Positions 1-64,000 of a stretch of DNA of 64,000 bases are shown here, in pieces (position 1 is the stretch's first letter; every line of letters begins with the position of its first letter). The position numbers were made by a program, and so were the translations under genes. Origin of the DNA: Frigoribacterium sp. PhB116 (GTDB lineage: Bacteria; Actinomycetota; Actinomycetes; Actinomycetales; Microbacteriaceae); NCBI RefSeq assembly GCF_004364285.1, contig NZ_SOBE01000001.1:1178001-1242000 (forward strand), in the 5' to 3' direction. The notes beneath the pieces are model-generated. The model was not told the DNA's origin. It did not search any database and was given only the letters and a program-made list of their open reading frames with translations.

Positions 1-358
1 CGCGTCGACCCCCTCGCCCGACCTCTTCTAGGACCCCAGCACGGTCGTCCGATCGGGGTACGCGGCGGGGGACGACCGTGTGATGGGCGCTCGCGGAGAG
101 TTCCCAGGAAAATAACGTTTCGATAACTAGACGACCGTTACCTGGCCGTTATATCGTGAGCGGGTCGAGGTCGTTTGCTGTGGCGGCCGAGGCAGGATGT
201 GATTGCAGGACAACTCTGGTGCAAGGGAATGAAGGCCGGTCGCTCAGCGACCGGCCTTCTGTCGTTCCCGGAGGCGTGCGCGGCCACCGGCCCCTCGTCG
301 GCCCCGTGTCGGCTGTCTTCCCTAGACTCTCGAGAGGACCGCGAGCACGAGGAGCAGC
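1..358. other. Intergenic leader region before the MarR gene
   Basis: No convincing protein gene. The first 31 bases could be the last nine codons of a gene entering from the left (frame 2, TAG at 29-31), but there is too little to judge. Positions 110-156 are markedly A+T-richer than the rest and hold an imperfect inverted repeat (CGATAAC at 121-127 against GTTATATCG at 148-156), so they may be a promoter or operator. Positions 186-258 could form a small structured RNA ending in the hairpin at 232-258. A -10-like TAGACT at about 323-328 probably serves the MarR gene. Confidence 0.5.
232..258 (+). terminator. Hairpin, possible intrinsic terminator
   Basis: A perfect 12-base inverted repeat (AAGGCCGGTCGC / GCGACCGGCCTT) closes a 3-base loop. 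Only a weak T-rich tail follows (TTCTGTCGTT), so the hairpin is certain but its termination strength is not. No gene is visible just upstream, so it may end a small RNA or an upstream transcript. Confidence 0.6.
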
Positions 359-859
359 ATGAGCGACACAGCGGTGGCCGTCGGGGCCTGGGAGTCGCTC
401 TTCCGGGCACAGGTCACGGTGATGCGCGAGCTCAACGCGCGCTTCCCCACCGACGAGATCTCGTTCAACGAGTACGACGTGCTGTTCAACTTGTCGAACC
501 AGCCGGGCCGCAGCGCGCGCATCCGTGACCTCACGCGTCATCTCCTGCTCACGCAGCCGAGCATCAGCCGGCTCGTCGACCGTCTCGCCTCGCGCGGGAT
601 CGTCGCGAAGCACAGCGACCCGGGCGACGGCCGCGGCATCATCGTGTCGATGACCGACGAGGGGTCGGCGCTCTACCGTCGCACCGCGGTCAGCCACGCC
701 GCCGCGATCGCCGAGCGGGTCGGCGGCAGCCTCGACCACGACGAGCTCGTGGCCCTCACCGACCTCTGCACCCGGCTGCGCGCCGGGTCGTCCGGCGGCG
801 ACCCGGAACCCGACGACGAGGGCGCCGTGTCGGCGCCCGGGACGGACGGCACCGCGTGA
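359..859 (+). CDS. MarR-family transcriptional regulator
   Basis: This 166-residue protein has the MarR winged-helix fold. Helix-turn-helix residues lie at about 52-80, with recognition helix TQPSISRLVDRLASRG, followed by the wing SDPGDGRGIIVSMT at 86-99. MarR dimers usually repress their own promoter and neighbouring genes and release DNA on binding a small ligand. The ATG has a good ribosome site (GAGGAG) at 350-355. The last 30 residues are acidic and probably disordered. The stop overlaps the photolyase GTG start (GTGA), so the two genes should be co-translated. A link between a MarR regulator and light repair is an inference from this coupling; the ligand is unknown. Confidence 0.9.
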   Translation: MSDTAVAVGAWESLFRAQVTVMRELNARFPTDEISFNEYDVLFNLSNQPGRSARIRDLTRHLLLTQPSISRLVDRLASRGIVAKHSDPGDGRGIIVSMTDEGSALYRRTAVSHAAAIAERVGGSLDHDELVALTDLCTRLRAGSSGGDPEPDDEGAVSAPGTDGTA

Positions 860-2250
860 GCACCGCCTCCTCGACCACCAGCCCGACGATCGTCTGGCTG
901 CGCGACGACCTCCGCATCGCGGACAACCCCGCGCTCGACGCCGCGGTCACCCGCGGCGGCCCCGTCGTCGTGCTCTACCTACTCGACGAGCAGTCGCCGG
1001 GCATCAGGGCGCTCGGCGGCGCCGCGCGCTGGTGGCTGCACCACAGCCTCGCCTCGCTCGACCACGACCTCCGCGAGCTCGGCGCCTCGCTGACGCTGCG
1101 CCGGGGCGCGGCGGCCACGGAGGTGCCCGCGCTCGTCGCCGAGACCGGCGCCGGCGCCGTGTCCTGGAACCGCCGCTACGGCCTCGCCGCCCGCGAGGTC
1201 GACGCGGCCCTCAAGTCAGCGCTGCACGACGACGGCGTCGACGCCCACAGCTTCCAGGGCTCGTTGATGTTCGAGCCGTGGACGGTGCAGACCGGCTCAG
1301 GCGAGCCGTTCAAGGTCTTCACCCCGTTCTGGCGCGCGTGCCTCAGCCGGCCCGAGCCGCGGGAGCCGCTCGCCGCGCCCGAGCGGCTCACGGCGCCCGA
1401 CGCGCTCCCCGCCAGCGACGACCTCGACTCCTGGCAGCTGCTGCCCACGCAGCCCGACTGGGCCGCGGGCCTCCGCGAGACGTGGACGCCGGGCGAGTCC
1501 GCCGCCCTCGACGTCCTCGAGGAGTTCGCGACCGGGCACCTCGCCGACTACGAGCAGCGGGACTTCCCCTCGCAGGAGGCGACCAGCCGTCTCTCGCCCC
1601 GCCTCCGCTGGGGCGAGGTCAGCCCGTTCCAGGTCTGGCACCGCATGCAGGCCGACCTGCCCGCCGCCTCCCGCGAACAGGCGCAGGGGTTCCTCCGCGA
1701 GCTGGTCTGGCGCGAGTTCAACCACACCGTGCTGTTCGCGAACCCGCACCTCGCGACGAAGAACTACCGGCCCGAGTTCGACGCGTTCCCGTGGGAGGAC
1801 CTCCCCGAGGCCGACCTCGACCGGTGGCGGCGGGGCACGACCGGCGTCCCGCTCGTCGACGCAGGCATGCGCCAGCTCTGGACGACGGGCTGGATGCACA
1901 ACCGCGTGCGCATGGTGACCGCGAGCTTCCTGGTCAAGAACCTGCTCGTCGACTGGCGCGTGGGCGAGGCGTGGTTCTGGGACACCCTCGTCGACGCCGA
2001 CGAGGCGAACAACCCCGCCAACTGGCAGTGGACGGCCGGCTCGGGCGCCGACGCGGCACCGTACTTCCGGGTCTTCAACCCCGAGCTGCAGGCCAGCAAG
2101 TTCGACGGGCACCGCGGCTACGTGCGCGAGTGGGTGCCCGAGGTCGACGACGACGCCTACCCCGAGCCGATGGTCGACCTGAAGCAGTCCCGACGCGAGG
2201 CGCTCGACGCCTACGAGAAGATGCGGCGCACCCCGCCGCCCGCTGTCTGA
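856..2250 (+). CDS. phr: Deoxyribodipyrimidine photo-lyase (cryptochrome/photolyase family)
   Basis: A 464-residue photolyase that uses blue light and reduced FAD to split cyclobutane pyrimidine dimers in the cytoplasm. The N-terminal antenna domain begins at IVWLRDDLR (residues 12-20). The helical FAD domain carries GVPLVDAGMRQLWTTGWMHN and the family signature WQWTAGSGADAAPYFRVFNP at about 390-409. Length fits class I enzymes. The GTG start at 856 overlaps the MarR stop by four bases, which settles the start and indicates one transcript. No frame damage is seen. Assignment to CPD lyase rather than a cryptochrome or 6-4 enzyme rests on overall similarity. Confidence 0.95.
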   Translation: MSTASSTTSPTIVWLRDDLRIADNPALDAAVTRGGPVVVLYLLDEQSPGIRALGGAARWWLHHSLASLDHDLRELGASLTLRRGAAATEVPALVAETGAGAVSWNRRYGLAAREVDAALKSALHDDGVDAHSFQGSLMFEPWTVQTGSGEPFKVFTPFWRACLSRPEPREPLAAPERLTAPDALPASDDLDSWQLLPTQPDWAAGLRETWTPGESAALDVLEEFATGHLADYEQRDFPSQEATSRLSPRLRWGEVSPFQVWHRMQADLPAASREQAQGFLRELVWREFNHTVLFANPHLATKNYRPEFDAFPWEDLPEADLDRWRRGTTGVPLVDAGMRQLWTTGWMHNRVRMVTASFLVKNLLVDWRVGEAWFWDTLVDADEANNPANWQWTAGSGADAAPYFRVFNPELQASKFDGHRGYVREWVPEVDDDAYPEPMVDLKQSRREALDAYEKMRRTPPPAV

Positions 2251-2292
2251 CGCTTCCTGCCTGACGCGCCCCGCCTCCCGACGAGAGACACG

Positions 2293-3747
2293 ATGACCAG
2301 CTCGCCCCGCACCTCCGGCGTGGACGCCGTGTTCGACGCCCGCCAGTCCGACGAGAAGGCGCCGAGCTCGGTCTTCGCGACCTTCGACCACGACGGCGTC
2401 ACGCACCACGGCAGCCGCGGCACGCTCGACGGCTCCCCGGGCGGTGCCGTGCCCGGGCCCCACACGGCGTACCGCATCGCCTCGTGCACGAAGAGCTTCA
2501 CCGCCGTCGCACTGCTGGCGCTCCGCGACGAGGGGCGGCTCGTGCTCGACGCGCCGGTCACGGACTTCGTGCCCGCCTTCGCCGACGTCGCGCTGCCGAC
2601 CGCCGACTCCCCCGTGCCGACGGTGCGCATGCTGATGACCATGTCGGGCGGCCTGCCCACCGACGACCCGTGGGGCGACCGACAGGAGTCGATCACCGAC
2701 GACGAGCTCGACGACCTGCTGCGCGGCGGCCTCCGCTTCGACAGCGTGCCGGGCACGGCCTTCGCCTACTCCAACCTCGGCTGGGCCCTGCTCGGCCGCG
2801 TCGTGTCCTCGGTCACGGGTCGCCCGTACCGCGAGGTCGTCGAGCAGACGGTCCTCGAGCCGCTCGGCCTCAGGTCGACGGGCTTCACGAGCGACGTCGA
2901 CGCCTCGGGCGGCCTCGCCGTGGGCCACCGCCGCGGCGACGACGGCTGGGAGCCCCTCCCCTTCTCCGGCCCCGGTGCCTTCTCTCCGATCGGCGGCCTG
3001 TTCGGCACCACTACCGACCTCGCCCGCTGGGCCCGCTGGCTCGCATCGGCGTTCGACGACGAGGGCCGCGGCGACGTCGACGGCGTCCTGAGCCGCGCCT
3101 CCCGGCGCGAGATGCAGCAGCTGCAGCGCTTCGTGCCCGGCCTCGGGGCGCATCCCGCCGGCTACGGCTTCGGCCTCGTCGTCGAGCACTACCCCGACCT
3201 CGGCACGGTCGTCTCGCACAGCGGCGGCTACCCGGGGTTCTCGGCCCACATGCGCTGGCAGACCGCCACCGGGCTCGGCGTCGTCGGGTTCGAGAACGCG
3301 ACGTACGCCCAGGTGTCCGTGCCCGTGGGGCTCGCGCTCGACGGCATGATGGCCGACACCGAGGAGGCGCGGGTCGTCGTGGAGCCCTGGCCCGAGACGC
3401 TCGCGGCGGCGGCCGCAGTCGAGGCCGTCGTGCGCGGCGGCGAGGTGCCCGCGGGCCTGCTCAGCGAGAACGTCGAGCTGGACGTGCCGCTCGAGCGGCG
3501 ACGTCGGCTCTGGGCCGAGGCGGTGGGCTCGCTCGGCGGTCTCGTGGACGCGCAGGCGACCTCGACCGGCGCCTCCTCGATCGTGCGCGACGAGCCCGAC
3601 GTGCCAGCCGCCTCCTCGGCCGTGCCCTCGCACCGGGTCTGGCAGCTGCCTGCCCGGCGGGGATCGCTGCGGATCGAGATCCGGCTGACGCCGGAGAGCA
3701 CGCCCCGCGTCCAGACGATCGGCGTGCGGGCCGTCCCGGCGCGCTGA
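2293..3747 (+). CDS. Serine hydrolase, class C beta-lactamase-like family
   Basis: This 484-residue protein has the penicillin-binding / beta-lactamase fold. The catalytic motifs are S64-C-T-K67 (SxxK), Y159-S-N161 (YxN) and H309-S-G-G in the KTG position. The last 150 residues form an extra C-terminal region found in esterase-like members. No signal peptide or membrane segment is visible, so it should act in the cytoplasm, which argues for an esterase or peptidase rather than an antibiotic-degrading enzyme. It lies 42 bases after phr in the same direction, with GACGAGAG as a modest ribosome site, and may share its transcript. The substrate is not predictable. Confidence 0.85.
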   Translation: MTSSPRTSGVDAVFDARQSDEKAPSSVFATFDHDGVTHHGSRGTLDGSPGGAVPGPHTAYRIASCTKSFTAVALLALRDEGRLVLDAPVTDFVPAFADVALPTADSPVPTVRMLMTMSGGLPTDDPWGDRQESITDDELDDLLRGGLRFDSVPGTAFAYSNLGWALLGRVVSSVTGRPYREVVEQTVLEPLGLRSTGFTSDVDASGGLAVGHRRGDDGWEPLPFSGPGAFSPIGGLFGTTTDLARWARWLASAFDDEGRGDVDGVLSRASRREMQQLQRFVPGLGAHPAGYGFGLVVEHYPDLGTVVSHSGGYPGFSAHMRWQTATGLGVVGFENATYAQVSVPVGLALDGMMADTEEARVVVEPWPETLAAAAAVEAVVRGGEVPAGLLSENVELDVPLERRRRLWAEAVGSLGGLVDAQATSTGASSIVRDEPDVPAASSAVPSHRVWQLPARRGSLRIEIRLTPESTPRVQTIGVRAVPAR

Positions 3748-3808
3748 CGGAGCGCTGCATGCACCCGCCGGTGCCGCGACCGCGTGCCTCGGGCCCTAGC
3801 CTGGTGAG

Positions 3809-4309
3809 GTGACCGTCCAGTTCCGCATCTCCTCCGTCGCCCTGATCGACCCCCTTCGCCTCTACGACCTGCTGCGGCTGCGCGTCGACGTCTTCGTCGT
3901 CGAGCAGGAGTGCGCCTACCCCGAGCTCGACGGCCGCGACGTCGAGCCCGACGCGGTGATGCTCTGGGCCGAGGAGGACGAGCAGGTGCTCGCCACCGTG
4001 CGGCTGCTCGTGGACCACGCCGACGACACCGGCGCCGCTGCCGCTGCCGACGCCCTGCGGATCGGGCGGGTCGCCACTACGCCCGCCGCACGGGGACGCG
4101 GCCTCGCCGCCGACCTGATGCGCCTCGCGCTCGACCGCGCCGAGGGGCGGCTCGTGCGGCTCGACGCGCAGGCGCACCTCGAGGGCTGGTACGCGCGCTT
4201 CGGGTTCGTCGTCGACGGCCCCGGGTTCCGCGAGGACGGCATCCCGCACGTGCCGATGTCGCGGGCGGCGACGCCGCCCGAGGCCGTGTCGTCCGCGACG
4301 CACGACTAG
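3809..4309 (+). CDS. GNAT N-acetyltransferase, ElaA type
   Basis: The 166-residue protein matches the ElaA branch of GNAT enzymes: LRLRVDVFVVEQECAYPELDGRD near the N-terminus and the acetyl-CoA loop motif IGRVATTPAARGRGLAADLM at about 87-106, ending in LEGWYARFGFVVDGPGF. The acceptor substrate is unknown. A -10 box TAGCCT at 3797-3802 ends six bases before the GTG, with no ribosome site between, so the mRNA is probably leaderless. It stands alone between a hydrolase and a TetR gene. Confidence 0.85.
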   Translation: MTVQFRISSVALIDPLRLYDLLRLRVDVFVVEQECAYPELDGRDVEPDAVMLWAEEDEQVLATVRLLVDHADDTGAAAAADALRIGRVATTPAARGRGLAADLMRLALDRAEGRLVRLDAQAHLEGWYARFGFVVDGPGFREDGIPHVPMSRAATPPEAVSSATHD

Positions 4310-4390
4310 ACCACTGGGCCGCGGCGGCCGCCCTGGCCGATCGGCGACCGGACCGTCGCGTCCGGTCGCGCCCGGCCCTACACTCGGGCC

Positions 4391-4948
4391 ATGGAACGCC
4401 GTGCGACCCCGCCCCGTGAGCGCATCCTCGCCGCCGCGAGGGGCGAGTTCGCCGCCACCGGCCTGGCCGGTGCCCGGATCGACGCGATCGCGCGCGAGGC
4501 CGAGGCGAGCAAGGAACGGCTCTACGCCCACTTCTCGACGAAGCGCGACCTCTTCGACGCCGTCCTCGGCGAGAGCATCGACCGGTGGGTGCAGGCCATC
4601 CCGTTCGACGCCCACGACCTTCCCGGCTGGGCCCGGCGCCTCTACGACCACCTGGCCCTGCACCCCGACGACGCGCGCATGCTGCTCTGGGGCCAGATCG
4701 AGGGCGCCTCGCTGCCGAGCCCCGGGGTGGTCGACCACGCCCAGCTCGAGGCGCGTCGCGCCGCGGTGCAGGAGGCGCAGGAGACCGGCCACATCGCGCC
4801 CGGCTGGAACGCCGACGAGCTGTTGACCATGGTGTTCGGGGTCGTCCTCGGCTGGTTCGTCACGCCGTCCGCGACGAACCTGCACGGCGGCCCGCACGAG
4901 CGGCGCTGCGACGTCGTGGAGGAGGCCGTGAGGCGCCTGGTCGGCTGA
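4391..4948 (+). CDS. TetR-family transcriptional regulator
   Basis: A 185-residue protein with an N-terminal TetR DNA-binding domain (ERILAAARGEFAATGLAGAR, then IAREAEASKERLYAHFSTKRDLFDAVL at about 31-57). The C-terminal half is a ligand-binding helical domain of the AcrR-like type. The -10 box TACACT at 4379-4384 lies six bases before the ATG, so the transcript looks leaderless. It is followed by a dienelactone hydrolase with its own promoter, which is a plausible but unproven target. Confidence 0.9.
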   Translation: MERRATPPRERILAAARGEFAATGLAGARIDAIAREAEASKERLYAHFSTKRDLFDAVLGESIDRWVQAIPFDAHDLPGWARRLYDHLALHPDDARMLLWGQIEGASLPSPGVVDHAQLEARRAAVQEAQETGHIAPGWNADELLTMVFGVVLGWFVTPSATNLHGGPHERRCDVVEEAVRRLVG

Positions 4949-5031
4949 CCCGCGCCTCCTCGGGTCGTCGTGTCGTCGCCTCCTCGCCTGCGCACGTCCT
5001 CGCCTCACGGGCCGGGAGTAGCGTCGCGCTC

Positions 5032-5835
5032 GTGACCACGACAGAGCTGCTGCCCGACCTCTCCCCCGAACTCCGCACCGTGCTCGACACGGTGCCCGAC
5101 ACCGGCACCGTCCAGGGCGGCGACGTCGTCTGGGACGACGACGGGACGCCCCTCGAGGGCTGGCTCGCGACCCCGGACACCGCCGCCTCGGCCGAACCCG
5201 ACGAGCTGCGTCCCGCGGTGCTCGTGCTGCACGACTGGTTCGGCGTCGTCGACCACGTCAAGGTGCGAGCGGTGATGCTCGCCCGCCTCGGCTACGTCGC
5301 CCTCGCCGGGGACGTCTACGGCCAGGGGGTCCGCCCGGGGCCCGAGGAGGCGGGCGCCCAGGCCGGTGCCTGGTACGGCGACGTCCCCGCGTTCCGCGCA
5401 CGCCTCGCCGCCAACCTGGAGCGGCTGCGGGCCGAGCCCGGCGTCGACCCCGCGCGCATCGCCGTGATGGGCTACTGCTTCGGCGGCTCGGGCGCCCTCG
5501 AGCTCGCCCGCTCGGGCGCCGACGTGGCAGCGGTCGCGTCGTTCCACGGCGGTCTCGGCACGCAGCTGCCCGCCGAGGAGGGCGCCGTGACGGCGCCGCT
5601 GCTCGTGATGACGGGCACGGCCGACCCGGTCGTCCCCGACGACGCCGTCGTCGCCTTCGAGGACGAGCTCCGCGCCGCCGGCGCCACGGACTGGCAGGTC
5701 GTCAGCTACAGCGACGCGATGCACGCCTTCGCGGTGCCCGGCACCGACTCCCCCGAGCACGGCGCCCAGTACCAGGCCGTCGCCGACCGGCGCTCGTGGG
5801 CCCAGATGCGCGCCTTCTTCGACGAGGTGCTCTAG
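5032..5835 (+). CDS. Dienelactone hydrolase family protein
   Basis: 267 residues with an alpha/beta-hydrolase fold. The nucleophile is Cys149 in GYCFGGSG, the acid is the Asp in GTADPVVPDD and the base is the His in DAMHAFAVPG, the C-D-H triad of dienelactone hydrolases. LHDWFGVVDHVK marks the oxyanion region. The reading frame is open far upstream, but GTG at 5032 is chosen because TAGCGT (5019-5024) ends seven bases before it, a spacing that recurs at many leaderless genes here. The natural substrate may be a general ester or lactone rather than dienelactone, since no aromatic catabolic genes are nearby. Confidence 0.85.
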   Translation: MTTTELLPDLSPELRTVLDTVPDTGTVQGGDVVWDDDGTPLEGWLATPDTAASAEPDELRPAVLVLHDWFGVVDHVKVRAVMLARLGYVALAGDVYGQGVRPGPEEAGAQAGAWYGDVPAFRARLAANLERLRAEPGVDPARIAVMGYCFGGSGALELARSGADVAAVASFHGGLGTQLPAEEGAVTAPLLVMTGTADPVVPDDAVVAFEDELRAAGATDWQVVSYSDAMHAFAVPGTDSPEHGAQYQAVADRRSWAQMRAFFDEVL

Positions 5836-5890
5836 GCGCGACCTGCCGAGCCTCCCGCGGCAGCCGCGGAGGACACGACCTGCCGGGAAA

Positions 5891-5928
5891 GGGACGTCTC
5901 AGCCGTGGGCCCCACGTCGAGACGTCCC
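5891..5928. terminator. Bidirectional hairpin between convergent genes
   Basis: GGGACGTCTC (5891-5900) pairs with GAGACGTCCC (5919-5928), and the loop contains a second small stem (GTGGGCCCCAC). It sits between the plus-strand hydrolase and the minus-strand ribH and can serve both. Confidence 0.65.
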
Positions 5929-5939
5929 GTTCGCGCTCT

Positions 5940-6056
5940 GACGCCCGCCGGGGGCCGGGGGCGCGGGCCGGAGGCGCGGGCCGGAGGCGCGGGCCGCGGG
6001 CCGGGGGCCGGCGGCCGGGGCGAGAGGGCCAGGACCAGGACCAGGACCAGGGCCGA
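5940..6056. repeat. Low-complexity GC repeats
   Basis: Runs of GGGGGCC / GGAGGCGCGGGCC variants are followed by about four copies of the hexamer AGGACC at 6030-6053. It lies directly after the ribH stop, between convergent genes. No coding potential is claimed. Confidence 0.6.
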
Positions 6057-6059
6057 CCG

Positions 6060-6563
6060 TCAGGCGGCGGAGCCGGCTCGGGCCGAGCCGCCCGCGGCGA
6101 TCGCACGGAGCTGGACGGCCGTCGCGACGGCGGCGTGGGCGGCCTCGGCGCCCTTGTCCTCCTTCGAGCCGGGCAGACCGGCCCGGTCGAGCCCCTGCTG
6201 CTCGTCGTCGAGGGTGAGCACGCCGAACCCGACGGGCTTGCCTGTGTCGAGCGAGACGCGCAGCAGGCCCGACGTGGCCGCGTCCGAGACGTACTCGAAG
6301 TGCGGCGTGCCGCCCCGGATGATCACGCCGAGCGCCACGACCGCGTCGGCGCCCGCCTCGAGGGCGGCCTTCGCGACCACGGGCAGCTCGAAGCTACCGG
6401 GCACGCGCAGCACCTCGGCGGTCGCGCCGAGGCGCTCGACGGTGGCCAGCGCCCCGGCGAGCAGGCCGTCGGTGATGGTCTCGTGCCAGGTCCCGGCGAC
6501 GATCGCGACGCGCACGCCGGTCCCGTCGACGTCGATCTCGGTGGGGGCGCCCTCGACGCTCAT
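6060..6563 (-). CDS. ribH: 6,7-dimethyl-8-ribityllumazine synthase
   Basis: 167 residues. It condenses the ribityl-pyrimidine with dihydroxybutanone phosphate to give lumazine, the direct precursor of riboflavin. Family motifs are [28 protein letters not shown] (active-site His in the HFE region) and [19 protein letters not shown]. The frame is open well upstream, but the ATG at 6563 is chosen because it has a strong ribosome site (GAGGAG) and gives the normal family length. It is the last gene of the riboswitch-controlled minus-strand operon, 113 bases after ribB. Confidence 0.95.
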
Positions 6564-6676
6564 GTGTGTCTCCTCGGGTGGTGTGGTGCGGGTGGGGTAG
6601 GTGGACGACGGACCGGCAGTGACGGGTCGGCAGCGACTGTGACCGTGACTGCCGTCAGGCCGTCGGGCCGTCGGGC

Positions 6677-7417
6677 TCAGCCCTGGCGGTCGCGCTCGTC
6701 GAGCCAGACCACGAGCTGGGCGATCGACACGACGGGCACGCCGTCGCGGGCGCCGAGGGCGACGAGCCCGGGCCAGCGCATCATCTCGCCGTCGTCGGCG
6801 ACGATCTCGCTGATGGCGGCGACGGGACGGAGGCCGGCCGCACGCATCAGGTCGACCGCCGCCTCCGTGTGCCCGTTCCGCTCGCGGACGCCGCCGGGGC
6901 GGGCGCGCAGGGGCAGCACGTGCCCCGGGCGACGCAGGTCGTCGCGGACGGACGCGGGGTCGGCGAGGACCCGCAGCGTCGTCGCCCGGTCGGAGGCACT
7001 GATGCCCGTCGTCACGCCCGCCGACGCATCGACGCTGACCGTGTAGGCGGTGCCCCGCGCGTCTTCGTTGTGGGCGACCATCGGCGGCAGGTCGAGCGCG
7101 TCGGCGATCTCCGCCGCCATCGGCGCGCAGACGAAGCCGGACGAGACCCGGACGGTCCAGGCGAGCCACTCGGGCGTGGCCAGCTCGGCCGAGAGCACCA
7201 CGTCGCCCTCGTCCTCGCGCGACGCGTCGTCGGCCACGATGACGGGACGCCCCTGGCGCAGGTGGTCGAGCGCGGCCTCGATCGAGGAGGCACCCGTCGC
7301 CTCGGCCGTGTCGGCCGCGGCACCCGGGTCGGTGACGGGAGGCACGCCGGCCGCGTCGCCGGCTCCTGCCGCGTCGCCTGCTCCTGCCGCGCCGGCCACG
7401 CCTGCCGCGCCGGTCAC
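6677..7417 (-). CDS. ribB: 3,4-dihydroxy-2-butanone-4-phosphate synthase
   Basis: 246 residues. It converts ribulose 5-phosphate to the four-carbon precursor of riboflavin. Motifs: REDEGD (usually RENEGD) after [67 protein letters not shown]. Most actinobacteria carry a RibBA fusion; here the GTP cyclohydrolase II half is absent, and instead there is a 40-residue Ala/Gly-rich N-terminus encoded by short repeats (GCGTCGCC-type). The GTG start overlaps the ribE stop (GTGA), so translation is coupled. Confidence 0.92.
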
Positions 7418-8034
7418 GACGTCGCCCCCGCCCTGAGGGCGAGCATGCGGCGCACGTGCCGCGCGACCACGTCGGTCTCGACGTTGACCCGGCTGCCGGC
7501 GACCGCGCCGCCGAGGGTCGTTGCGGCGAGCGTCTCGGGGATGAGGCTGACCTCGAACCAGCCGGGCTGCTCGTGCGGCTCGCTGATCGCGCTCACCGTG
7601 AGGCTGACCCCGTCGAGGGTGACCGAGCCCTTGTCGACCAGCAGCGGCGACAACTCGTCGTCGAGCGTCAGCCGGACACGGCGCCAGGCCTCGCCCGGCT
7701 CGATCTCGAAGACGGACGCCGTGCCGTCGACGTGGCCCTGGACGATGTGCCCGCCGAGGCGGTCTCCGACCCGCGCGGCGCGCTCGAGGTTGACCGGCGA
7801 CCCGGCGCCGAGCCCGGCGAGGGTGCTGACCCTCAGCGTCTGCTTCATCACGTCGGCGGTGAACGCGCCCTCGCTGCGGTCGACGACGGTGAGGCACACG
7901 CCGCTGACCGAGATCGAGTCGCCGTGCCCCGCGTCGTCGACGACGAGCGGTCCGCGGACGGTGAGCCGGACGCTGTCGCCGACGTCGTCGATCCGGACGA
8001 CCTCGCCGACCTCCTCCACGAGCCCGGTGAACAT
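7414..8034 (-). CDS. ribE: Riboflavin synthase, alpha chain
   Basis: 206 residues with two lumazine-binding repeats. The first begins [12 protein letters not shown] with SVSGVCLTV, the second at about 100 with [10 protein letters not shown] and [11 protein letters not shown]. The trimeric enzyme dismutates two lumazines into riboflavin plus the pyrimidine precursor. The ATG overlaps the stop of a 36-codon leader ORF (TGATG on the minus strand), and its own stop overlaps ribB. Expression should be set by the FMN riboswitch upstream. Confidence 0.95.
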
Positions 8035-8144
8035 CAGCGGCCCGCCGTCATGGTCGAGGCAGCGGCCACGGAGGCCGTCACGGAGGCGGCAGCCCGTGGC
8101 GTGGAGTCAGGGGCGCACGAGGAGGTGCGGTGCAGCGAGGTCAT
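8034..8144 (-). CDS. 36-codon leader ORF between FMN riboswitch and ribE
   Basis: On the minus strand an ATG at 8144 follows a GGAG ribosome site and opens 36 codons rich in Ala, Ser and Thr, beginning MTSLHRTSSCAPDS. The stop TGA shares its last two bases with the ribE ATG (TGATG), the classic arrangement for translational coupling. I recognise no protein family. It occupies the place where ribD normally sits, but shows no RibD motifs. It may be the element whose ribosome site the riboswitch hides, with ribE translated by re-initiation. Coding status is inferred from geometry only. Confidence 0.55.
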   Translation of the reverse strand: MTSLHRTSSCAPDSTPRAAASVTASVAAASTMTAGR

Positions 8145-8230
8145 GTCGGTCTCCGTCCGGAAGGGGCGGCTCCGGGGGACGACGCAGGATCGCTCAGCTG
8201 GGCGCGCTCTCACGAGACGACGCCCGGCCC

Positions 8231-8363
8231 GCGCTTCCTCTCATCCGGACTGTGACCGTCGGCACCGGAGTTCCACCGGTTCAACCGGACGACTCCCCGA
8301 AGGGCGTCGTGCCGGGTCGCGGGCTGTGACCGCCGGTTCAGATTTGCACTGACCCCGGAGCGC
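8231..8363 (-). promoter_or_regulatory. FMN riboswitch (RFN element)
   Basis: Read on the minus strand the conserved RFN blocks appear in order: GGGGTCAGTGCAAATCTGA, ACCGGCGGT, a variable arm, CCGGTGGAACTCCGGTGCCGA, CAGTCCGGATGAGAGGAAG. The ends (GCGCTCC and GGAAGCGC) can pair as P1. A -10 box TAGGGT lies just upstream (8377-8382, minus strand). Binding FMN is expected to shut down the riboflavin operon ribE-ribB-ribH. No T-tailed terminator is obvious between the aptamer and 8144, so control of translation through the leader ORF is likelier. Confidence 0.93.
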
Positions 8364-8440
8364 GTTGCTCACGGCGACCCTAGCACCGCGTCCGACGAGG
8401 ACGCCGGACGCTCGTCCACGGACGCGTGCCTCATGCGCCA

Positions 8441-8498
8441 CACCCCCGAACGTGCAATGCACCCCTTGATTCAGGGGTGCGGTGCACGTTCGGGGGTG
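8441..8498. terminator. 58-base nested palindrome, likely terminator
   Basis: CACCCCCGAACGTGCA (8441-8456) pairs perfectly with TGCACGTTCGGGGGTG (8483-8498), and an inner stem GCACCCCT / AGGGGTGC extends it around a TGATTC loop. It sits just past the stop of the minus-strand pentapeptide gene and before the riboflavin promoter, insulating the two. Confidence 0.7.
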
Positions 8499-8515
8499 CA
8501 GGCGCCCGCGTCCGC

Positions 8516-9211
8516 TCAGTCGACGACGACGCCGAGGTGCGCGGCGAACACGCCCGCCATCGACGCGAGCTGGAGGTGGTCGATCGTCGCGCCGCGGAGG
8601 CCGTCGAGCCCGTCGACGCGGTCGAGGTCGGTGGTGCGCAGGTCGGTGTGGGCGAGGGAGGCGCCGGTCAGGTCGAGCGTGCCGACACGGCAGTCGACGA
8701 ACGCCACGCGCAGGGCCTCGGCCCCCTGCAGGTCGAGCTCGCCGACGACGCAGCCCTCGAGCACGACGTCGGTCAGCCGGGCGCCCCGGAGGTTGAGGTA
8801 GTCGATCTTGCCGCCGACGATCCGCACCGACTGCCACGAGGCGTCGAACAGCTCGGCCGAGCCCCAGCGCGGCCGCTCGACGCGGACGTCGCGCCAGGTC
8901 GCCCGGGCCGACGAGAGCTCGGGGGCGAAGGAGTCGGAGACGACCGACTCGACGATGCGGGTGCCGCGCAGCCGGGCGCCGTCGAGCCGAGGTGACTCGA
9001 ACACGCACTCGGAGAACGACGAGCCCTCGAGATCGCGGCCGGCCAGGTCGGCGTCGACGAAGCGCTCGAGCTCGCGGTGGTCGCGCGACCCCAGCAGGTC
9101 GGCGCCCATGTCGACGAGGCCCTGCGGGTCGAGCGGGTCGAGCCGCGGGGCGTCGGTGCCGCCGCTCACGCTGGCGACGGAACGGGACGAGGGGCGGCGC
9201 GGCGGGGTCAT
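8516..9211 (-). CDS. Pentapeptide-repeat protein
   Basis: 231 residues. From about residue 50 the sequence follows the A(D/N)LxX quintet rhythm, for example ADLAGRDLEGSSFSECVFE, ARLRGTRIVES, LNLRGARLTDVVLEGCVV, LDLTGASLAHTDLRTTDLD, which folds as a right-handed quadrilateral beta helix. Cytoplasmic, with no signal peptide. Some such proteins protect DNA gyrase by mimicking DNA; here the role is unknown. It lies between the sdaA operon and the riboflavin operon and ends in the palindrome at 8441-8498. Confidence 0.85.
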   Translation of the reverse strand: MTPPRRPSSRSVASVSGGTDAPRLDPLDPQGLVDMGADLLGSRDHRELERFVDADLAGRDLEGSSFSECVFESPRLDGARLRGTRIVESVVSDSFAPELSSARATWRDVRVERPRWGSAELFDASWQSVRIVGGKIDYLNLRGARLTDVVLEGCVVGELDLQGAEALRVAFVDCRVGTLDLTGASLAHTDLRTTDLDRVDGLDGLRGATIDHLQLASMAGVFAAHLGVVVD

Positions 9212-9290
9212 GCGACCACGGTAGCGGCGGGGTCCGACAGCGCCCGCGCCTCCTCGGCGGCCCCGGTCTCGAGCCGGCCCCGCGCCTCCG

Positions 9291-10715
9291 TCAGCACTCG
9301 ACGACGTTGACCGCGAGGCCCGCCCGGCTCGTCTCCTTGTAGCTGTCGGCCATGTCGCGCCCGGTCTGGCGCATCGTCTCGATCACGGTGTCGAGGCTGA
9401 CGACGTGGCTGCCGTCGCCCAGCAGGGCCATGCGCGCGGCGGCCACGGCGGTGCCGGCGGCGATGGCGTTCCGCTCGATGCAGGGCACCTGGACGAAGCC
9501 GCCGACCGGGTCGCAGGTGAGGCCGAGGTGGTGCTCCATCGCGATCTCGGCGGCGTTCTCGACCTGGCGCGGCGTGCCGCCCAGCAGGCCGGTGAGCGCC
9601 CCCGCGGCCATCGACGAGGCCGAGCCGACCTCGCCCTGGCAGCCGGCCTCGGCGCCCGAGATCGAGGCGTTGCGCTTGTAGAGGGAGCCGATCGCGGCGG
9701 CGGTCAGCAGGTAGTCGCGAGCCAAGGAGGCGCGGCTCGCCCCGTGGAACCGCATCGCGTAGTAGCCCACGGCCGGCACGATGCCCGCGGCGCCGTTCGT
9801 CGGCGCGGTGACGACGCGTCCGCCGCCCGCGTTCTCCTCGTTGACGGCCATCGCGTAGGCCTGCAGCCACTGGGCGGGCAGGTCGGAGGTGAGCAGCGAC
9901 GAGGCCTGGCCCTGCTCGATCGCGGTGCCGGAGAGGGCGTACCGCTCGGCCCGCTCCTCCTGCAGGCGCAGCCGCTCGGCGACCTGTCGGGCGCGGCGAG
10001 GCACCTTCATCCAGCCGGGCAGGACGCCGGAGGCGGCGAGGCCGGTGTCGATGCACGCCTCCATCGCGGCCCAGCGGGCGTCGAGGCCGGCCTGCGCCGT
10101 CTCTCCACCGTGCAGGGCGACCTCGTTGCGCCAGGCCAGCTCGGCGATGCCGATGCCCTCGGCGTCGCAGAGCCGGAGCAGATCGTCGGCGTCGCGGAAG
10201 GCGAGCGGCGCCTCGCGGGCGGGCACGGCGTGCTCGTCGTCGCCGTCGCGCACGACGAAGCCGCCGCCGATCGAGAAGAACGTGTCGCGCGCGATGCTCT
10301 GCCCGTCGGCGTCGAGAGCCTCGAGGCCCATCGCGTTCGGGTGCCGCGGGATGCGCGTCAGCGGCGCCATCCGCAGGTCTCCCCGGGCGAAGGCGATCTG
10401 GTGCGTGCCCAGCAGGCGGATGCCGCCGCCCGCCTCCACCGCCTCCTGCATGCGCGAGATCGTCGCCGGGTCGCCCGTCTCGGGCGCGAGGCCCGCGAGG
10501 CCCGCGAGCACTGCCGACGGGGTGCCGTGCCCGAGGCCGGTGGCGGCGAGGGAGCCGTAGAGCACGACCTCGACCCGGGCGACGTCGCCCAGGCGGCCGG
10601 CGTCGCGGACCGTCTCGAGGAACAGGCGGGCGGCGCGCATCGGACCCACGGTGTGCGAGCTCGACGGGCCGATGCCGATCGAGAAGAGGTCGAGGCCGGA
10701 GACGTAGTCGGTCAT
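9291..10715 (-). CDS. sdaA: L-serine ammonia-lyase, iron-sulfur-dependent, single chain
   Basis: 474 residues. It deaminates L-serine to pyruvate and ammonia. Beta domain: [19 protein letters not shown] at 11-29. Catalytic alpha domain: the cysteines in [33 protein letters not shown] are the [4Fe-4S] ligands, and [12 protein letters not shown] is present. Length fits the fused bacterial type. The ATG overlaps the upstream MarR stop (ATGA) and a ribosome site AGGAG lies inside that gene. Co-transcription with a MarR regulator suggests induction by a small molecule, perhaps serine-related, which is inference. Confidence 0.95.
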
Positions 10716-11332
10716 CGTGCTGCTCCTGGTGCTGTCGGGGAATCGGGTGTCGGCGCAGAGGCGCCCGCGGCGGAGGCGGCCGGCGAGCGGTCGCCGGTGC
10801 TGCGGGCGTGCTCGGCCATCGCGTCGGACATGTCGGCGAGGAACCGCTGGACGGTGCGCAGCTCGGCGGCGTCGAACTGGTCCATCACCGTCGCGCTGAG
10901 CCGGCCGAGCGGTCCGAAGAACTGGCCGGCGACCGCGCGGGCGGCCTCCGAGTAGTGCACGAGCACGCGGCGCCGGTCGGCGTCGTCGCGGCTGCGGTGC
11001 ACGTGGCCGGCGCGCTCGAGACGGTCGATGACCCCGGTCGCGGCGCCCGAGGTGACCCCGAGCAGGTCGCCGAGCCGGCCCGACGTCACAGGGTCGCCGC
11101 GCTGCTCGGCCTGCATCACGTGCAGCAGCGCCTCGAGGTCGATGTGGCCGAGCCCCTGCTGGCCGGCGAACGCCTGGGCGACGCGCTGCGACTCGGTCGT
11201 CAGGCGCTGCATCGAGGCGATGACGTCGCGGCGGACGGGGTCGTCGTGCGCGCCCGTGTGCGCACCGCCGTGCTCGCCGTCGGCTGCGGTGCCGCCGCCT
11301 CGCGGGCCGGGCGTCGTCGTCGTGTCGGTCAT
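10712..11332 (-). CDS. MarR-family transcriptional regulator
   Basis: 206 residues. The winged helix-turn-helix spans about 60-125: RLGDLLGVTSGAATGVIDRLERAGHVHRSRDDADRRRVLVHYSEA. The N-terminal 30 residues are low-complexity, and a further Ala/Pro-rich tail follows residue 180. It is the first gene of the sdaA operon and is divergent from the MMPL transporter. The inverted repeat at 11382-11400 between them is its likely operator, so it may control both itself and the exporter, as MarR regulators of drug pumps commonly do. The ligand is unknown. Confidence 0.92.
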   Translation of the reverse strand: MTDTTTTPGPRGGGTAADGEHGGAHTGAHDDPVRRDVIASMQRLTTESQRVAQAFAGQQGLGHIDLEALLHVMQAEQRGDPVTSGRLGDLLGVTSGAATGVIDRLERAGHVHRSRDDADRRRVLVHYSEAARAVAGQFFGPLGRLSATVMDQFDAAELRTVQRFLADMSDAMAEHARSTGDRSPAASAAGASAPTPDSPTAPGAAR

Positions 11333-11381
11333 CGCGCCTCCTCGTCTGATTCTCCCGGACGCACGGCGCCCGGTGTACCAT

Positions 11382-11400
11382 AGTCTTACTTGCTAAGACT
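11382..11400. promoter_or_regulatory. Inverted-repeat operator between MarR and MMPL genes
   Basis: AGTCTTA (11382-11388) and TAAGACT (11394-11400) are perfect 7-base arms five bases apart, in an otherwise G+C-rich region. The repeat overlaps a minus-strand -10-like TATGGT (about 11377-11382) and lies 50 bases before the MMPL start. Size and spacing fit a MarR dimer site. Confidence 0.75.
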
Positions 11401-11449
11401 CTTTGTCAGCGAATCAACTCATCCTGCTCGATCATTCTCGGAGGACCCC

Positions 11450-13597
11450 GTGCGCGTACTCGCCCGACTCGTCAGCGGACACCGCACCGCCTGGGCGGTG
11501 CTCGGCGGCGCGCTCGTCGTCGTCGCGCTGCTGCTCTCCCTACTGCCCTCGGGCGACGACGAGGCGTTCCCGCCGTCGGGCCTGCCCGACTCGAGCGAGG
11601 CCGCGCAGGTCACCGCGCTGCTCGACGAGTTCCCGTCGGCCGACGCCACCGTGGGGATCCTGGTCTGGAGCAGAGGAGGCGCGGAGCTGTCGAGCGCCGA
11701 CCTCGCGGCCGTCGACACGGCCGCGTCCGCTCTCGCGGAGCAGTCGACCACGCCGCAGGCCGTCCGCCCACAGGTGAGCGACGACCGCGCCGCCGCCCTC
11801 GTCGCGGTGCCGCTCTCGGCCGCCGACGTCGAGGCCGACGTGAGCGGCACGGCGACGAGCCTCCGCGACGCCGCCTCCGTCGGGCTGCCCGACGGGCTCC
11901 GTGCGTACCTGACCGGGCCGGTGGGGTTCCAGGACGACGTCTCGAACGCCTTCGCGGGGGCCGACTTCCGCCTCCTGCTCGTCACCGTGCTCGTGGTGGC
12001 CGTGCTGCTGATCGTGACCTACCGCAGCCCCGTCCTCTGGATCGTGCCCCTGGTCGTCGTCGGCGTCGCCGACTTCCTCGCCGGCCGGGTGGTCGCCGCC
12101 CTCGCCGAGCCCCTCGGCGTCACCGTCGACGCGTCGATCTCGGGCATCCTCTCGGTGCTCGTCTTCGGCGCCGGCACGAACTACGCCCTGCTGCTGGTGG
12201 CCCGCTACCGGGAGGAGCTGCTCGTCCGGCCCGACCGGCACGAGGCGATGCGGACGGCCGTGCGGAGCGCCGGCCCGGCGATCGCCGCGAGCGGCGGCAC
12301 CGTCGCTCTCAGCCTCGCGACACTGATGCTCGCCGAGCTCTCGGGCAACCGCGCACTCGGGGCCGCCTGCGCGATCGGCGTGGTCGTGGCGATCGCGTTC
12401 GCCCTCGTGGTGCTGCCGGCGGCGCTCGTGGTCTGCGGACGCGGGCTGTTCTGGCCGTTCGTGCCCCGCGCCTCCTCCGCCTCGCCCTCGGCTGACGGGT
12501 CGGCGGCGGCCTCGACGCACGGGGCGAACGCCGGCCACGCCCGCCCCCGCCAGGGCTTCTGGGAGCGCCTCGGCCGCGGAGTCCAGCGCCGGCCCGGCCG
12601 CGTCGCCGTCGCCGCGGTCGCCGGCCTCGGCGTGCTCTGCCTCGGCCTCGGCGGCTACGCCGTCGGCCTCTCGCAGACCGACCAGCTGCTCGGCGACCCC
12701 GACTCCGTCACGGCCCAGCGGATCGTCGACGACTCGTTCTCGGCGGGGCTCACGAGCCAGACGATCGTGCTCGCCCCGACCGCGGCGACCGACGACGTCG
12801 TGCGCGTCGTCGAGGGCGTCGACGGCGTCGCCAGCGCCGCGCCCGGCGAGCAGGCCGACGGGCTGACCCGCGTCGACGTCCGGCTCGACGCCGAGCCCGA
12901 GAGCGACGAGGCGTCCGCGACCGTGCAGGACCTGCGCGACGCCCTGCACGACGACGGAGGCCCGGTGGCCGACGCCCTCGTCGGCGGCACCGACGCGACC
13001 GCGTACGACGAGCGCACCGCCGCCTCCCACGACCTCGGGCTGATCGCCCCGGTCATCCTCGCGATCGTCTTCGCGATCCTCGCCGTGCTGCTGCGCTCGC
13101 TCGTCGCGCCGGTGCTGCTCATCGCGTCGGTGCTCGCCACCTTCGCGGCGAGCCTCGGAGCCGCGACGTGGCTGTTCACGCACCTCCTCGGGTTCCCGGC
13201 CCTCGACACGAGCGTCACGCTCTACGCGTTCCTCTTCCTCGTCGCGCTCGGGGTCGACTACAACATCTTCCTCACGACGCGGGCGAAGGAGGAGCGGCTG
13301 CGGCACGGCACGCGCGAGGGGATGGTGCGCGCCCTGTCGTCGACGGGAGGGGTCATCACCAGCGCCGGAGTGCTGCTCGCCGCCGTGTTCGCGGTGCTCG
13401 GGGTGCTGCCGGTCGTCGCGCTGACGCAGGTCGGCGTGATCGTCTGCATCGGGGTGCTCCTCGACACGCTCGTCGTCCGGACCGTGCTCGTCCCGGCGCT
13501 GGTGTTCCTCACGGGCGAGGCGTTCTGGTGGCCGAGCCGGCGAGGTCCGTCGAGAGCCCGCGGATCGACCTCCGAGCCCCTCGAGACGTCGATCTGA
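11450..13597 (+). CDS. MMPL-family RND transporter
   Basis: 715 residues. Two repeated halves each have one membrane helix, a periplasm-facing loop of 130-150 residues, then five helices, about 12 in all. Membrane runs include TAWAVLGGALVVVALLLSLL, FRLLLVTVLVVAVLLIVTY and VILAIVFAILAVLLRSLV. MMPL proteins use the proton gradient to export lipids or hydrophobic drugs. An earlier TTG at 11390 is in frame, but GTG at 11450 has a strong ribosome site (GGAGGA) and starts at the expected first helix, and the earlier start would sit inside the operator. No lipid synthesis genes are adjacent, so a drug-export role is likelier. Confidence 0.9.
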   Translation: MRVLARLVSGHRTAWAVLGGALVVVALLLSLLPSGDDEAFPPSGLPDSSEAAQVTALLDEFPSADATVGILVWSRGGAELSSADLAAVDTAASALAEQSTTPQAVRPQVSDDRAAALVAVPLSAADVEADVSGTATSLRDAASVGLPDGLRAYLTGPVGFQDDVSNAFAGADFRLLLVTVLVVAVLLIVTYRSPVLWIVPLVVVGVADFLAGRVVAALAEPLGVTVDASISGILSVLVFGAGTNYALLLVARYREELLVRPDRHEAMRTAVRSAGPAIAASGGTVALSLATLMLAELSGNRALGAACAIGVVVAIAFALVVLPAALVVCGRGLFWPFVPRASSASPSADGSAAASTHGANAGHARPRQGFWERLGRGVQRRPGRVAVAAVAGLGVLCLGLGGYAVGLSQTDQLLGDPDSVTAQRIVDDSFSAGLTSQTIVLAPTAATDDVVRVVEGVDGVASAAPGEQADGLTRVDVRLDAEPESDEASATVQDLRDALHDDGGPVADALVGGTDATAYDERTAASHDLGLIAPVILAIVFAILAVLLRSLVAPVLLIASVLATFAASLGAATWLFTHLLGFPALDTSVTLYAFLFLVALGVDYNIFLTTRAKEERLRHGTREGMVRALSSTGGVITSAGVLLAAVFAVLGVLPVVALTQVGVIVCIGVLLDTLVVRTVLVPALVFLTGEAFWWPSRRGPSRARGSTSEPLETSI

Positions 13598-13686
13598 GGC
13601 CTCTCGCCCCTCCCGGCCGGGACGAGCCGGCGGGAAGTGCTCCCCCGGCGGCCGGCGAGAGCACGTCGTGACGGCTCGGCGCCCAG

Positions 13687-13738
13687 GGCGCCGGGGCGCC
13701 GGGCCGCCGGGGCGCCGGGGCGCCGGGGCGCCGGGGCG
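13687..13738. repeat. 8-base tandem repeat, unit CGCCGGGG
   Basis: About six copies of CGCCGGGG with one unit shortened or altered. It lies in the intergenic space between the MMPL gene and the convergent thermonuclease gene. Slippage-prone, so copy number may vary between strains. Confidence 0.85.
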
Positions 13739-13765
13739 GAGTCCGGCCGGGCAGGGCAGGCCAGG

Positions 13766-14419
13766 TCAGCGGCAGGCGCCCCAGAGGCCGGCGCCGGAGT
13801 CACGGGCGGCGGCCTCGGCCGCGACGAACGCGTCGCGGTAGCGGTACGGCTGGTCGTAGGTGTCCTCCTCGCCGAGGCCGGAGGCGACCAGCTGCTGGTT
13901 CAGCAGGCCGCCTCCCTCGGTCCAGACGTAGCGCAGCAGCCGGTCGTAGCGGTCGGCGTCGCCCTGCGAGGCGTCGTCCTCGAGCCAGACGGTCGACCCG
14001 ACGGGCAGGGCGTCGGTCGTGAACGCGCTCGCCTCGGGGCCGAAGCAGTCGACGGGGGCATCGGGCTTGACGGTCTCGGGGGTGTCGACGCCGATCAGGC
14101 GGAGGCGCTCGCGAGCGCCGTCGGCGGCGACCACCACGACCGTGTCGCCGTCGACGACGCGCTCGACGGTCGCCGGCACGGCCGAGGCAGGGACGCTCGA
14201 CGGGACGGAGGCGTCGGCCGAGGGGGGCCGGACGGTCCCGTCGGACGAGCCGCCCGACGAGCCGCCGGTCGCCCCGCCGTCGAGCAGCTGCGGGAACGCG
14301 ATGACGACGACGGCCCCGACCAGCACCACGGCGAGGCCGATGAGGGCACGGCGACCTGCGCCCCGGGTCCGGGCGCGAGAGCGGCTGCGGCGACGCTGTG
14401 CCGCGGTCGAGCGGCTCAC
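13766..14419 (-). CDS. Membrane-anchored thermonuclease (SNase-like)
   Basis: 217 residues. An Arg-rich N-terminus is followed by one membrane helix (ALIGLAVVLVGAVVVIAF, about 26-43), a Ser/Gly linker, and a staphylococcal-nuclease domain from about 82: ATVERVVDGDTVVV, RLRLIGVDTPET, DRYDRLLRYVW, LLNQQLVASGLG. The Asp and Arg in these motifs are the expected Ca-binding and catalytic residues. It should act outside the membrane on DNA or RNA. The GTG start overlaps the stop of the upstream MFS gene (GTGA). Confidence 0.85.
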   Translation of the reverse strand: MSRSTAAQRRRSRSRARTRGAGRRALIGLAVVLVGAVVVIAFPQLLDGGATGGSSGGSSDGTVRPPSADASVPSSVPASAVPATVERVVDGDTVVVVAADGARERLRLIGVDTPETVKPDAPVDCFGPEASAFTTDALPVGSTVWLEDDASQGDADRYDRLLRYVWTEGGGLLNQQLVASGLGEEDTYDQPYRYRDAFVAAEAAARDSGAGLWGACR

Positions 14420-15855
14420 TCGGCCAGCCTCGTGCCGCGCAGCTCGGGCAGGGCCAGCGCCGCCACGGCCGCGACGACGAACACGCCGCCGAACACCGCG
14501 AAGAGCACCGGCGTGCCGCCGAGCACGAGGAGGGGCGGCACCGTCAGCGGGGCCGCGATCGACGCGATCCGGCCCACGCCCGCGGCCCAGCCCGCCCCCG
14601 TGCCGCGCAGCCGAGTCGGGTAGAGCTCGGGGGTGACGGCGTACAGCGCGCCCCACGCGCCGAGGTTGAAGAACGACAGGAACATGCCCGACACGACGAT
14701 CTGCGTCGCGCTGCCGCTGACCGCGCCGAAGCCGAAGGCGGTCGCCGCGACGGCCGACCCGAGCAGGAACACGGCGAGCGTGCCGCGACGCCCCCACCGC
14801 TCGATCAGCCAGGCCGACGCGGCGTAGCCGGGCAGCTGCGCGAGCGTGATCAGCAGCGTGTACTCGAACGACTTCACGAGCGGGAAGCCCGCCTCGACCA
14901 GCAGGGTCGGCAGCCAGACGAAGGCCCCGTAGTACGAGAAGTTGGTCATGAACCAGACGACCCAGATCGCGACGGTGCGACGCCGGAGGCCGTCACGGAG
15001 CAGTGCAGCCGCCGAGGAGGCGCGGGGCGCGTCGGCCGGGCGCGCGTCGGCCCGGCTCGGGTCGGCAGGGCGGGCATCGGCCCGGCTCGGGTCGGCCGGG
15101 CGTGTGCCGGCCGCCGCTCGCGGTGCCGCCGAGGGCTGGGCGATGCCCGCCGCCTCCTCGAACGCGCGCACCGTCCGCTCGGCCTCGTCGTGCCGCCCCT
15201 TCCCCTCGAGGAACCGCACCGACTCGGGCATCCGCAGCCGCACGAACACGGCGTAGAGGGCCGGCAGCGCACCGATCAGGAGCGCCCAGCGCCAGCCGTC
15301 GTCGCTCAGGGGGATCACCAGCCAGCCGACCAGCGCGGCGGCGATCGAGCCGAGGGCCCAGAACGCCTCGAGCAGCACGACGACGCGCCCGCGGATGCGG
15401 CGGGGCGAGAACTCGGACACGAGCGTCGAGGCCACCGGCAGCTCGGCGCCGAGGCCGAGCCCGACCACGAAGCGGAGCACCAGCAGCGCCCCGACCGACC
15501 AGCTGAGGGCGCTGAGGCCCGTCGCGAGGCCGTAGACGAGCAGGGTCAGGGCGAAGACCGTCTTGCGGCCGAGCCGATCGGAGAGCGACCCGCCGACGGC
15601 GGCGCCGATCGCCATGCCCGCGAAGCCGGCCGAGGCGACGAAGGCGAGGGCCCCCTTGTCGCTGCTCCACACGACCGCGAGCTGGGCGATCACGAACGAG
15701 AGCAGCCCGACGTCGAGCGCGTCGAGGGCCCAGCCGAGGCCCGACCCGACGAGCAGGCGCCCGTGCTTGCGGGTGAACGGCAGCTCGTCGAGCCGCTCGG
15801 TGCGGGTGGGAGGCCCGGGCGTGCCGGGCGTGGGGGTCGCGACGTCGTCGGTCAT
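14416..15855 (-). CDS. MFS transporter, NiaP/sugar-porter-like
   Basis: 479 residues with 12 predicted membrane helices and a large central loop (about 225-285) rich in short AR(P/A)ADPSRAD repeats. SDRLGRKTVFALTLLVYGL and PRRIRGRVVVLLEAFWALG are the MFS loop signatures. The start region GLGWALDALDVGLLSFVI resembles the niacin transporter NiaP, so a nicotinate or aromatic-acid substrate is plausible but unproven. The ATG at 15855 has AGGAA before it. It is followed by the coupled nuclease gene and preceded by a broken winged-helix gene 36 bases away. Confidence 0.8.
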   Translation of the reverse strand: MTDDVATPTPGTPGPPTRTERLDELPFTRKHGRLLVGSGLGWALDALDVGLLSFVIAQLAVVWSSDKGALAFVASAGFAGMAIGAAVGGSLSDRLGRKTVFALTLLVYGLATGLSALSWSVGALLVLRFVVGLGLGAELPVASTLVSEFSPRRIRGRVVVLLEAFWALGSIAAALVGWLVIPLSDDGWRWALLIGALPALYAVFVRLRMPESVRFLEGKGRHDEAERTVRAFEEAAGIAQPSAAPRAAAGTRPADPSRADARPADPSRADARPADAPRASSAAALLRDGLRRRTVAIWVVWFMTNFSYYGAFVWLPTLLVEAGFPLVKSFEYTLLITLAQLPGYAASAWLIERWGRRGTLAVFLLGSAVAATAFGFGAVSGSATQIVVSGMFLSFFNLGAWGALYAVTPELYPTRLRGTGAGWAAGVGRIASIAAPLTVPPLLVLGGTPVLFAVFGGVFVVAAVAALALPELRGTRLAE

Positions 15856-15890
15856 CGAGGTTCCTGTGCTGAGGACGGCACGACGCAGGG

Positions 15891-16794
15891 TCAGGGCGAC
15901 GTGGGCGCCGACGCGGGGCCCTCGGCGAGCGCGAGGCCGAGGTGCTGCGCGTACTGCTCGGCCCGGCGTCGCACCTGGGCGCGTCGACGTTCGGTCCACG
16001 CTACCCAGGGATCGACCTCGATCGCGACCGTGCCGCGCGCGACCGTGCGTCGCCAGGTGCCGACCACGTGCCCGTCGACCGTGACGGCCGGCAGGAACAG
16101 CCCGTTCGAGGACGGCACGAGACGGGAGGCGTCGGCCGGGTCGAGCGACGCCTCCCGGGCCCCGTAGCCGAGCAGCAGCTCGCCGAACGGCGGCAGGAGG
16201 CGCAGGTCGCCTCGTGCGGGACGCCCCGGCTCCGCCTCCCCCTCCGTCCGCTCGATCCAGGTCTCGCCGTCGAGCACGGTGGCCTCCACGTCGTCGACGA
16301 GGGAGACCGCGTGCCGCGCCTCGGTCAGCGTCAGCCCGCCCCACCACGCGAGGTCGCGCACCGTCGCCGGGCCGCGCCGTGCCAGCCACCGGCGGATGTA
16401 CTCGGCGAGCGCCTCCTCCCGGTCGTCGATGCGGCGGGAGCCGGGGATCCACTCCTCGAACAGGGCGAAGCGCTGCTGCGTGCCCCGGGGCGCCGCGAAC
16501 ACGATCACGCACCGGGCGCTCAGCCAGCGCAGCAGGTGCGAGCCGCGCTCGCCGGCGGTGTCGACGCCGTGACGGGCGACGGCCCCGAGGAGGTCGGGCC
16601 TCGAGAGCTCGCCGTGCTCGGCGAGGGCCGAGACCACCGCCTCCGCTGCCGAGCATCGCCCGCGTCGTCGCCGCGACCGTCGGCTCGCCCGCGACGGAGA
16701 TGCGCTGGGCGGCGGTCCGGGCGACGGCGACCTCGCGCAGGTGCGCCGCGGAGACGGGACCGGTCTGACGGCCGATCGAGGAAGCGCGGACCAT
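15891..16794 (-). pseudogene. Winged-helix DNA-binding protein (AlkX/HTH_42 family), internally deleted
   Basis: The beginning is read in one frame (SAAHLREVAVARTAAQRISV, then EPTVAATTRAMLG) and the rest in another, resuming at AAEAVVSALAEHGELSRP and running to the stop with intact family features such as FEEWIPGSRR and GPATVRDLAWWGGLTLTEAR. Intact relatives have roughly 90-100 more residues between these parts, covering the first winged-helix lobe. The sequence therefore shows an internal deletion with loss of frame near 16648-16660. Members of this family act in DNA repair or as DNA-binding proteins. A single 325-residue ORF starting at 16868 covers the 3' part but has an implausible Arg/Pro-rich N-terminus. 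Confidence 0.75.
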
Positions 16795-16901
16795 GCCCGC
16801 AGTGCACGAGCCGTGAGAGTGCCCGGCGAGGACGGGGCGAGGACGATGTGCCCGTAGGCTCCGCGCACCGGACCAGCTCGGTCCGAGACGGAGGCACCAC
16901 C

Positions 16902-17039
16902 ATGGCAGAGAAATCAGCGAAGAAGACCACCGCGAAGGTCGCCGTCCGCAGCCTCAAGGAGAAGCGCGCGGACAAGAAGGCCAAGAGCGGCACCGCGTCG
17001 CACTCCGAGGACGCGGTCTCGAACGTCAAGAAGCGCTAG
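16902..17039 (+). CDS. Lysine-rich 45-residue protein
   Basis: The product has 45 residues, with about a quarter lysine, opening MAEKSAKKTTAKVAVRSLKE and closing NVKKR. No known domain. The start has GACGGAGG eight bases upstream, and a -10 TAGGCT lies at about 16855-16860, so it is a small monocistronic gene. The composition suggests binding to nucleic acid or ribosomes, but no function can be assigned. Confidence 0.75.
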   Translation: MAEKSAKKTTAKVAVRSLKEKRADKKAKSGTASHSEDAVSNVKKR

Positions 17040-17185
17040 ACCGCCGGTCGGGGGACGTCACGGCGACGTGATCCCCCTGACCGCAGGGGCCTCTCGTACT
17101 CGCGATCCGGCCAGCGGGTGACAAGCGGGCCCTTCGTGAAATAACCTCAGCCGGGGGCACCACGGCCCCCGTCTGGGAGGCCCGC

Positions 17186-19315
17186 ATGCTCGACCGTTCC
17201 ACTGCCCGTTCTGGCCGGCCCTCGCGGCTGCCGCGTCGAGCCTCGCTCCGCGGCCTCGCCGCCGCGACCACCACCGGCGTCGTCGCGCTGGCCCTCGCCC
17301 TCGGGGGCGCGACCGGCGCCTCCGCCGCCCAGGGCTCGTCCTGGGGCGAGTTCCAGGTCTCCGGCTCGGCACGCGGCTACACCGGGACGATGACGCTGGC
17401 GGGCGGGTTCCCCGTCACGACCTTCACCTCGACCTCACGGCAGGCGACGGTCCCGAGCGGCTCGAGCACGTGGCAGGCGGCCTCGACTCCGCCCGGCGCC
17501 CAGTACGGCACCAGCCGCGGGCTGCCGTACCTGAACCAGCGGCCCTCACAGGACTCGCCGACCGCGGCCGGCGCCGCCGTGACCACCTACTCGTTCGAGT
17601 CGGCCACGCCGTCGTCCGGCTGGTCGTTCGTGCTCGGCGACATCGACGCCGACCAGGCGACGATCACCGCCACGGGCGTCGGAGGCGCGGTCGTGACGGC
17701 GGCGCAGCTCGGCTTCCAGGGCACCTACAACTACTGCGCCGGCACGGGCACCCCGTCGTGCGACAGCGCCGGCACCGGCGACCAGCCGCGCTGGGACGCC
17801 GCCACGGCGACGCTGGTCGGCAACCCCGCCGCCGCCGACACCGAGGGCGCGGCGGGCTGGTTCAGCCCGAGCGTGCCGCTCGAGACGCTGACCATCACGT
17901 ACCAGCAGCGCAGCGGGTTCCCGGTGTACCAGACCTGGTTCGCCACCAAGACGTTCAGCGCCTCGGGGACGGCGACCGTGGGGACGGGCGACGCGGCGAC
18001 GCCGTACGCCGGCGCACGCGTCACCGTGACGAACGCCGCAGGTGACGTCGTCGGCACGACGGAGACGGGCCCGGACGGGACGTACTCGTTCGCCGCGCTG
18101 GTCGCCGCTCCCGGCTACTCGGTGTCGATCGCGGAGCCGGACGGCTCCGCTCCCGCCGCGGACCTGTCGTTCTCCCTCGCCACCGCTGACCAGGTCGGGC
18201 TGGACTTCGCCTTCCCGACCGTCGTGGCGCCTCCGGCGACCGCCGTCCTCACCGGTGTCGTGACGGTCGACGGCCAGCGCGCCCCCGACCGCGTGGTCCA
18301 GCTGTTCGGGGACGGCGACACCGACCCGCTCGGGACGACGACGACCGGCGCCGACGGCACGTTCGAGTTCGCCGGGCTCGACCCCGACGGCCTGTACTCG
18401 GTCGTCGACGTGGCCTCGGGGACGGAGTTCGAGGCCATCGCGCCGGACGACCCCGACGCCGACGGGACCACCTTCTACGACGTCGACTCCCCGGCCCCGA
18501 CGGTCGACGTCACCGGCACGGTCGCGAACGCCGACGGCACGCCCGCGGCGAACGAGACGCTCGACTTCATCCCGGTGCCCGACGAGGGCACCGCGCAGCC
18601 GACTGGCCCCGACGTGTCGGTCGTGACCGGTCCCGACGGCAGCTTCGAGGCCGACGGGCTCACGCCCGGCGCCGACTACGTGGTCGTCGTCGGGGACGAC
18701 GCCGAGCACCCCATCCCGTTCACGGCGCCCGAGCTGGGCGAGACGCCCGCGCCCTTCGTCCTCGTCGTGCCCACGGCCGCGGCCGTCGCCGTGGACGGCA
18801 CGGTCGTCGACTCGGCCGGTGCACTCGCCCCCGGCGTCGTGGTGAGCGTCCTCCCGGTCGGCAGCGACGTGCCCGTGGCGACCGCCACCACCGACGCAGC
18901 CGGCCGCTTCGTGTTCGCCGACCTGACGCCCGGGACCACGTACCGCCTCGCGGTGACGGGCGCAGGAGACCCGACCGAGTTCGTCGCGTACGTCGACCGC
19001 ACCCTGGGCACCTTCGCCCTGCTCGCCACCGAGGCGCCCCCGGTCGAGCCGCCGGTCACCGACCCCGGTGCGGGAACGCCGAGCACGCCCCCCGCAGGCG
19101 GCGCAGGCACCGGCGGGAACGGCGCCGGCACGAGCACCGGCACGGCCGGCGGTCGCGGGCCCCTCGCCTTCACCGGCAGCGACGTCGACCAGCCGCTCCT
19201 GCTCGCGGGCGGGCTGCTCGCCGCAGGGCTGGGTCTCGTGGCCGGTGGGGCCGCGTTGCGGCGTCGTCGCACAGCGCTGGCCACGGCGGCGGAGGCCCGC
19301 TCCTCGCGAGGCTGA
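17186..19315 (+). CDS. Cell-surface protein with CnaB/SdrD-like repeats and LAFTG sortase signal
   Basis: 709 residues. A long signal peptide (Arg-rich start, hydrophobic VVALALALGGATGASA, cleavage near 49). A unique N-terminal region to about 265 carries a Cys pair (NYCAGTGTPSCDS). Four prealbumin-like beta modules follow, each with a GPDGTYSF / GADGTFEF / GPDGSFEA / DAAGRFVF strand, typical of carboxypeptidase-regulatory or CnaB folds. A Pro/Gly/Thr-rich stalk leads to LAFTG, a hydrophobic segment and RRRR, a cell-wall sorting signal matching class E sortases (LAxTG). No sortase lies in the window. Likely an adhesin or stalk protein. The ribosome site is GGGAGG. Confidence 0.85.
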   Translation: MLDRSTARSGRPSRLPRRASLRGLAAATTTGVVALALALGGATGASAAQGSSWGEFQVSGSARGYTGTMTLAGGFPVTTFTSTSRQATVPSGSSTWQAASTPPGAQYGTSRGLPYLNQRPSQDSPTAAGAAVTTYSFESATPSSGWSFVLGDIDADQATITATGVGGAVVTAAQLGFQGTYNYCAGTGTPSCDSAGTGDQPRWDAATATLVGNPAAADTEGAAGWFSPSVPLETLTITYQQRSGFPVYQTWFATKTFSASGTATVGTGDAATPYAGARVTVTNAAGDVVGTTETGPDGTYSFAALVAAPGYSVSIAEPDGSAPAADLSFSLATADQVGLDFAFPTVVAPPATAVLTGVVTVDGQRAPDRVVQLFGDGDTDPLGTTTTGADGTFEFAGLDPDGLYSVVDVASGTEFEAIAPDDPDADGTTFYDVDSPAPTVDVTGTVANADGTPAANETLDFIPVPDEGTAQPTGPDVSVVTGPDGSFEADGLTPGADYVVVVGDDAEHPIPFTAPELGETPAPFVLVVPTAAAVAVDGTVVDSAGALAPGVVVSVLPVGSDVPVATATTDAAGRFVFADLTPGTTYRLAVTGAGDPTEFVAYVDRTLGTFALLATEAPPVEPPVTDPGAGTPSTPPAGGAGTGGNGAGTSTGTAGGRGPLAFTGSDVDQPLLLAGGLLAAGLGLVAGGAALRRRRTALATAAEARSSRG

Positions 19316-19558
19316 CTCGCGCCTCCTCGGCTCGGAGCTGGGAATGACCTCCGAACAGAACGGTCTGCACGCAGGTCCGGACGCCCCTGACGCGTCCGGA
19401 CTTCCGCGCCGCCGTGGGTATCGGGACGCCTCTGTGCCACCGCCCACCGAACGAGTCGGATGTCAAGGGGCCTTCCGCCGGCCGCCGCGGGATCGGTAGC
19501 GTCCAGGACGCACGATCGGCGACGCCGCCCGGCGCCGCCTCGACCTGAGGAGGTCCCC

Positions 19559-19921
19559 GTGAAGAAGCGTCACTCCATCGGCACCACCGTCCTGGCCGTC
19601 GCCCTGTTCACCGGCGCCGGCACCGCAGCCCAGGCGCAGGCCGCCACGGCCGCCCCCGCCGACTACTGCGCGCCCTCCGTCGGCTGCGCCGTCGACCCGG
19701 TCACCGGCGACCGCATCTTCGTCAACACCCCCGACCTGACCCAGAAGGAGAGGACGCTCATGCTGGAGTGCAACCACGGCATGGGCGGCGCGCTGCTGAC
19801 CGCGGCCGGAGGCGTCGTCAAGAAGAACTGGGGCAGCGTCCTCAAGGGCGCCGGCAAGGCGGCCGAGACGGCGACGGGTCCGTGCAAGGACCTGTGGGAC
19901 TCGACGACCCGCCTGCGCTGA
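19559..19921 (+). CDS. Small secreted protein with four cysteines
   Basis: 120 residues. A Sec signal peptide (KKRH, then TTVLAVALFTGAGTAAQAQA, cleavage near 27-30) is followed by a mature part of about 90 residues with four Cys (DYCAPSVGCAVDP, LECNHG, GPCKDL), enough for two disulfides. The middle is Gly/Ala/Lys-rich and amphipathic (GGALLTAAGGVVKKNWGSVL), reminiscent of GxxxG helices in class II bacteriocins, although no immunity or export gene is adjacent. GTG start with GAGGAGG ribosome site; -10 TAGCGT at about 19497-19502. It ends in the hairpin at 19943-19975. No family recognised. Confidence 0.75.
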   Translation: MKKRHSIGTTVLAVALFTGAGTAAQAQAATAAPADYCAPSVGCAVDPVTGDRIFVNTPDLTQKERTLMLECNHGMGGALLTAAGGVVKKNWGSVLKGAGKAAETATGPCKDLWDSTTRLR

Positions 19922-19942
19922 CCGGCTCGGGAACGAGCGCGA

Positions 19943-19975
19943 GACGCCCTCGACCTCCTCTGGGTCGGGGGCGTC
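19943..19975 (+). terminator. Hairpin after the small secreted protein
   Basis: GACGCCCTCGACC (19943-19955) pairs with GGTCGGGGGCGTC (19963-19975) with one mismatch and a 7-base loop. No T-run follows. Confidence 0.6.
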
Positions 19976-20131
19976 GTCGCGTCTCGGCCTGGGCCCGCAC
20001 GCCCGACGAGCCACGTCTGTACCCCGGACGCGGAGGCGACTCGGCGGGTGCCGCCGGTCGCCCGGGCCTACCGTGCACGCCGTGCCCGGCGGACTCCCGT
20101 GGGCGCAGCCGCACCGATCGAGGAGGCACAC

Positions 20132-21340
20132 ATGAAGGCAGTCGTCTGGCACGGCATCGGGGACATCCGTCTCGACGAGGTCGACAAGCCCACCATCCAG
20201 GACGCGAACGACGCGATCGTCCGCATCACCCGCAGCGCGATCTGCGGCACGGACCTCCACTTCGTGCGCGGCACGATGGCGCCGATGGAAGAGGGCACCG
20301 TCCTCGGGCACGAGGCCGTCGGCGTCGTGGAGCAGGTCGGCGACGCGGTGCGCGGCTTCAGCCCCGGCGACCGCGTCGTGATCAACAGCACCGTGTCGTG
20401 CGGCGCCTGCCGGTACTGCCGCGAGGGCCACACCGCCCAGTGCGACGTCGCCAACGCGAACGGGCCGGACGCGGGCACCGCCTTCTTCGGCGGGCCGGCC
20501 TCGACCGGGCCGATCGACGGCCTCCAGGCCGAGTACGTGCGCGTCCCCTGGGCGCGCAACACGCTGCACCCGCTGCCCGACACGGTCAGCGACGAGCAGG
20601 CGATCCTGCTCAGCGACATCTACCCCACCGGCTGGTTCGGCGCGGAGCTCGCCGGCGTCCGTCGCGGCGACGTCGTCGCCGTGCTCGGGGCGGGCATCGT
20701 GGGGCAGTTCGCGATCGCGTCCGCGTTCCAGCAGGGCGCCTCCCGCGTCATCGCGATCGACGGCCTCGAGGACCGCCTGGCCCAGGCTCTGGCCCAGAAC
20801 GCCGAGGTGGTCGACTTCAACCGCGAGGACCCGGTCCAGGCCGTGAAGGACCTCACGGGGGGCATCGGCGTCGACGCCGTCATCGACGCCGTCGGGGTCG
20901 ACGCGCAGCACCCCGTCTCGGGCCCTGCCGCTCCCTCCGACGAGGAGAAGGGCAGCTTCGAGCAGGAGGTCGCGCAGGTCGCACCCGACGCCGCTCCGCA
21001 GGGCGACCTGTGGGTGCCCGGCAGCGCGCCGTCGCAGGCGGCGCGCTGGGCCGTCGAGATCGTCGCGAAGTACGGCCGGATCGGCATCATCGGCGTCTAC
21101 TCGCCCACCGTCGAGTCGTACCCGATCGGGGCGGCCATGCTCAAGAACCTCACGATCCGGATGGGCAACTGCGACCACCACTCGGTGACTCCCCCGCTGA
21201 TCGAGCGCGTCGCCGCCGGGCTGTTCGACCCGACTGCGCTCATCACCGAGCGCGAGCCCGTCGGCGACGCGATCGCCGCGTACGAAGCGTTCGACCGGCG
21301 TGAGCCGGGCTGGCTCAAGGTCGAGCTGACGACCGCGTAG
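20132..21340 (+). CDS. Zinc-dependent alcohol dehydrogenase
   Basis: 402 residues of the medium-chain dehydrogenase family. Catalytic zinc ligands are C38, H60 and E61 (GHE). The structural zinc site is C90, C93, C96 and C104. The NAD(P)-binding motif is [10 protein letters not shown] at about 190. An insert around 265-310 and overall pattern resemble glutathione-independent formaldehyde dehydrogenase-type enzymes, but the substrate is uncertain. ATG at 20132 has a strong GAGGAGG site. A hairpin at 21371-21409 separates it from the next gene. Confidence 0.9.
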
Positions 21341-21370
21341 GCCCCGGCCCCTCGGGGCGCGAGGCGAACG

Positions 21371-21409
21371 AGGAGGTGCGGTGCAGGGACGACCTGCATC
21401 GCACCTCCT
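21371..21409 (+). terminator. Hairpin of the GGAGGYGCGGTGC family
   Basis: AGGAGGTGCGGTGCAGG (21371-21387) pairs with CCTGCATCGCACCTCCT (21393-21409), a 17-base stem with one mismatch. It ends the dehydrogenase transcript. The same stem sequence recurs at 37760-37797 and, as single arms, elsewhere. Confidence 0.7.
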
Positions 21410-21450
21410 GCATTCGGTCGCCGCACAGCGCACGGGTGTTGCCTGACGCC

Positions 21451-22437
21451 ATGAAGAACACCACACTCGGCAGCGTCGACGGCGGACTCGACGTGGGCCG
21501 CATCGGCCTCGGCCTCATGGGCATGTCCGCCTTCTACACCGGCAGCGGGACCGACGACGACGAGTCGGTGCGCGTGATCCACGCCGCTCTCGGCCACGGC
21601 GTCACCCTGCTCGACACGGCCGACATGTACGGCCCGCACACCAACGAGCAGCTGCTCGGCCGGGCGCTCAAGGGCCGTCGCGACGACGCCGTCGTCGCGA
21701 CCAAGTTCGGCAACGTCACCGATCCGGAGGCGCGGGCCGAACGCACGATCGACGGTCGCCCGGAGTACGTGCGCACCTCGATCGACGGCTCGCTGAAGCG
21801 ACTCGGGATCGACCACGTCGACCTCTACTACCAGCACCGCGTCGACCCCCTGGTGCCGATCGAGGACACCGTCGGGGCCATGGGCGAGCTGGTCGAGGCC
21901 GGCAAGGTGCGGTTCCTCGGTCTCTCTGAGGCGTCGCCCGAGACGATCCGCCGCGCGCACGCCACCCACCCGATCACGGCGCTGCAGACGGAGTGGTCGC
22001 TGTGGAGCCGCGAGGCCGAGGCCGAGGTGCTGCCGACCGTCCGCGAGCTCGGCATCGGCTTCGTGCCGTACTCGCCGCTCGGCCGCGGGTTCCTGACGGG
22101 CACCCTGCGCTCGGTCGACGAGCTCGCCGACGACGACTTCCGCCGGTTCAACCCGCGGTTCGAGGGCGACAACCTCAAGGCCAACGTGCGGATCGTCGAG
22201 CAGGTCGACGAGGTCGCCCGCCAGGTCGGCGCGAAGCCCGGCCAGGTCGCCCTCGCCTGGCTGCTCGCCAAGGGCGAGGGCATCGTGCCGATCCCGGGCA
22301 CGAAGCGCCGCACGTACCTCGACGAGAACGTCGCCGCCGACGCGATCGAGCTCACCGAGGAGCAGGTGCACCAGCTCGACGACGTCGCCGCGCCGAAGGG
22401 CGACCGCTACTCGGACATGTCGACCATCGACCGCTGA
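21451..22437 (+). CDS. Aldo/keto reductase
   Basis: 328 residues, TIM-barrel NADPH-dependent reductase of the YajO/IolS-like branch. Active-site positions: D in [10 protein letters not shown] in VATKFGNV, Y in DMYG and H in [11 protein letters not shown]-terminal cofactor region [18 protein letters not shown]. The ATG at 21451 has no ribosome site; TTGCCT lies just upstream and the mRNA could be leaderless. Substrate unknown. It follows an alcohol dehydrogenase but is separated by a hairpin. Confidence 0.9.
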
Positions 22438-22446
22438 GCACGGTCC

Positions 22447-22516
22447 TCGAGGGCGGGTCTCCCAGCGCGCGGCAGGTCGGTCTCGACCCGTCCTCGGCCC
22501 GGAGGCCCGCCCTCGA
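22447..22516. repeat. Inverted-repeat arms TCGAGGGCGGG / CCCGCCCTCGA
   Basis: TCGAGGGCGGG at 22447-22457 and its complement at 22506-22516 flank 48 bases after the aldo/keto reductase. The same 11-12-base arms appear closer together at 52195-52226. It could be a long-loop terminator or a dispersed element. Confidence 0.5.
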
Positions 22517-22554
22517 CGCGTCCGGGGACGGGGAGGCGCGGGTACGGTCGACCG

Positions 22555-22833
22555 ATGGACGACGTGATCAGACGACGCGCCCTCGTGCACGGCACCGTGC
22601 AGGGCGTCGGGTACCGCTTCTCGACCGAGGGCGAGGCGGACCGCCTCGCCGTCGACGGCTTCGTGCGCAACCGCTCCGACGGCACCGTCGAGGTGGAGGT
22701 CGAGGGCGAGCCCGAGGCTGTCGGCCGACTGCTGGCCTGGCTCGAGGAGGGCCCCGCCGGCGCCGACGTGTCGCGCGTCGAGGTGGAGGAGCTCGCCCCC
22801 ACCGGCGAGGGCGGCTTCGAGACGCGGCGCTGA
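22555..22833 (+). CDS. acyP: Acylphosphatase
   Basis: 92 residues, the normal family length. It hydrolyses carboxyl-phosphate bonds such as those of acetyl phosphate. The signature HGTVQGVGYRF is present with catalytic R21, and N39 in GFVRNRSDGTVEV. TACGGT at 22543-22548 lies six bases before the ATG with no ribosome site, so the transcript is probably leaderless. No operon partner. Confidence 0.93.
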   Translation: MDDVIRRRALVHGTVQGVGYRFSTEGEADRLAVDGFVRNRSDGTVEVEVEGEPEAVGRLLAWLEEGPAGADVSRVEVEELAPTGEGGFETRR

Positions 22834-23099
22834 GGCGTCGCCGACCTACGAGGCCCTGGACGAGGAGGACCCGGCCCGGGTGCTCGCACGCACCCGACAG
22901 CGTGGAGTCCCCGGACCGGGCCGGTGGCGCCCGTGAAGGGCGCGCCCTCAGTAGTACCAGGCCGCGCCGGGGCGTCTGCTGAGACTCGCGGCTCATGTTC
23001 TGATCCGTGCACCCTCCGCAAGTTCCCGCGCCTCACCTCACACAGGAGGCGCGGCGCGCGTCTCCATGATGAGTACGATCAGCCGAGACAGGAGCCCCG
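22834..23099. other. Intergenic region before the alkylation-repair operon
   Basis: No gene recognised. A -10-like TACGAT at 23074-23079 is the likely promoter of the operon, placing the mRNA start near 23086. A near-duplicate of the first ogt codons (ATGAGTACGATCAGC) occurs at 23069 but leads into the wrong frame. One copy of AGGAGGCGCGG lies at 23044-23054. Confidence 0.5.
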
Positions 23100-23624
23100 A
23101 TGAGCACGATCTCCGTCGTCCACACGACGATCGACAGCCCCGTGGGCGAGTTGACGCTCGTCGGCGGCGAGGACGGCGTCACGGGCTTGTTCTTCTCCGA
23201 CCACCGTCGTCTGCCCGACCCTGCCAGCTTCGGCGCCCGATCGTCGGTCGGCACCGGCCTGTCCGACTTCGTCGAGGTCGAGAGCCCGCTCGCCGCGTGG
23301 TTCGCCGGCGAGCGTCGTGCCTTCGACCTGCCCCTCGCGCCGGTCGGCACGGACTTCCGGCAGCGCGTGTGGCAGCAGCTCGCGACCATCCCCTGGGGCG
23401 AGACCCGCACCTACGGGCAGCTCGCGGCCGCCCTCGGCGACGTCAGGCTCGCCCGAGCCGTCGGCACCGCCAACGGGGCCAACCCGCTGAACATCCTCCT
23501 GCCGTGCCATCGAGTCGTCGGCTCCGCCGGTTCGCTCACCGGGTACGCCGGCGGGCTGGTCCGCAAGCGGTTCCTGCTCGACCACGAGGCACCGGCGTCG
23601 GCCGGCTCCGGTCGGCTCTTCTGA
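23100..23624 (+). CDS. ogt: Methylated-DNA-protein-cysteine methyltransferase (first copy)
   Basis: 174 residues. It repairs O6-methylguanine and O4-methylthymine by moving the alkyl group to its own cysteine, a single-use reaction. The acceptor is C136 in LLPCHRVVG, followed by SLTGYAGGL. The helix-turn-helix region TYGQLAAALGDVRLARAVGTANGANP precedes it. ATG with ribosome site ACAGGAG. The sigma-factor gene starts one base after its stop. It is the first gene of a five-gene repair operon. Confidence 0.94.
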   Translation: MSTISVVHTTIDSPVGELTLVGGEDGVTGLFFSDHRRLPDPASFGARSSVGTGLSDFVEVESPLAAWFAGERRAFDLPLAPVGTDFRQRVWQQLATIPWGETRTYGQLAAALGDVRLARAVGTANGANPLNILLPCHRVVGSAGSLTGYAGGLVRKRFLLDHEAPASAGSGRLF

Positions 23625-23625
23625 G

Positions 23626-24252
23626 ATGCCGCCCTTCGATCGCGTCGTCGAGCTGCACGGCACCACCGTCCTCCGGGTCTGTCGTGCCCTGCTCGAGCCG
23701 ACCGACGCCGACGACGCCTGGTCGGAGACGTTCCTGGCCGCCCTGGTCGCCTGGCCGGACCTCCCGTCCGACGTCAACGTCGAGGCGTGGCTCGTGACCG
23801 TCGCCCGTCGCAAGGCCCTCGACGTCATCCGTGCCAGGGACCGTCGGCCCCAGCCCGTCGAGCACCTGCCGGAGCCCGGGGCGGACGGCGAGTCGTCGTC
23901 GGCGGCCTTCGACGAGGTCCTCGCCCGCGACGACGCCCTCCTCCGCGCGGTCCGGTCCCTGCCCGAGGGGCAACGCGACGCGGTCGTGCTGCACCACCTC
24001 GCCGGGCTGAGCCACCTCGAGGTCGCCGAGCTGACCGGCCGCAGCCACGCCGCGTGTCGACGTTCGGCGGCCGACGGCGTCGCCGCCCTGCGCAACGTGC
24101 TCGGCGAGCGCGACGAGAAAGGCTCCACTCCCACCCTCCCGACCCGCCCGACCGGCCCGACCGGCTCGACCGGCTCGACGGCGATCCGACCCGAGGCACC
24201 CCGACCCGAGGGGCCCCGACGTACGAGACCCCGAGAAGGAGCACGCCCGTGA
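23626..24252 (+). CDS. RNA polymerase sigma factor, ECF type, inside the alkylation-repair operon
   Basis: 208 residues. Region 2 is about 8-72 (VVELHGTTVLRVCRALLEPTD through VARRKALDVIRARDRR). Region 4 is about 104-158 (LLRAVRSLPEGQRDAVVLHHLAGLSHLEVAELTGRSHAACRR), with the helix-turn-helix AELTGRSHAACRRSAADGV. No region 3. A 45-residue Pro/Thr/Gly/Arg-rich tail follows, encoded by short repeats. It starts one base after the ogt stop and its own stop overlaps the next gene (GTGA). No anti-sigma gene with a typical zinc or membrane anchor is present. Its position suggests that it controls this operon; that is inference. Confidence 0.88.
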   Translation: MPPFDRVVELHGTTVLRVCRALLEPTDADDAWSETFLAALVAWPDLPSDVNVEAWLVTVARRKALDVIRARDRRPQPVEHLPEPGADGESSSAAFDEVLARDDALLRAVRSLPEGQRDAVVLHHLAGLSHLEVAELTGRSHAACRRSAADGVAALRNVLGERDEKGSTPTLPTRPTGPTGSTGSTAIRPEAPRPEGPRRTRPREGARP

Positions 24253-24911
24253 ACGACACCGCACCCGACGTCGATACGACGGCGCAGCACCGCCTCGTCG
24301 AGGCGACCGACACCGAGCCTGGCCCCGGCCTCGACGCACACCTCGACCTCCTCCGCGCCCGACTCGCGGACCAGGCTGCGGTCGTCGGCACCGTCGACGT
24401 CTTCTGGCGAACCATCCCCTCGCCAGTCGGGCTGCTGCTGCTCTGCGCGACGGACGTCGGTCTCGTCCGCGTGGCCTTCGACATCGAGGACCACGACGCC
24501 GTGCTCGACCGCGTCGCCGCGCAGGTCGGCTCCCGGGTGCTGCGGTCCGGCCGGCAGCTCGACGAGGTGGCGGTCGAGATCGACCAGTACTTCGCCGGGC
24601 GGCGCCGGGACTTCGACCTCGTGCTCGACCGCAGGCTGTCCCGGGGCTTCCAGCGGACCGTGCTCGAGCACCTGCCCGAGATCCCCTACGGCGAGACGAC
24701 GAGCTACGCCCGCGTCGCCACCGCGAGCGGCAGCCCGAGGGCCGTCCGAGCCGTCGGCACGGCCTGCGCGACGAACCCCCTGCCGGTCGTGGTTCCCTGC
24801 CACCGCGTGGTCCGCAGCGACGGCACCCCGGGTCGTTACCGCGGCGGCGAGGCCGCCAAGGCGGTCCTGCTCGGGCTCGAGTCGCAGCTCTCGGCCGGAG
24901 CGCGCTCGTGA
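24249..24911 (+). CDS. Methylated-DNA-protein-cysteine methyltransferase with N-terminal extension (second copy)
   Basis: 220 residues. The alkyltransferase domain starts at about 52 (FWRTIPSPVGLLLLCATDVG) and carries acceptor C184 in VVPCHRVVRSDGTPGRYRGG. The first 50 residues are extra: acidic, with one probable helix (LDAHLDLLRARLADQAAVVG), and contain none of the zinc cysteines of the Ada N-terminal domain. It is overlapped on both sides by GTGA junctions, with the sigma factor upstream and tag downstream. Possible roles are a second repair protein or a sensor that binds the adjacent sigma factor; the latter is speculation based on position. Confidence 0.9.
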   Translation: MNDTAPDVDTTAQHRLVEATDTEPGPGLDAHLDLLRARLADQAAVVGTVDVFWRTIPSPVGLLLLCATDVGLVRVAFDIEDHDAVLDRVAAQVGSRVLRSGRQLDEVAVEIDQYFAGRRRDFDLVLDRRLSRGFQRTVLEHLPEIPYGETTSYARVATASGSPRAVRAVGTACATNPLPVVVPCHRVVRSDGTPGRYRGGEAAKAVLLGLESQLSAGARS

Positions 24912-25507
24912 GCGGCGTGGTGGTCGGCGACGACGGCCTGGCCCGACCACCGTGGGCTGCCGTCGACCCGCTGATGCGCGAGTACTACGACACCGAGTGG
25001 GGCATGCCCGTCCGCGACGAGCGCGGGCTCTTCGAGCGGCTGAGCCTCGAGGCCTTCCAGTCGGGGCTGTCGTGGGCCACCATCCTCCGCAAGCGCGAGG
25101 CGTTCCGCTCCGCGTTCCGCGACTTCGACCCCGACGTGGTGGCCGGCTTCGACGACGCCGACCGCGAGCGTCTGCTCGCCGACGCGGGCATCGTGCGGAA
25201 CCGGCTCAAGATCGACGCGACGATCACGAACGCCCGCGCGACGGTGGCCCTCCGCGAGCGCGGCGGGCTCGTCGACCTCGTGTGGTCGCACCGGCCGACC
25301 GCGACCCCGCGTCCCGTCGAGCTCGCCGACGTCCCCACGACCTCCCCCGAGTCGGTCGCGCTCTCGAAGTCGCTCAAGGCAGTCGGCTTCGCCTTCGTCG
25401 GCCCGACGACGATGCACGCGCTGATGGAGGCCACCGGGATCGTCGACACCCACCTGGTCGACAGCCACCGACGAGGGTCGTCGGGCGTGTGGGAGGCGGC
25501 ACGGTGA
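24908..25507 (+). CDS. tag: DNA-3-methyladenine glycosylase I homologue lacking most zinc ligands
   Basis: 199 residues. It removes 3-methyladenine from DNA. Retained features: YYDTEWGMP (26-34), catalytic-region E48 in LSLEAFQSGLSW, W56, and the helix-hairpin-helix-like core. Most Tag proteins bind zinc through a Cys near the start (RCxWA), a His in YHD, and a C-terminal His/Cys pair. Here these are P14, Y27, H182 and S186, so three of four ligands are missing. Start GTG overlaps the previous stop and stop overlaps the next start, both as GTGA. Confidence 0.9.
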   Translation: MSGVVVGDDGLARPPWAAVDPLMREYYDTEWGMPVRDERGLFERLSLEAFQSGLSWATILRKREAFRSAFRDFDPDVVAGFDDADRERLLADAGIVRNRLKIDATITNARATVALRERGGLVDLVWSHRPTATPRPVELADVPTTSPESVALSKSLKAVGFAFVGPTTMHALMEATGIVDTHLVDSHRRGSSGVWEAAR

Positions 25508-26418
25508 CCGACCTCGTCCTCGCCCCGCTCGAGCTGCGCCTCGAGACCGACGGCCCGTACGACGCCGCACACGCGATCGGCCTCCTCGCGGCGCACAGCG
25601 TGCCGGGGGCGGAGCTGACCGACGTCACGGCCGGCACGCACTCCCGCCTCGTCGACGTGGCAGCGGCCGATGAGCCGTCGCGCGTGCTGCGGCTCGACCT
25701 GCGCCTCGAGCCGAGCGGCGTCGACGTCGTGGCCACCGCCTCCCCGGGGCTCGCCCCCTCGCCGGACGACCGCGACCGGGTCGAGCGTCTCGTCCGTCGG
25801 TGGCTCGACCTCGACGCCGACTCCTCCGGCGTGCTCGCCGCGCTCGGCGACGACCTCGTGCTCGGCCCGCTCGTCCGCGCACGGCCCGGCATCCGCATCA
25901 CCGGCAGCCCCGACGGGTGGGAGGCGGCGGTCACCACCGTGCTGGGCCAGCAGGTCTCGCTCGCCGCGGCCCGCACTTTCGCGGGACGGCTCGTCGCCGC
26001 GCTCGGCACCGACGTGGCCGGGACGGGACTCCGCAGGTTCCCCCGCGCCGACGTCGTCGCGGCCCTGCCGGTCGACGAGCTCCGGGCCGCCGTCGGGGTC
26101 ACCGGCGCCCGGGGCCGGACGCTGCACGCCGTCGCCGAGGCCGTGGCCGGCGGTCTCGTCATCGCGCCCGACCGCGACGTCGCAGCCGTCCGTGCGTCGC
26201 TGCTGGCCCTGCCCGGCATCGGTCCGTGGACGGTCGACTACCTGTCGGTCCGGGCCCTGGGCGACCGGGACGCGTACCCCGCGGGCGACCTCGTGCTCAG
26301 GCGGGCGCTCGGCGGCGTGACCACGAAGCAGGCCGAGGTCGCGTCCGCGCCCTGGGCCCCGTGGCGCGCCTACGCCCTCTTCCACCTGTGGTCGCACGCC
26401 CTGCCGACCGTCCCCTGA
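25504..26418 (+). CDS. DNA-3-methyladenine glycosylase 2 (AlkA-like)
   Basis: 304 residues. AlkA-type N-terminal beta domain to about 110, then the HhH-GPD glycosylase fold: WEAAVTTVLGQQVSLAAART, the hairpin LLALPGIGPWTVDYLSVRALG, and catalytic Asp262 in YPAGDLVLRRAL. It excises a broad set of alkylated bases. In many actinobacteria this module is fused to the Ada regulator; here no Ada zinc or AraC domain is present. Start GTG overlaps the tag stop. Last gene of the operon. Confidence 0.92.
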   Translation: MTDLVLAPLELRLETDGPYDAAHAIGLLAAHSVPGAELTDVTAGTHSRLVDVAAADEPSRVLRLDLRLEPSGVDVVATASPGLAPSPDDRDRVERLVRRWLDLDADSSGVLAALGDDLVLGPLVRARPGIRITGSPDGWEAAVTTVLGQQVSLAAARTFAGRLVAALGTDVAGTGLRRFPRADVVAALPVDELRAAVGVTGARGRTLHAVAEAVAGGLVIAPDRDVAAVRASLLALPGIGPWTVDYLSVRALGDRDAYPAGDLVLRRALGGVTTKQAEVASAPWAPWRAYALFHLWSHALPTVP

Positions 26419-26475
26419 CCTGCCTCCCGCACCACGCCTACTGTCGGACGAGTTCCGCCCACGAGAGGACGATCC

Positions 26476-26856
26476 ATGAGCACCAGCCACGACCACGAGC
26501 CCCACGACGCCGCGACCGAGAGCCACGCCACCGAGGGAAGCGCCCTCGAGGAGCGCCTCGAGGAGGCCGCGCTCGCCTCCCACGACGACGACGCCGCCAC
26601 GACCTCCGCCGGGCACCCGGCCGACGGGGACACCGACACCCAGGGCCGCCCCGCCGGGAGCGGGGACGCGACTCCCGAGGGCGACGTCACCGAGCGCCTC
26701 GGCGGCCCGCTGTCGGGCGAGGACGGCTACGTCGCCGTGGACCCCTCGGGTGTCTCCGGGAACCGGACGGACGGGCTGACCGCCGACGACGAGGACGGCC
26801 GCGGCGAGAGCGGGGCCGAGCCCGGCGCCCAGGTCACCGGCAGCGGCGGTCGCTGA
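26476..26856 (+). CDS. Acidic, probably disordered hypothetical protein
   Basis: 126 residues dominated by D, E, G, T and S, with no hydrophobic core, no membrane segment and no known domain (MSTSHDHEPHDAATES at the start, ERLGGPLSGEDGYVAVDPSG in the middle). ATG with ribosome site GAGAGGA; a -10-like TACTGT lies upstream near 26440. Probably an intrinsically disordered cytoplasmic protein. Codon third positions are G/C as in real genes here. Confidence 0.6.
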   Translation: MSTSHDHEPHDAATESHATEGSALEERLEEAALASHDDDAATTSAGHPADGDTDTQGRPAGSGDATPEGDVTERLGGPLSGEDGYVAVDPSGVSGNRTDGLTADDEDGRGESGAEPGAQVTGSGGR

Positions 26857-26977
26857 CGACCGGGTGCAGTCGGCCAGGCGCTGACGACCGTGCGCTGACG
26901 ACGTCGCGCGGCAGACCGGGCACTGACGCCCCGCTGGCGACACCGACCCGTCGCCGGCATGGTGCAAGCTGGTGGGG

Positions 26978-28258
26978 ATGACTTCCTCGCGCGCGCACCT
27001 CGACGACTTCGCCTCCTTCATCCAGGCGTCCCCCTCCTCCTTCCACGCCGCGGCCGAGGCCGCTCGTCGGCTCGACGCGGCCGGCTTCACGGCCCTGGAC
27101 GAGACGGCCGAGTGGCCGACCGGCCCCGGACGGCGCTACGTCGTCCGTGACGGCGCCGTGATCGCGTGGGTCGAGCCGGGCGGCGCCTCGTCGACCACTC
27201 CGTTCCGGATCGTGGGCGCGCACACCGACTCCCCCGGCTTCAAGCTCAAGCCGAAGCCCACGACGGGCACACGGGGCTGGGTGCAGGCGGGCGTCGAGGT
27301 CTACGGCGGCCCGCTGTTCAACTCCTGGCTCGACCGCGACCTCGAGTTCGCCGGGCGGCTGGTGACCCGCTCAGGCGAGACCCCCCTCGTGCGCACCGGG
27401 CCCCTCCTCCGCATCCCGCAGCTCGCGGTGCACCTCGACCGGGGCGTCAACGCCGAGGGGCTCAAGCTCGACCCCCAGCGCCACCTCGCCCCGGTGGTCG
27501 GCGCCGGCCCGCTCGACCAGGCCGACGTGCTGGGCCACCTCGCGGGCCTCGCCGGCCTCGCGGGCTCAGACGTGGTCGGCTACGACGTCGTCGTCGCCGA
27601 CACTGCCGCCCCTGCCGTGCTCGGCCTCTCGGGCGAGCTCTTCGCGGCCGGGCGGATGGACAACCTCTCGTCGACCCACGCGGGGCTCGCGGCCCTCCTC
27701 GCGACGGCCGACGCCGAGCTCGACCACGTCGCCGTGTTCGCCGCGTTCGACCACGAAGAGGTCGGTTCGGCCACTCCGTCCGGGGCCGCCGGGCCGTTCC
27801 TCGAGGACGTCCTCGCCCGTGTCTCGGCGGGCCTCGGCGCCGACGCGACCGACCACCGGCGCGCGCTCGCGGCCTCGTGGTGCCTCAGCGCCGACGCCGG
27901 GCACGCCGTCCACCCGAACTACCCCGAGCGGCACGACCCCGCGAACCAGCCCGTCGTCAACGGCGGGCCGCTGCTCAAGATCAACGCGAACCAGCGGTAC
28001 GCCACCGACGGTCTCGGCGCGGCCGAGTGGGTGCGGGCGTGCGAGCAGGCCGGCGTGCCGTTCCAGGAGTTCGTCTCGAGCAACAGCGTGCCGTGCGGCT
28101 CGACCATCGGGCCGATCACGGCGACCCGCCTCGGCATCCGCACGATCGACGTCGGCGTCCCCCTGCTCGGCATGCACTCTGCCCGCGAGCTCTGCGGCGT
28201 CGACGACCCGGCCTCCCTGTCGGCTGCCGCCGCCGCGTTCCTGGCCCCCGCCTCCTAG
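26978..28258 (+). CDS. apeB: M18-family aspartyl aminopeptidase
   Basis: 426 residues. A dodecameric di-zinc aminopeptidase that removes acidic N-terminal residues in the cytoplasm. Zinc and catalytic motifs: AHTDSPGFKLKP near 79, GRMDNLSSTHAGL, AAFDHEEVGSATPSGA, SADAGHAVHPNYPERHDP, SNSVPCGSTIGPI and GMHSARELCG at the end. The upstream GTG at 26972 is possible, but ATG at 26978 is preferred: the preceding CAAGCT has the spacing of a leaderless -10. No operon partner. Confidence 0.94.
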   Translation: MTSSRAHLDDFASFIQASPSSFHAAAEAARRLDAAGFTALDETAEWPTGPGRRYVVRDGAVIAWVEPGGASSTTPFRIVGAHTDSPGFKLKPKPTTGTRGWVQAGVEVYGGPLFNSWLDRDLEFAGRLVTRSGETPLVRTGPLLRIPQLAVHLDRGVNAEGLKLDPQRHLAPVVGAGPLDQADVLGHLAGLAGLAGSDVVGYDVVVADTAAPAVLGLSGELFAAGRMDNLSSTHAGLAALLATADAELDHVAVFAAFDHEEVGSATPSGAAGPFLEDVLARVSAGLGADATDHRRALAASWCLSADAGHAVHPNYPERHDPANQPVVNGGPLLKINANQRYATDGLGAAEWVRACEQAGVPFQEFVSSNSVPCGSTIGPITATRLGIRTIDVGVPLLGMHSARELCGVDDPASLSAAAAAFLAPAS

Positions 28259-28396
28259 GGGCTCATGCTCGCGGGGCGGGCGGGTCCGTCGTCAGCGGTC
28301 CGTCACGTGCGCCCGTGCAGGACGAACCCGCCCGCCTTGCCGGCGCAGCCACGCGGCCGCCAGCTGCGAGCCGGCGGCCGCCAGCCGACTCGCACG

Positions 28397-29062
28397 TCAG
28401 CCGAGCGCGACCTCGCCTCGCTGACCGAGGGCCCAGGCGGTCATCGCCGGCCACGCCCCGAAGCCGGAGTCGGGGCTGAGGTGCCCGCCGCCGCGCACCA
28501 CGACCTGGCGGCCGTCGAGGCGGCCGCGCCACGTGTCGCCGAGGCCGAGCGGGAGCCACGGGTCGTCGTCGCCGGCCACGACGACCGAGTCGCCGACGGC
28601 CCCCGTCCCCAGGAGACGGCCGTCGAACAGCAGCGTGTCCCGCGACTCTGCGCCGGCGGCCTGACCACCGGCCTCACCGCTAGCCGTGCCGAGGGCCGCG
28701 CCGCCGTCGACGAACGCGTGCACGGCGTCCTGCCCGGCGATGAGCTCGGGCGACGGAGGCGACACGAGCGCGACCCGGTCGGCCGCGAGCGGGCGGGCCC
28801 CGGCCTGGATCCGCAGCCAGAGCAGGGTCGAGAGGCTGTGGCAGACGACCGTCACCGGGCCGGGGCCGAGGGCGGCGTGCTCCGACCGGACCGCCGCCTC
28901 CCACTCTGCGAGGTCGGGCTCGTCCGGCGAGGGCAGCTGCGGGTAGCGCACGGCGGAGCCACGCCTCCGCAGCTCGTCGGCGAGGAGGTGCTGCCAGTGG
29001 TCGGCGGGACGCCTGTTCTGCCAGCCGTGCAGCAGCAGGAACCCGGGCGCGCTCGTCGTCAT
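28397..29062 (-). CDS. RBBP9/YdeN-type alpha/beta hydrolase
   Basis: 221 residues. Features of the RBBP9 family: FLLLHGWQNRRPADHWQHLL at the start, nucleophile Ser in VVCHSLSTLLW, acid in AGDDDPWLPLG, and GGGHLSPDSGFGAWP with the catalytic His. An insert of about 25 Gly/Ala-rich residues lies between. Serine hydrolase of unknown substrate. CAGGAT (minus strand, 29069-29074) lies six bases before the ATG, and the divergent DUF1990 gene has the mirrored arrangement, so both appear leaderless from back-to-back promoters. Confidence 0.85.
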   Translation of the reverse strand: MTTSAPGFLLLHGWQNRRPADHWQHLLADELRRRGSAVRYPQLPSPDEPDLAEWEAAVRSEHAALGPGPVTVVCHSLSTLLWLRIQAGARPLAADRVALVSPPSPELIAGQDAVHAFVDGGAALGTASGEAGGQAAGAESRDTLLFDGRLLGTGAVGDSVVVAGDDDPWLPLGLGDTWRGRLDGRQVVVRGGGHLSPDSGFGAWPAMTAWALGQRGEVALG

Positions 29063-29110
29063 CCGCCGATCCTGCCCGAGCCGTGCCGACGGACGTGCCA
29101 GGCTCGACCC

Positions 29111-29719
29111 ATGTCGTCACAGAGCGTCCCGCCCGGGTTCGTCGACGCGTGGGCCTTCGAGGGCGAGCCCACGCTGTCGGGCCCCGTCCCCGAGGGCTTC
29201 CACGTGACTGCCGTCTCGCGACTCGTCGGCCACGGGGCGGACGACGCGCGGATCGCCGGGGACGCCGTCCTCGGCTGGCAGGTGCACAGGGGCTCCGGCT
29301 TCGTGGCTCTGCAGGTGCCCGACCGGGTGCAGGTCGGCGCCGTCAGCTCGTGGGCGATCCCGTTCGGGCCGCTGCGACCGCGGGTCGCCTGCAAGGTCGT
29401 CCGGGTGCTCGACGACGAGCCCGTCGGCGAGACCGCGGACGAGCCCGCCGACGCGCGCGGACCGGCGCGGCGCGGCGGCGCGCCGGTGCTGTCCCGCTCG
29501 ACGGGGTTCCTGCACGCGGCCCTGGTCGGGCACCCGCAGCGCGGCTGGGAGAGCTACCTCGCCACGCACCACCCCGACGACCGCGTCACCCTCGACATCC
29601 GCGTCGTCTGGCGCCCTGGAGCCTGGTGGATGCGCCTGGCGGGCCCGGCGTCCGGGCTCGCGCTGCGCCTCCTGCTGCGCCGCAACCTCCGCGCCCTCGA
29701 CCCCGTCCTGCGCCGCTGA
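29111..29719 (+). CDS. DUF1990-family protein
   Basis: 202 residues. The pattern GDAVLGWQVHRGSGFVALQ, SSWAIPFGPLRPRVACKVV and STGFLHAALVGHPQRGWESY followed by VTLDIRVVWRPG is that of DUF1990 proteins, which are soluble and of unknown function. The ATG at 29111 has CAGGCT six bases upstream and no ribosome site, suggesting a leaderless transcript. The frame stays open far upstream because of high G+C, which is not coding. Confidence 0.75.
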   Translation: MSSQSVPPGFVDAWAFEGEPTLSGPVPEGFHVTAVSRLVGHGADDARIAGDAVLGWQVHRGSGFVALQVPDRVQVGAVSSWAIPFGPLRPRVACKVVRVLDDEPVGETADEPADARGPARRGGAPVLSRSTGFLHAALVGHPQRGWESYLATHHPDDRVTLDIRVVWRPGAWWMRLAGPASGLALRLLLRRNLRALDPVLRR

Positions 29720-29761
29720 GCCGACGCCTCCCGACACGGAGGCGCTGCCTGCCTGCCTGCC

Positions 29762-30460
29762 TCAGGCGAAGACCTCGCGCAGCCGCTGCTCCCAGGCCGC
29801 GGCCACGGCAGCGGCGTCCACGTCGTCCGCGAAGTGGTGCACGGTGACGGCGACCCCGCCGCCCCAGCGCTCCCGTCCGAAGACGCGGTACAGGGCGTCC
29901 GCGGTCCGCAGCCCGAGGAACGACCCTGAGCGCCAGTCGATGCCCGACATGACCGCGCCGACGCCCGGCAGGTCGATCACGAGCGCATCGCCGACCTCGT
30001 GGCCGGCGGTCAGCCCGAGCGCCTCGACGACGCGGTCGAACGACCCCAGCTCGCGCGACGTCGCCGGAGCCTCGGCCGAGATCCACGTCGCTGGCCGCCC
30101 CGGGAACCACGCGACGTACTCGGCCAGGGTGTGCAGGTAGAAGTCGGTGTGCGTCTCGGCGCCGTCGAGCTGGCCGTCGTCCGCGAAGACGCTGCTTTGC
30201 CGGTACCGCAGCCGCGTCGCCCCGTCGAGCTCGTCGATCACGTGCTCGAGCTCGTTCCACCAGTCGCCCTGCTCCATCCGGTTCGCCCACCGGCTCGGCG
30301 GATCCCACACGGTGACGACGCCCGGCCCCGCTGCCCCGCCGACCCGGGGCTCGACGTCGACGGGCCACAACCAGCCGGCCGACCCCGTCGTGACCGCCTC
30401 GAACACGACCTCAGGAGGCGCGGCGACGGTGATGGTCCTGGTGATGTCTGCTCGGGGCAC
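29762..30460 (-). CDS. SRPBCC-family protein
   Basis: 232 residues. TRTITVAAPPEVVFEAVTTGSAGWLWPV is the typical first strand and helix of START/Bet v1-like (SRPBCC) folds, and an AHSA1-like hydrophobic pocket protein is expected, perhaps with a repeated second half from about 125. No catalytic residues can be assigned. GTG at 30460 has a very strong ribosome site (GAGGAGG), which decides the start over the long upstream open frame. It is divergent from the alpha/beta hydrolase gene. Confidence 0.7.
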   Translation of the reverse strand: MPRADITRTITVAAPPEVVFEAVTTGSAGWLWPVDVEPRVGGAAGPGVVTVWDPPSRWANRMEQGDWWNELEHVIDELDGATRLRYRQSSVFADDGQLDGAETHTDFYLHTLAEYVAWFPGRPATWISAEAPATSRELGSFDRVVEALGLTAGHEVGDALVIDLPGVGAVMSGIDWRSGSFLGLRTADALYRVFGRERWGGGVAVTVHHFADDVDAAAVAAAWEQRLREVFA

Positions 30461-30599
30461 GAGAGCCTCCTCGGGGGCGCGGGACGGTGGTGCCGATCCT
30501 GCCAGACCGACGCCTCCCGCGGGGTGCGAGACTGGTCGCCCACCGTCCCGCACCTCCTGCCCCGGCAGCGCTGCGGCACGGACACCGACGAGGAGGCGC

Positions 30600-31733
30600 A
30601 TGGCCGTCACAGGCACACGCGGGCACACGCGCAGGCGAGGCCGCGACGAGTCCAGCACCCGCGTGCGCGTCAGCCGGGTCGAGCGCGGCGACCTCTGGGT
30701 GCGCGTGAGCACCATCGGCACGACCGGCGAGCGCCCGTTCGTGCTCGTCCCCGGCATCGGGGTCTCGTCCGACTACTTCGAGCGGCTGGCCCCGAACCTC
30801 AACTCGTTCGGCCCCGTGCACGCCCTCGACCTGCCGGGCTTCGCGGGCGTGACGCATCCCCGCACGGCGCTCACGATCCGCCAGTTCGCCGACCTCGTGG
30901 GCGCCGCCATCGACGACCTCGGGCTGAGGGACCCCATCGTCGTCGGCCACTCCATGGGCACCCAGATCGTCACCGACCTCGCGGCCCGGCGCCCCGAGCT
31001 GTCGACACTCGTGCTGATCGGCCCCGTCGTCAACCCGGCCGAGCGGCGCGTGACCGTCGCGGCGCGGCGGTTCCTGCAGGCCGCCTGGCACGAGCCCGGC
31101 CGGGTCAAGGTGCTCGCCCTGCGGGCCTACCTCGTCTGCGGGGTGCACTGGTTCTCGCAGGTGCTGCCGAAGATGATGACCTACCCGATCGAGCAGCAGC
31201 TGCCGAAGGTGCGCGCCCACACGCTCGTCATCCGCGGCGAGCACGACGCGGTCGCGCCGCGCAGCTGGGTCGAGCAGATCGGACGGCTCGTGCCGTCGTC
31301 GCGGCTCTGGGAGATGCCCGGCGCGGCCCACTCCGTCATGCACGCCCACGCGGAGGAGGTGGCGCGGCTCTGCGTCGAGCACGCCGAGCAGCCCCCGCGG
31401 CCCGGCGAGGGCGACGAGCTGCAGCACTACGCGGACGCCGGCGACGGCAGCGAGCGGGGCGAGTTCGACTTCACCCCGGAGGAGGCAGCCAAGGCGGTGC
31501 TGGCCACCGTCCGCGAAGGCGTCGCCATCGCCCGCGGCGACGACGCCGCTGTCGGCGAGGCCAAGTCCGAGCACGCGGAGGCGATGCTCGCCGCCCACGA
31601 CCGCGCCGAGCGACGCCGGGCCGACGAGCAGTCGGAGGAGGCGCAGTCGGACGAGGAAGCGCGGGTCGACGACGACGACGCCGCAAGCCGCACCGGACGC
31701 ACCGAGCGGGACGGCCGGACCACCGCCTCCTAG
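30600..31733 (+). CDS. Alpha/beta-fold hydrolase with acidic C-terminal tail
   Basis: 377 residues. The hydrolase domain (about 40-275) has VLVPGIGVSSDYFERL, the nucleophile elbow VVGHSMGTQ, acid in RGEHDAVAPRS and His in PGAAHSVMH. A further 100 residues, highly charged and Ala/Glu-rich (EEAAKAVLATVREGVAIARGDD and after), probably form helix and disorder. ATG at 30600 directly follows GAGGAGG. Cytoplasmic; substrate unknown. Confidence 0.85.
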   Translation: MAVTGTRGHTRRRGRDESSTRVRVSRVERGDLWVRVSTIGTTGERPFVLVPGIGVSSDYFERLAPNLNSFGPVHALDLPGFAGVTHPRTALTIRQFADLVGAAIDDLGLRDPIVVGHSMGTQIVTDLAARRPELSTLVLIGPVVNPAERRVTVAARRFLQAAWHEPGRVKVLALRAYLVCGVHWFSQVLPKMMTYPIEQQLPKVRAHTLVIRGEHDAVAPRSWVEQIGRLVPSSRLWEMPGAAHSVMHAHAEEVARLCVEHAEQPPRPGEGDELQHYADAGDGSERGEFDFTPEEAAKAVLATVREGVAIARGDDAAVGEAKSEHAEAMLAAHDRAERRRADEQSEEAQSDEEARVDDDDAASRTGRTERDGRTTAS

Positions 31734-31759
31734 GCTCGCTGCTCCCAGGCTCGCGGCCC

Positions 31760-33040
31760 CTAGCCCCCGCCCGTCACCGTCAGGACGATCAGCGCGACGT
31801 TCAGCGCGATGACGACGGCGATCGCCGCCCATGCGGTGACGCGCGTACCGGTCGCGTTCCGCCCCGTGCCCATCAGGCGGGCGTCGCTCGTCACCACGAC
31901 GAGCGGGACGAGGGCGAACGCGATCCCGAAGCTGAGCACCACCTGGCTCAGCACCAGCAGCCAGGTCGGGCTGACGCCCGTCGCGAGCAGCACCAGGGCA
32001 GGCACGAGCGTGACGACGCGGCGTACGAACAGGGGCACCCGCACCTTCAGCAGCCCGTGCATGATCTCGGCGCCCGCCATCGAGCCGATCGAGGTCGAGG
32101 CGAGGCCCGACGCGAGCAGCCCGACGGCGAAGAGCACGCCCACGACCGGCCCGAGGGCGTCGCGGATGGCGTCGTGGGCGCCAGGGATGGTGTCGGTGCC
32201 CGTGCGGCCGGGCAGCGTCGAGGCGGCCAGCACGAGCATCGAGATGTTGACCCCGCCGGCGACGACGAGCGCCAGCACGACGTCCCACCGCGTGGCCCGC
32301 AGCACCCGACGACGGTCGTCACCCTCGGCGACGGTGCCGTGGTGGTCGCGCACGAGGGCAGAGTGCAGGTAGACGGCGTGCGGCATGACGGTCGCACCCA
32401 GCATGGAGGCGGCGAGCAGCACCGACTGCGCGCCCTCGAAGCGCGGCACCAGGCCCTCGAGCATGCCAGGACCCGACGGAGGCGAGAAGAACAGGCCGGC
32501 GCAGAAGCCGACGGTGAGGATCGCCAGCATGCCGATGATGACCGACTGGAAGACGTGGCCCCCGCGGTACTGCGTGAGCATCAGCAGCCCCAGCGACAGG
32601 ACGCCCGTGATGAGGCCACCGACGACGAGCGGGACGCCGAAGAGCAGCTGCAGGGCGAGCGCGCCGCCGATGATCTCGGCGACGTCGGTGGCCGCCGCGA
32701 CGACCTCGGCCTGGCCCCAGTACGCCAGCCGGGCCGGGCGAGGCAGCCGGCGGCCCATCACCTCGGGCAGCGACTGCCCCGTGACGACGCCGAGCTTGGC
32801 CGACAGGTACTGCACGAGCACCGCGATCGCGTTCGCGGCGACGAGCACCCACAGCAGCAGGTACTGGAACTGGGCGCCGGCGGTCAGGTTCGCCGCGACG
32901 TTGCCCGGGTCGACGTAGGCGATCGCGGCGACGAACGCCGGGCCGAGCAGGGTGCCGCGCGGCCTCGGGTACGGGTGCCGTTCCGGGTTGCGGACGGGCG
33001 CCTCCTGCACGGCGGAGCCTCGAGGTCGTGTCGTCGCCAT
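31760..33040 (-). CDS. mntH: NRAMP-family Mn(2+)/H(+) transporter
   Basis: 426 residues, 11 predicted membrane helices. Metal-binding motifs are D44-P-G-N47 in helix 1 and MPHAVYLHS in helix 6. It imports manganese (and iron) with protons. The ATG at 33040 lies six bases after a -10 TAGGGT (minus strand, 33047-33052) with no ribosome site, so it is leaderless. The palindrome at 33060-33073 directly upstream fits a DtxR/MntR-family repressor site, so it should be shut off by metal sufficiency. Confidence 0.95.
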   Translation of the reverse strand: MATTRPRGSAVQEAPVRNPERHPYPRPRGTLLGPAFVAAIAYVDPGNVAANLTAGAQFQYLLLWVLVAANAIAVLVQYLSAKLGVVTGQSLPEVMGRRLPRPARLAYWGQAEVVAAATDVAEIIGGALALQLLFGVPLVVGGLITGVLSLGLLMLTQYRGGHVFQSVIIGMLAILTVGFCAGLFFSPPSGPGMLEGLVPRFEGAQSVLLAASMLGATVMPHAVYLHSALVRDHHGTVAEGDDRRRVLRATRWDVVLALVVAGGVNISMLVLAASTLPGRTGTDTIPGAHDAIRDALGPVVGVLFAVGLLASGLASTSIGSMAGAEIMHGLLKVRVPLFVRRVVTLVPALVLLATGVSPTWLLVLSQVVLSFGIAFALVPLVVVTSDARLMGTGRNATGTRVTAWAAIAVVIALNVALIVLTVTGGG

Positions 33041-33059
33041 GCGTCGACCCTACACAGGT

Positions 33060-33073
33060 TTCGGCATGCCGAA
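33060..33073. promoter_or_regulatory. Likely MntR/DtxR-type operator before mntH
   Basis: TTCGGCATGCCGAA is a perfect 14-base palindrome placed between the expected -35 and -10 of the mntH promoter (TAGGGT on the minus strand at 33047-33052). Position and symmetry fit a metal-dependent repressor site. No mntR gene lies in the window. Confidence 0.75.
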
Positions 33074-33153
33074 CTTTCACTTGCTGCACGACGAAAGAGC
33101 CCTGCCCGGCCTCGCGCCGAGGGGGCGCGGAGGAGGCGGAGGCCGGGGACGAG

Positions 33154-33190
33154 AGGAGCCCCGTCCCGCAGGTGCGGGACGGAGCTCCTT
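33154..33190. terminator. Hairpin terminator between lipoprotein and mntH genes
   Basis: CGTCCCGCA pairs with TGCGGGACG around a GG turn, extended by AGGAGC / GCTCCT outside. It lies after the stop of the minus-strand lipoprotein gene. Confidence 0.65.
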
Positions 33191-33230
33191 CGGCGACGCC
33201 GACGGGTGCCGACGGGCTGCACCCGGTGGG

Positions 33231-33947
33231 CTACTGGGTGGCGACGGTGATCTTCGCGACGCCGACGAGCATCTGGTCCTGGACCGCGTCGGTGTCGAAC
33301 GTGGTGTTCAGCAGGGCGGCGGCGTCGGGGCTGACGTGCACGGTCGTGCCCTCGAGGACGGCGTTCGTCCCCTCGGTCTTCAGGGGCTCGAGCGTGCCGC
33401 CCCAGAGCGTGAAGAGGTAGGCGTCCTGCGCCGCGATCGTCCCGTTCGCGGTGACGGTGCCGTAGAGCTTGCTCTCGCCCGGGTCGATGCGGAAGTCGCT
33501 CAGCTCGACGACCGTGCCGTCGGCGGCGGTGAGCGACAGGCCCGAGTCGTCGTGGTCGATGTTGCCCTGCACGTAGGGACGCACGTCGCCCTCGGGGTCG
33601 TAGTAGGTCACGTTGCCGCCCGTGATGGGGAACGAGAACGTGCCGTCGGTGAACGTAGCGTCGCCGACGACCCCGGGGGTGAGGCCGAGGGTGCCGAGAG
33701 CGTCGACGAAGGAGGCGTCGACGGCGACCTGGGTGTCCACGCCGCCCGTGAGCGCGGGGATCGTCGCCAGGGGCTCCTCCGTCGACTCCTCGGCGGGCTC
33801 GGTCGCGTTGACGGGGTGCGTCGGCGCGGTGTTGTTGCTCTCCGAGTCGGAGGTGGACGAGCAGGCCGCGAGGCCGAGCACGAGGGTGCCCGCGGCGACG
33901 ACGGCGAGGGTGCTGCGGACGAGGGAGGAGCGGTCGAGGAGGTGCAT
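33231..33947 (-). CDS. Putative lipoprotein, HtaA-like beta domain
   Basis: 238 residues. Signal peptide with lipobox LAAC, lipidated Cys at 29, then a Ser/Thr/Glu-rich linker to about 65. The remainder is beta-rich: FPITGGNVTYYDPEGD, GLSLTAADGTVVELSDFRID and KLYGTVTANGTI recall HtaA-like haem-binding domains, but the assignment is weak because the key Tyr/His residues cannot be checked here. It should sit on the outer face of the membrane. Ends at the hairpin 33154-33190. Monocistronic. Confidence 0.75.
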   Translation of the reverse strand: MHLLDRSSLVRSTLAVVAAGTLVLGLAACSSTSDSESNNTAPTHPVNATEPAEESTEEPLATIPALTGGVDTQVAVDASFVDALGTLGLTPGVVGDATFTDGTFSFPITGGNVTYYDPEGDVRPYVQGNIDHDDSGLSLTAADGTVVELSDFRIDPGESKLYGTVTANGTIAAQDAYLFTLWGGTLEPLKTEGTNAVLEGTTVHVSPDAAALLNTTFDTDAVQDQMLVGVAKITVATQ

Positions 33948-34003
33948 GAGGGTCCTTTGCGTGTCGCTGCCCGTGTCGTCGCTGCTGCGCGGCGTCGCGG
34001 GCC

Positions 34004-34050
34004 GGTGTCGGTGGTTCGGTGCGTCGGTGGTTCGGTGCGTCGGTGGTTCG
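34004..34050. repeat. Three tandem copies of a 16-base unit
   Basis: GTGCGTCGGTGGTTCG occurs exactly at 34019-34034 and 34035-34050, with a diverged and slightly shorter first copy at 34004-34018. It lies between two minus-strand genes, upstream of the lipoprotein gene, so it may influence that promoter. Confidence 0.85.
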
Positions 34051-34093
34051 ACTCGGGGGCCCTGCCGGATTGCCGGACCCGCTCACGGCGGGG

Positions 34094-34119
34094 CCCGACG
34101 GCGACCTGCCGCCGTCGGG
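34094..34119 (-). terminator. Hairpin after the acidic membrane protein gene
   Basis: CCCGACGGCG (34094-34103) pairs perfectly with CGCCGTCGGG (34110-34119), six-base loop, 11 bases beyond the stop of the minus-strand gene. Confidence 0.65.
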
Positions 34120-34130
34120 ACCCGAGGGGA

Positions 34131-35738
34131 TCAGACCTGGTGGTCGGGCACGAAGCGGTCGACCTTGCGGTGCCAACGCTGTCCGAGGAGGCCGCCGAGG
34201 ACGGCCCCGACGAAGCTCAGCACCACGAGGAGGCCCAGGAACACGAACGACTCGACCGAGGTCGACGACATGTCGTCCATGGAGGGGATCATCGGGTTCG
34301 GCGCGGACTGGTCGCCGGCCTGGACGCCGACGACGGCGCCGACCACCCCGACGACGATCGTGATGACGAGGCCCCACAGCCAGGTGGCCAGGCCCTGCTT
34401 GAAGCCGGAGAACCGGGCGACGCGGGAGGCCGTGAACCCGCCGACGAAGTACCCGGCGAAGACGATCACGAGGACGACGATCCCGGTCGTGATCGAGAGG
34501 ACCTCGGCGTTCTCGCCCAGGTAGCCGCGGAAGCCCCCCGAGCTGGAGCCGGACGACGCGGCGACGACGGCGGACGCGATCGCGGCGAAGACGACGAACA
34601 CGGAGACCCCGAAGCCCGTCGCGGCCAACCAGCCGAGGAGGCCGGCGCCGGGGCGGATGCCGGAGAACTCCTGCTTCTGCTCCGTGAGCAGCTCGCGGCG
34701 CAGGGCCACGGGGTCCGCGGTCTCGGCCACGAGCGGGTACGCCTGCGACCCGGTGGCCGGACCGGCGCCCCCCGGACGACCGGCCACACGGCCGTCGTCG
34801 GTGCGCCAGGAGGAGGTGGGGGCGTCGTCGCCGCGGCCGAGTGCCGCCACGGGGGCGACCACGGTCGGCGAGTCGTCGCGTCGGTCGCCGTCGTCCGCGG
34901 CGTCGCCGTCGACGCGCGAGCCGTCCTCGCCCGGAGCACGGTGGGCCTCGGCGGCGCGGAGGGCGTCGTCGTCGTGGAGGGGACGGCCCGAGTCGTCCTG
35001 GGGCGAGGCGGACCAGGCACGCGACGCGGGGGGCGTCGGGGCGACGACGGGCGGGACGACGCGGGCCTCGTCGTCACGACCGTCCGGGTCGTCCGCACGG
35101 GCGGTGGTGGTGTCGGCGTCGTCGCGGGGTGCGGGCTCGACGCGGTCGTGGAGGACCTCGGTGTCGGCGTGGTCGGACGACGCACGCTCGTCGGAGGTCG
35201 AGAGGTGCTCGTCGCCGGTCGAGGACTCAGGCGTCGTCGTCGCGGCCGGTGCCGCGAACGCGCCGTCGCCGGCACGGACGTCGTCGTCGCCTGAACGGTC
35301 GACGTCGGCCGAGTCCGTGTCGCTCGACCGGTCAGCGGGGGCGTCGCCGAACGCGACCGCAGGCGGCGCGGCCGGGTCCGTCGACGAGTCAGGAGACGTG
35401 GTCGACGTGTCGTCGGCACGACGGCCGGCGGCGTCGTCGCGGTCGTCGGCACCTGAGTCCTCGACACGGTCCTCGGGTGCGACGGCAGGCTCGGCGGGTC
35501 CGTCGGACGCGGCGGGCGAGCCGAAGTCGACGGCGGGTCGATCGGCGGCCGGGGCGCCGAAGTCGACGGCGGGGCCGTCGGCGGCACGACGATCGTCGGT
35601 GTCGGTGTCGGCGTCCGGGTCGTGGTCGTCGCGGGTCAGCGGTGCGTCGTCGAGCGGGTCGCGGGCGGGCTCGCGCGGGGCGCGGTCGCGGGCGTCGCCC
35701 TCGTCGGCGCGGTCTCTCGGGGTGTTCGCGTCGGTCAT
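34131..35738 (-). CDS. Membrane protein with long acidic disordered N-terminus
   Basis: 535 residues. Residues 1-330 are Asp/Ala/Arg/Ser-rich and low-complexity, with near-repeats such as GPAVDFGAPAAD and RPAVDFGSPAAS. From about 345 the protein becomes ordered: four hydrophobic helices (LLGWLAATGFGVSVFVVFAAI, ITTGIVVLVIVFAGYFVGGF, LATWLWGLVITIVVGVVGAVV, SFVFLGLLVVLSFVGAVLGG) and a short basic end. The long tail is predicted to be cytoplasmic. No family recognised. ATG at 35738 follows GAGGAG. Ends in the hairpin 34094-34119. Confidence 0.75.
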   Translation of the reverse strand: MTDANTPRDRADEGDARDRAPREPARDPLDDAPLTRDDHDPDADTDTDDRRAADGPAVDFGAPAADRPAVDFGSPAASDGPAEPAVAPEDRVEDSGADDRDDAAGRRADDTSTTSPDSSTDPAAPPAVAFGDAPADRSSDTDSADVDRSGDDDVRAGDGAFAAPAATTTPESSTGDEHLSTSDERASSDHADTEVLHDRVEPAPRDDADTTTARADDPDGRDDEARVVPPVVAPTPPASRAWSASPQDDSGRPLHDDDALRAAEAHRAPGEDGSRVDGDAADDGDRRDDSPTVVAPVAALGRGDDAPTSSWRTDDGRVAGRPGGAGPATGSQAYPLVAETADPVALRRELLTEQKQEFSGIRPGAGLLGWLAATGFGVSVFVVFAAIASAVVAASSGSSSGGFRGYLGENAEVLSITTGIVVLVIVFAGYFVGGFTASRVARFSGFKQGLATWLWGLVITIVVGVVGAVVGVQAGDQSAPNPMIPSMDDMSSTSVESFVFLGLLVVLSFVGAVLGGLLGQRWHRKVDRFVPDHQV

Positions 35739-36008
35739 GGCAGCTCCTCGTGATCGTGGCCTCGCGACGCCCCAGGGGCACGTCGCCGGTGCTCCGTGAC
35801 CCCGGGTGTCGCCTGTGGTCTTCCTGAACGGTACGCCCGACAGCCGCGTCAGGGCTGGACCCCTCGCCTGCCGAGCGGAGACCCGTGGCCGCGCGTCGCT
35901 GCGCGCCGTCGCCCGCGGGCTCCGGGCGGCCCGGTAGCGTGGTGGAGCACGCCGCCCGCGACGAGCGGAGCCGGCGAGACGCGACGACGAGACAGACGAG
36001 GACGTCCC

Positions 36009-36932
36009 ATGACCGACACAGCCACCACCGCCGGCGCCCCGGACGCCGCCCCGTCCGGCTCCGCCGCCACGGACTCGACCACGACGGGCTCGACCGCGAC
36101 CGGCCGCTCGAAGCCGCCGGCCGACATCGCCCGCTCCTGGCTGCTCGTGCCCGGCACGGCCCCCGAGCGCTTCGACCAGGCCGCGCGCTCCCGCGCCGAC
36201 CAGATCGTGCTCGACATCGAGGACGCCGTCGACCCGGCCCGCAAGCCCGCCGCCCGCGACGACGTGGTCGCCTGGCTCACGGCCGGCGGCAGCGCCTGGG
36301 TCAGGATCAACGACCGCTCGACCGACTTCTGGTCGGACGACGTCGACGCCCTCCTCGGCCTGCCGGGCCTCCAGGGCGTCATGCTCGCCAAGACCGAGGC
36401 GCCCGAGCACGTCACCGAGACGTTCGACCGGCTGGGAGGCGCGGTGCGGGTCCTCGCACTGGTCGAGTCCGCGCTGGGCATCGAGGAGAGCCCCTCGATC
36501 GCCAAGGCGCGCGGCGCTTTCCGACTGGCCTTCGGCAGCGGCGACTACCGCCGCGACACGGGCACCAGCGCCGACGACCTCGCCATGGCCTACCCCCGCT
36601 CCCGCCTGGTCGTCGCGAGCCGCATCGGCGGCCTGCCCGGCCCGATCGACGGCCCCACCGTCGGCAGCAGCCACCCCGTGCTCCGTGAGCAGGCGGGCGT
36701 CGCCGTCGCCCTCGGCCTGACGGGCAAGCTCTGCCTCGACGTCGAGCAGCTGCCCGTCATCAACGAGGTCATCAGCCCCACGCCGTCCGACGTCGCCTGG
36801 GCCCAGGACTTCCTGGCCGACTTCGAGGGCCGCGGCCGCGTCATCCGCGACGGCAGCGACCTGCCCCGTCTCGGCCGCGCGCAGAAGATCGAGAAGCTCG
36901 CCACGGCGTTCGGCGTCGCACCGGCCAGCTAA
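36009..36932 (+). CDS. HpcH/HpaI aldolase / citrate lyase beta-subunit family (CitE-like)
   Basis: 307 residues. TIM-barrel CoA-ester lyase family: SWLLVPGTAPERFDQAARSRADQIVLDIEDAVDP (metal-binding Asp/Glu), WVRINDRSTDFW, VMLAKTEAPEHV, VLALVESALGIEESPSIAKA and FGSGDYRRDTG. No citrate-lyase alpha or gamma genes are adjacent, so it is a stand-alone CitE-like enzyme whose CoA ester is unknown. The first 35 residues are a Thr/Ala-rich extension. TAGCGT at about 35935 may be the -10. The transcript ends at 36968-37006. Confidence 0.85.
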   Translation: MTDTATTAGAPDAAPSGSAATDSTTTGSTATGRSKPPADIARSWLLVPGTAPERFDQAARSRADQIVLDIEDAVDPARKPAARDDVVAWLTAGGSAWVRINDRSTDFWSDDVDALLGLPGLQGVMLAKTEAPEHVTETFDRLGGAVRVLALVESALGIEESPSIAKARGAFRLAFGSGDYRRDTGTSADDLAMAYPRSRLVVASRIGGLPGPIDGPTVGSSHPVLREQAGVAVALGLTGKLCLDVEQLPVINEVISPTPSDVAWAQDFLADFEGRGRVIRDGSDLPRLGRAQKIEKLATAFGVAPAS

Positions 36933-36967
36933 CCGCCCGACCGGCCGACTGGTCGAGAGCAGGGCCG

Positions 36968-37006
36968 AGGAGGCGCACCCCCACCGGGGTGCGCCTCCTT
37001 CTTTTT
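36968..37006 (+). terminator. Strong intrinsic terminator
   Basis: AGGAGGCGCACCCC (36968-36981) pairs with GGGGTGCGCCTCCT (36986-36999) over a 4-base loop and is followed by TCTTTTT, the only well-formed T-tract terminator I noticed in the window. Confidence 0.92.
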
Positions 37007-37014
37007 GCCGACTC

Positions 37015-37043
37015 TTGACAAGCGATAGTCAGCGACATATCTT
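37015..37043 (+). promoter_or_regulatory. Consensus promoter and inverted-repeat operator of the PadR gene
   Basis: TTGACA (37015-37020), a 17-base spacer and TATCTT (37038-37043) make a near-perfect sigma-70-type promoter. Overlapping it, GATA (37024) and TATC (37038) are symmetric around GTCAGCGACA, and TTTGACACATCG repeats the left half downstream, suggesting autorepression by PadR. Confidence 0.75.
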
Positions 37044-37098
37044 TGACACATCGCGACAACCACCGCGACACAGACTTGAGATCGAGAGGACGTTCGCC

Positions 37099-37740
37099 AT
37101 GGGCAACGCACACCACATGAACCCCGACCACTCCGACCACCGTGACCAGCACGACCGCTTCGCCGGCGGCGGCCGCTTCGGCCGCCCCTTCGCCCGCGGC
37201 GGCCGCCCCGGCGGCGCCGGCTTCGGCCCCGGGGGCCCCGGCCCCTTCGGCGGCTTCCCCGGGTTCCCCGGCTTCGGCCCCGGCGGCCACCGCGGCGGCC
37301 GCGGCCGAGCCCGCAAGGGCGACGTCCGCCTCGCGGTCCTGTCGCTGCTCGCCGACGTTCCGTCGAACGGCTACGGCCTGATCAAGGCCATCGCCGAGCG
37401 CACCGACGGCGTCTGGAAGCCGAGCCCCGGCTCGGTCTACCCCACGCTGCAGCAGCTCGTCGACGAAGAGCTCATCGTCGCGGGCGACGAGGCCGCCAAG
37501 GGCGAGTACTCGCTCACCGAGGCCGGCCGCACCTACGTGGCCGAGCACGCGGACGCCGTCGAGGCGGCCTGGGCCGCCACGACCGGGGACGAGGCCTCGG
37601 ACGAGTTCCGCGAGAGCCTCGGCAAGCTCTTCGGCGTCGTGCAGCAGTTCCGCTCGGGCGTGACCGACGCGCAGCGCGCGGCGGCCACCGCCAAGCTCGA
37701 CGAGACGCGTCGCGCGCTCTACGCGATCCTCGCCGACTGA
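37099..37740 (+). CDS. PadR-family transcriptional regulator with Gly-rich N-terminus
   Basis: 213 residues. Residues 20-73 are Gly/Phe/Pro/Arg-rich (RFGRPFARGGRPGGAGFGPG and on). The winged helix starts at about 76: DVRLAVLSLLADVPSNGYGL, then KPSPGSVYPTLQQLVDEELI and a GEYSLTEAGRTYV wing. The last 60 residues are a dimerising helix. PadR proteins usually repress their own gene and transporters. ATG at 37099 has GAGAGGA upstream. The consensus promoter just before it overlaps a likely operator. The palindrome at 37760-37797 ends it. Confidence 0.9.
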   Translation: MGNAHHMNPDHSDHRDQHDRFAGGGRFGRPFARGGRPGGAGFGPGGPGPFGGFPGFPGFGPGGHRGGRGRARKGDVRLAVLSLLADVPSNGYGLIKAIAERTDGVWKPSPGSVYPTLQQLVDEELIVAGDEAAKGEYSLTEAGRTYVAEHADAVEAAWAATTGDEASDEFRESLGKLFGVVQQFRSGVTDAQRAAATAKLDETRRALYAILAD

Positions 37741-37759
37741 CGTCGGACGGGTCCCGCCC

Positions 37760-37797
37760 AGGAGGCGCGGTGCAGGCACGCCTGCACCGCGCCTCCT
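37760..37797. terminator. 38-base palindrome of the GGAGGCGCGGTGC family
   Basis: AGGAGGCGCGGTGCAGGC (37760-37777) and GCCTGCACCGCGCCTCCT (37780-37797) are perfect complements separated by two bases. TTCG follows. It terminates the PadR transcript and is closely related to the hairpin at 21371-21409. Confidence 0.75.
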
Positions 37798-37953
37798 TCG
37801 CGTGCCCGGCCGCGACGGCTCGGCGCCCGGCCCGCGTGTCTCGCCCGTCCCGCACACGCCAGGCGCGTACCCCGTCGTCACGGTCACCTCTCGGCCGATC
37901 GGCGGGCGCTCCCCGGCCGGGTCGCTAGCATCCCCCCGACGACAGGGGGCCGC

Positions 37954-39048
37954 ATGACGACGTTCGGCATCGAGGAGGAGTTCATCCTGGTCGACCCCGT
38001 GACCCTGACGCCGGCCGACGTCGCCGCCTCCGTGCACGCCGAGCTGCTCGGCTCGGCCCACGAGTCGAAGTTCGTCAGCCACGAGTTCCTGGCGTCGCAG
38101 ATCGAGCGGTCGAGCCCCGTCTTCACGCAGATGGACCAGGCCGAGGCGGACCTCGTGACCTTCCGCACGCGGCTCGCCGCCCAGGCCCGCAGCCGCGGCG
38201 TCGTCGCCGCGGCCGTCGGCACGCCCTTCATGTGCAGCGGCTGGCCCGCGGTGACCGACACCGAGCGGTACCACCGTGTCGAGGAGGAGTTCCGCGGCCT
38301 CGTCACCGACCACCTCATCAACGGGACGCACGTCCACGTCGGCGTGCCGTCGCGGGACGTCGGCGTGGCCGTGCTGAACCGGGTCCGCACCTGGCTGCCG
38401 ACGCTGCTCGCCCTCACCGGCAACTCGCCGTACTGGCACGGCGCCGACACCGGCTTCGCGAGCTGGCGCGCGATGCACATGCGGCGCTGGTCGACCGGCG
38501 GCTGCCCGCCTCCCTTCGCGGACGCGGCCGACTACGACCGGCGGATCCGTCGGCTCGTCGGCGTCGGCGGCACCTACGACACGCGCACGATCTGGTGGAA
38601 CGCCCGGCTCGCCGAGGACCACCCCACCGTCGAGGTCAGGGTCGCCGACGCCCAGCTCGACACGGGCGGGGCCCTGCTCGCCGCGACCCTGGTGCGCGCC
38701 CTCGTCGACACGGCCCGCGAGGAGGCCGAGGCGGACGTCGCCCCGCTCGAGGTCGAGCCCGAGCTGCTCGACGCGGGCCTCTGGCACGCCGCGCGCGACG
38801 GGCTCGGCGGCGAGCTGCTCGACCCCGTCGCCGGGGAGCTTCGCGGATCCCGCGAGGTGCTGCACCGCCTCCTCGTGCACGTCGGCGACGCGCTCGACGC
38901 GTCGGGCGACCACGAGCGGACACGTGCCCTGCTCGACCGCGTGACGACCGACGGCACGGGCGCCGAGCGGCAGCGGGCGGCCGTGCGGCGCGGCGGCCCC
39001 GCCGAGCTGAGCCGGCTCTGCGAGACGGCGCTCGTCGCCCGCGCCTGA
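37954..39048 (+). CDS. YbdK-type carboxylate-amine ligase (glutamate-cysteine ligase 2 family)
   Basis: 364 residues. GCS2 fold with MTTFGIEEEFILVDPVTLTP at the start, HVHVGVPSRDVGVAVLNRV near 128-146, and TIWWNARLAEDHPTVEVRVADAQ. YbdK enzymes have weak gamma-glutamylcysteine ligase activity; actinobacteria make mycothiol instead, so the physiological reaction is uncertain. A -10 TAGCAT lies about 30 bases upstream and AGGGGG serves as ribosome site. Confidence 0.9.
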   Translation: MTTFGIEEEFILVDPVTLTPADVAASVHAELLGSAHESKFVSHEFLASQIERSSPVFTQMDQAEADLVTFRTRLAAQARSRGVVAAAVGTPFMCSGWPAVTDTERYHRVEEEFRGLVTDHLINGTHVHVGVPSRDVGVAVLNRVRTWLPTLLALTGNSPYWHGADTGFASWRAMHMRRWSTGGCPPPFADAADYDRRIRRLVGVGGTYDTRTIWWNARLAEDHPTVEVRVADAQLDTGGALLAATLVRALVDTAREEAEADVAPLEVEPELLDAGLWHAARDGLGGELLDPVAGELRGSREVLHRLLVHVGDALDASGDHERTRALLDRVTTDGTGAERQRAAVRRGGPAELSRLCETALVARA

Positions 39049-39134
39049 GCTGAGGCGGCTCGGGGGCACGGACCGGTGTCGGAGGTGCGGTGCACGATGG
39101 ACCCAGACCACCGACCGAGCACCAGGAGGCGCGG

Positions 39135-40007
39135 ATGACGATCGCAGACGACCAGCCGGAGGCGTCGGCCGCCCTCGGGTACGACCCCGGGTTCCTCGCC
39201 GTGCAGGTGCCGCTGCCCCGCCCCGGCCCGCGTGCCGTGCGCGAGCTGCCCTACGCGCACTTCACCGTGCTGCTCGACCCGCGCCGGCGCCTCGCGTCCC
39301 TGACCGCGGTGAACGTCGACGGGTCCTCGCTCGTCGACCTCGAACGGGGCGACGACTGGCACCTCGACGAGCGCGTCGCCGCTGACGAGCAGTGCGGGCC
39401 CGAGGTCTACGCCCGCAACGACCTCGACCGCGGCCACCTCGTGCGACGCCGTGACCCGGTCTGGGGCACGCCGGCGGTCGCGTCGCGCGCGAACCTCGAC
39501 ACGTTCACCTACACGAACGCGGCCCCGCAGGCGGGCGACTTCAACCAGTCGTCCGAGCTCTGGCTCGGCCTGGAGGACCTCGTGCTCGAGTACGCGGCCG
39601 TGCACCAGCAGCGCCTCAGCGTGCTGACCGGTCCGGTGCTGCACCCCGACGACCCGACCTACCGGGGCGTCCAGCTGCCGCTCCGCTTCTGGAAGATCGC
39701 GGCCTGGGCGACACGCGACGGCGCCGCGCTGCGGACCTCCGGCTACATGCTCGACCAGTCGCCCCAGCTGGACGACGCCGACCTCGGGCGGGCGACCGCA
39801 CGGGCCGGCGACGAGGGCGAGCTGCCCCCGCTCGGGCCGTACCGCACCTTCCAGGTGCCGGTGCGCGACATCGCCGCGCTGACCGGGCTCGAGCTCGCGC
39901 AGCTGGCCGAGGCCGACTCCCTGCAGGTCGTCCCGACGGTCCGGCCGCCCTCGGGGCTCCCCGAGGGGTGGGTGCCGCTCGACTCGCCCGACCAACTGAC
40001 GTTCTAG
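39135..40007 (+). CDS. DNA/RNA non-specific endonuclease (DRGH, beta-beta-alpha metal)
   Basis: 290 residues. The catalytic motif is D98-R-G-H101 in NDLDRGHLVRRRDP, and the metal-binding Asn lies in TFTYTNAAPQAGDFNQ, exactly as in NucA/Serratia-type nucleases. These are usually secreted or are toxins, but here no signal peptide or export tag is visible. ATG at 39135 is preferred over an upstream ATG at 39090 because AGGAGGCGCGG gives a ribosome site. The next gene, of unknown function, follows in the same direction after about 100 bases and could be related to control of the nuclease. Confidence 0.88.
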   Translation: MTIADDQPEASAALGYDPGFLAVQVPLPRPGPRAVRELPYAHFTVLLDPRRRLASLTAVNVDGSSLVDLERGDDWHLDERVAADEQCGPEVYARNDLDRGHLVRRRDPVWGTPAVASRANLDTFTYTNAAPQAGDFNQSSELWLGLEDLVLEYAAVHQQRLSVLTGPVLHPDDPTYRGVQLPLRFWKIAAWATRDGAALRTSGYMLDQSPQLDDADLGRATARAGDEGELPPLGPYRTFQVPVRDIAALTGLELAQLAEADSLQVVPTVRPPSGLPEGWVPLDSPDQLTF

Positions 40008-40106
40008 CGGGGCACGCCGGGTCGGGTCGGGTCTCGGCCCGGTTCGGCCGGGCCCGGCCCGGTCGACTCGGCTCGGCCGGAGGTCGGCGTGGCAGGATCC
40101 GTCCTC

Positions 40107-41039
40107 GTGCCTGCCGACCCTGCCGCCCGTGACGCCCCCGACGCCCGGGGCCCACGACCACTCGCCGACGATCCCGCGACGGTCCTGACCGTCCGGCGCG
40201 AGCACGACGTCGTTCCGGAGCGGGCGACCCCTTGGCGCGACGTGGTGGCGGAGTTCGACGTGCCGGACGACGCGAGGGCGTCGGCCGACCTCGTCCGCCC
40301 CCTGCTCGACGACCCCGAGCTCCACTGGTCGCCCGGCCTGCGACGAGGCGTGCTGGCGCTGCTCCCCCGCAGCACCGCGATGGTGCGCGTCGTGCTGTCG
40401 TGGGAGTGGTCCGTCGAGGCTGCCGACTTCTCGGTGCACTCGCTCGAGCCGGAGCCCTTCTCGTCCGACGACCTGGTCGTCCTCGAGGGGTGGCTCCGCG
40501 ATGCGGCGCGACGCCTCGCGACCGAGAGCGATGCGATCGAGGTCGCGGTGACCCGGGTGGTCGACGACGTCGTGTCGGGGCTCGACCGGAGCGCACCTCC
40601 TCGATCCACCTCGACGCCGGCGGACGACGACGTCGTCAACGATCCGGACGGCGCCCCCGGGCACACGACCGGCACGGCGGTCCTCGGCACCCGCGTCGCC
40701 GGGCCGGATGCCGAGTCCGGTCACGGACGGGTCGACGTCCGCCTGCCCGACCCCGGCGACCCCGGCCACGAGGTCCTCGTCGACGTCTCGACGGGCCGCC
40801 TGCTCGGGCACCGGACCACGCTCGCCGACGAGGGCGACCCCTGGGCGTTCCGCTACGTCGTGGTCGACGAGGTCGAGGCGCCTCGGGCCGAGGGGTCGGC
40901 CGACGTCGTCCCGGCCGACCTGGTCCACTGGCACGACCAGCACATCCAGCGGCAGATGCTCGCCGACGACGCCCGCCAGGCGCTCGTGCACCTGCTGGCC
41001 GGCCTCGACGCGCCGGCGTCGGTCGGCTACCGCGACTGA
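40107..41039 (+). CDS. Hypothetical protein downstream of the DRGH nuclease
   Basis: 310 residues, acidic, with no membrane segment or signal peptide. Two possible domains: about 20-155 (HDVVPERATPWRDVVAEFDV, MVRVVLSWEWSVEAADFSVH) and about 190-310 (HEVLVDVSTGRLLGHRTTLA, DLVHWHDQHIQRQML), joined by a disordered linker. I recognise no family. GTG at 40107 is chosen over GTG at 40089 because CAGGAT (40093-40098) gives the leaderless spacing used elsewhere here. The 80 bases between it and the nuclease are full of CCGGCCC/GGGTC repeats. Confidence 0.65.
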   Translation: MPADPAARDAPDARGPRPLADDPATVLTVRREHDVVPERATPWRDVVAEFDVPDDARASADLVRPLLDDPELHWSPGLRRGVLALLPRSTAMVRVVLSWEWSVEAADFSVHSLEPEPFSSDDLVVLEGWLRDAARRLATESDAIEVAVTRVVDDVVSGLDRSAPPRSTSTPADDDVVNDPDGAPGHTTGTAVLGTRVAGPDAESGHGRVDVRLPDPGDPGHEVLVDVSTGRLLGHRTTLADEGDPWAFRYVVVDEVEAPRAEGSADVVPADLVHWHDQHIQRQMLADDARQALVHLLAGLDAPASVGYRD

Positions 41040-41097
41040 CCGGCCGGACGGTCTCGGGACACGGCCGGAACTGACCGGCTCGGCACGAGGACGGGGG

Positions 41098-41457
41098 CTA
41101 CGGCCGTTCGTCGACGATGGCCACGAAGCGGCTGCCCACGCCGGCGACCTCGCTGCGCGCCGTGCCCTGCTCGGGCTCGGGCAGCTCGTCCACGCCGTGG
41201 TCGTCGCAGCTGAGGTGCGTCCATGAGGGCCACCACTTCTTCGGCCGGGCGGCCTCGTGGTAGCCGCACACGACGCAGGCGAGATCGACCCAGACGGGCT
41301 TGCCCGTGCGGTTGGCCCGGGACTGCAGCAGCCACGCGGGCGGTGACTTCTCGAGCGCGAGCAGCTCGTCGAGCGTCAGCCTCGCGGGGATGCCGTGCCG
41401 CACCGCCATCTCGAGCGGGATGTCGAGCTGCAGGGCAGCGTCTCGTCGCGTGATCAT
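41098..41457 (-). CDS. Small putative zinc-binding protein
   Basis: 119 residues. The N-terminus (MITRRDAALQLDIPLEMAVRHGIPARLTLDELLALE) looks like a helix-turn-helix or adaptor. A Cys/His cluster follows, CVVCGYHEAARPKKWWPSWTHLSCDDH, able to bind zinc. No family recognised. A longer frame starts upstream, but TAGGCT (minus strand, 41465-41470) lies seven bases before this ATG and makes it a leaderless start. Convergent with the plus-strand hypothetical gene, 58 bases apart. Confidence 0.65.
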   Translation of the reverse strand: MITRRDAALQLDIPLEMAVRHGIPARLTLDELLALEKSPPAWLLQSRANRTGKPVWVDLACVVCGYHEAARPKKWWPSWTHLSCDDHGVDELPEPEQGTARSEVAGVGSRFVAIVDERP

Positions 41458-41467
41458 CGCGCCCAGC

Positions 41468-42043
41468 CTAGAGGGCGACCAGCACCTTCTCGAAGCAGAT
41501 CGAGTTCGGGAGCGCCTCGACGTAGGGCTCGTAGGTCGGGATCGGCCGGTAGCCGACACGCTCGTAGAGGCGGACGGCCTCAGGCTGGCGGTCGCCCGTC
41601 TGCAGGATGAGCCGCGGCGCCCCGGCGGCCCGGGCGACGGCCTCGACCTCGGCCATCAGCACCCGGCCGAGGCCACGGCCGCGCTCGGTCGAGTCGACGA
41701 TGACGCGCTTGACCTCCCACTCCCCGTCGAGGTCGCGCAGCACGGCGTGCGCCACGGCACGGCCGACGTCGTCGGTGACGAGCACGGTCGCGTGGACCTG
41801 CTCGGGGTGCACGCGCAGGGCGTCGTCGCGAGCGGCCGTGACCGCCGGGTCCTCCACGACGCCGGGGTCGGAGTAGCGCTCGTTCATCTCGGCGTCCATG
41901 CGTGCCCGGAGCTCGAGGGCCCGGGGGTCGTCCCACGCGACGTGCTGCACGTGCAGCGCCGCCCCGGACGAGGCGGCGGGGACGCCCGGCTCGAGGGGTG
42001 GGTGTCGAGGAGAGACCTGGGCAGGAGGAGCGGTGTTCGTCAC
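41468..42043 (-). CDS. GNAT-family N-acetyltransferase
   Basis: 191 residues. Acetyl-CoA binding motif VKRVIVDSTERGRGLGRVLMAEVEAVARAAG at about 108-138, followed by ILQTGDRQPEAVRLYERVGYRPIPTYEPY, a pattern common in actinobacterial GNATs. Substrate unknown. The GTG at 42043 lies six bases after CAGGAT on the minus strand and is preferred over an upstream ATG at 42091. The first 25 residues are low in order. Confidence 0.8.
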   Translation of the reverse strand: MTNTAPPAQVSPRHPPLEPGVPAASSGAALHVQHVAWDDPRALELRARMDAEMNERYSDPGVVEDPAVTAARDDALRVHPEQVHATVLVTDDVGRAVAHAVLRDLDGEWEVKRVIVDSTERGRGLGRVLMAEVEAVARAAGAPRLILQTGDRQPEAVRLYERVGYRPIPTYEPYVEALPNSICFEKVLVAL

Positions 42044-42169
42044 CGCGACATCCTGCCATCCCTGCCCGGACGCTCCCTGCACGCTGTGCACGTCGCGCCG
42101 GAGCCGGAGCCGGGGCCGGGCCGGGCCGGGGCCGGGGCTGGTCAGCCTGGGCCTGTGAGCCGGGGCCCG

Positions 42170-43570
42170 CTACCGCAGGCTGACGCCCCGGGCGGCCATG
42201 AACGGCACCGGGTCGGTCGAGGCGCCGTTGACGCGCGTCTCGAAGTGCAGGTGGCAGCCGGTCGAGTTGCCGGTGGAGCCGACGAGGGCGATGAGCTGGC
42301 CGGCGACGACGGACTGGCCGTTGCGCACCTTGATGCCGCCGTTGACGATGTGGCCGTAGGCCGTGCTGAGGCCGCCGCTGTGGGCGATCCGCACGTAGTT
42401 GCCGTAGCCGCCGTAGGCACCGGCGTAGTTGACCGTGCCGGAGGCCGCCGCGTAGATCGGCGTGGAGCAGCCGGGCGCGAGGTCGACGCCGTCGTGCAGC
42501 TTCCACTGGCCCGAGACGGGGTTGACGCGGTAGCCGTAGCCGCTCGAGATGCCGCCGCCGCTGGGGCGGACCCAGCCGGAGCCGGATCCCGACCCGCCGC
42601 CTCCGCCGGACGACACCGGGGGCGCCGCCGGAGCAGGGGCAGGGGCGCCGGCGCTCGGGGCAGGACGCGCGGCGGCCGCCGCAGCAGCCGCGGCCGCGGC
42701 GGCGGCACGCTGCTGACGCAGCTCCTCCGCCTGGCGGGCGGCCTCGGCGGCTCGGGCGGCCTGCTCGGCGGCGACGCGCTGACGCTCCGCCTCGACACCG
42801 GCCTCGTACTGTTCCTGCGTCTGTGCGGTCGTGTCCTGCAGCACGGCCAGCTGGGCCTGGAGGCGCGACTCGTTCTCCTGCTGAGCGGTCACCGCGGCCG
42901 TGGCGGCGTCGGCCGCGGCCTGCGCCTCGTCCATCGAGACCTGCGCCGTGTCACGGAGGCCGACCAGCGCCTGCTTCGCGACCGCGGCCTGGTCGCCGAG
43001 CGACTGGGCCACGTTGCGGTCGGAGACGGCCTGCTCACGGATGCCGTCGGCCTGCTCGGTGATCTTGCTCATGGCACCGAGACGGTAGAGGAGGTCGTCG
43101 GCGGCCTCGCCGTCGCCGACCAGCTGCGTCGAGACGTCGCCGCCGCCAGTGCGGGCGAGCTGGGCCGAGACCTGGCCGGCGCGCTTCTCGCTCTCGTCCG
43201 CGATCGCGTTCTTCTCGTCGACCTGCGCCTGCAGCTCGGCGAGCTTCGCGGCGCCCTGGTCGGCGAGGTCCTGAGCGGCCTGGAACGCGGCGCCCAGGCG
43301 TTCGGCCTCGGCCTGCGCGTTCACCGCGTCGGACTGCAGCTGGTCGAGCAGGCCCTGCAGCTCGGAGATCTGTGCCTGCTTGGACGACTCGTTCGCCTGG
43401 GCGGCCTTGACGTCGTCCCAGGTCGGGTAGGTCGCCGCGCGTGCGGGCGAGCCGCCGACCACGACACCGGCGACCACGAAGACGAGCGCGAGGAGCAACG
43501 TCGAGACGACGGCGAACGCGCTGCGCGAACGCAGGGCCGGCAGGAGCGGTGCAGGCAGCGGAGAACTCAC
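42170..43570 (-). CDS. Secreted M23 peptidase with long coiled coil
   Basis: 466 residues. Signal peptide (AVVSTLLLALVFVVAGVVVGGSPARA, cleavage near 45), a coiled coil at about 50-285 (many heptad-like Ala/Gln/Glu runs), an Ala/Pro linker, a Gly/Ser linker, then the LytM domain from about 345: zinc ligands in LHDGVDLAPG and TGCHLHFETRVNG, plus GYGNYVRIAHSGG. It cuts peptidoglycan cross-links outside the membrane, or acts like an EnvC-type activator. Start GTG at 43570; a -10 TAGGGT (43652-43657, minus strand) leaves a 75-base leader with a hairpin. Confidence 0.92.
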   Translation of the reverse strand: MSSPLPAPLLPALRSRSAFAVVSTLLLALVFVVAGVVVGGSPARAATYPTWDDVKAAQANESSKQAQISELQGLLDQLQSDAVNAQAEAERLGAAFQAAQDLADQGAAKLAELQAQVDEKNAIADESEKRAGQVSAQLARTGGGDVSTQLVGDGEAADDLLYRLGAMSKITEQADGIREQAVSDRNVAQSLGDQAAVAKQALVGLRDTAQVSMDEAQAAADAATAAVTAQQENESRLQAQLAVLQDTTAQTQEQYEAGVEAERQRVAAEQAARAAEAARQAEELRQQRAAAAAAAAAAAAARPAPSAGAPAPAPAAPPVSSGGGGGSGSGSGWVRPSGGGISSGYGYRVNPVSGQWKLHDGVDLAPGCSTPIYAAASGTVNYAGAYGGYGNYVRIAHSGGLSTAYGHIVNGGIKVRNGQSVVAGQLIALVGSTGNSTGCHLHFETRVNGASTDPVPFMAARGVSLR

Positions 43571-43606
43571 GTGGTCGTGTCCTGACTCGAGGGGGGCGAC
43601 CTGCGT

Positions 43607-43628
43607 CGAGCTGCCTGTCGGCAGCTCG
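43607..43628 (-). promoter_or_regulatory. Hairpin in the 5' leader of the M23 peptidase gene
   Basis: CGAGCTGCC and GGCAGCTCG are perfect 9-base arms over a 4-base loop, located about 20-40 bases after the predicted mRNA start. It does not match the c-di-AMP riboswitch that precedes many cell-wall hydrolase genes. Role unknown. Confidence 0.45.
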
Positions 43629-43841
43629 TCACCGAGGTCGGATGCGTGACCACCCTACGGCGGAAGAGGGCGAGGGTAAACCCGAGGTAGAAGGTTCAGG
43701 TGTCACCCGACGACCCCCAGAGCTGGGGCCACAAGACTTCACTCGAGTCACACGAGTCACATCGACCCCGTGATCTGTCCCCCGATCCGGGCGCAGCGAG
43801 CGTGGCCGGTCAGCCGGTCGACCCGTCGCGCGGATCGCAGG

Positions 43842-44498
43842 TCAGACGGCCTCACCGGTCGGGTCGCTCGCGGCCGGGTCGTCGAGCAGGGCGCCGCCGA
43901 CGGGCTCGCCGGCCCACTCGACGAGCGCCCACCCCTCGTCGAGCGACCCCTCGAGCACGACCACGCCGGTGTTCGCGAGCTGGTGGGCGCGCACGAACGC
44001 GGCGTCGGCGTTGGAGGCACGTCGCCCCGCCCAGCCGCGGATGGCGGCCCCGTGGCTGACGACGCCGACCACGTCGTGGCCAGCGGCGCAGGCCTCGTCG
44101 ACCGCGCCGTCGAAGCGGGCGAAGAACGCGTGGCCGTCCTCGGCGCCGGGGACGCAGGCGTCGAGGTCGCCGTCGACCCAGCGCAGCACGGTGCCGAGGT
44201 AGGTCGACACGGCCTCCTGGTCGGAGCGGAGCTCGAGCTCGCCCGCCTCGACCTCGCGGAGGCCGTCACGGACGGTCGGCACGAGGCCGAGGGAGGCGGC
44301 GAGCGGCGCGGCGGTCAGCTGCGTCCGCAGCATGGTGCTGGTCGACATCGCGCCGATGCCCGCCGCTGCGAGCGCCTCGGGCAGCGCGGCGGCCTGCTCG
44401 AGGCCGAGGTCGGTGAGGCCCGGGCCGGGCACGGTCGTGCCGAGCTCGCCGCGGATGTTGTCGGGGGTCTGACCGTGTCTGATGAGGTAGAGGCGCAT
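43842..44498 (-). CDS. Histidine phosphatase family protein
   Basis: 218 residues. Phosphoglycerate-mutase-like fold: R7-H8-G9 in LYLIRHGQTPDN, the acid in REVEAGELELRSDQE, and the second His in VVSHGAAIRGW. Phosphatase or mutase activity on a small phosphorylated substrate; which one is not predictable. TAGGGT (minus strand, 44507-44512) lies eight bases before the ATG, so the transcript looks leaderless. Confidence 0.88.
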   Translation of the reverse strand: MRLYLIRHGQTPDNIRGELGTTVPGPGLTDLGLEQAAALPEALAAAGIGAMSTSTMLRTQLTAAPLAASLGLVPTVRDGLREVEAGELELRSDQEAVSTYLGTVLRWVDGDLDACVPGAEDGHAFFARFDGAVDEACAAGHDVVGVVSHGAAIRGWAGRRASNADAAFVRAHQLANTGVVVLEGSLDEGWALVEWAGEPVGGALLDDPAASDPTGEAV

Positions 44499-44566
44499 GG
44501 CTCACCACCCTACGGACGGCCACCGACGCCATGGACACCGACCAGGGCCAGGGCCAGGGCCCGGGG

Positions 44567-45235
44567 TCAGCCTGCGAGCACGCCGTCGGCACGGGGGCGG
44601 GTGGCCCGCACGAGCGCGGCCGAGCGCTCGTCGGGCCCGGTCGCCCAGGCGAGCGCCGCCTCGTCGGCCATGCCGTGCCGCACGTGCCGCGCGACGAGCC
44701 GCCGCAGCCTCTCGGGCTGCGGCACCTCCACCCACCAGACGAGGTCGAGCTCGGCGCGGGCGCTCCGCCACGGCTCGTCGTCGACGAGCAGGTAGTTGCC
44801 CTCCACGACGACGACCTCGACGTCGGGGGCGACCTCGATCGAACCGGCCACCGCCTCCTCGAGGCCCCTGACGTAGTCGGGCGCCCAGACCGTCTCGCCG
44901 AGCTCGACCCGTCGGATGCGACGGAGGAGGGCGAGCCAGCCCGTGCCGTCGAACGTGTCGATCGCGCCCTTGCGATCGAGCCGGCCCAGGCGGGCGAGGG
45001 TCGCGCCGGCGAGGTGGAAGCCGTCCATCGGGACGACGACGGCCGGGGTGCCCGCCGCGACCAGCACATCGACGAGCAGCGTCGCGGTCGTGCTCTTGCC
45101 GCTGCCCGGCTCGCCCGCGAGTCCGACCACGACGCGACGGCCCGTCCGGGCCCGGAGGCCGACGAGGCTCGCGACGGCGTCGTCCACGCCGAGCGGCTCA
45201 GGACCCGGGGCTGGCACGTCGGCGGGCGACGTCAC
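44567..45235 (-). CDS. P-loop nucleoside/nucleotide kinase family protein
   Basis: 222 residues. Walker A GLAGEPGSGKSTTA at about 38-51, VVPMDGFHLAG, and VVVVEGNYLLVDD as Walker B. The pattern matches the uridine-kinase/pantothenate-kinase-like family (YggC/FrcK type). The substrate may be a nucleoside, sugar or vitamin. The GTG start lies 16 bases after the DedA stop, so the two probably form an operon. Confidence 0.85.
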   Translation of the reverse strand: MTSPADVPAPGPEPLGVDDAVASLVGLRARTGRRVVVGLAGEPGSGKSTTATLLVDVLVAAGTPAVVVPMDGFHLAGATLARLGRLDRKGAIDTFDGTGWLALLRRIRRVELGETVWAPDYVRGLEEAVAGSIEVAPDVEVVVVEGNYLLVDDEPWRSARAELDLVWWVEVPQPERLRRLVARHVRHGMADEAALAWATGPDERSAALVRATRPRADGVLAG

Positions 45236-45251
45236 GACCGGCGAGCTCGGC

Positions 45252-45923
45252 TCAGGCGCCGGGCGTGGGCGTCGCGCGCCGCGCCGAGATCGCCTTGCGG
45301 AGCACGGTGATCAGGATCGGCAGCACCGAGACGAGCACGATCACGATCGCCCAGACGTCGATGTGGTCGGCGATGATCGGCACCCCGCCGAGGAGCGAGC
45401 CGAGCACCGTGAGGCCCACGGCCCAGAGGAACGCGCCGATGACGTTGAACGCGAGGAACGCCGGGTAGCGGTAGCCGGCCGTGCCCGCGGCGAGCGGCAC
45501 GTAGGTGCGCACGATGGGCACGAAGCGGCCGAGGATGAGCGAGAGGCCGCCGTACTTGGCGAAGAACGCCTCGGCCTTGGCGAGGTGGGCCGTCTTCAGC
45601 ACACGCGCGTCGGGCTTGAACCAGCGCCGGCCGAAGCGGTTGCCGAGGAAGTACCCCACCTGGTCGCCGAGGAACGCGGCGGCGAAGGCGCAGAGGGCGA
45701 TCAGCCAGACCGGCAGCTCGAGGGCCTCGTGCAGCAGCCCGGCCGTGAACAGCAACGAGTCGCCCGGCAGGAACGGGAACAGCACGCCCGACTCGATGAA
45801 CACCATCAGCGAGATGCCCGCGAGCGCCCAGGGGCCGAGCGCCGGCAGCAGCGCCTCGGGGTCGAAGAGCAGGAAGCCGCCGGAGGCGAGGGGCAGGGAG
45901 GCGAGGAGGGTGGCTGTCGTCAC
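45252..45923 (-). CDS. DedA/SNARE-associated (VTT) membrane protein
   Basis: 223 residues, five or six membrane helices. The conserved core is ESGVLFPFLPGDSLLFTAG, FLGDQVGYFLGNRFGRR and GRFVPIVRTYVPLAAG with the essential Arg. DedA proteins take part in undecaprenyl-phosphate or phospholipid translocation and membrane homeostasis. GTG at 45923 lies six bases after TACACT (minus strand, 45930-45935), a leaderless promoter; the longer frame upstream is discarded. The kinase gene follows. Confidence 0.9.
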   Translation of the reverse strand: MTTATLLASLPLASGGFLLFDPEALLPALGPWALAGISLMVFIESGVLFPFLPGDSLLFTAGLLHEALELPVWLIALCAFAAAFLGDQVGYFLGNRFGRRWFKPDARVLKTAHLAKAEAFFAKYGGLSLILGRFVPIVRTYVPLAAGTAGYRYPAFLAFNVIGAFLWAVGLTVLGSLLGGVPIIADHIDVWAIVIVLVSVLPILITVLRKAISARRATPTPGA

Positions 45924-46119
45924 CGGGCGAGTGTAACGACAGGCTCCTCCGGCCTGCCTCCTCCCCCGGTGGTCGCAGGCCGGGGTCGCCGGGTGTCGTC
46001 CGGTCGGCGGATGTCGGCGGCGGTGCCCCTCTCCTAGTCTCGACGCAGGTCGGCAGCCCCCGCACGCGACGATGCGTGCCCGCGGCGACGACACCCGCAC
46101 GACGACGAGAGGCACCCCC

Positions 46120-47115
46120 ATGATCGAAGCTCGATCACTCACGAAGAGATACGGCTCGAAGGTGGCGCTCGACGACGTCAGCTTCACCGTGCGACCCGGC
46201 GTCGTCACGGGGTTCCTCGGCCCCAACGGCGCGGGCAAGTCGACCACCATGCGCATGATCGTCGGGCTCGACCGGCCCACCTCGGGCTCGGTGACGGTCA
46301 ACGGCCGCCCCTACGCCGACCACCGCGCGCCGCTCCGCGAGGTCGGCGTGCTGCTCGACGCGAAGGCCGTCCACAGCGGTCGCAGCGCCCACGACCACCT
46401 CCTCGCGATGGCAGCCACGCACGGCATCGGCAAGGCCCGCGTCCGCGAGGTCATCGCCCTGACCGGCCTCGAGTCCGTCGCGAAGAAGCGCGTCGGCGGC
46501 TTCTCGCTCGGCATGGGCCAGCGCCTCGGCATCGCCGCCGCGCTGCTCGGCGACCCGGCGACCCTGATCTTCGACGAGCCCGTCAACGGCCTCGACCCCG
46601 AAGGCGTGGTGTGGGTGCGGACCCTCGCCCGCCACCTCGCCGGCGAGGGCCGCACCGTCTTCCTCTCCTCGCACCTGATGAGCGAGATGGCACAGACCGC
46701 CGACCACCTCATCGTCCTCGGTCGCGGCCGTGTCCTGGCCGACGCCCCCGTCAGCAGCGTCATCGCCCAGGCGTCCGGCGACGGCGTGCGCGTGCGCAGC
46801 CCGCACCTCGCCCAGCTGTCCGACCTGCTCCGCAGCCGCACCGAGGTCGTCGTGACGACGACCGAGGACGGCGCGCTCGACCTCCGGGGCGTCACCGCCG
46901 CACAGGTCGGCGAGGCCGCAGCCGCCCAGGGCATCGTGCTGCACGAGCTCACCCCGCTGGTCCGATCGCTGGAGGAGGCCTACATGACCCTCACCCAGGA
47001 CTCGGTCGAGTACCACGCAGGAGGCACGGTCCCTGCGGGAGGCACAGCCCACGCAGGAGGCGCCCCCGCGGCCGCCGACGCCGCATCCGCCACGACGTCG
47101 GGAGCGACGCGATGA
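46120..47115 (+). CDS. ABC transporter ATP-binding protein
   Basis: 331 residues, about 25 longer than usual at the C-terminus because of a short Ala/Gly repeat (HAGGTVPAGGTAHAGG). Walker A GPNGAGKST at 34-42, signature FSLGMGQRLGIA (LSGGQ variant), Walker B LIFDEPVNGLDPEG, switch His in LSSHLMSE. It is the energising half of an export system with the following permease, to which it is joined by an ATGA overlap. Substrate unknown; bacitracin/lantibiotic-type export is possible. ATG with GAGAGG site; a longer start at 46072 is less likely. Confidence 0.92.
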   Translation: MIEARSLTKRYGSKVALDDVSFTVRPGVVTGFLGPNGAGKSTTMRMIVGLDRPTSGSVTVNGRPYADHRAPLREVGVLLDAKAVHSGRSAHDHLLAMAATHGIGKARVREVIALTGLESVAKKRVGGFSLGMGQRLGIAAALLGDPATLIFDEPVNGLDPEGVVWVRTLARHLAGEGRTVFLSSHLMSEMAQTADHLIVLGRGRVLADAPVSSVIAQASGDGVRVRSPHLAQLSDLLRSRTEVVVTTTEDGALDLRGVTAAQVGEAAAAQGIVLHELTPLVRSLEEAYMTLTQDSVEYHAGGTVPAGGTAHAGGAPAAADAASATTSGATR

Positions 47116-47990
47116 CCACGACCACCACGCCCCGCCCGACGACCCACGCCCACACGGCGGGCTCGGGGGTCTCGTTCGCCCACGTGCTCCGCTCGGAGTG
47201 GATCAAGCTCCGCAGCCTCCGCTCGACCGCCTGGTGCTTCGCGGTGATCGTGGTGCTGCTGATCGGCTTCGCCCTGCTGTTCGGCGCCTTCGCGTCCGGC
47301 TTCGAGGGGGCACCGGCCACCGACGAGCAGCAGCAGTCGCTCGCCGTCAGCGTCGCCACGATCGGCGTACCGTTCGCACAGCTCGTCGCCGCGGTGCTCG
47401 GCGCCCTCGTCATCACCGGCGAGTACAGCACAGGCATGGTCCGCTCCACCTTCGCGGCCGTCCCCCGCCGCACGGCGGCGCTCGTCGCCAAGGTCCTGCT
47501 CATCGGCGTCACGACCTTCGTCGTGTCGGCCCTCGCGCTGGCCGTCGCGCTGCTCGTGTCCACGCCGCTGCTCTCGAGCTCGGGCGTCGACACGGACCTC
47601 GCCGACGGTCGCATCTGGCTGTCGATGCTCGGCGGCGCCGCGACCATCGGCTTCATCGCCATGATCGCCTTCGGTCTCGGCGCGATCATCCGCAACGGGG
47701 CCGGCGCGATCGCCTCGGCGATCGGCATCGTCTTCGTGCTGCCGATCATCTTCTCGATCGGCCAGGCGCTGATCGCGAAGTCGTGGATCTACTCGCTCTA
47801 CGAGTTCATCCCGCCGCAGGCCGCGACGCGCGTCTACGACTACCCGGTCGACGGGCAGTCGCTCACCGCGCTGCCGGGCCTCGACGGCTCGCTCGTGCTC
47901 GAGCCGTGGCAGGCGCTGCTCGTGCTGGTCGGCTGGGTCGTGGTGCTGTTCGCGATCGCGCTCGCCCTCGTGAAGCGACGCGACGTCTAG
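47112..47990 (+). CDS. ABC transporter permease
   Basis: 292 residues with six membrane helices (for example WCFAVIVVLLIGFALLFGAF, LVAAVLGALVITGEYSTGM and VLVGWVVVLFAIALALV). The GEYSTGMVRSTFAAVPRR loop after helix 2 is typical of ABC-2 permeases paired with a single ATPase. Its start overlaps the ATPase stop (ATGA). The transcript ends in the hairpin at 48017-48050. Confidence 0.9.
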   Translation: MTTTTTPRPTTHAHTAGSGVSFAHVLRSEWIKLRSLRSTAWCFAVIVVLLIGFALLFGAFASGFEGAPATDEQQQSLAVSVATIGVPFAQLVAAVLGALVITGEYSTGMVRSTFAAVPRRTAALVAKVLLIGVTTFVVSALALAVALLVSTPLLSSSGVDTDLADGRIWLSMLGGAATIGFIAMIAFGLGAIIRNGAGAIASAIGIVFVLPIIFSIGQALIAKSWIYSLYEFIPPQAATRVYDYPVDGQSLTALPGLDGSLVLEPWQALLVLVGWVVVLFAIALALVKRRDV

Positions 47991-48016
47991 TCCGCAGCCG
48001 CGCCTCCTCGACGGCA

Positions 48017-48050
48017 GGGGCCGACGCGACCACCCGGTCGCGTCGGCCCC
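48017..48050 (+). terminator. Hairpin terminator after the ABC exporter
   Basis: GGGGCCGACGCGACC (48017-48031) pairs perfectly with GGTCGCGTCGGCCCC (48036-48050) over a 4-base loop. A 12-base tandem (GCTCGGCCGGCT at 48075 and 48087) follows. Confidence 0.8.
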
Positions 48051-48222
48051 CCGCCTCGTGCCCGCCTGTCGTCAGCTCGGCCGGCTGCTCGGCCGGCTGC
48101 TCTGCCGTCCGGCCCCTGCCGTTCACCTCAGATCGGGAATGAACGACGCCTGTCGAGCGCTGCACCGGTGTCTCGACGGCGAGACACCGCCCCCGCGACC
48201 CGCCAGCCCCCAGGGAGATCAC

Positions 48223-49719
48223 ATGACGAGCGACACCGCCGCGTCCACCGCCGCCGACACCGGCTCGGTCGGCGCGACCCCCGACGGGGACGACGCAGGC
48301 CTCGCGGCTCGCAACAAGCTCGTCATCGGCCTGCTGCTCGTCAGCGCCTTCGTCGTCATCCTCAACGAGACGATCATGGGCGTGGCCCTGCCGAGCCTGA
48401 CCCGCGACCTCGACATCACCGTGACCGCCGGCCAGTGGCTGACGACCGGCTTCATGCTGACGATGGCGGTCGTCATCCCGATCACCGGGTTCCTGCTGCA
48501 GCGGTTCAACACGCGCCCGGTCTTCATCACGGCCATGAGCCTGTTCAGCCTCGGCACCGCCATCTCGGCGATCGCGCCCGGCTTCGGCGTGCTGCTGCTC
48601 GGCCGTGTCGTGCAGGCGTCCGGCACCGCGATCATGATGCCGCTGCTGATGACGACGGTGCTCACGCTCGTGCCCGCCGCGACGCGTGGACGCACGATGG
48701 GCAACATCTCGATCGTCATCTCGGTCGCTCCCGCCATCGGGCCGACCATCTCCGGGATCATCCTCAGCGTCTTCGAGTGGCGGTTCATGTTCATCCTCGT
48801 GCTGCCCATCGCGCTGGGCGCCCTCGCCCTCGGCGCCGCGCGCGTCAAGAACGTCACCATCCCCCGCACGGTGCCGCTCGACGTCTTCTCGGTGATCCTG
48901 TCCGCCTTCGCGTTCGGCGGCATCGTGTTCGGGCTCAGCTCGATCGGCGAGGGCGCCGAGGCGGCCGTGCCGGCGTGGCTGCCGATCGGCGTCGGGGTCG
49001 TCGCCCTGCTCGCGTTCGTCCTGCGCCAGCGCGCGCTCCAGCGTGACGACAAGGCGCTGCTCGACCTCCGCACCTTCCTGTCGCGCACCTTCACCACGTC
49101 GGTCCTCGTGCTCGGCGTCGGCATGATCGCCCTCTTCGGCACCCTGATCGTGCTGCCGATCTACCTGCAGAACGTCCACGGCCTCGACCCGCTGGCGACG
49201 GGCCTGCTCCTCCTGCCCGGCGGCTTGCTGCAGGGCGTGCTCTCGCCGATCGTCGGCCGCATCTTCGACAAGCACGGCCCGACCGTGCTGCTCGTGCCCG
49301 GCACGATGCTCGTCAGCGCGGTGCTGTGGTTCCTCTCGACGGTGTCCGAGTCGACGCCCATCCCGATGGTGCTCGGCGCGCACGTCGCCCTCAGCGTCGG
49401 CCTCGCGCTGATGTTCACGCCGCTCTTCACGTCGGGCCTCGGCTCGCTGCCCGGCCGTCTCTACTCGCACGGCTCGGCGATCGTCGGCACGGTGCAGCAG
49501 GTCGCGGGCGCCGCCGGCACCGCCGTGTTCGTGACCGTCATGACGCTGGCCACCGTGTCCGCGGCGAGCGGCGGGGCCGGCGACATCGCCGCCGCGAGCG
49601 CCGGCGTCCGTGCCGCGTTCCTGGTGGGCGCGATCATCTCGCTCTTCGCCGTGGTCGGGGCGTTCTTCGTCCGTCGTCCCCCGGTGACCGAGGGCGCCGA
49701 GCCGATCGTGGCGCACTAG
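48223..49719 (+). CDS. MFS drug efflux transporter, DHA2 (14-helix) family
   Basis: 498 residues, 14 membrane helices. Motifs include LNETIMGVALPSLTRDLDIT (motif D1), GRVVQASGTAIMMPLL (motif A/C region) and RGRTMGNISIVISVAPAIGPTISGIIL. The family contains EmrB, LmrB and QacA-type pumps, which export lipophilic drugs with protons. ATG with GGGAG upstream. It is followed by a strong hairpin. No regulator gene is adjacent, unless the upstream ABC genes share one. Confidence 0.92.
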   Translation: MTSDTAASTAADTGSVGATPDGDDAGLAARNKLVIGLLLVSAFVVILNETIMGVALPSLTRDLDITVTAGQWLTTGFMLTMAVVIPITGFLLQRFNTRPVFITAMSLFSLGTAISAIAPGFGVLLLGRVVQASGTAIMMPLLMTTVLTLVPAATRGRTMGNISIVISVAPAIGPTISGIILSVFEWRFMFILVLPIALGALALGAARVKNVTIPRTVPLDVFSVILSAFAFGGIVFGLSSIGEGAEAAVPAWLPIGVGVVALLAFVLRQRALQRDDKALLDLRTFLSRTFTTSVLVLGVGMIALFGTLIVLPIYLQNVHGLDPLATGLLLLPGGLLQGVLSPIVGRIFDKHGPTVLLVPGTMLVSAVLWFLSTVSESTPIPMVLGAHVALSVGLALMFTPLFTSGLGSLPGRLYSHGSAIVGTVQQVAGAAGTAVFVTVMTLATVSAASGGAGDIAAASAGVRAAFLVGAIISLFAVVGAFFVRRPPVTEGAEPIVAH

Positions 49720-49731
49720 CCGCACCTCCCC

Positions 49732-49770
49732 CACGACCGCCCTCCCCGACCACCGGGGAGGGCGGTCGTG
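49732..49770 (+). terminator. Hairpin terminator after the DHA2 transporter
   Basis: CACGACCGCCCTCCCC (49732-49747) pairs perfectly with GGGGAGGGCGGTCGTG (49755-49770), a 16-base stem. Confidence 0.85.
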
Positions 49771-49848
49771 CGTCCGGCGCCGGGAGTACCGTCGCCGGTG
49801 TTCGTGCACCCTCTGCACGGATGCACATCGCGCACAGGGGAGACCACC

Positions 49849-51330
49849 ATGAGCAGCTCGTCGTCGACCACGGCCCGAGGAGGCGGCGGCAGCGTCCGCA
49901 GCCTGGTCCCGGCCCGCATGGACCGCCTCCCGTGGACCAAGTTCCACTGGACGATCGTCGTCGGGCTCGGCTTCTCGTGGGTGCTGGACGGCCTCGAGAT
50001 CCAGATCGTCGCCTCCGCCGGCTTCCAGGCCGACCTCGGCCTGACCGCCGCGCAGGTCGGCTACCTCGGCACGATCTACCTGCTCGGGCAGGTGGCGGGC
50101 GCCCTGGTCTTCGGCCGGCTGAGCGACACGCTCGGCCGCAAGAAGCTCTTCATCCTCACGCTGGCCATCTACCTCGTCGCCAGCGGCCTGGCCGGGCTGT
50201 CACCGAACTTCGCGTTCCTGGCGGTGTTCCGGTTCATCGCCGGGATGGGCATCGGCGGCGAGTACGCCGCGATCAACTCGGCCATCGACGAGATCATCCC
50301 CTCGCGCTACCGCGGACGCGTCGACATCGCGATCAACGGCACCTACTGGGGCGGCGCCGCCCTCGGCTCGGCCGCCAACCTCTTCCTGCTGAACACCGAC
50401 TACTTCGCCGAGAACGTCGGCTGGCGGATCGGCTTCTTCATCGGCCCGGTGCTCGGCCTGATCATCATCTACCTGCGCCGGCACATCCCCGAGAGCCCCC
50501 GCTGGCTGATGACCCACGGCCGCGAGGAGGAGGCGGAGGCGACGGTCACCGACATCGAGCACCGCGTCGAGGCGGAGGGCCGCACCCTGGAGCCGGTCAG
50601 CGACGACCAGGCGCTCGAGGTGACCGACCAGGGCCGCATCCCCTTCAGCGTCATCTTCCGCACCCTGGTCAAGGACTACCCGAAGCGCACCCTCGTCGCC
50701 GCGACGATGATGATCACGCAGTCGTTCCTCTACAACGCGATCTTCTTCACCTACGCGCTGGTGCTGCAGAACTTCTACGGCACCGACCCGGCGTCGACGC
50801 AGTACTTCTTCTTCCCGTTCGCCATCGGCAACCTGCTCGGGCCACTGCTGCTCGGCCACCTCTTCGACACGTGGGGCCGCCGCCAGATGATCTTCCTGAC
50901 CTACGGGGTCTCGGCGGTCGTCCTCGCCGTGTCGGCCGTGCTGTTCCACATGGACGTCCTGAGCGCGACGACCCAGACCGTGTTCTGGTGCGTGTCGTTC
51001 TTCTTCGCGTCGGCGGGCGCCTCCTCGGCCTACCTCACGGTGAGCGAGATCTTCCCGCTCGAGCTGCGCGGCCAGGTGATCGGCTACTTCTTCGCCCTCG
51101 GCCAGATCGCCGGCGCGGTCGCCCCGACGCTCTACGGCTCGCTGATCGGCGACGGCACCGACCGCGGGCCGCTGACGGCGGGGTACTTCCTCGGCGCGGG
51201 CATCATGCTCGTGGGAGGCGTGGTCGCGTTCGTCTTCGGGGTGTCGGCCGAGCGGAAGTCGCTCGAGTCGATCACGAGCCCGCTGTCGGTCGTGCCGCCG
51301 GGCAAGGGCGGCGGCACCGGGAAGTCGTAG
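49849..51330 (+). CDS. MFS transporter, metabolite:H(+) symporter-like
   Basis: 493 residues, 12 membrane helices with a charged loop at about 220-270. LSDTLGRKKLFILTLAIYLV and FRFIAGMGIGGEYAAINSAIDE are sugar-porter/metabolite-symporter signatures, and IPESPRWLMTHGREEEAEATV follows helix 6. Import of an organic acid or sugar is likely; the substrate is not resolved. ATG with GGGGAGA. The 60-base leader has four copies of TGCAC/GTGCA. A -10 TACCGT lies near 49787. Confidence 0.88.
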   Translation: MSSSSSTTARGGGGSVRSLVPARMDRLPWTKFHWTIVVGLGFSWVLDGLEIQIVASAGFQADLGLTAAQVGYLGTIYLLGQVAGALVFGRLSDTLGRKKLFILTLAIYLVASGLAGLSPNFAFLAVFRFIAGMGIGGEYAAINSAIDEIIPSRYRGRVDIAINGTYWGGAALGSAANLFLLNTDYFAENVGWRIGFFIGPVLGLIIIYLRRHIPESPRWLMTHGREEEAEATVTDIEHRVEAEGRTLEPVSDDQALEVTDQGRIPFSVIFRTLVKDYPKRTLVAATMMITQSFLYNAIFFTYALVLQNFYGTDPASTQYFFFPFAIGNLLGPLLLGHLFDTWGRRQMIFLTYGVSAVVLAVSAVLFHMDVLSATTQTVFWCVSFFFASAGASSAYLTVSEIFPLELRGQVIGYFFALGQIAGAVAPTLYGSLIGDGTDRGPLTAGYFLGAGIMLVGGVVAFVFGVSAERKSLESITSPLSVVPPGKGGGTGKS

Positions 51331-51389
51331 CGGGCGAGATCTGACCTGCCGGGCCGCGCCCTCGGACACGGGCCGTCAGGACACCGCCG

Positions 51390-52103
51390 TCAGGGGGCGG
51401 GCTCCGGCATGCTGATCACGGGCGGCACCGCCGCGAGGTCGGGCAGCAGGCCGATGTCGACGAGCACCACGTCGCCGGCGAGCGCGGCGGCGGGCTCGAT
51501 CAGGAGCCCGGCCTTGTGGGCGCCGAAGGTGACGGTCAGGGCCGCGGGCAGCACGGTCGGGTCGGGCACGGCACCCCCGTCGGGGCCGATGCCGCTCGGC
51601 ACGTCGACCGCGACGACGGGCGGGCCGTCCGCGGTCGTGACCCAGGGCAGCAGCGCCGCGACGACGTCACGAGCCGTGCCTCGCAGGGCCGGGTCGGTGC
51701 TCGTGCCGGTGCCGAGCACGCCGTCGAGGAGGACGGCCGCGCCCGACTCCCGGAGCCGGGCGCCCGCCTCCTCGACGGTCGACCACCGGGCCGCGTCGTC
51801 GACGACGGCACCGGAGGCGCGGGCCGCGACCAGCGCCTCCTCGTGCAGCCGGCTGCCGGTCGGGACGACCGTGACGGCGCATCCCGCGTCGGCCAGTGCG
51901 GCACCCGCGAGGAGCGCGTCGCCGCCGTTGCTGCCGCTGCCGACGAGCAGCACGACGGGCGCGGGCCACCGGTCCCGGGCCCGCAGCAGCCCCTCCACCT
52001 CGTGCGCGAGCCCTGCGCTCGCCCGCTGCATCAGCGGCTCGCCCGCGTCGAGGTGCGGCTGCTCGGCCGCCTTCACCTGTGCGGCAGTCCACCCGTCGAT
52101 CAT
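51390..52103 (-). CDS. nnrE: NAD(P)H-hydrate epimerase
   Basis: 237 residues. It interconverts R and S forms of damaged, hydrated NAD(P)H so that a partner dehydratase can repair it. YjeF N-terminal fold with MIDGWTAAQVKAAEQ, VVLLVGSGSNGGDALLAG (dinucleotide and potassium site) and VVAVDVPSGIGPDGG. The dehydratase (NnrD) is not fused and is not in the window. Divergent from the alpha/beta hydrolase gene. Confidence 0.92.
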   Translation of the reverse strand: MIDGWTAAQVKAAEQPHLDAGEPLMQRASAGLAHEVEGLLRARDRWPAPVVLLVGSGSNGGDALLAGAALADAGCAVTVVPTGSRLHEEALVAARASGAVVDDAARWSTVEEAGARLRESGAAVLLDGVLGTGTSTDPALRGTARDVVAALLPWVTTADGPPVVAVDVPSGIGPDGGAVPDPTVLPAALTVTFGAHKAGLLIEPAAALAGDVVLVDIGLLPDLAAVPPVISMPEPAP

Positions 52104-52407
52104 CGCTCCATCGTGCCCGCGCGCCGCCCACGCCGCCCGCCCAGCCGCCCGGCCGCCCCGCCGACCCGACCGCGCCGGCGGCGGGCGTTCCGGGTCGAGG
52201 GCGGGTCGCGGGCTACCCGCCCTCGAGCCTGAACACCCGCCCTCGACGGATGCGGCGGCGGATCACCGCGGCGGCGCCGGGGCGCGCGGGACGCGTCGAG
52301 GACTCAGGAGGCGCGGGCCGGCGGGCACGAGCCGCGCCGTTGCCGAGCGACCTGGCGACGAGGACGCCTGGATCGTCGACGGGTCGCCGCGCTGCCAGAC
52401 TGGTCCG
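52104..52407. other. 304-base intergenic region with inverted repeats
   Basis: No gene recognised. It holds TCGAGGGCGGGT (52195-52206) facing ACCCGCCCTCGA (52215-52226), a perfect 12-base hairpin, and a third copy of the right arm at 52235-52246. The same arms flank 22447-22516. AGGAGGCGCGGG occurs at 52308-52319. CAGACT at 52396-52401 is the -10 of the following leaderless gene. Confidence 0.6.
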
Positions 52408-53205
52408 ATGCGCGACCACGTCCAGAACCCCGTCGACGGCACCGAGATCGCGTACGAGGTGGCGGGCGAGGGCCCGCCCCTGCTGCTCGTCCACGGCTCC
52501 GGCCTGTCGCGCGGCGCGTGGCGCGGTCTCGGCTACCTGCGTGACCTCGAGCGCGACTTCACCGTCGTCGCCCTCGACCTGCGCGGCCACGGCCGGAGCG
52601 GCGCGCCGCACGACGCCGCCTCGTACGACATGGCCCTGCACCGCGGCGACGTCGCCGCCGTCCTCGCCACGACGGGCCTCGCGCCGGTCCACTTCGTCGG
52701 CTACTCGTTCGGCGCCCGCGTCGGCCTGTCGATCGCCGCGCACGAGCCCGAGCTGCTCCGCACCCTGACCACGATCGGCGGCAGCTGGGCACCGATGAAC
52801 GGCAACATCGGCGCCACCTTCGCGCACGACTGGGAGGAGGCGCTCCTGACTGGGGGCATGCCCGCCTTCATCGGGCGCTGGGAGGACACCATGGGCCGCC
52901 GCCTCGACCCGGCGACCCGCCTGGCCTTCATGAACGACGATCCCCTGGCCCTCGCGGCGTTCTTCCGGGCGGCCGAGACGGGCGGCGGGCTCACGGCACA
53001 GCAGCTCGACGACGTGTCGGTGCCCACCCTGCTGATCGCGGGCACCCGCGACGAGGCACGGCACCGCGAGTCGCAGGACGCCGCCCGCCGCATGCCGACC
53101 GCGGCGTTCTTCGAGCTCGTCGGGCAGGACCACGCGTCGTCGCTGATGCCCGTCGACCAGGTCACCGACCTGCTGCGCACCTGGCTCGAGGCCGTCGACG
53201 CCTGA
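52408..53205 (+). CDS. Alpha/beta-fold hydrolase
   Basis: 265 residues. LLLVHGSGLSRGAWRGLGYL (oxyanion hole), DLRGHGRSGAP, nucleophile Ser in FVGYSFGARVG, acid in IAGTRDEARH and His in VGQDHASSL. A soluble esterase or lactonase of unknown substrate. The ATG at 52408 lies six bases after CAGACT (leaderless); the open frame further upstream is not coding. Confidence 0.87.
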   Translation: MRDHVQNPVDGTEIAYEVAGEGPPLLLVHGSGLSRGAWRGLGYLRDLERDFTVVALDLRGHGRSGAPHDAASYDMALHRGDVAAVLATTGLAPVHFVGYSFGARVGLSIAAHEPELLRTLTTIGGSWAPMNGNIGATFAHDWEEALLTGGMPAFIGRWEDTMGRRLDPATRLAFMNDDPLALAAFFRAAETGGGLTAQQLDDVSVPTLLIAGTRDEARHRESQDAARRMPTAAFFELVGQDHASSLMPVDQVTDLLRTWLEAVDA

Positions 53206-53316
53206 AGCGCGACCGCGTCGCGGCCCGCCCCGCCGCGCACCTGGTGGTGCGCCCCTCCGCGCACCTCGCGGTGCGCGTCGCCGCGCGGGCCCCCGCCCTG
53301 CGATGATGGACGCACC

Positions 53317-54861
53317 ATGGGCATCAGTCGTCGAGCGTTCCTGACGGGGTCGGCCTCCGGGGCCGCCGTGCTGCTGCTCGCGGCCTGCACGACCGACGGC
53401 CCCTCCCCCGCGCCGACGGCCCCGAGCAGCACGCCGACGCCCACCCCGACCCCGACCGCGACGCCCTCGGCCGGGCCGACGCCGTCCGCGTTCCGCCGCA
53501 GCGGCTGGGCCGACGACCCGTTCGCGCGGGGCTCGGGCAGCTACCTGACCACGTCGTCGTCCGACGACGACCGCGCGGCGCTCCGCCAGCCGGTCGACGA
53601 CCGGGTCTTCTTCGCTGGCGAGGCCACCGCGAGCACGGCGCCGGGCACCCTGGGCGGGGCCCGCGCCAGCGGCTTCGACGTCGCGGACGCCGTCGCCGGG
53701 GTCGCCGAGCAGGGCGAGCGCATCGCCGTCGTCGGCGCCGGGATGTCCGGCGCCACCGCAGCCAGGAGCCTCGCGGCGCGCGGCTACGACGTCGTCGTCG
53801 TCGAGGCCCGCGACCGAGTGGGCGGCCGGGTCACCTCGTACACCGGGGGCGACTGGCCGTTCCCCGTCCAGCTGGGCGCCGCCTCCCTCGACGGCGAGGC
53901 GGCCGCCGCCCTCGTCGCCGCGCTCGCCCTCGGCCGGGTCGACACCGTGCGCCTCGGCGGGGTGCTCGAGGTGCGGTCCTCCGGCGGGCAGGCGACCTCG
54001 CTCGTCGGCGTCCCCGAGCGTTCCCTCGCGTCGGCCGCCGGGTGGGCCGACGACCAGGCGGCCTCCGTGACGGTCGCGCAGGCCGTCGCCGGCGCCGGCG
54101 CGGGGCCCGAGCAGCAGTCGCTCGAGCCCGACGCCACGGGCGTGTCCGACGCCGCCCGCCTCCAGTTCGTGCTCGACGAGGCGCTGCCCGTCCGCTGGGG
54201 CGCCGGGCCGGACGACCTCGCCGAGCGACAGGACCCGGGCGACGTCGGCGAGCTCGCCGCCGCCGACCTCGGCAGCCTGTTCCCGCTCGGCGAGCCGTTC
54301 GTCACCGGCGACCTGTCCGCGTTCGTCGAGGCGCAGCTCGACGGCCTCGACGTGCTGCGGGGCAGCACGGTGGCCCGGATCCAGTACGGCGACCGCGGCG
54401 TCGGCCTCCGCCTCGCCACCGGCGAGAGCCTGTCGGTCGACCGCGTCGTGGTCACCCTGCCGCTGGGCGTCCTGAAGGAGGGGACGACCGAGTTCGCCCC
54501 GGAGCTGCCGACCACGCACACGGCGGCGATCGAGACGCTCGGCGTTGCCCAGCAGGAGGTGCTCTGGCTGCGCTTCGACGAGCGCGCCTGGAGCACGGAG
54601 GCGACGGTGCTGACCACGGTCGACGGTTCGTCGGGCTTCCGCGTCTTCGTCAACCTGATGCCCTCGACGGGCGAGCCGGTGCTCGTCGCGCTGGCGGGCG
54701 GGGACGACGCGGTCGCGAGCCTCGAGCTCGGCGACGACGAGGCCGTCGCCGACGCGCTGGCCGGCCTCGCGCCCTACTTCGACCTCGTGCCGGAAGCAGC
54801 ACCCGAGTCCACGTCCGACCCCGACGCGGGCCCGGACTCGTCGGAGGCGCCGGCCGGCTGA
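53317..54861 (+). CDS. Tat-exported flavin amine oxidase, apparently circularly permuted
   Basis: 514 residues. A Tat signal (SRRAFLTG) with lipobox LAAC, Cys24, then a Ser/Thr/Pro linker to about 57. Residues 59-130 (RRSGWADDPFARGSGSYLTT, RQPVDDRVFFAGEATAS, PGTLGGARASGF) are what normally forms the C-terminal FAD-binding motif of flavin amine oxidases. The Rossmann start RIAVVGAGMSGATAARSLAA and EARDRVGGR follows at 135-171, and the rest runs on to LVALAGGDDAVASLELGDDE, the part that normally precedes the first segment. The protein ends there, without a second copy. It oxidises an unknown amine outside the cell membrane. It starts nine bases after GATGAT, probably leaderless. Confidence 0.85.
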   Translation: MGISRRAFLTGSASGAAVLLLAACTTDGPSPAPTAPSSTPTPTPTPTATPSAGPTPSAFRRSGWADDPFARGSGSYLTTSSSDDDRAALRQPVDDRVFFAGEATASTAPGTLGGARASGFDVADAVAGVAEQGERIAVVGAGMSGATAARSLAARGYDVVVVEARDRVGGRVTSYTGGDWPFPVQLGAASLDGEAAAALVAALALGRVDTVRLGGVLEVRSSGGQATSLVGVPERSLASAAGWADDQAASVTVAQAVAGAGAGPEQQSLEPDATGVSDAARLQFVLDEALPVRWGAGPDDLAERQDPGDVGELAAADLGSLFPLGEPFVTGDLSAFVEAQLDGLDVLRGSTVARIQYGDRGVGLRLATGESLSVDRVVVTLPLGVLKEGTTEFAPELPTTHTAAIETLGVAQQEVLWLRFDERAWSTEATVLTTVDGSSGFRVFVNLMPSTGEPVLVALAGGDDAVASLELGDDEAVADALAGLAPYFDLVPEAAPESTSDPDAGPDSSEAPAG

Positions 54862-55607
54862 TCCCCGCCGGAGCCGCACACCTCCGCGCCGCCGACCTCT
54901 GCGCCACCGACCTGGGCGCCGCCGCCCTCAGCCCCCACGACCTCGGCGCGCTGGCCGCGCCGCAGCAGCACGCCCGGCCGCGGCCCGGGCCGCAGGTGAC
55001 TGAGGGCGATCAGGGCCGACATCACCCCCGCGATGACGGCCAGGGCGATCGCGTTGTACATCACGAACTCGTCCGGCCAGCGCACCTGCGCGGGGTCGAG
55101 GAAGAAGTACGGGTACCAGCCGACGTCCGCGCCGCGCACGATCGTCGCGATGCCCCAGACGACCGGGAACACGAGCACGACCGACAGCATCGCCCAGCTG
55201 ACGCGGGTGCGCCCGGGGGCGAGCACCCAGTCGACGACGAGGAACCCCGGGATCCAGAAGTGCAGCACCTGGGTCGACCAGGGAACGCCGATCGCGAAGT
55301 CGTTGCTCAGCGACTCGATCAGGATGATGCCGTAGACGATGCCCGACACGACGACGTAGGTCGTCACCAGGGCGTGCACCGCGGCGAAGGCGCGGCCCTC
55401 GGGTCGGCCCCGGAGCGAGAGCGCCCCCGACACGGCGAGGACGAGCACGTTCGCCATGTTGCTCTGCTGCGTGAAGTACGCGAAGTAGTTGACCGTCGAG
55501 AAGGTCGAGAAGCCGAGCGTGTAGAAGAAGTACGACACGAGGGCGGCCGTGCCCACGGCGGCGACGACGAGGCGCAGCACGCCGACGACTGTTCGCACCC
55601 TGTTCAC
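54774..55607 (-). CDS. Pr6Pr family membrane protein
   Basis: 277 residues. Six membrane helices with the family motifs NYFAYFTQQSNMANVLVLA, QVLHFWIPGFLVVDWVLAPG and YPYFFLDP. Function unknown; related to FAR-17a/AIG1-like proteins. The last 70 residues are a Gly/Ala/Val/Ser tail with GGAEV-type repeats. Its 3' end overlaps the convergent oxidase gene by 88 bases. The GTG at 55607 with AGGAG is chosen because the -10 TAGGGT (55665-55670, minus strand) lies after the longer upstream start. Confidence 0.85.
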   Translation of the reverse strand: MNRVRTVVGVLRLVVAAVGTAALVSYFFYTLGFSTFSTVNYFAYFTQQSNMANVLVLAVSGALSLRGRPEGRAFAAVHALVTTYVVVSGIVYGIILIESLSNDFAIGVPWSTQVLHFWIPGFLVVDWVLAPGRTRVSWAMLSVVLVFPVVWGIATIVRGADVGWYPYFFLDPAQVRWPDEFVMYNAIALAVIAGVMSALIALSHLRPGPRPGVLLRRGQRAEVVGAEGGGAQVGGAEVGGAEVCGSGGDQPAGASDESGPASGSDVDSGAASGTRSK

Positions 55608-55669
55608 TCGCTCCTGGTAGCGCGGGGACGCCTCGGGTAGGCCTCCCGTGCAGACGACGACCCTACTAG

Positions 55670-55707
55670 GACGGGCCGGTCTCCCCCTGCGGGGAGACCG
55701 GCCCGTC
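55670..55707. terminator. Strong hairpin between aldo/keto reductase and Pr6Pr genes
   Basis: GACGGGCCGGTCTCCCC (55670-55686) and GGGGAGACCGGCCCGTC (55691-55707) form a perfect 17-base stem. It terminates the minus-strand reductase and abuts the -10 box of the next minus-strand gene, overlapping its -35 region. Confidence 0.85.
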
Positions 55708-55790
55708 GGCACAGCCGGGTCCGGCCCGCGGGCCGGACGGGTCAGATCAGTCGCCGGACCTGACCAGACCGCAACTCATCTCAGCTCAGC

Positions 55791-56630
55791 TCAGCTGGGG
55801 ATGTAGTCGAACGTGTCGGGGTCGGGGCCCGTTCGCTCGCCCTTGTCGAGGTCCGTGATGGCCGCGACGTCGGCGTCGGACAGCTCGAAGTCGAAGAGCG
55901 CGAAGTTCTCCTCGACGCGCGAGCGCGTGACCGACTTGGGGAACACGATGTCGCCGCGCTGCACGTGCCAGCGCAGGGTCACCTGGGCGGTCGACTTGCC
56001 GACGCGCTCCGCGATCTCGACGAGGGTCGGGTCCTCGAGGACCTTGCCCTGGGCGATGGGCGACCACGCCTCAGTGTGGATGCCATGCTCGACGCCGAAG
56101 AGGCGCAGCGAGTCGTTGGTGAGGTACGGGTGCACCTCGATCTGGTTGACCGCGGGCATCACGTCGGCCTCGTCCAGCAGCCGCTGCAGGTGCGCCTGCT
56201 GGAAGTTCGAGACGCCGATGGCCTTGGCACGCCCCGTGGCGTAGATCTCCTCGAGCGCCTTCCAGGTCTCGAGGTAGTCGACGTCCGTGGTCGGCAGCGG
56301 CCAGTGGATGAGGAACAGGTCGACGTAGTCGGCCTTCAGAGCGTCGAGCGTGCCGTCGAACGCCTTGAGCGCGTCGTCGCGACGGTGGAAGCCGTTGTTG
56401 AGCTTGGAGGTGACGAAGATCTCGGAGCGGTCGATGCCCGACTCGCGCAGCGCCTCGCCGACGCCTGCCTCGTTGCCGTACATCTGCGCCGTGTCGATGT
56501 GGCGGTAGCCCACCTCGAGGGCGGTGAGCGTCGCGTCCTTCGTCTGGTCGGGCTCGACCTGGTAGACGCCGAAGCCGAGCTGGGGGATCTCGACGCCGTT
56601 GTTCAGGGTGATGGTGGGGATCGATGTCAT
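55791..56630 (-). CDS. Aldo/keto reductase, 2,5-diketogluconate reductase-like
   Basis: 279 residues. NADPH-dependent reductase of the AKR5 group: GVEIPQLGFGVYQV, YRHIDTAQMYGNEAGVGEAL (catalytic Asp and Tyr), FVTSKLNNG (Lys), DLFLIHWPLP (His), IGVSNFQQAHLQRLL and FPKSVTRSRVEENFALFDFEL for the cofactor. Broad substrate range is usual. Ends in the hairpin at 55670-55707. A perfect 20-base palindrome GTCCGGCCCGCGGGCCGGAC lies in between (55721-55740). Confidence 0.93.
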   Translation of the reverse strand: MTSIPTITLNNGVEIPQLGFGVYQVEPDQTKDATLTALEVGYRHIDTAQMYGNEAGVGEALRESGIDRSEIFVTSKLNNGFHRRDDALKAFDGTLDALKADYVDLFLIHWPLPTTDVDYLETWKALEEIYATGRAKAIGVSNFQQAHLQRLLDEADVMPAVNQIEVHPYLTNDSLRLFGVEHGIHTEAWSPIAQGKVLEDPTLVEIAERVGKSTAQVTLRWHVQRGDIVFPKSVTRSRVEENFALFDFELSDADVAAITDLDKGERTGPDPDTFDYIPS

Positions 56631-57007
56631 GCACCCATCGAACCACCGCCTCCCCCGGCGTTCTCAGCGACGTCACGGATCAGCCCTGGCGCATCCGGCC
56701 CCGCCGTGTTACCGTTGCAGGTCGCTTGGCAACGATCCTCTCAGATCGTTCCCGACTCACGGCCCTGTCGTCCACACGCAGGCCGAGTCGAAAAGCCTGC
56801 AGATCTTGTCTGTACATCTCGAGAACCCCGGTCCGAGCCTCACCCGCTCGCCTACTCACCGGTCGTCGCCCGAGACGAGGCCCGACCAGGCTCCCCGAGC
56901 CTGAGGACACCCGTCCGCCCCACCGCCGAGAACGGCGGTCCACGCATGCCCCGCGCTGCGTGCCACGACGCTGAGCAACACAGCACACATCGAAGAAGAG
57001 AACACGC
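56631..57007. other. 377-base intergenic region with probable long 5' leader
   Basis: A -10-like TACCGT lies at about 56709-56714, giving a plus-strand leader of nearly 290 bases before the 93-residue gene. It contains a hairpin ACCGCCG / CGGCGGT over AGAA (56922-56939) and repeats of CAGATCT / CAGATCG. No protein gene is convincing in it. An alternative reading is that it holds the promoter of the divergent reductase plus an unrecognised small RNA. Confidence 0.5.
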
Positions 57008-57289
57008 ATGAACGAGAACATCACCATCCTGAGCGGGACGGTCACCACCGAGCTCGTCCTGTCCACCGCCCGCCTCGCCGAGTTCGTCGTCGTCGACGCC
57101 TCCGGCGCCGAGTTCGTCGTCCGCGCCTGGAGCGACGTCGTCACCGATGACGTCCGCATCGGCGCGACCGTCACGGTCGAGGGCGCCCAGGGCTGGGTCA
57201 TCCCCGGCCGCAGCTGGCGCCGCGAGCCGAGCCGCACCATCGTGCAGGCCTACGCCGTGAGCGCCCACGCCCTCGCGCTCGCCGCCTAG
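57008..57289 (+). CDS. Small OB-fold protein, single-strand DNA-binding-like
   Basis: 93 residues. Alternating hydrophobic beta strands (ITILSGTVTTELVLS, LAEFVVVDASGAEFVVRAWS, VRIGATVTVEGAQGWVI, RTIVQAYAVSAHALAL) give the five-strand rhythm of an OB fold resembling a truncated SSB domain. No acidic SSB tail. It may bind single-stranded nucleic acid. GAAGAAGAGA precedes the ATG. The long leader upstream suggests post-transcriptional control, and hairpins at 57299-57320 and 57371-57400 follow. Confidence 0.7.
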   Translation: MNENITILSGTVTTELVLSTARLAEFVVVDASGAEFVVRAWSDVVTDDVRIGATVTVEGAQGWVIPGRSWRREPSRTIVQAYAVSAHALALAA

Positions 57290-57370
57290 GCGGTCCCGAG
57301 GAGGCGCGACCCGCCTCCTCGACGCCCGTCGCGCCCTGCGCGTCGACGGCGCGACAGCACGACAGACGAG

Positions 57371-57400
57371 AGGCCCCGGTGCACGCGCACGGGGGCCTTT
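57371..57400 (+). terminator. Terminator hairpin downstream of the OB-fold gene
   Basis: AGGCCCCGGTGC and GCACGGGGGCCT pair with one mismatch over a short loop, followed by TTTCG. A GGAGGCGC-type stem (GAGGAGGCG / CGCCTCCTC) lies just before it at 57299-57320. Confidence 0.7.
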
Positions 57401-57428
57401 CGTCGTGGTCTCGTCGTCGGCAGCGCCG

Positions 57429-58130
57429 CTACGCCGTGGCGAGCCCGGTGGCGCGCACGAGGATCGGCCGGTGGTCGCTGATGCCGGCGGGCAGCGTGAC
57501 GACGTCCTCGATGGTGAGGTCGTAGCTCGTCGCGAAGTCGAAGTGGCCCTTGACGTACTTGTAGCCGAGGTAGGTCGGCGTGCTGCTGCGGGTCAGGACG
57601 AAGCCGTCGCGCTCGATGCGCTTCTTGAGCCCGCCGTGGAACCACGGGTAGTTGAAGTCGCCGACCATGAGCATCGGCACTCCGGGCGCGAGGGCCCGCA
57701 TCAGCTGGTGGGCCGACTCGACCTGCTTCTTGCGCAGCCCGTTCGTGGCGGTGAGCGGCGCGGCGTGGAACGAGCCGATCAGCACGTCCGCGCCCGAGAT
57801 GCGGTCGTGCAGGTGCATCGCCAGCAGGCGCTCGTGCGCGGGCGACATGACGCGGTCGTGCATGCTCTTCTTCAGCGCGTAGACGTTCGTGCCCAGCAGC
57901 TCGAAGCGGGAGCGGCGGTAGTACGCCGCGAGGCCGAGACGGTTGTTCCGGGTCGACGCGGCGAGCGAGAACTCGCCGAACTCGTCGGGGATGTCCTTCG
58001 TGTCGGCCTCCTGGAGGCACAGCACGTCGGCGCTGTGGTCCTCTGCGAGGGCCCGGATCTCGCCCTTGGCCGTGTGCTCGCGCAGGTTGTAGCTCACCAC
58101 GCGCATGGTGTTGCCGCTCTGTCCAGTCAC
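57429..58130 (-). CDS. Endonuclease/exonuclease/phosphatase (EEP) family protein
   Basis: 233 residues. RVVSYNLREHTAKGEIRALA (metal Asn), LCLQEAD (metal Glu), GSFHAAPLT, MLMVGDFNYPWFHG and GISDHRPILV (catalytic His-Asp pair) are the DNase I-like metallophosphoesterase motifs. Target may be DNA, a phospholipid or an inositol phosphate. GTG at 58130 lies about seven bases after a -10 TAGGTT on the minus strand and is taken as a leaderless start; an ATG at 58106 is the alternative. Confidence 0.85.
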   Translation of the reverse strand: MTGQSGNTMRVVSYNLREHTAKGEIRALAEDHSADVLCLQEADTKDIPDEFGEFSLAASTRNNRLGLAAYYRRSRFELLGTNVYALKKSMHDRVMSPAHERLLAMHLHDRISGADVLIGSFHAAPLTATNGLRKKQVESAHQLMRALAPGVPMLMVGDFNYPWFHGGLKKRIERDGFVLTRSSTPTYLGYKYVKGHFDFATSYDLTIEDVVTLPAGISDHRPILVRATGLATA

Positions 58131-58214
58131 GAGTGACGAACCTAGTCCCTTCGTGTTTCGCGGAGGCGCAGGGTGCGCTAAGGGGCCATCCGGCGCGTCG
58201 TCCGACAGCGGACG

Positions 58215-58260
58215 AGGAGGCGGTCCGCACCCTCCGGGGGGAAGGTGCGGACCGCCTCCT
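58215..58260. terminator. Hairpin terminator of the subtilase gene
   Basis: AGGAGGCGGTCCGCACC (58215-58231) pairs perfectly with GGTGCGGACCGCCTCCT (58244-58260), a 17-base stem and 12-base loop, another member of the GGAGGC-headed hairpins. Confidence 0.8.
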
Positions 58261-58309
58261 GCGCGATCAGCCCGCGATCGCGTCAGCCCGCGACGGCGTC
58301 AGCCTCGGC

Positions 58310-61300
58310 TCAGCGCCAGGGCAGCCCCGGGAACCAGCGGTAGAACAGGTCGCCGATGGCGCCCCAGATCCAGCCGATCAGGCCGGGCAGGTCGAAGCCG
58401 CCGTGGCCGGGGCCGCCGTGGCCGGGCCCGCCGGGCTCCCCCGGGCCGGGGCCCGGGTCGACCGGCGTCTCGGGCTCCTCGCCGGTCGTGACGGTGAGGT
58501 AGCTCGCCGTGCCCGTGTCGCCGTAGACGACGCGGCCGAGGTAGCTGCTCTCGTACGCGAGGTCGGACCAGGAGGCGGTGACCGTCGTGGTCTCGCCGAG
58601 CCCGGCCTCGAGCACGGCCGGGTCGACGACGAGGCCGCCCTGGGCCGCAGCCGGGTCGAGCAGGTACGACGTCAGCGTCCAGCCGAGGTCGCCCGCGCCC
58701 GAGTAGAAGTCGACGAGCAGCACGTACTGGCCTGCCGCCGGCGTCTCCACGTCGAGCTGCTCGTCGGCCGAGCCGGTGGCCGCGGCCCCGACCAGCTCGT
58801 CGGGCTGGCCCGACGCGTCAGCCGTGTAGAGCAGCAGGTCGAGGTCGGCCGTGTCCTCGGCCGAGTCGAGCACGAAGCGGGCGTGCGTCGTGCCCTCGGC
58901 GACCGTGAGCGGCACCTGGGCGGCGTCGGCGCCGGCGGTGCCGGAGCCCGTCGCGACCTGGCCGAGGGCGAGGCCCTCGGCGGCGAGCGGCAGCGACAGC
59001 GCGTCGCCGGCGGTCACGTCGACCGTCGCCTCGCCCGTCACGCCCTCGCCCGCGAACTCCGCGGCGACGTCCAGCTGGACGGGCCGCACCGCGAGCGGGC
59101 TGCGCGCGTCACGGGTGCCGTCGGTCCACGTCAGGTAGCCGGTGGCGAACTCGTCGAGCGCGGCCGTGGTGCGGGTGAAGGCGACCGTGTAGTCCTGCGT
59201 CTCGCCTGCCTCCGCGAAGGTCAGCGTCGAGGGCGAGACCTCGGCCGTGACGCCGGCCAGGGTGACCGGCTCGGCCGTCCAGCTGCCGGGGCCCGTCGCG
59301 GTGACCGACCGGGTGACCGTCGTCGTGCCCGCGAGCGAGCCGACGCTGATCGACGGCAGGTTCAGCGACGAGTCGGTGCCCTCGATCGTGTCGATCGAGT
59401 CGACGTACGCCTGCCAGTCGGCCGTCCCGCTGCGGTAGAGCAGACCCGGGTCGAGGAACGCCGTGGGGTCGACGTGGCCGGCGCCCTGCGCGAAGACGTC
59501 CTGGGTCGGCGCGCCGTCGGCTCCGACGAGGTCGTAGGCGGTGGTCATCATCGCCGACTTCACCTCGGCCGGGGTCCAGTCGGGGTGCACGGTGCGCGAC
59601 AGGTAGAGCGCCGCGAGGCCCGCGACGTGCGGCGACGACATCGAGGTGCCCGAGAGGAACTCGTAGCTGCCGGGCTCGCCGGCGGCGTTGGCGCCGTCGG
59701 CCAGGATCGCGACGCCGGGCGCGGAGATGTCGGGCTTCAGCAGGTTGCCGCCGTCGGCCGTCACCGGCCCACGCGACGAGAAGCCGGCGATCTGGGGCGT
59801 GGCGGGCTCGGGCAGGCCGGCGGGGTTGCCGTCGACGAGGGTGACCGTCGCGCCCTCGGTGGCCGCGTAGGCGTGCAGGGCGTCGTAGGACGCCGCGTCG
59901 ACGTGGACCGTGGGGACGACGTGCTCGTCGAGGTCGACCGAGCTGGGCGCGGGGTTCACGAGCAGCATGCCGACGCCGCCGATGCGCTCGACCTCGGCGC
60001 TCTTGGCCGTGCGGTCGTAGACGCCGCGGTCGCAGAGCACGATCGCGCCGGAGGCGGCGGCCGCGTCGGCGTCGAGCGAGTCGGGACGGCACAGGGCCGC
60101 GTCGGCCGCCGTCGCCCCGTCGGCCGCGAGGGTCGCCGCGTCGACGAGGGAGCCGCTGACGCCCTCGGTGCCGGTCGGCACCGTGATCGAGCCGCCGAGG
60201 TACGAGGCGCCGTCGCCGGTCAGGGCCGTGGCCGCGTAGCTCGGGACCGTGCTCGCGGCGACGGTGGTGATCCAGGGCGCCGCGTTGTCCGCGGTCGTCG
60301 GCGTGGGGCCGTCGTTGCCGGCCGAGGCCGCGACGAAGACGCCCGCCGAGGCCGCGCCGAGGAACGCCTGGTCGGTGGCCGAGAAGGTGCTCGTCGCGCC
60401 GCCTCCGCCGATGGAGTAGTTGATGACGTCGACGCCGTCGGTCACCGCGGCCTCGATCGCCGCGACGAGGTCGAGCGTGGCGCAGCCGTCGTCGTCGGTG
60501 GCGACCCGGTCGGGGCCGTCCCAGCAGACCTTGTAGGCCGCGATCTTCGCGGCCGGTGCCACCCCGGAGATGGTGCCGAAGTCGCGGTCGCCGATGGTCA
60601 CCTCGACGTCGGCGTTGCCCGCCGCGGTCGAGGCCGTGTGCGAGCCGTGGCCGTTGCCGTCACGGGGCGAGAGGTACTCGCCCTGCTCCTCCGTGCCGAT
60701 GTTGTCGACGCCGAAGCCGTCGACGAAGTAGCGCGCGCCGACCAGCTTCGTGTTGCAGTCCGAGGCGGTGAACTGGACGCCCGTCTGGCACACGCCGGTG
60801 AAGGTGCCGCCGTCGCTCTTGTCGTAGACGATCGAGTCGCCCTCGAGGTGCGGCTCGGCGCTGTCCTGCTCGCCGAGCGAGTCGCCCGCGAACGAGGCGT
60901 TGCCCGCGGCGATGCCCGAGTCGATGATCCCGACCACGACGCCGTCGCCCGCGGCGTCGCGGCCGCCGATCTCGTCCCATACGCCGCCGTTCCCCTCGGC
61001 GTCGCCGAGCCCGAGGAACTCGGTCGAGGGCGTCGCCTGGAGCTTCAGCAGCTCGTTCTTCGACACGGCCGCGACCGACGGGTCGGCGGCGAGGGCCCGC
61101 GCCTGGTCGGCGCTGAGGTCGGCGGCGAAAGCGTTCGTCGTCACCGAGAAGTGCGCGTCGACGGTGGCGCCGACCGCGTCGGCCACCTCTGCCTGGGTCT
61201 GCTCGAGGTGCTCGGACCACTCCTGCACCGGTGCAGCCTGCGCGTCGAGGCGCGCGCCCTCGGGGGCGGCCGTGGCGGCGAAGCCGGCCTTGCCGCCCTC

Positions 61301-61498
61301 GTAGGTCGCGGCCGCGGGCTCGCGCAGGGTGACGATGTACGACCCGCTCGCGAACTGGGAGTCGCCGACCACGGCGGGACCGTCGGCCGCCAGGGCCGAG
61401 GTGGCCGGCAGCGCGACGACGCCGGCGGCGACGAGTCCCGAGATGAGCAGTGCGGAGAGTGGAGCCTTCGGCCGTCGTCGGCCGGACGATGTGATCAC
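58310..61498 (-). CDS. Secreted S8 subtilisin-like peptidase with PA insert
   Basis: 1062 residues. Signal peptide (cleavage near 38, SALAAD), I9-type propeptide to about 155, catalytic domain with D193 (GIIDSGI), H284 (GNGHGSHTAS) and S619 (SGTSMSSPH). A protease-associated insert lies at about 430-580. After the catalytic domain come Fn3-like and beta-sandwich modules and a Gly/Pro/His-rich linker (GEPGGPGHGGPGHGG) before a hydrophobic Trp-rich end. The order S8-PA-Fn3 resembles plant-type subtilases. GTG with GGAAGG. A -35 TTGAGG and -10 TAATTC with 17-base spacer lie at 61570-61575 and 61547-61552 (minus strand). Confidence 0.93.
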   Translation of the reverse strand: MITSSGRRRPKAPLSALLISGLVAAGVVALPATSALAADGPAVVGDSQFASGSYIVTLREPAAATYEGGKAGFAATAAPEGARLDAQAAPVQEWSEHLEQTQAEVADAVGATVDAHFSVTTNAFAADLSADQARALAADPSVAAVSKNELLKLQATPSTEFLGLGDAEGNGGVWDEIGGRDAAGDGVVVGIIDSGIAAGNASFAGDSLGEQDSAEPHLEGDSIVYDKSDGGTFTGVCQTGVQFTASDCNTKLVGARYFVDGFGVDNIGTEEQGEYLSPRDGNGHGSHTASTAAGNADVEVTIGDRDFGTISGVAPAAKIAAYKVCWDGPDRVATDDDGCATLDLVAAIEAAVTDGVDVINYSIGGGGATSTFSATDQAFLGAASAGVFVAASAGNDGPTPTTADNAAPWITTVAASTVPSYAATALTGDGASYLGGSITVPTGTEGVSGSLVDAATLAADGATAADAALCRPDSLDADAAAASGAIVLCDRGVYDRTAKSAEVERIGGVGMLLVNPAPSSVDLDEHVVPTVHVDAASYDALHAYAATEGATVTLVDGNPAGLPEPATPQIAGFSSRGPVTADGGNLLKPDISAPGVAILADGANAAGEPGSYEFLSGTSMSSPHVAGLAALYLSRTVHPDWTPAEVKSAMMTTAYDLVGADGAPTQDVFAQGAGHVDPTAFLDPGLLYRSGTADWQAYVDSIDTIEGTDSSLNLPSISVGSLAGTTTVTRSVTATGPGSWTAEPVTLAGVTAEVSPSTLTFAEAGETQDYTVAFTRTTAALDEFATGYLTWTDGTRDARSPLAVRPVQLDVAAEFAGEGVTGEATVDVTAGDALSLPLAAEGLALGQVATGSGTAGADAAQVPLTVAEGTTHARFVLDSAEDTADLDLLLYTADASGQPDELVGAAATGSADEQLDVETPAAGQYVLLVDFYSGAGDLGWTLTSYLLDPAAAQGGLVVDPAVLEAGLGETTTVTASWSDLAYESSYLGRVVYGDTGTASYLTVTTGEEPETPVDPGPGPGEPGGPGHGGPGHGGFDLPGLIGWIWGAIGDLFYRWFPGLPWR

Positions 61499-61546
61499 AG
61501 GGTGCCTTCCGGGTGCCGCACCCGGTCGGGCACGGTCGATCCGTAA

Positions 61547-61575
61547 GAATTACCTGAGAATGCGACGACCCTCAA
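61547..61575 (-). promoter_or_regulatory. Promoter of the subtilase gene
   Basis: On the minus strand TTGAGG (61570-61575), a 17-base spacer, then TAATTC (61547-61552), in a locally A+T-richer stretch. The leader contains a palindrome CCGGGTGC / GCACCCGG next to the ribosome site. Confidence 0.65.
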
Positions 61576-61694
61576 CCGGGGGCCATGGCCGAACCCGGCC
61601 ACTGTCCTCGATCGGCCACGGAATTTACACGGACGCAGCCGAACGGGGTACGCCCGGTCCCCCACGATGCCCACTGGACGAGGCCGCCCGCCGA

Positions 61695-61735
61695 CCCGCG
61701 CCTCCTCGACGGGGTACGGACCGAGGAGGCGCGGG
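61695..61735. terminator. Hairpin terminator of the TrmB/LuxR-type regulator gene
   Basis: CCCGCGCCTCCTCG (61695-61708) pairs perfectly with CGAGGAGGCGCGGG (61722-61735). It lies just beyond the stop of the minus-strand regulator, again using the GGAGGCGCGG sequence. Confidence 0.8.
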
Positions 61736-61755
61736 GCGACCGGTCAACGCGCGCG

Positions 61756-62907
61756 TCAGACCCAGCCGCGTCGCGCCGCCTCGACGCCGGCGTGGAAGCG
61801 GTTGCTCGCGCCGAGCTCGTCGAACAGGTCGTGCAGGCGACGGCGCAGGGTGCGGGGCGAGATCCCGAGCTGGCGGGCGATGACGTCGTCGGTGGCGCCC
61901 GCGGCCACGAACGCGAGCAGGTCGCGCTCGTCGACGGTCGGCGCGCGGAGGCCGGTCGTGGGGTCGGGCGGGCCGTCGGCGGAGACACGGCCGCCCGCCG
62001 CTCCGAGCACGTCGGACGGGACGCCGGGGCCCGAGCCCTGCGTGGCCGCCGCGAGCCGGGCCGCGACCTCGGACCAGTCGACGGCGGCGCCTGCTCCCTC
62101 GCCCGCGGCGCCGGCCGTCTCGGCCAGGGCGGGCACGGGGACGGCCGTCCGCCAGCGCGACTCGAACAGGTCGCAGAGGGCGGCGATCAGCGCGGGCGAC
62201 TCCGTGAGGAGGGCCTCGGGGGCGGCCGTCGGGTCGTCGAGCGGTCCGACCGACACGAGCGCGACCTGGCGGTCGGCGATCGCGAGCTTGACCGGCAGGT
62301 CGTGGGTGACCCGCGCCTCCTCGCCGTCCGCCCCGAGCCGGTGGACTCCCTGCAGGCTGCCGTCGACCGTGAAGCTCGCGACCGTGTAGATCGCGCGCCA
62401 GTGCACGCCGCGGTTGAGCGCACCGCGCTCGACGGACTCGTTCGTGGCGACCACGTACGGCGGCCGGTCGAACGCGAGGAACTCGCCCCTCGCCCGGTGC
62501 TGCAGCCGGGAGTACCAGTCGCCCACCGCCGCGTGGCCGGTCAGCACCGTCGTCGTGCCCGACGGGTCGGCCACCCGGCGGCCGTCGTCGAAGAGGGCGC
62601 CCAGGCCCGAGACCGCGGTGCGGGCGTCGGCGAGCTGCTCGTCGTGGGCGGCGACGAGGGCGGACACCGCGACGCGGGGGTCGACGGCCCCGTAGCCGGG
62701 GGCCTGTCGGCCGTGGCCCTCGGCGGTGCGGTGCACGAGGCCGATGTTGCGCAGCTGCTCGAGGGCGGTGACGACGACGGCGTCGTCCAGCTCGCGGGCC
62801 GAGGCGATGGCGGCGACGTCGACGGTGTCGCCGCAGGTGAGCACGAACTCGTAGACCGCGGCGGTGACCGGGTCGATGCCGAGCGCGGCGAGGGAGGGCA
62901 GGGTCAT
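61756..62907 (-). CDS. Transcriptional regulator, TrmB-like N-terminus and LuxR-type C-terminal HTH
   Basis: 383 residues. N-terminal winged helix (AALGIDPVTAAVYEFVLTCG, IASARELDDAVVVTALEQLRNIGLVH), a central sensor-like region of unknown ligand, and a C-terminal LuxR-type HTH from about 320 (ERDLLAFVAAGATDDVIARQLGISPRTLRRRLHDLFDELGASNRFHAGVEA). The same two-HTH architecture occurs in many actinobacterial regulators. ATG at 62907 is taken because the upstream extension to 63069 is low-complexity and antisense to the next gene's start. Divergent from the mannosyltransferase. Confidence 0.85.
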   Translation of the reverse strand: MTLPSLAALGIDPVTAAVYEFVLTCGDTVDVAAIASARELDDAVVVTALEQLRNIGLVHRTAEGHGRQAPGYGAVDPRVAVSALVAAHDEQLADARTAVSGLGALFDDGRRVADPSGTTTVLTGHAAVGDWYSRLQHRARGEFLAFDRPPYVVATNESVERGALNRGVHWRAIYTVASFTVDGSLQGVHRLGADGEEARVTHDLPVKLAIADRQVALVSVGPLDDPTAAPEALLTESPALIAALCDLFESRWRTAVPVPALAETAGAAGEGAGAAVDWSEVAARLAAATQGSGPGVPSDVLGAAGGRVSADGPPDPTTGLRAPTVDERDLLAFVAAGATDDVIARQLGISPRTLRRRLHDLFDELGASNRFHAGVEAARRGWV

Positions 62908-63026
62908 CTGGCCATCGTGCCCTGCCGGGGCGTCCCGTGGCGACCCGGCAGGCCCGGCTGGCCCCTGGGCGACCCCGGCGTGCCCCGGGGCCGCCCCGCC
63001 GGCCGTCGCGGGGTAACGTCTTCCGG

Positions 63027-63053
63027 ATGACCAGCTTCGGGGACGCTCCGTGA
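63027..63053 (+). CDS. Eight-codon leaderless upstream ORF (MTSFGDAP)
   Basis: TAACGT (63014-63019) is a -10 box, and an ATG follows seven bases later at the position where other genes here start without leaders. The ORF runs ATG to TGA with eight sense codons. Its TGA overlaps the GTG of the mannosyltransferase (GTGA), the same coupling used throughout this genome. Translation is inferred from geometry, not shown. Confidence 0.55.
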   Translation: MTSFGDAP

Positions 63054-64000
63054 GCGACGGGGCGACCACCGCCTCCTCGCTGCGCCCCGACGTCCGTCGG
63101 CGCCGGTCGCCGGACCTCGCGTCGTGGCTGCCCGCCCGCTGGTCGACGGTGCTGACCGTCTACCTGGTGTCGCGCGTCTTCTCCCTGGTGCTGCTCGCCG
63201 TGGTGTGGGAGGCCGCGCGCCTCGCCGGCGTCGAGTTCCGCACGCCGGGCGCCGAGCTCTCGCTGCTCGACTTCACCACGTCGTGGGACGCCGACCGCTA
63301 CCGGACGATCGCCCTGCAGGGCTACCCGACCGTGCTGCCGACCGACGCGGCGGGGAACGTGCTGCCGAACGAGTGGGCGTTCCTGCCGGTGTTCCCGACG
63401 CTCTGCCACCTGCTGATGGTGGCGACGGGCATGCCGTTCAGCGGTGCCGCCCTGCTGCTGTCGACCGCCTTCGGCGCGGGCGCCGCGCTCGTCCTCTACC
63501 GGCTCGTCGACCGGGCCGTCGGGCACCGCGGCGCGATCTGGGCCGTGCTGCTGCTCTGCTTCGGGCCGCTGGGGTTCCTGTTCTCCGTCGGGTACGCGGA
63601 GGGGCTGATGCTGTTCCTCCTCTTCGGCGGCGTGCTCGCCATTCAGCAGCGGCGGTACGGGCTCGTGCTCGCGTGCGGCGTGGTCGCGGCGTTCACGCGC
63701 CCGGGAGCGCTGGCGCTGGCACTGGCGCTCGCCGTGCACCTGGTGGTGCGGTGGCGGACGGAGCGGGCTGCGGGCCCGTCGTCGGGTCACGAGCCTGCTG
63801 CCGGGGTGTCGGGGGCGTCGTGGGCGTCGTGGGCGTGGTGGGCGTCGTGGGCGTCATGGCCGAGACTGCGGCCGTGGCCGTGGCAGGTGCTGCCCCGGCG
63901 CGACCTCGTGCAGATCGTCACGGCGGGAGCGGCCGTCGCCGCGGCCGGGCTCGCCTGGCCCGTCGTCGCGCACCTCGCCACCGGTCAGCACGACGCCTAC
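63050..64000 (+). CDS. Mannosyltransferase, PIG-V-like (partial, runs off the right edge)
   Basis: At least 317 residues, open to the end of the window. After a 20-residue Arg-rich start come several membrane helices (VLTVYLVSRVFSLVLLAVVW, GAIWAVLLLCFGPLGFLFSVG and LALALALAVHLVV). The extracytoplasmic loop TSWDADRYRTIALQGYPTVL and EWAFLPVFPTL match the PIG-V/GT-C mannosyltransferase motif W-D-x-x-x-Y. It uses polyprenyl-phosphate mannose. A Trp/Ala/Ser repeat (WASWAWWASWASW) occurs near 255-270. The GTG start overlaps the tiny upstream ORF. Confidence 0.8.
   Translation, partial: MSDGATTASSLRPDVRRRRSPDLASWLPARWSTVLTVYLVSRVFSLVLLAVVWEAARLAGVEFRTPGAELSLLDFTTSWDADRYRTIALQGYPTVLPTDAAGNVLPNEWAFLPVFPTLCHLLMVATGMPFSGAALLLSTAFGAGAALVLYRLVDRAVGHRGAIWAVLLLCFGPLGFLFSVGYAEGLMLFLLFGGVLAIQQRRYGLVLACGVVAAFTRPGALALALALAVHLVVRWRTERAAGPSSGHEPAAGVSGASWASWAWWASWASWPRLRPWPWQVLPRRDLVQIVTAGAAVAAAGLAWPVVAHLATGQHDAY

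What the first reader, a model, noticed from the sequence alone, without database searches (positions are those of the whole stretch)
53317..54861. Flavin amine oxidase with its C-terminal FAD segment moved in front of the Rossmann fold
In canonical flavin amine oxidases the W-DPFARGSYSY...FFAGEAT...GT..GA..SG segment lies at the extreme C-terminus. Here it occupies residues 59-130, directly after a Tat/lipobox signal, and the GAGMSG dinucleotide motif follows at 140-145. The protein then ends at the point where the missing segment would usually begin (LVALAGG...LAPYFD), and no second copy exists. This is the pattern of a circular permutation. It also puts the FAD-binding strand next to the membrane anchor.
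Basis: partly seen in the sequence, partly recalled or inferred. Interest (0 to 1): 0.8.

Follow-up and report, generated by a model that had tools for sequence, protein, structure and literature searches.

The report
Naturally circularly permuted flavin amine oxidase
This bacterial flavin enzyme of the amine oxidase superfamily carries its usual tail-end piece at the front instead, an order shared by many related bacteria, which suggests that nature has re-cut a classic enzyme fold.

Summary
Confirmed. ORF 53317-54861 (514 aa) has a Tat/lipobox signal, then the FAD segment that is C-terminal in LSD1/polyamine-oxidase-like enzymes (59-130), then the Rossmann start (GAGMSG 140-145) and the substrate part; it stops where the segment would normally begin, with no second copy. 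A profile of 38 permuted relatives matches LSD2 chain positions 336-696 and 699-775 in swapped order (i-E 1e-64, 1.5e-16). The order is found in 16 of 16 genomes of the genus, its own included, 36 of 120 of the family, and nine other family codes. A model of the Cryobacterium relative (mean pLDDT 69) aligns to polyamine oxidase from residue 77 and ends where the canonical segment starts; where the moved segment sits in 3D I could not inspect. Two additions: the flavin-facing lysine is K in 32 of 33 canonical but 13 of 56 permuted rows, Val415 here; and a Pr6Pr membrane-protein gene lies convergently nearby in 33 of 36 family genomes. Probably an exported, lipid-anchored FAD enzyme, perhaps a dehydrogenase in this genus. 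My searches of open papers found no report of it.

The parts
53317..54861 (+). circularly permuted flavin amine oxidase-like lipoprotein, 514 aa
   Evidence: ORF; PF01593; same order in relatives
53317..53388 (+). Tat signal with lipobox, residues 1-24 (SRRAFL...LAAC24)
   Evidence: read from sequence; RRx[FLVI] plus lipobox by pattern in 52 of 57 permuted ORFs
53389..53490 (+). Pro/Thr/Ser-rich linker, residues 25-58
   Evidence: read from sequence; variable in alignment A1
53491..53706 (+). 'CAP': the FAD-binding segment that is C-terminal in canonical enzymes, residues 59-130
   Evidence: matches LSD1 chain 567-655 and, as a family profile, LSD2 chain 699-775, i-E 1.5e-16
53707..53718 (+). 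new join between CAP helix and first Rossmann strand, residues 131-134
   Evidence: SG-to-GxGxxG distance 21 residues in 50 of 55 measurable of 57 permuted ORFs
53719..53916 (+). Rossmann unit that is N-terminal in canonical enzymes (GAGMSG, E163, GGR171), residues 135-200
   Evidence: GxGxxG glycines, Glu and GGR Arg invariant in 56 of 56 permuted rows
54316..54783 (+). later part, residues 334-489, ending where CAP would normally begin
   Evidence: PF01593 334-497 to profile 204-371; LSD2 alignment
54559..54561 (+). Val415, the position of the flavin-facing lysine (LSD1 K661 / maize PAO K300)
   Evidence: K in 32 of 33 canonical, 13 of 56 permuted rows
54774..55712 (-). Pr6Pr family membrane protein, convergent, 3' ends overlap by 88 bp
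   Evidence: NF038065 E 1.4e-35; convergent and within 1 kb in 33 of 36 family genomes with the permuted gene

Best explanation
The gene encodes a natural circular permutant of the LSD1/polyamine-oxidase branch of flavin amine oxidases. The strand-helix segment that closes the FAD site (CAP) is translated first, after an export and lipid-anchor signal, and its helix runs through a short fixed join into the first Rossmann strand; the chain ends where CAP would have started. The folded body is expected to be that of a normal PAO/LSD1 enzyme with the break moved to the loop between the substrate domain and CAP (shown by sequence; structure only partly tested). Moving the break moves the membrane tether from the Rossmann end to the CAP end, so the enzyme would sit differently on the outer face of the membrane (inferred). 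FAD binding is probably kept, since FAD-contact residues are invariant (shown as conservation). The enzyme probably oxidises an extracytoplasmic amine or related compound (inferred); in this genus, where the flavin-facing lysine is Val, it probably reacts poorly with O2 and passes electrons elsewhere, perhaps together with the Pr6Pr membrane protein (inferred, about 0.35).
Against: No experimental structure; the model is of a 46%-identical relative, mean pLDDT 69, 114 of 432 residues under 50, and the alignment fed to it already placed canonical CAP fragments at the N-terminus. Foldseek TMq was 0.52-0.62 in the 50 rows shown, with rmsd up to 25 for some LSD1 chains. A first model of the window protein itself failed (pLDDT 34). 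Where CAP sits was not inspected. Three of 11 dN/dS pairs gave 0.56-0.63; saturation of dS is my guess, but a pair with like dS (0.565) gave 0.225. No assay; substrate unknown. Pr6Pr was not found beside the permuted gene in 5 of 5 loci examined outside the family, so permutants do not need it in general.
Confidence: 0.88

Rival explanations
1. Domain-swapped oligomer: CAP completes the FAD site of a neighbouring subunit, not its own.
For: Sequence alone cannot tell same-chain from swapped packing; not tested here.
Against: In canonical enzymes the C-terminal segment packs in its own chain (recalled); the near-constant 21-residue join fits a direct helix-strand connection in one chain.
Confidence: 0.08
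2. Truncated or decaying canonical gene, with the N-terminal match a remnant of something else.
For: The protein ends early compared with canonical enzymes and lacks the catalytic lysine.
Against: Same order in 57 ORFs with one CAP each and in ten family codes; dN/dS 0.12-0.27 in 8 of 11 pairs; FAD residues invariant.
Confidence: 0.02
3. A fully working O2-dependent amine oxidase in which another residue replaces the lysine.
For: 13 of 56 permuted rows keep K and 6 have R; 9 of the 10 permuted rows outside the family on the second tree keep K, one has R.
Against: V, T, S, Q, L or A at that place in 37 of 56 rows; K661A abolishes LSD1 demethylation and K300M slows maize PAO flavin reduction 1400-fold, as cited in PMC3184146.
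Confidence: 0.3
4. An FAD-binding but non-catalytic, structural or sensory lipoprotein.
For: FAD site kept while the lysine and the GASW tryptophan (25 of 33 canonical, 13 of 56 permuted) are often lost.
Against: The later, substrate-side part is still conserved in sequence and the whole gene is under purifying selection in 8 of 11 pairs; no direct test.
Confidence: 0.2

Closest known systems
LSD1/LSD2 (KDM1A/B) amine oxidase domain, PF01593
   Same: Best sequence and fold match; the oxidase domain is covered end to end
   Different: CAP is N-terminal instead of C-terminal; no SWIRM match in the Pfam scan; export signal; flavin lysine is Val in the window protein
Maize polyamine oxidase (1b37, 3kpf) and spermine oxidase
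   Same: Fold of model 77-431 of the Cryobacterium relative; Rossmann and FAD-contact residues
   Different: Order; the lysine that PMC7576179 calls strictly conserved in the PAOs it analysed is absent here
Canonical-order Tat lipoprotein amine oxidases: L088 and L067 (Actinomycetota) and L163 (an IMG/VR contig)
   Same: Export signal and LSD1-like domain
   Different: Signal joins the Rossmann end; CAP at the C-terminus; lysine kept

Membership tests
Flavin amine oxidase superfamily (PF01593) | Profile match above gathering score | tested here: met
   158 bits against cut-off 19.8, in three stretches
Flavin amine oxidase superfamily (PF01593) | GxGxxG, acidic residue and GGR of the FAD site | tested here: met
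   GAGMSG, E163, GGR171; invariant in 56 of 56 permuted rows
Flavin amine oxidase superfamily (PF01593) | Canonical order Rossmann - substrate domain - C-terminal FAD segment | tested here: not met
   Segment is N-terminal
PAO/LSD1 oxidases | Lysine near flavin N5 | tested here: not met
   Val415 in the window protein; K in 13 of 56 permuted, 32 of 33 canonical rows
PAO/LSD1 oxidases | FAD bound, amine oxidised, H2O2 made | not testable with these tools
   needs protein
Circular permutant of the PAO/LSD1 fold | All parts once, order rotated, conserved | tested here: met
Circular permutant of the PAO/LSD1 fold | Same three-dimensional fold with CAP in its canonical place | tested here: inconclusive
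   Model of L009: residues 77-431 align to the fold; position of 1-76 not inspected

The most novel reading that the evidence does not exclude
The same seam of the flavin amine oxidase fold was re-cut more than once in Actinomycetota (up to four permuted lineages on the trees), giving enzymes tethered by the CAP side; in Microbacteriaceae the permuted enzyme then lost the oxygen-activating lysine in most lines and became the extracytoplasmic dehydrogenase half of a redox pair with the convergently encoded Pr6Pr membrane protein.
Probability: 0.15. Interest if true: 0.8.

Novelty: new variant of a known kind. Interest (0 to 1): 0.62.

Why it matters
A conserved natural circular permutation in one of the best studied flavoenzyme folds would show that the FAD site can be built from either chain order, give ready-made permutants to test how break point, tether and folding order affect catalysis, and warn that domain annotation by profile alone hides such rearrangements. 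The repeated replacement of the flavin lysine gives a natural series (K, R, T, V, S) for the open question of what makes a flavoenzyme an oxidase or a dehydrogenase.

Tried and rejected
Single origin against several: on a tree of 56 permuted and 33 canonical rows (57 permuted ORFs less the contig-edge fragment L094) the label needs 3 changes and starred branches force 2; the AU test does not reject one clade, p 0.099. A second tree, 20 of 61 permuted ORFs and 31 canonical rows (20 of the 33 and 11 of 23 scanned), chosen by me for spread, needs 4 changes but starred branches force only 1. Left open.

Rows dropped: ORFs whose first 80 residues from the Rossmann start were the same as an earlier one, and ORFs in which CAP or ROSS was not found at 0.001 (for example L100, L102-L105).

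Duplication intermediates (two CAPs in one ORF): none among 57 permuted and 33 canonical ORFs, nor in the tables. Two loci with an extra CAP hit upstream (L088, L097) turned out to have a separate canonical amine oxidase gene upstream.

Structure of the window protein with 4 sequences failed (pLDDT 34). The second and last job used the Cryobacterium relative L009. Foldseek against viral models gave amine-oxidase-like and other, mostly weaker, matches.

Taxonomic reach beyond Actinomycetota is untested: the genome-contig scan used one protein and finds close relatives only (3 permuted loci, one unrelated hit); plasmid tblastn with two queries gave 3 and 7 records whose matches leave out CAP; I did not open those records.

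Pr6Pr function: no Pfam match up to E 0.001, only weak ones up to 10; no held paper has the word. Literature on a permuted amine oxidase: searches (2, 6, 6, 0, 1 papers; titles and abstract starts seen, passages of PMC4432964), none relevant; only open PMC papers are held, so a report elsewhere is possible.

Full report
Observation. Order: Tat/lipobox signal 1-24, linker 25-58, CAP 59-130, Rossmann unit from 135 with GAGMSG at 140-145, substrate part, end at 514. phmmer of the protein alone against PDB chains matches LSD1 in three stretches whose order is rotated; Pfam PF01593 scores 158 bits in three stretches.

Conservation. Genome contigs gave Frigoribacterium sp. ACAM 257 (93%), F. faeni (82%) and Cryobacterium cheniae (46%, full length, same order), and one unrelated Rhizobium hit. 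In the genus 16 of 16 genomes match, the window's own included, and a script finds the permuted order in the loci of all 16. The genus is Frigoribacterium by contigs of the same length and identity in named and unnamed sets (L007/L011, L008/L013). In 120 family genomes 49 match at E up to 1e-10. By scripts over their loci 36 carry the permuted order (in G027 the gene lies in pieces on two contigs, one of which holds CAP followed by ROSS) and the other 13 showed canonical ORFs only. Order, class and phylum samples gave 17 of 149, 31 of 148 and 21 of 149 genomes with any match, and a further class sample 40 of 246. These samples overlap, and many matches in them are canonical. Permuted ORFs outside the family: L064 (f16), L068 and L069 (f15), L093 (f43), L094 (f35, cut by a contig edge), L111 (f76), L112 (f68), L142 (f48), L186 (f37), L188 and L190 (f51). 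A script over the loci held gave 57 distinct permuted and 33 canonical ORFs, each with one CAP.

Homology of the moved piece. A profile of 38 permuted proteins (A3) matches LSD2 over profile 83-426 / chain 336-696 and profile 2-78 / chain 699-775, i-E 1e-64 and 1.5e-16. The two pieces abut in LSD2, so nothing is missing. The distance from CAP's SG to GxGxxG is 21 residues in 50 of 55 measurable ORFs of 57 (19 in three, 24 in one, 9 in one, which may be a pattern mismatch).

Selection. NG86 dN/dS is 0.12-0.27 in 8 of 11 pairs and 0.56-0.63 in 3 more distant pairs. I suspect saturated dS in those three, but another pair with like dS gave 0.225, so this is a guess.

Catalytic site. In the rotated alignment the GxGxxG glycines, Glu and GGR Arg are invariant in 56 of 56 permuted and 33 of 33 canonical rows; the CAP Glu (GE) is E in 55 of 56 and 29 of 33. 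The flavin lysine is K in 32 of 33 canonical but 13 of 56 permuted rows (V 18, T 11, R 6, S 4, Q 2, L 1, A 1); GASW Trp 25 of 33 against 13 of 56. Many permuted rows are near relatives, so these are not independent events; the tree needs 8 changes of K against non-K over all 89 rows. Of the 10 permuted rows outside the family on the second tree, 9 keep K and L142 has R, so the permutation need not destroy the lysine. Passages seen in PMC3184146 say that K661A abolished LSD1 activity and K300M slowed maize PAO flavin reduction 1400-fold; in PMC12272882 that a lysine near N5 is critical for fast reaction with O2; in PMC7576179 that Lys300 is strictly conserved in the PAOs analysed.

Neighbour. 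A Pr6Pr membrane-protein gene (NF038065) lies convergently downstream, within about 1 kb, in 21 of 21 family loci, and was not found in 5 of 5 permuted loci examined outside the family (L140, L142, L186, L188 and L190 were not examined). Among the 36 family genomes with the permuted gene 33 have the convergent pair; by match ends 31 of them run from 90 bp overlap to 109 bp apart and two are 904-959 bp apart; in one the genes are on different contigs and two have no strong copy. Pr6Pr itself is common (103 of 120 genomes), but the best-scoring 35 matches all belong to genomes with the permuted gene. Other window neighbours are mostly not kept: of the 20 family loci outside the genus, the aldo/keto reductase gene is in 2, the NnrE-like gene in 1, a weak MFS match in 1, the alpha/beta hydrolase in none.

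Origin. Trees of rotated sequences do not settle whether the permutation happened once or several times.

Verdict. A real, conserved circular permutation of the PAO/LSD1 fold, which my paper searches did not find described: new variant of a known kind. The function in this genus is inferred.

Noticed in passing
54774-55712 (-) and relatives in L009, L143-L162: The linked Pr6Pr proteins share near-invariant YxTxQS, LH and WYPYFFLD motifs; the Thr/His pattern reminds me of AIG1/ADTRP threonine hydrolases (recalled; no Pfam match).
   Followed up: partly
G040, G116, G090 loci: Pr6Pr copies lie on both sides of the permuted gene.
   Followed up: no
L163, L164, L165, L171, L172, L181: IMG/VR contigs carry canonical LSD1-like amine oxidases, one (L163) with a Tat lipoprotein-like signal.
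   Followed up: partly
L173:1-1914: One ORF joins an amine oxidase cut within its C-terminal segment to what looks like a DnaC-like ATPase (by eye); chimera or fusion.
   Followed up: no
L133 (G355): The canonical lipoprotein-like amine oxidase of this genome appears split over two frames.
   Followed up: no
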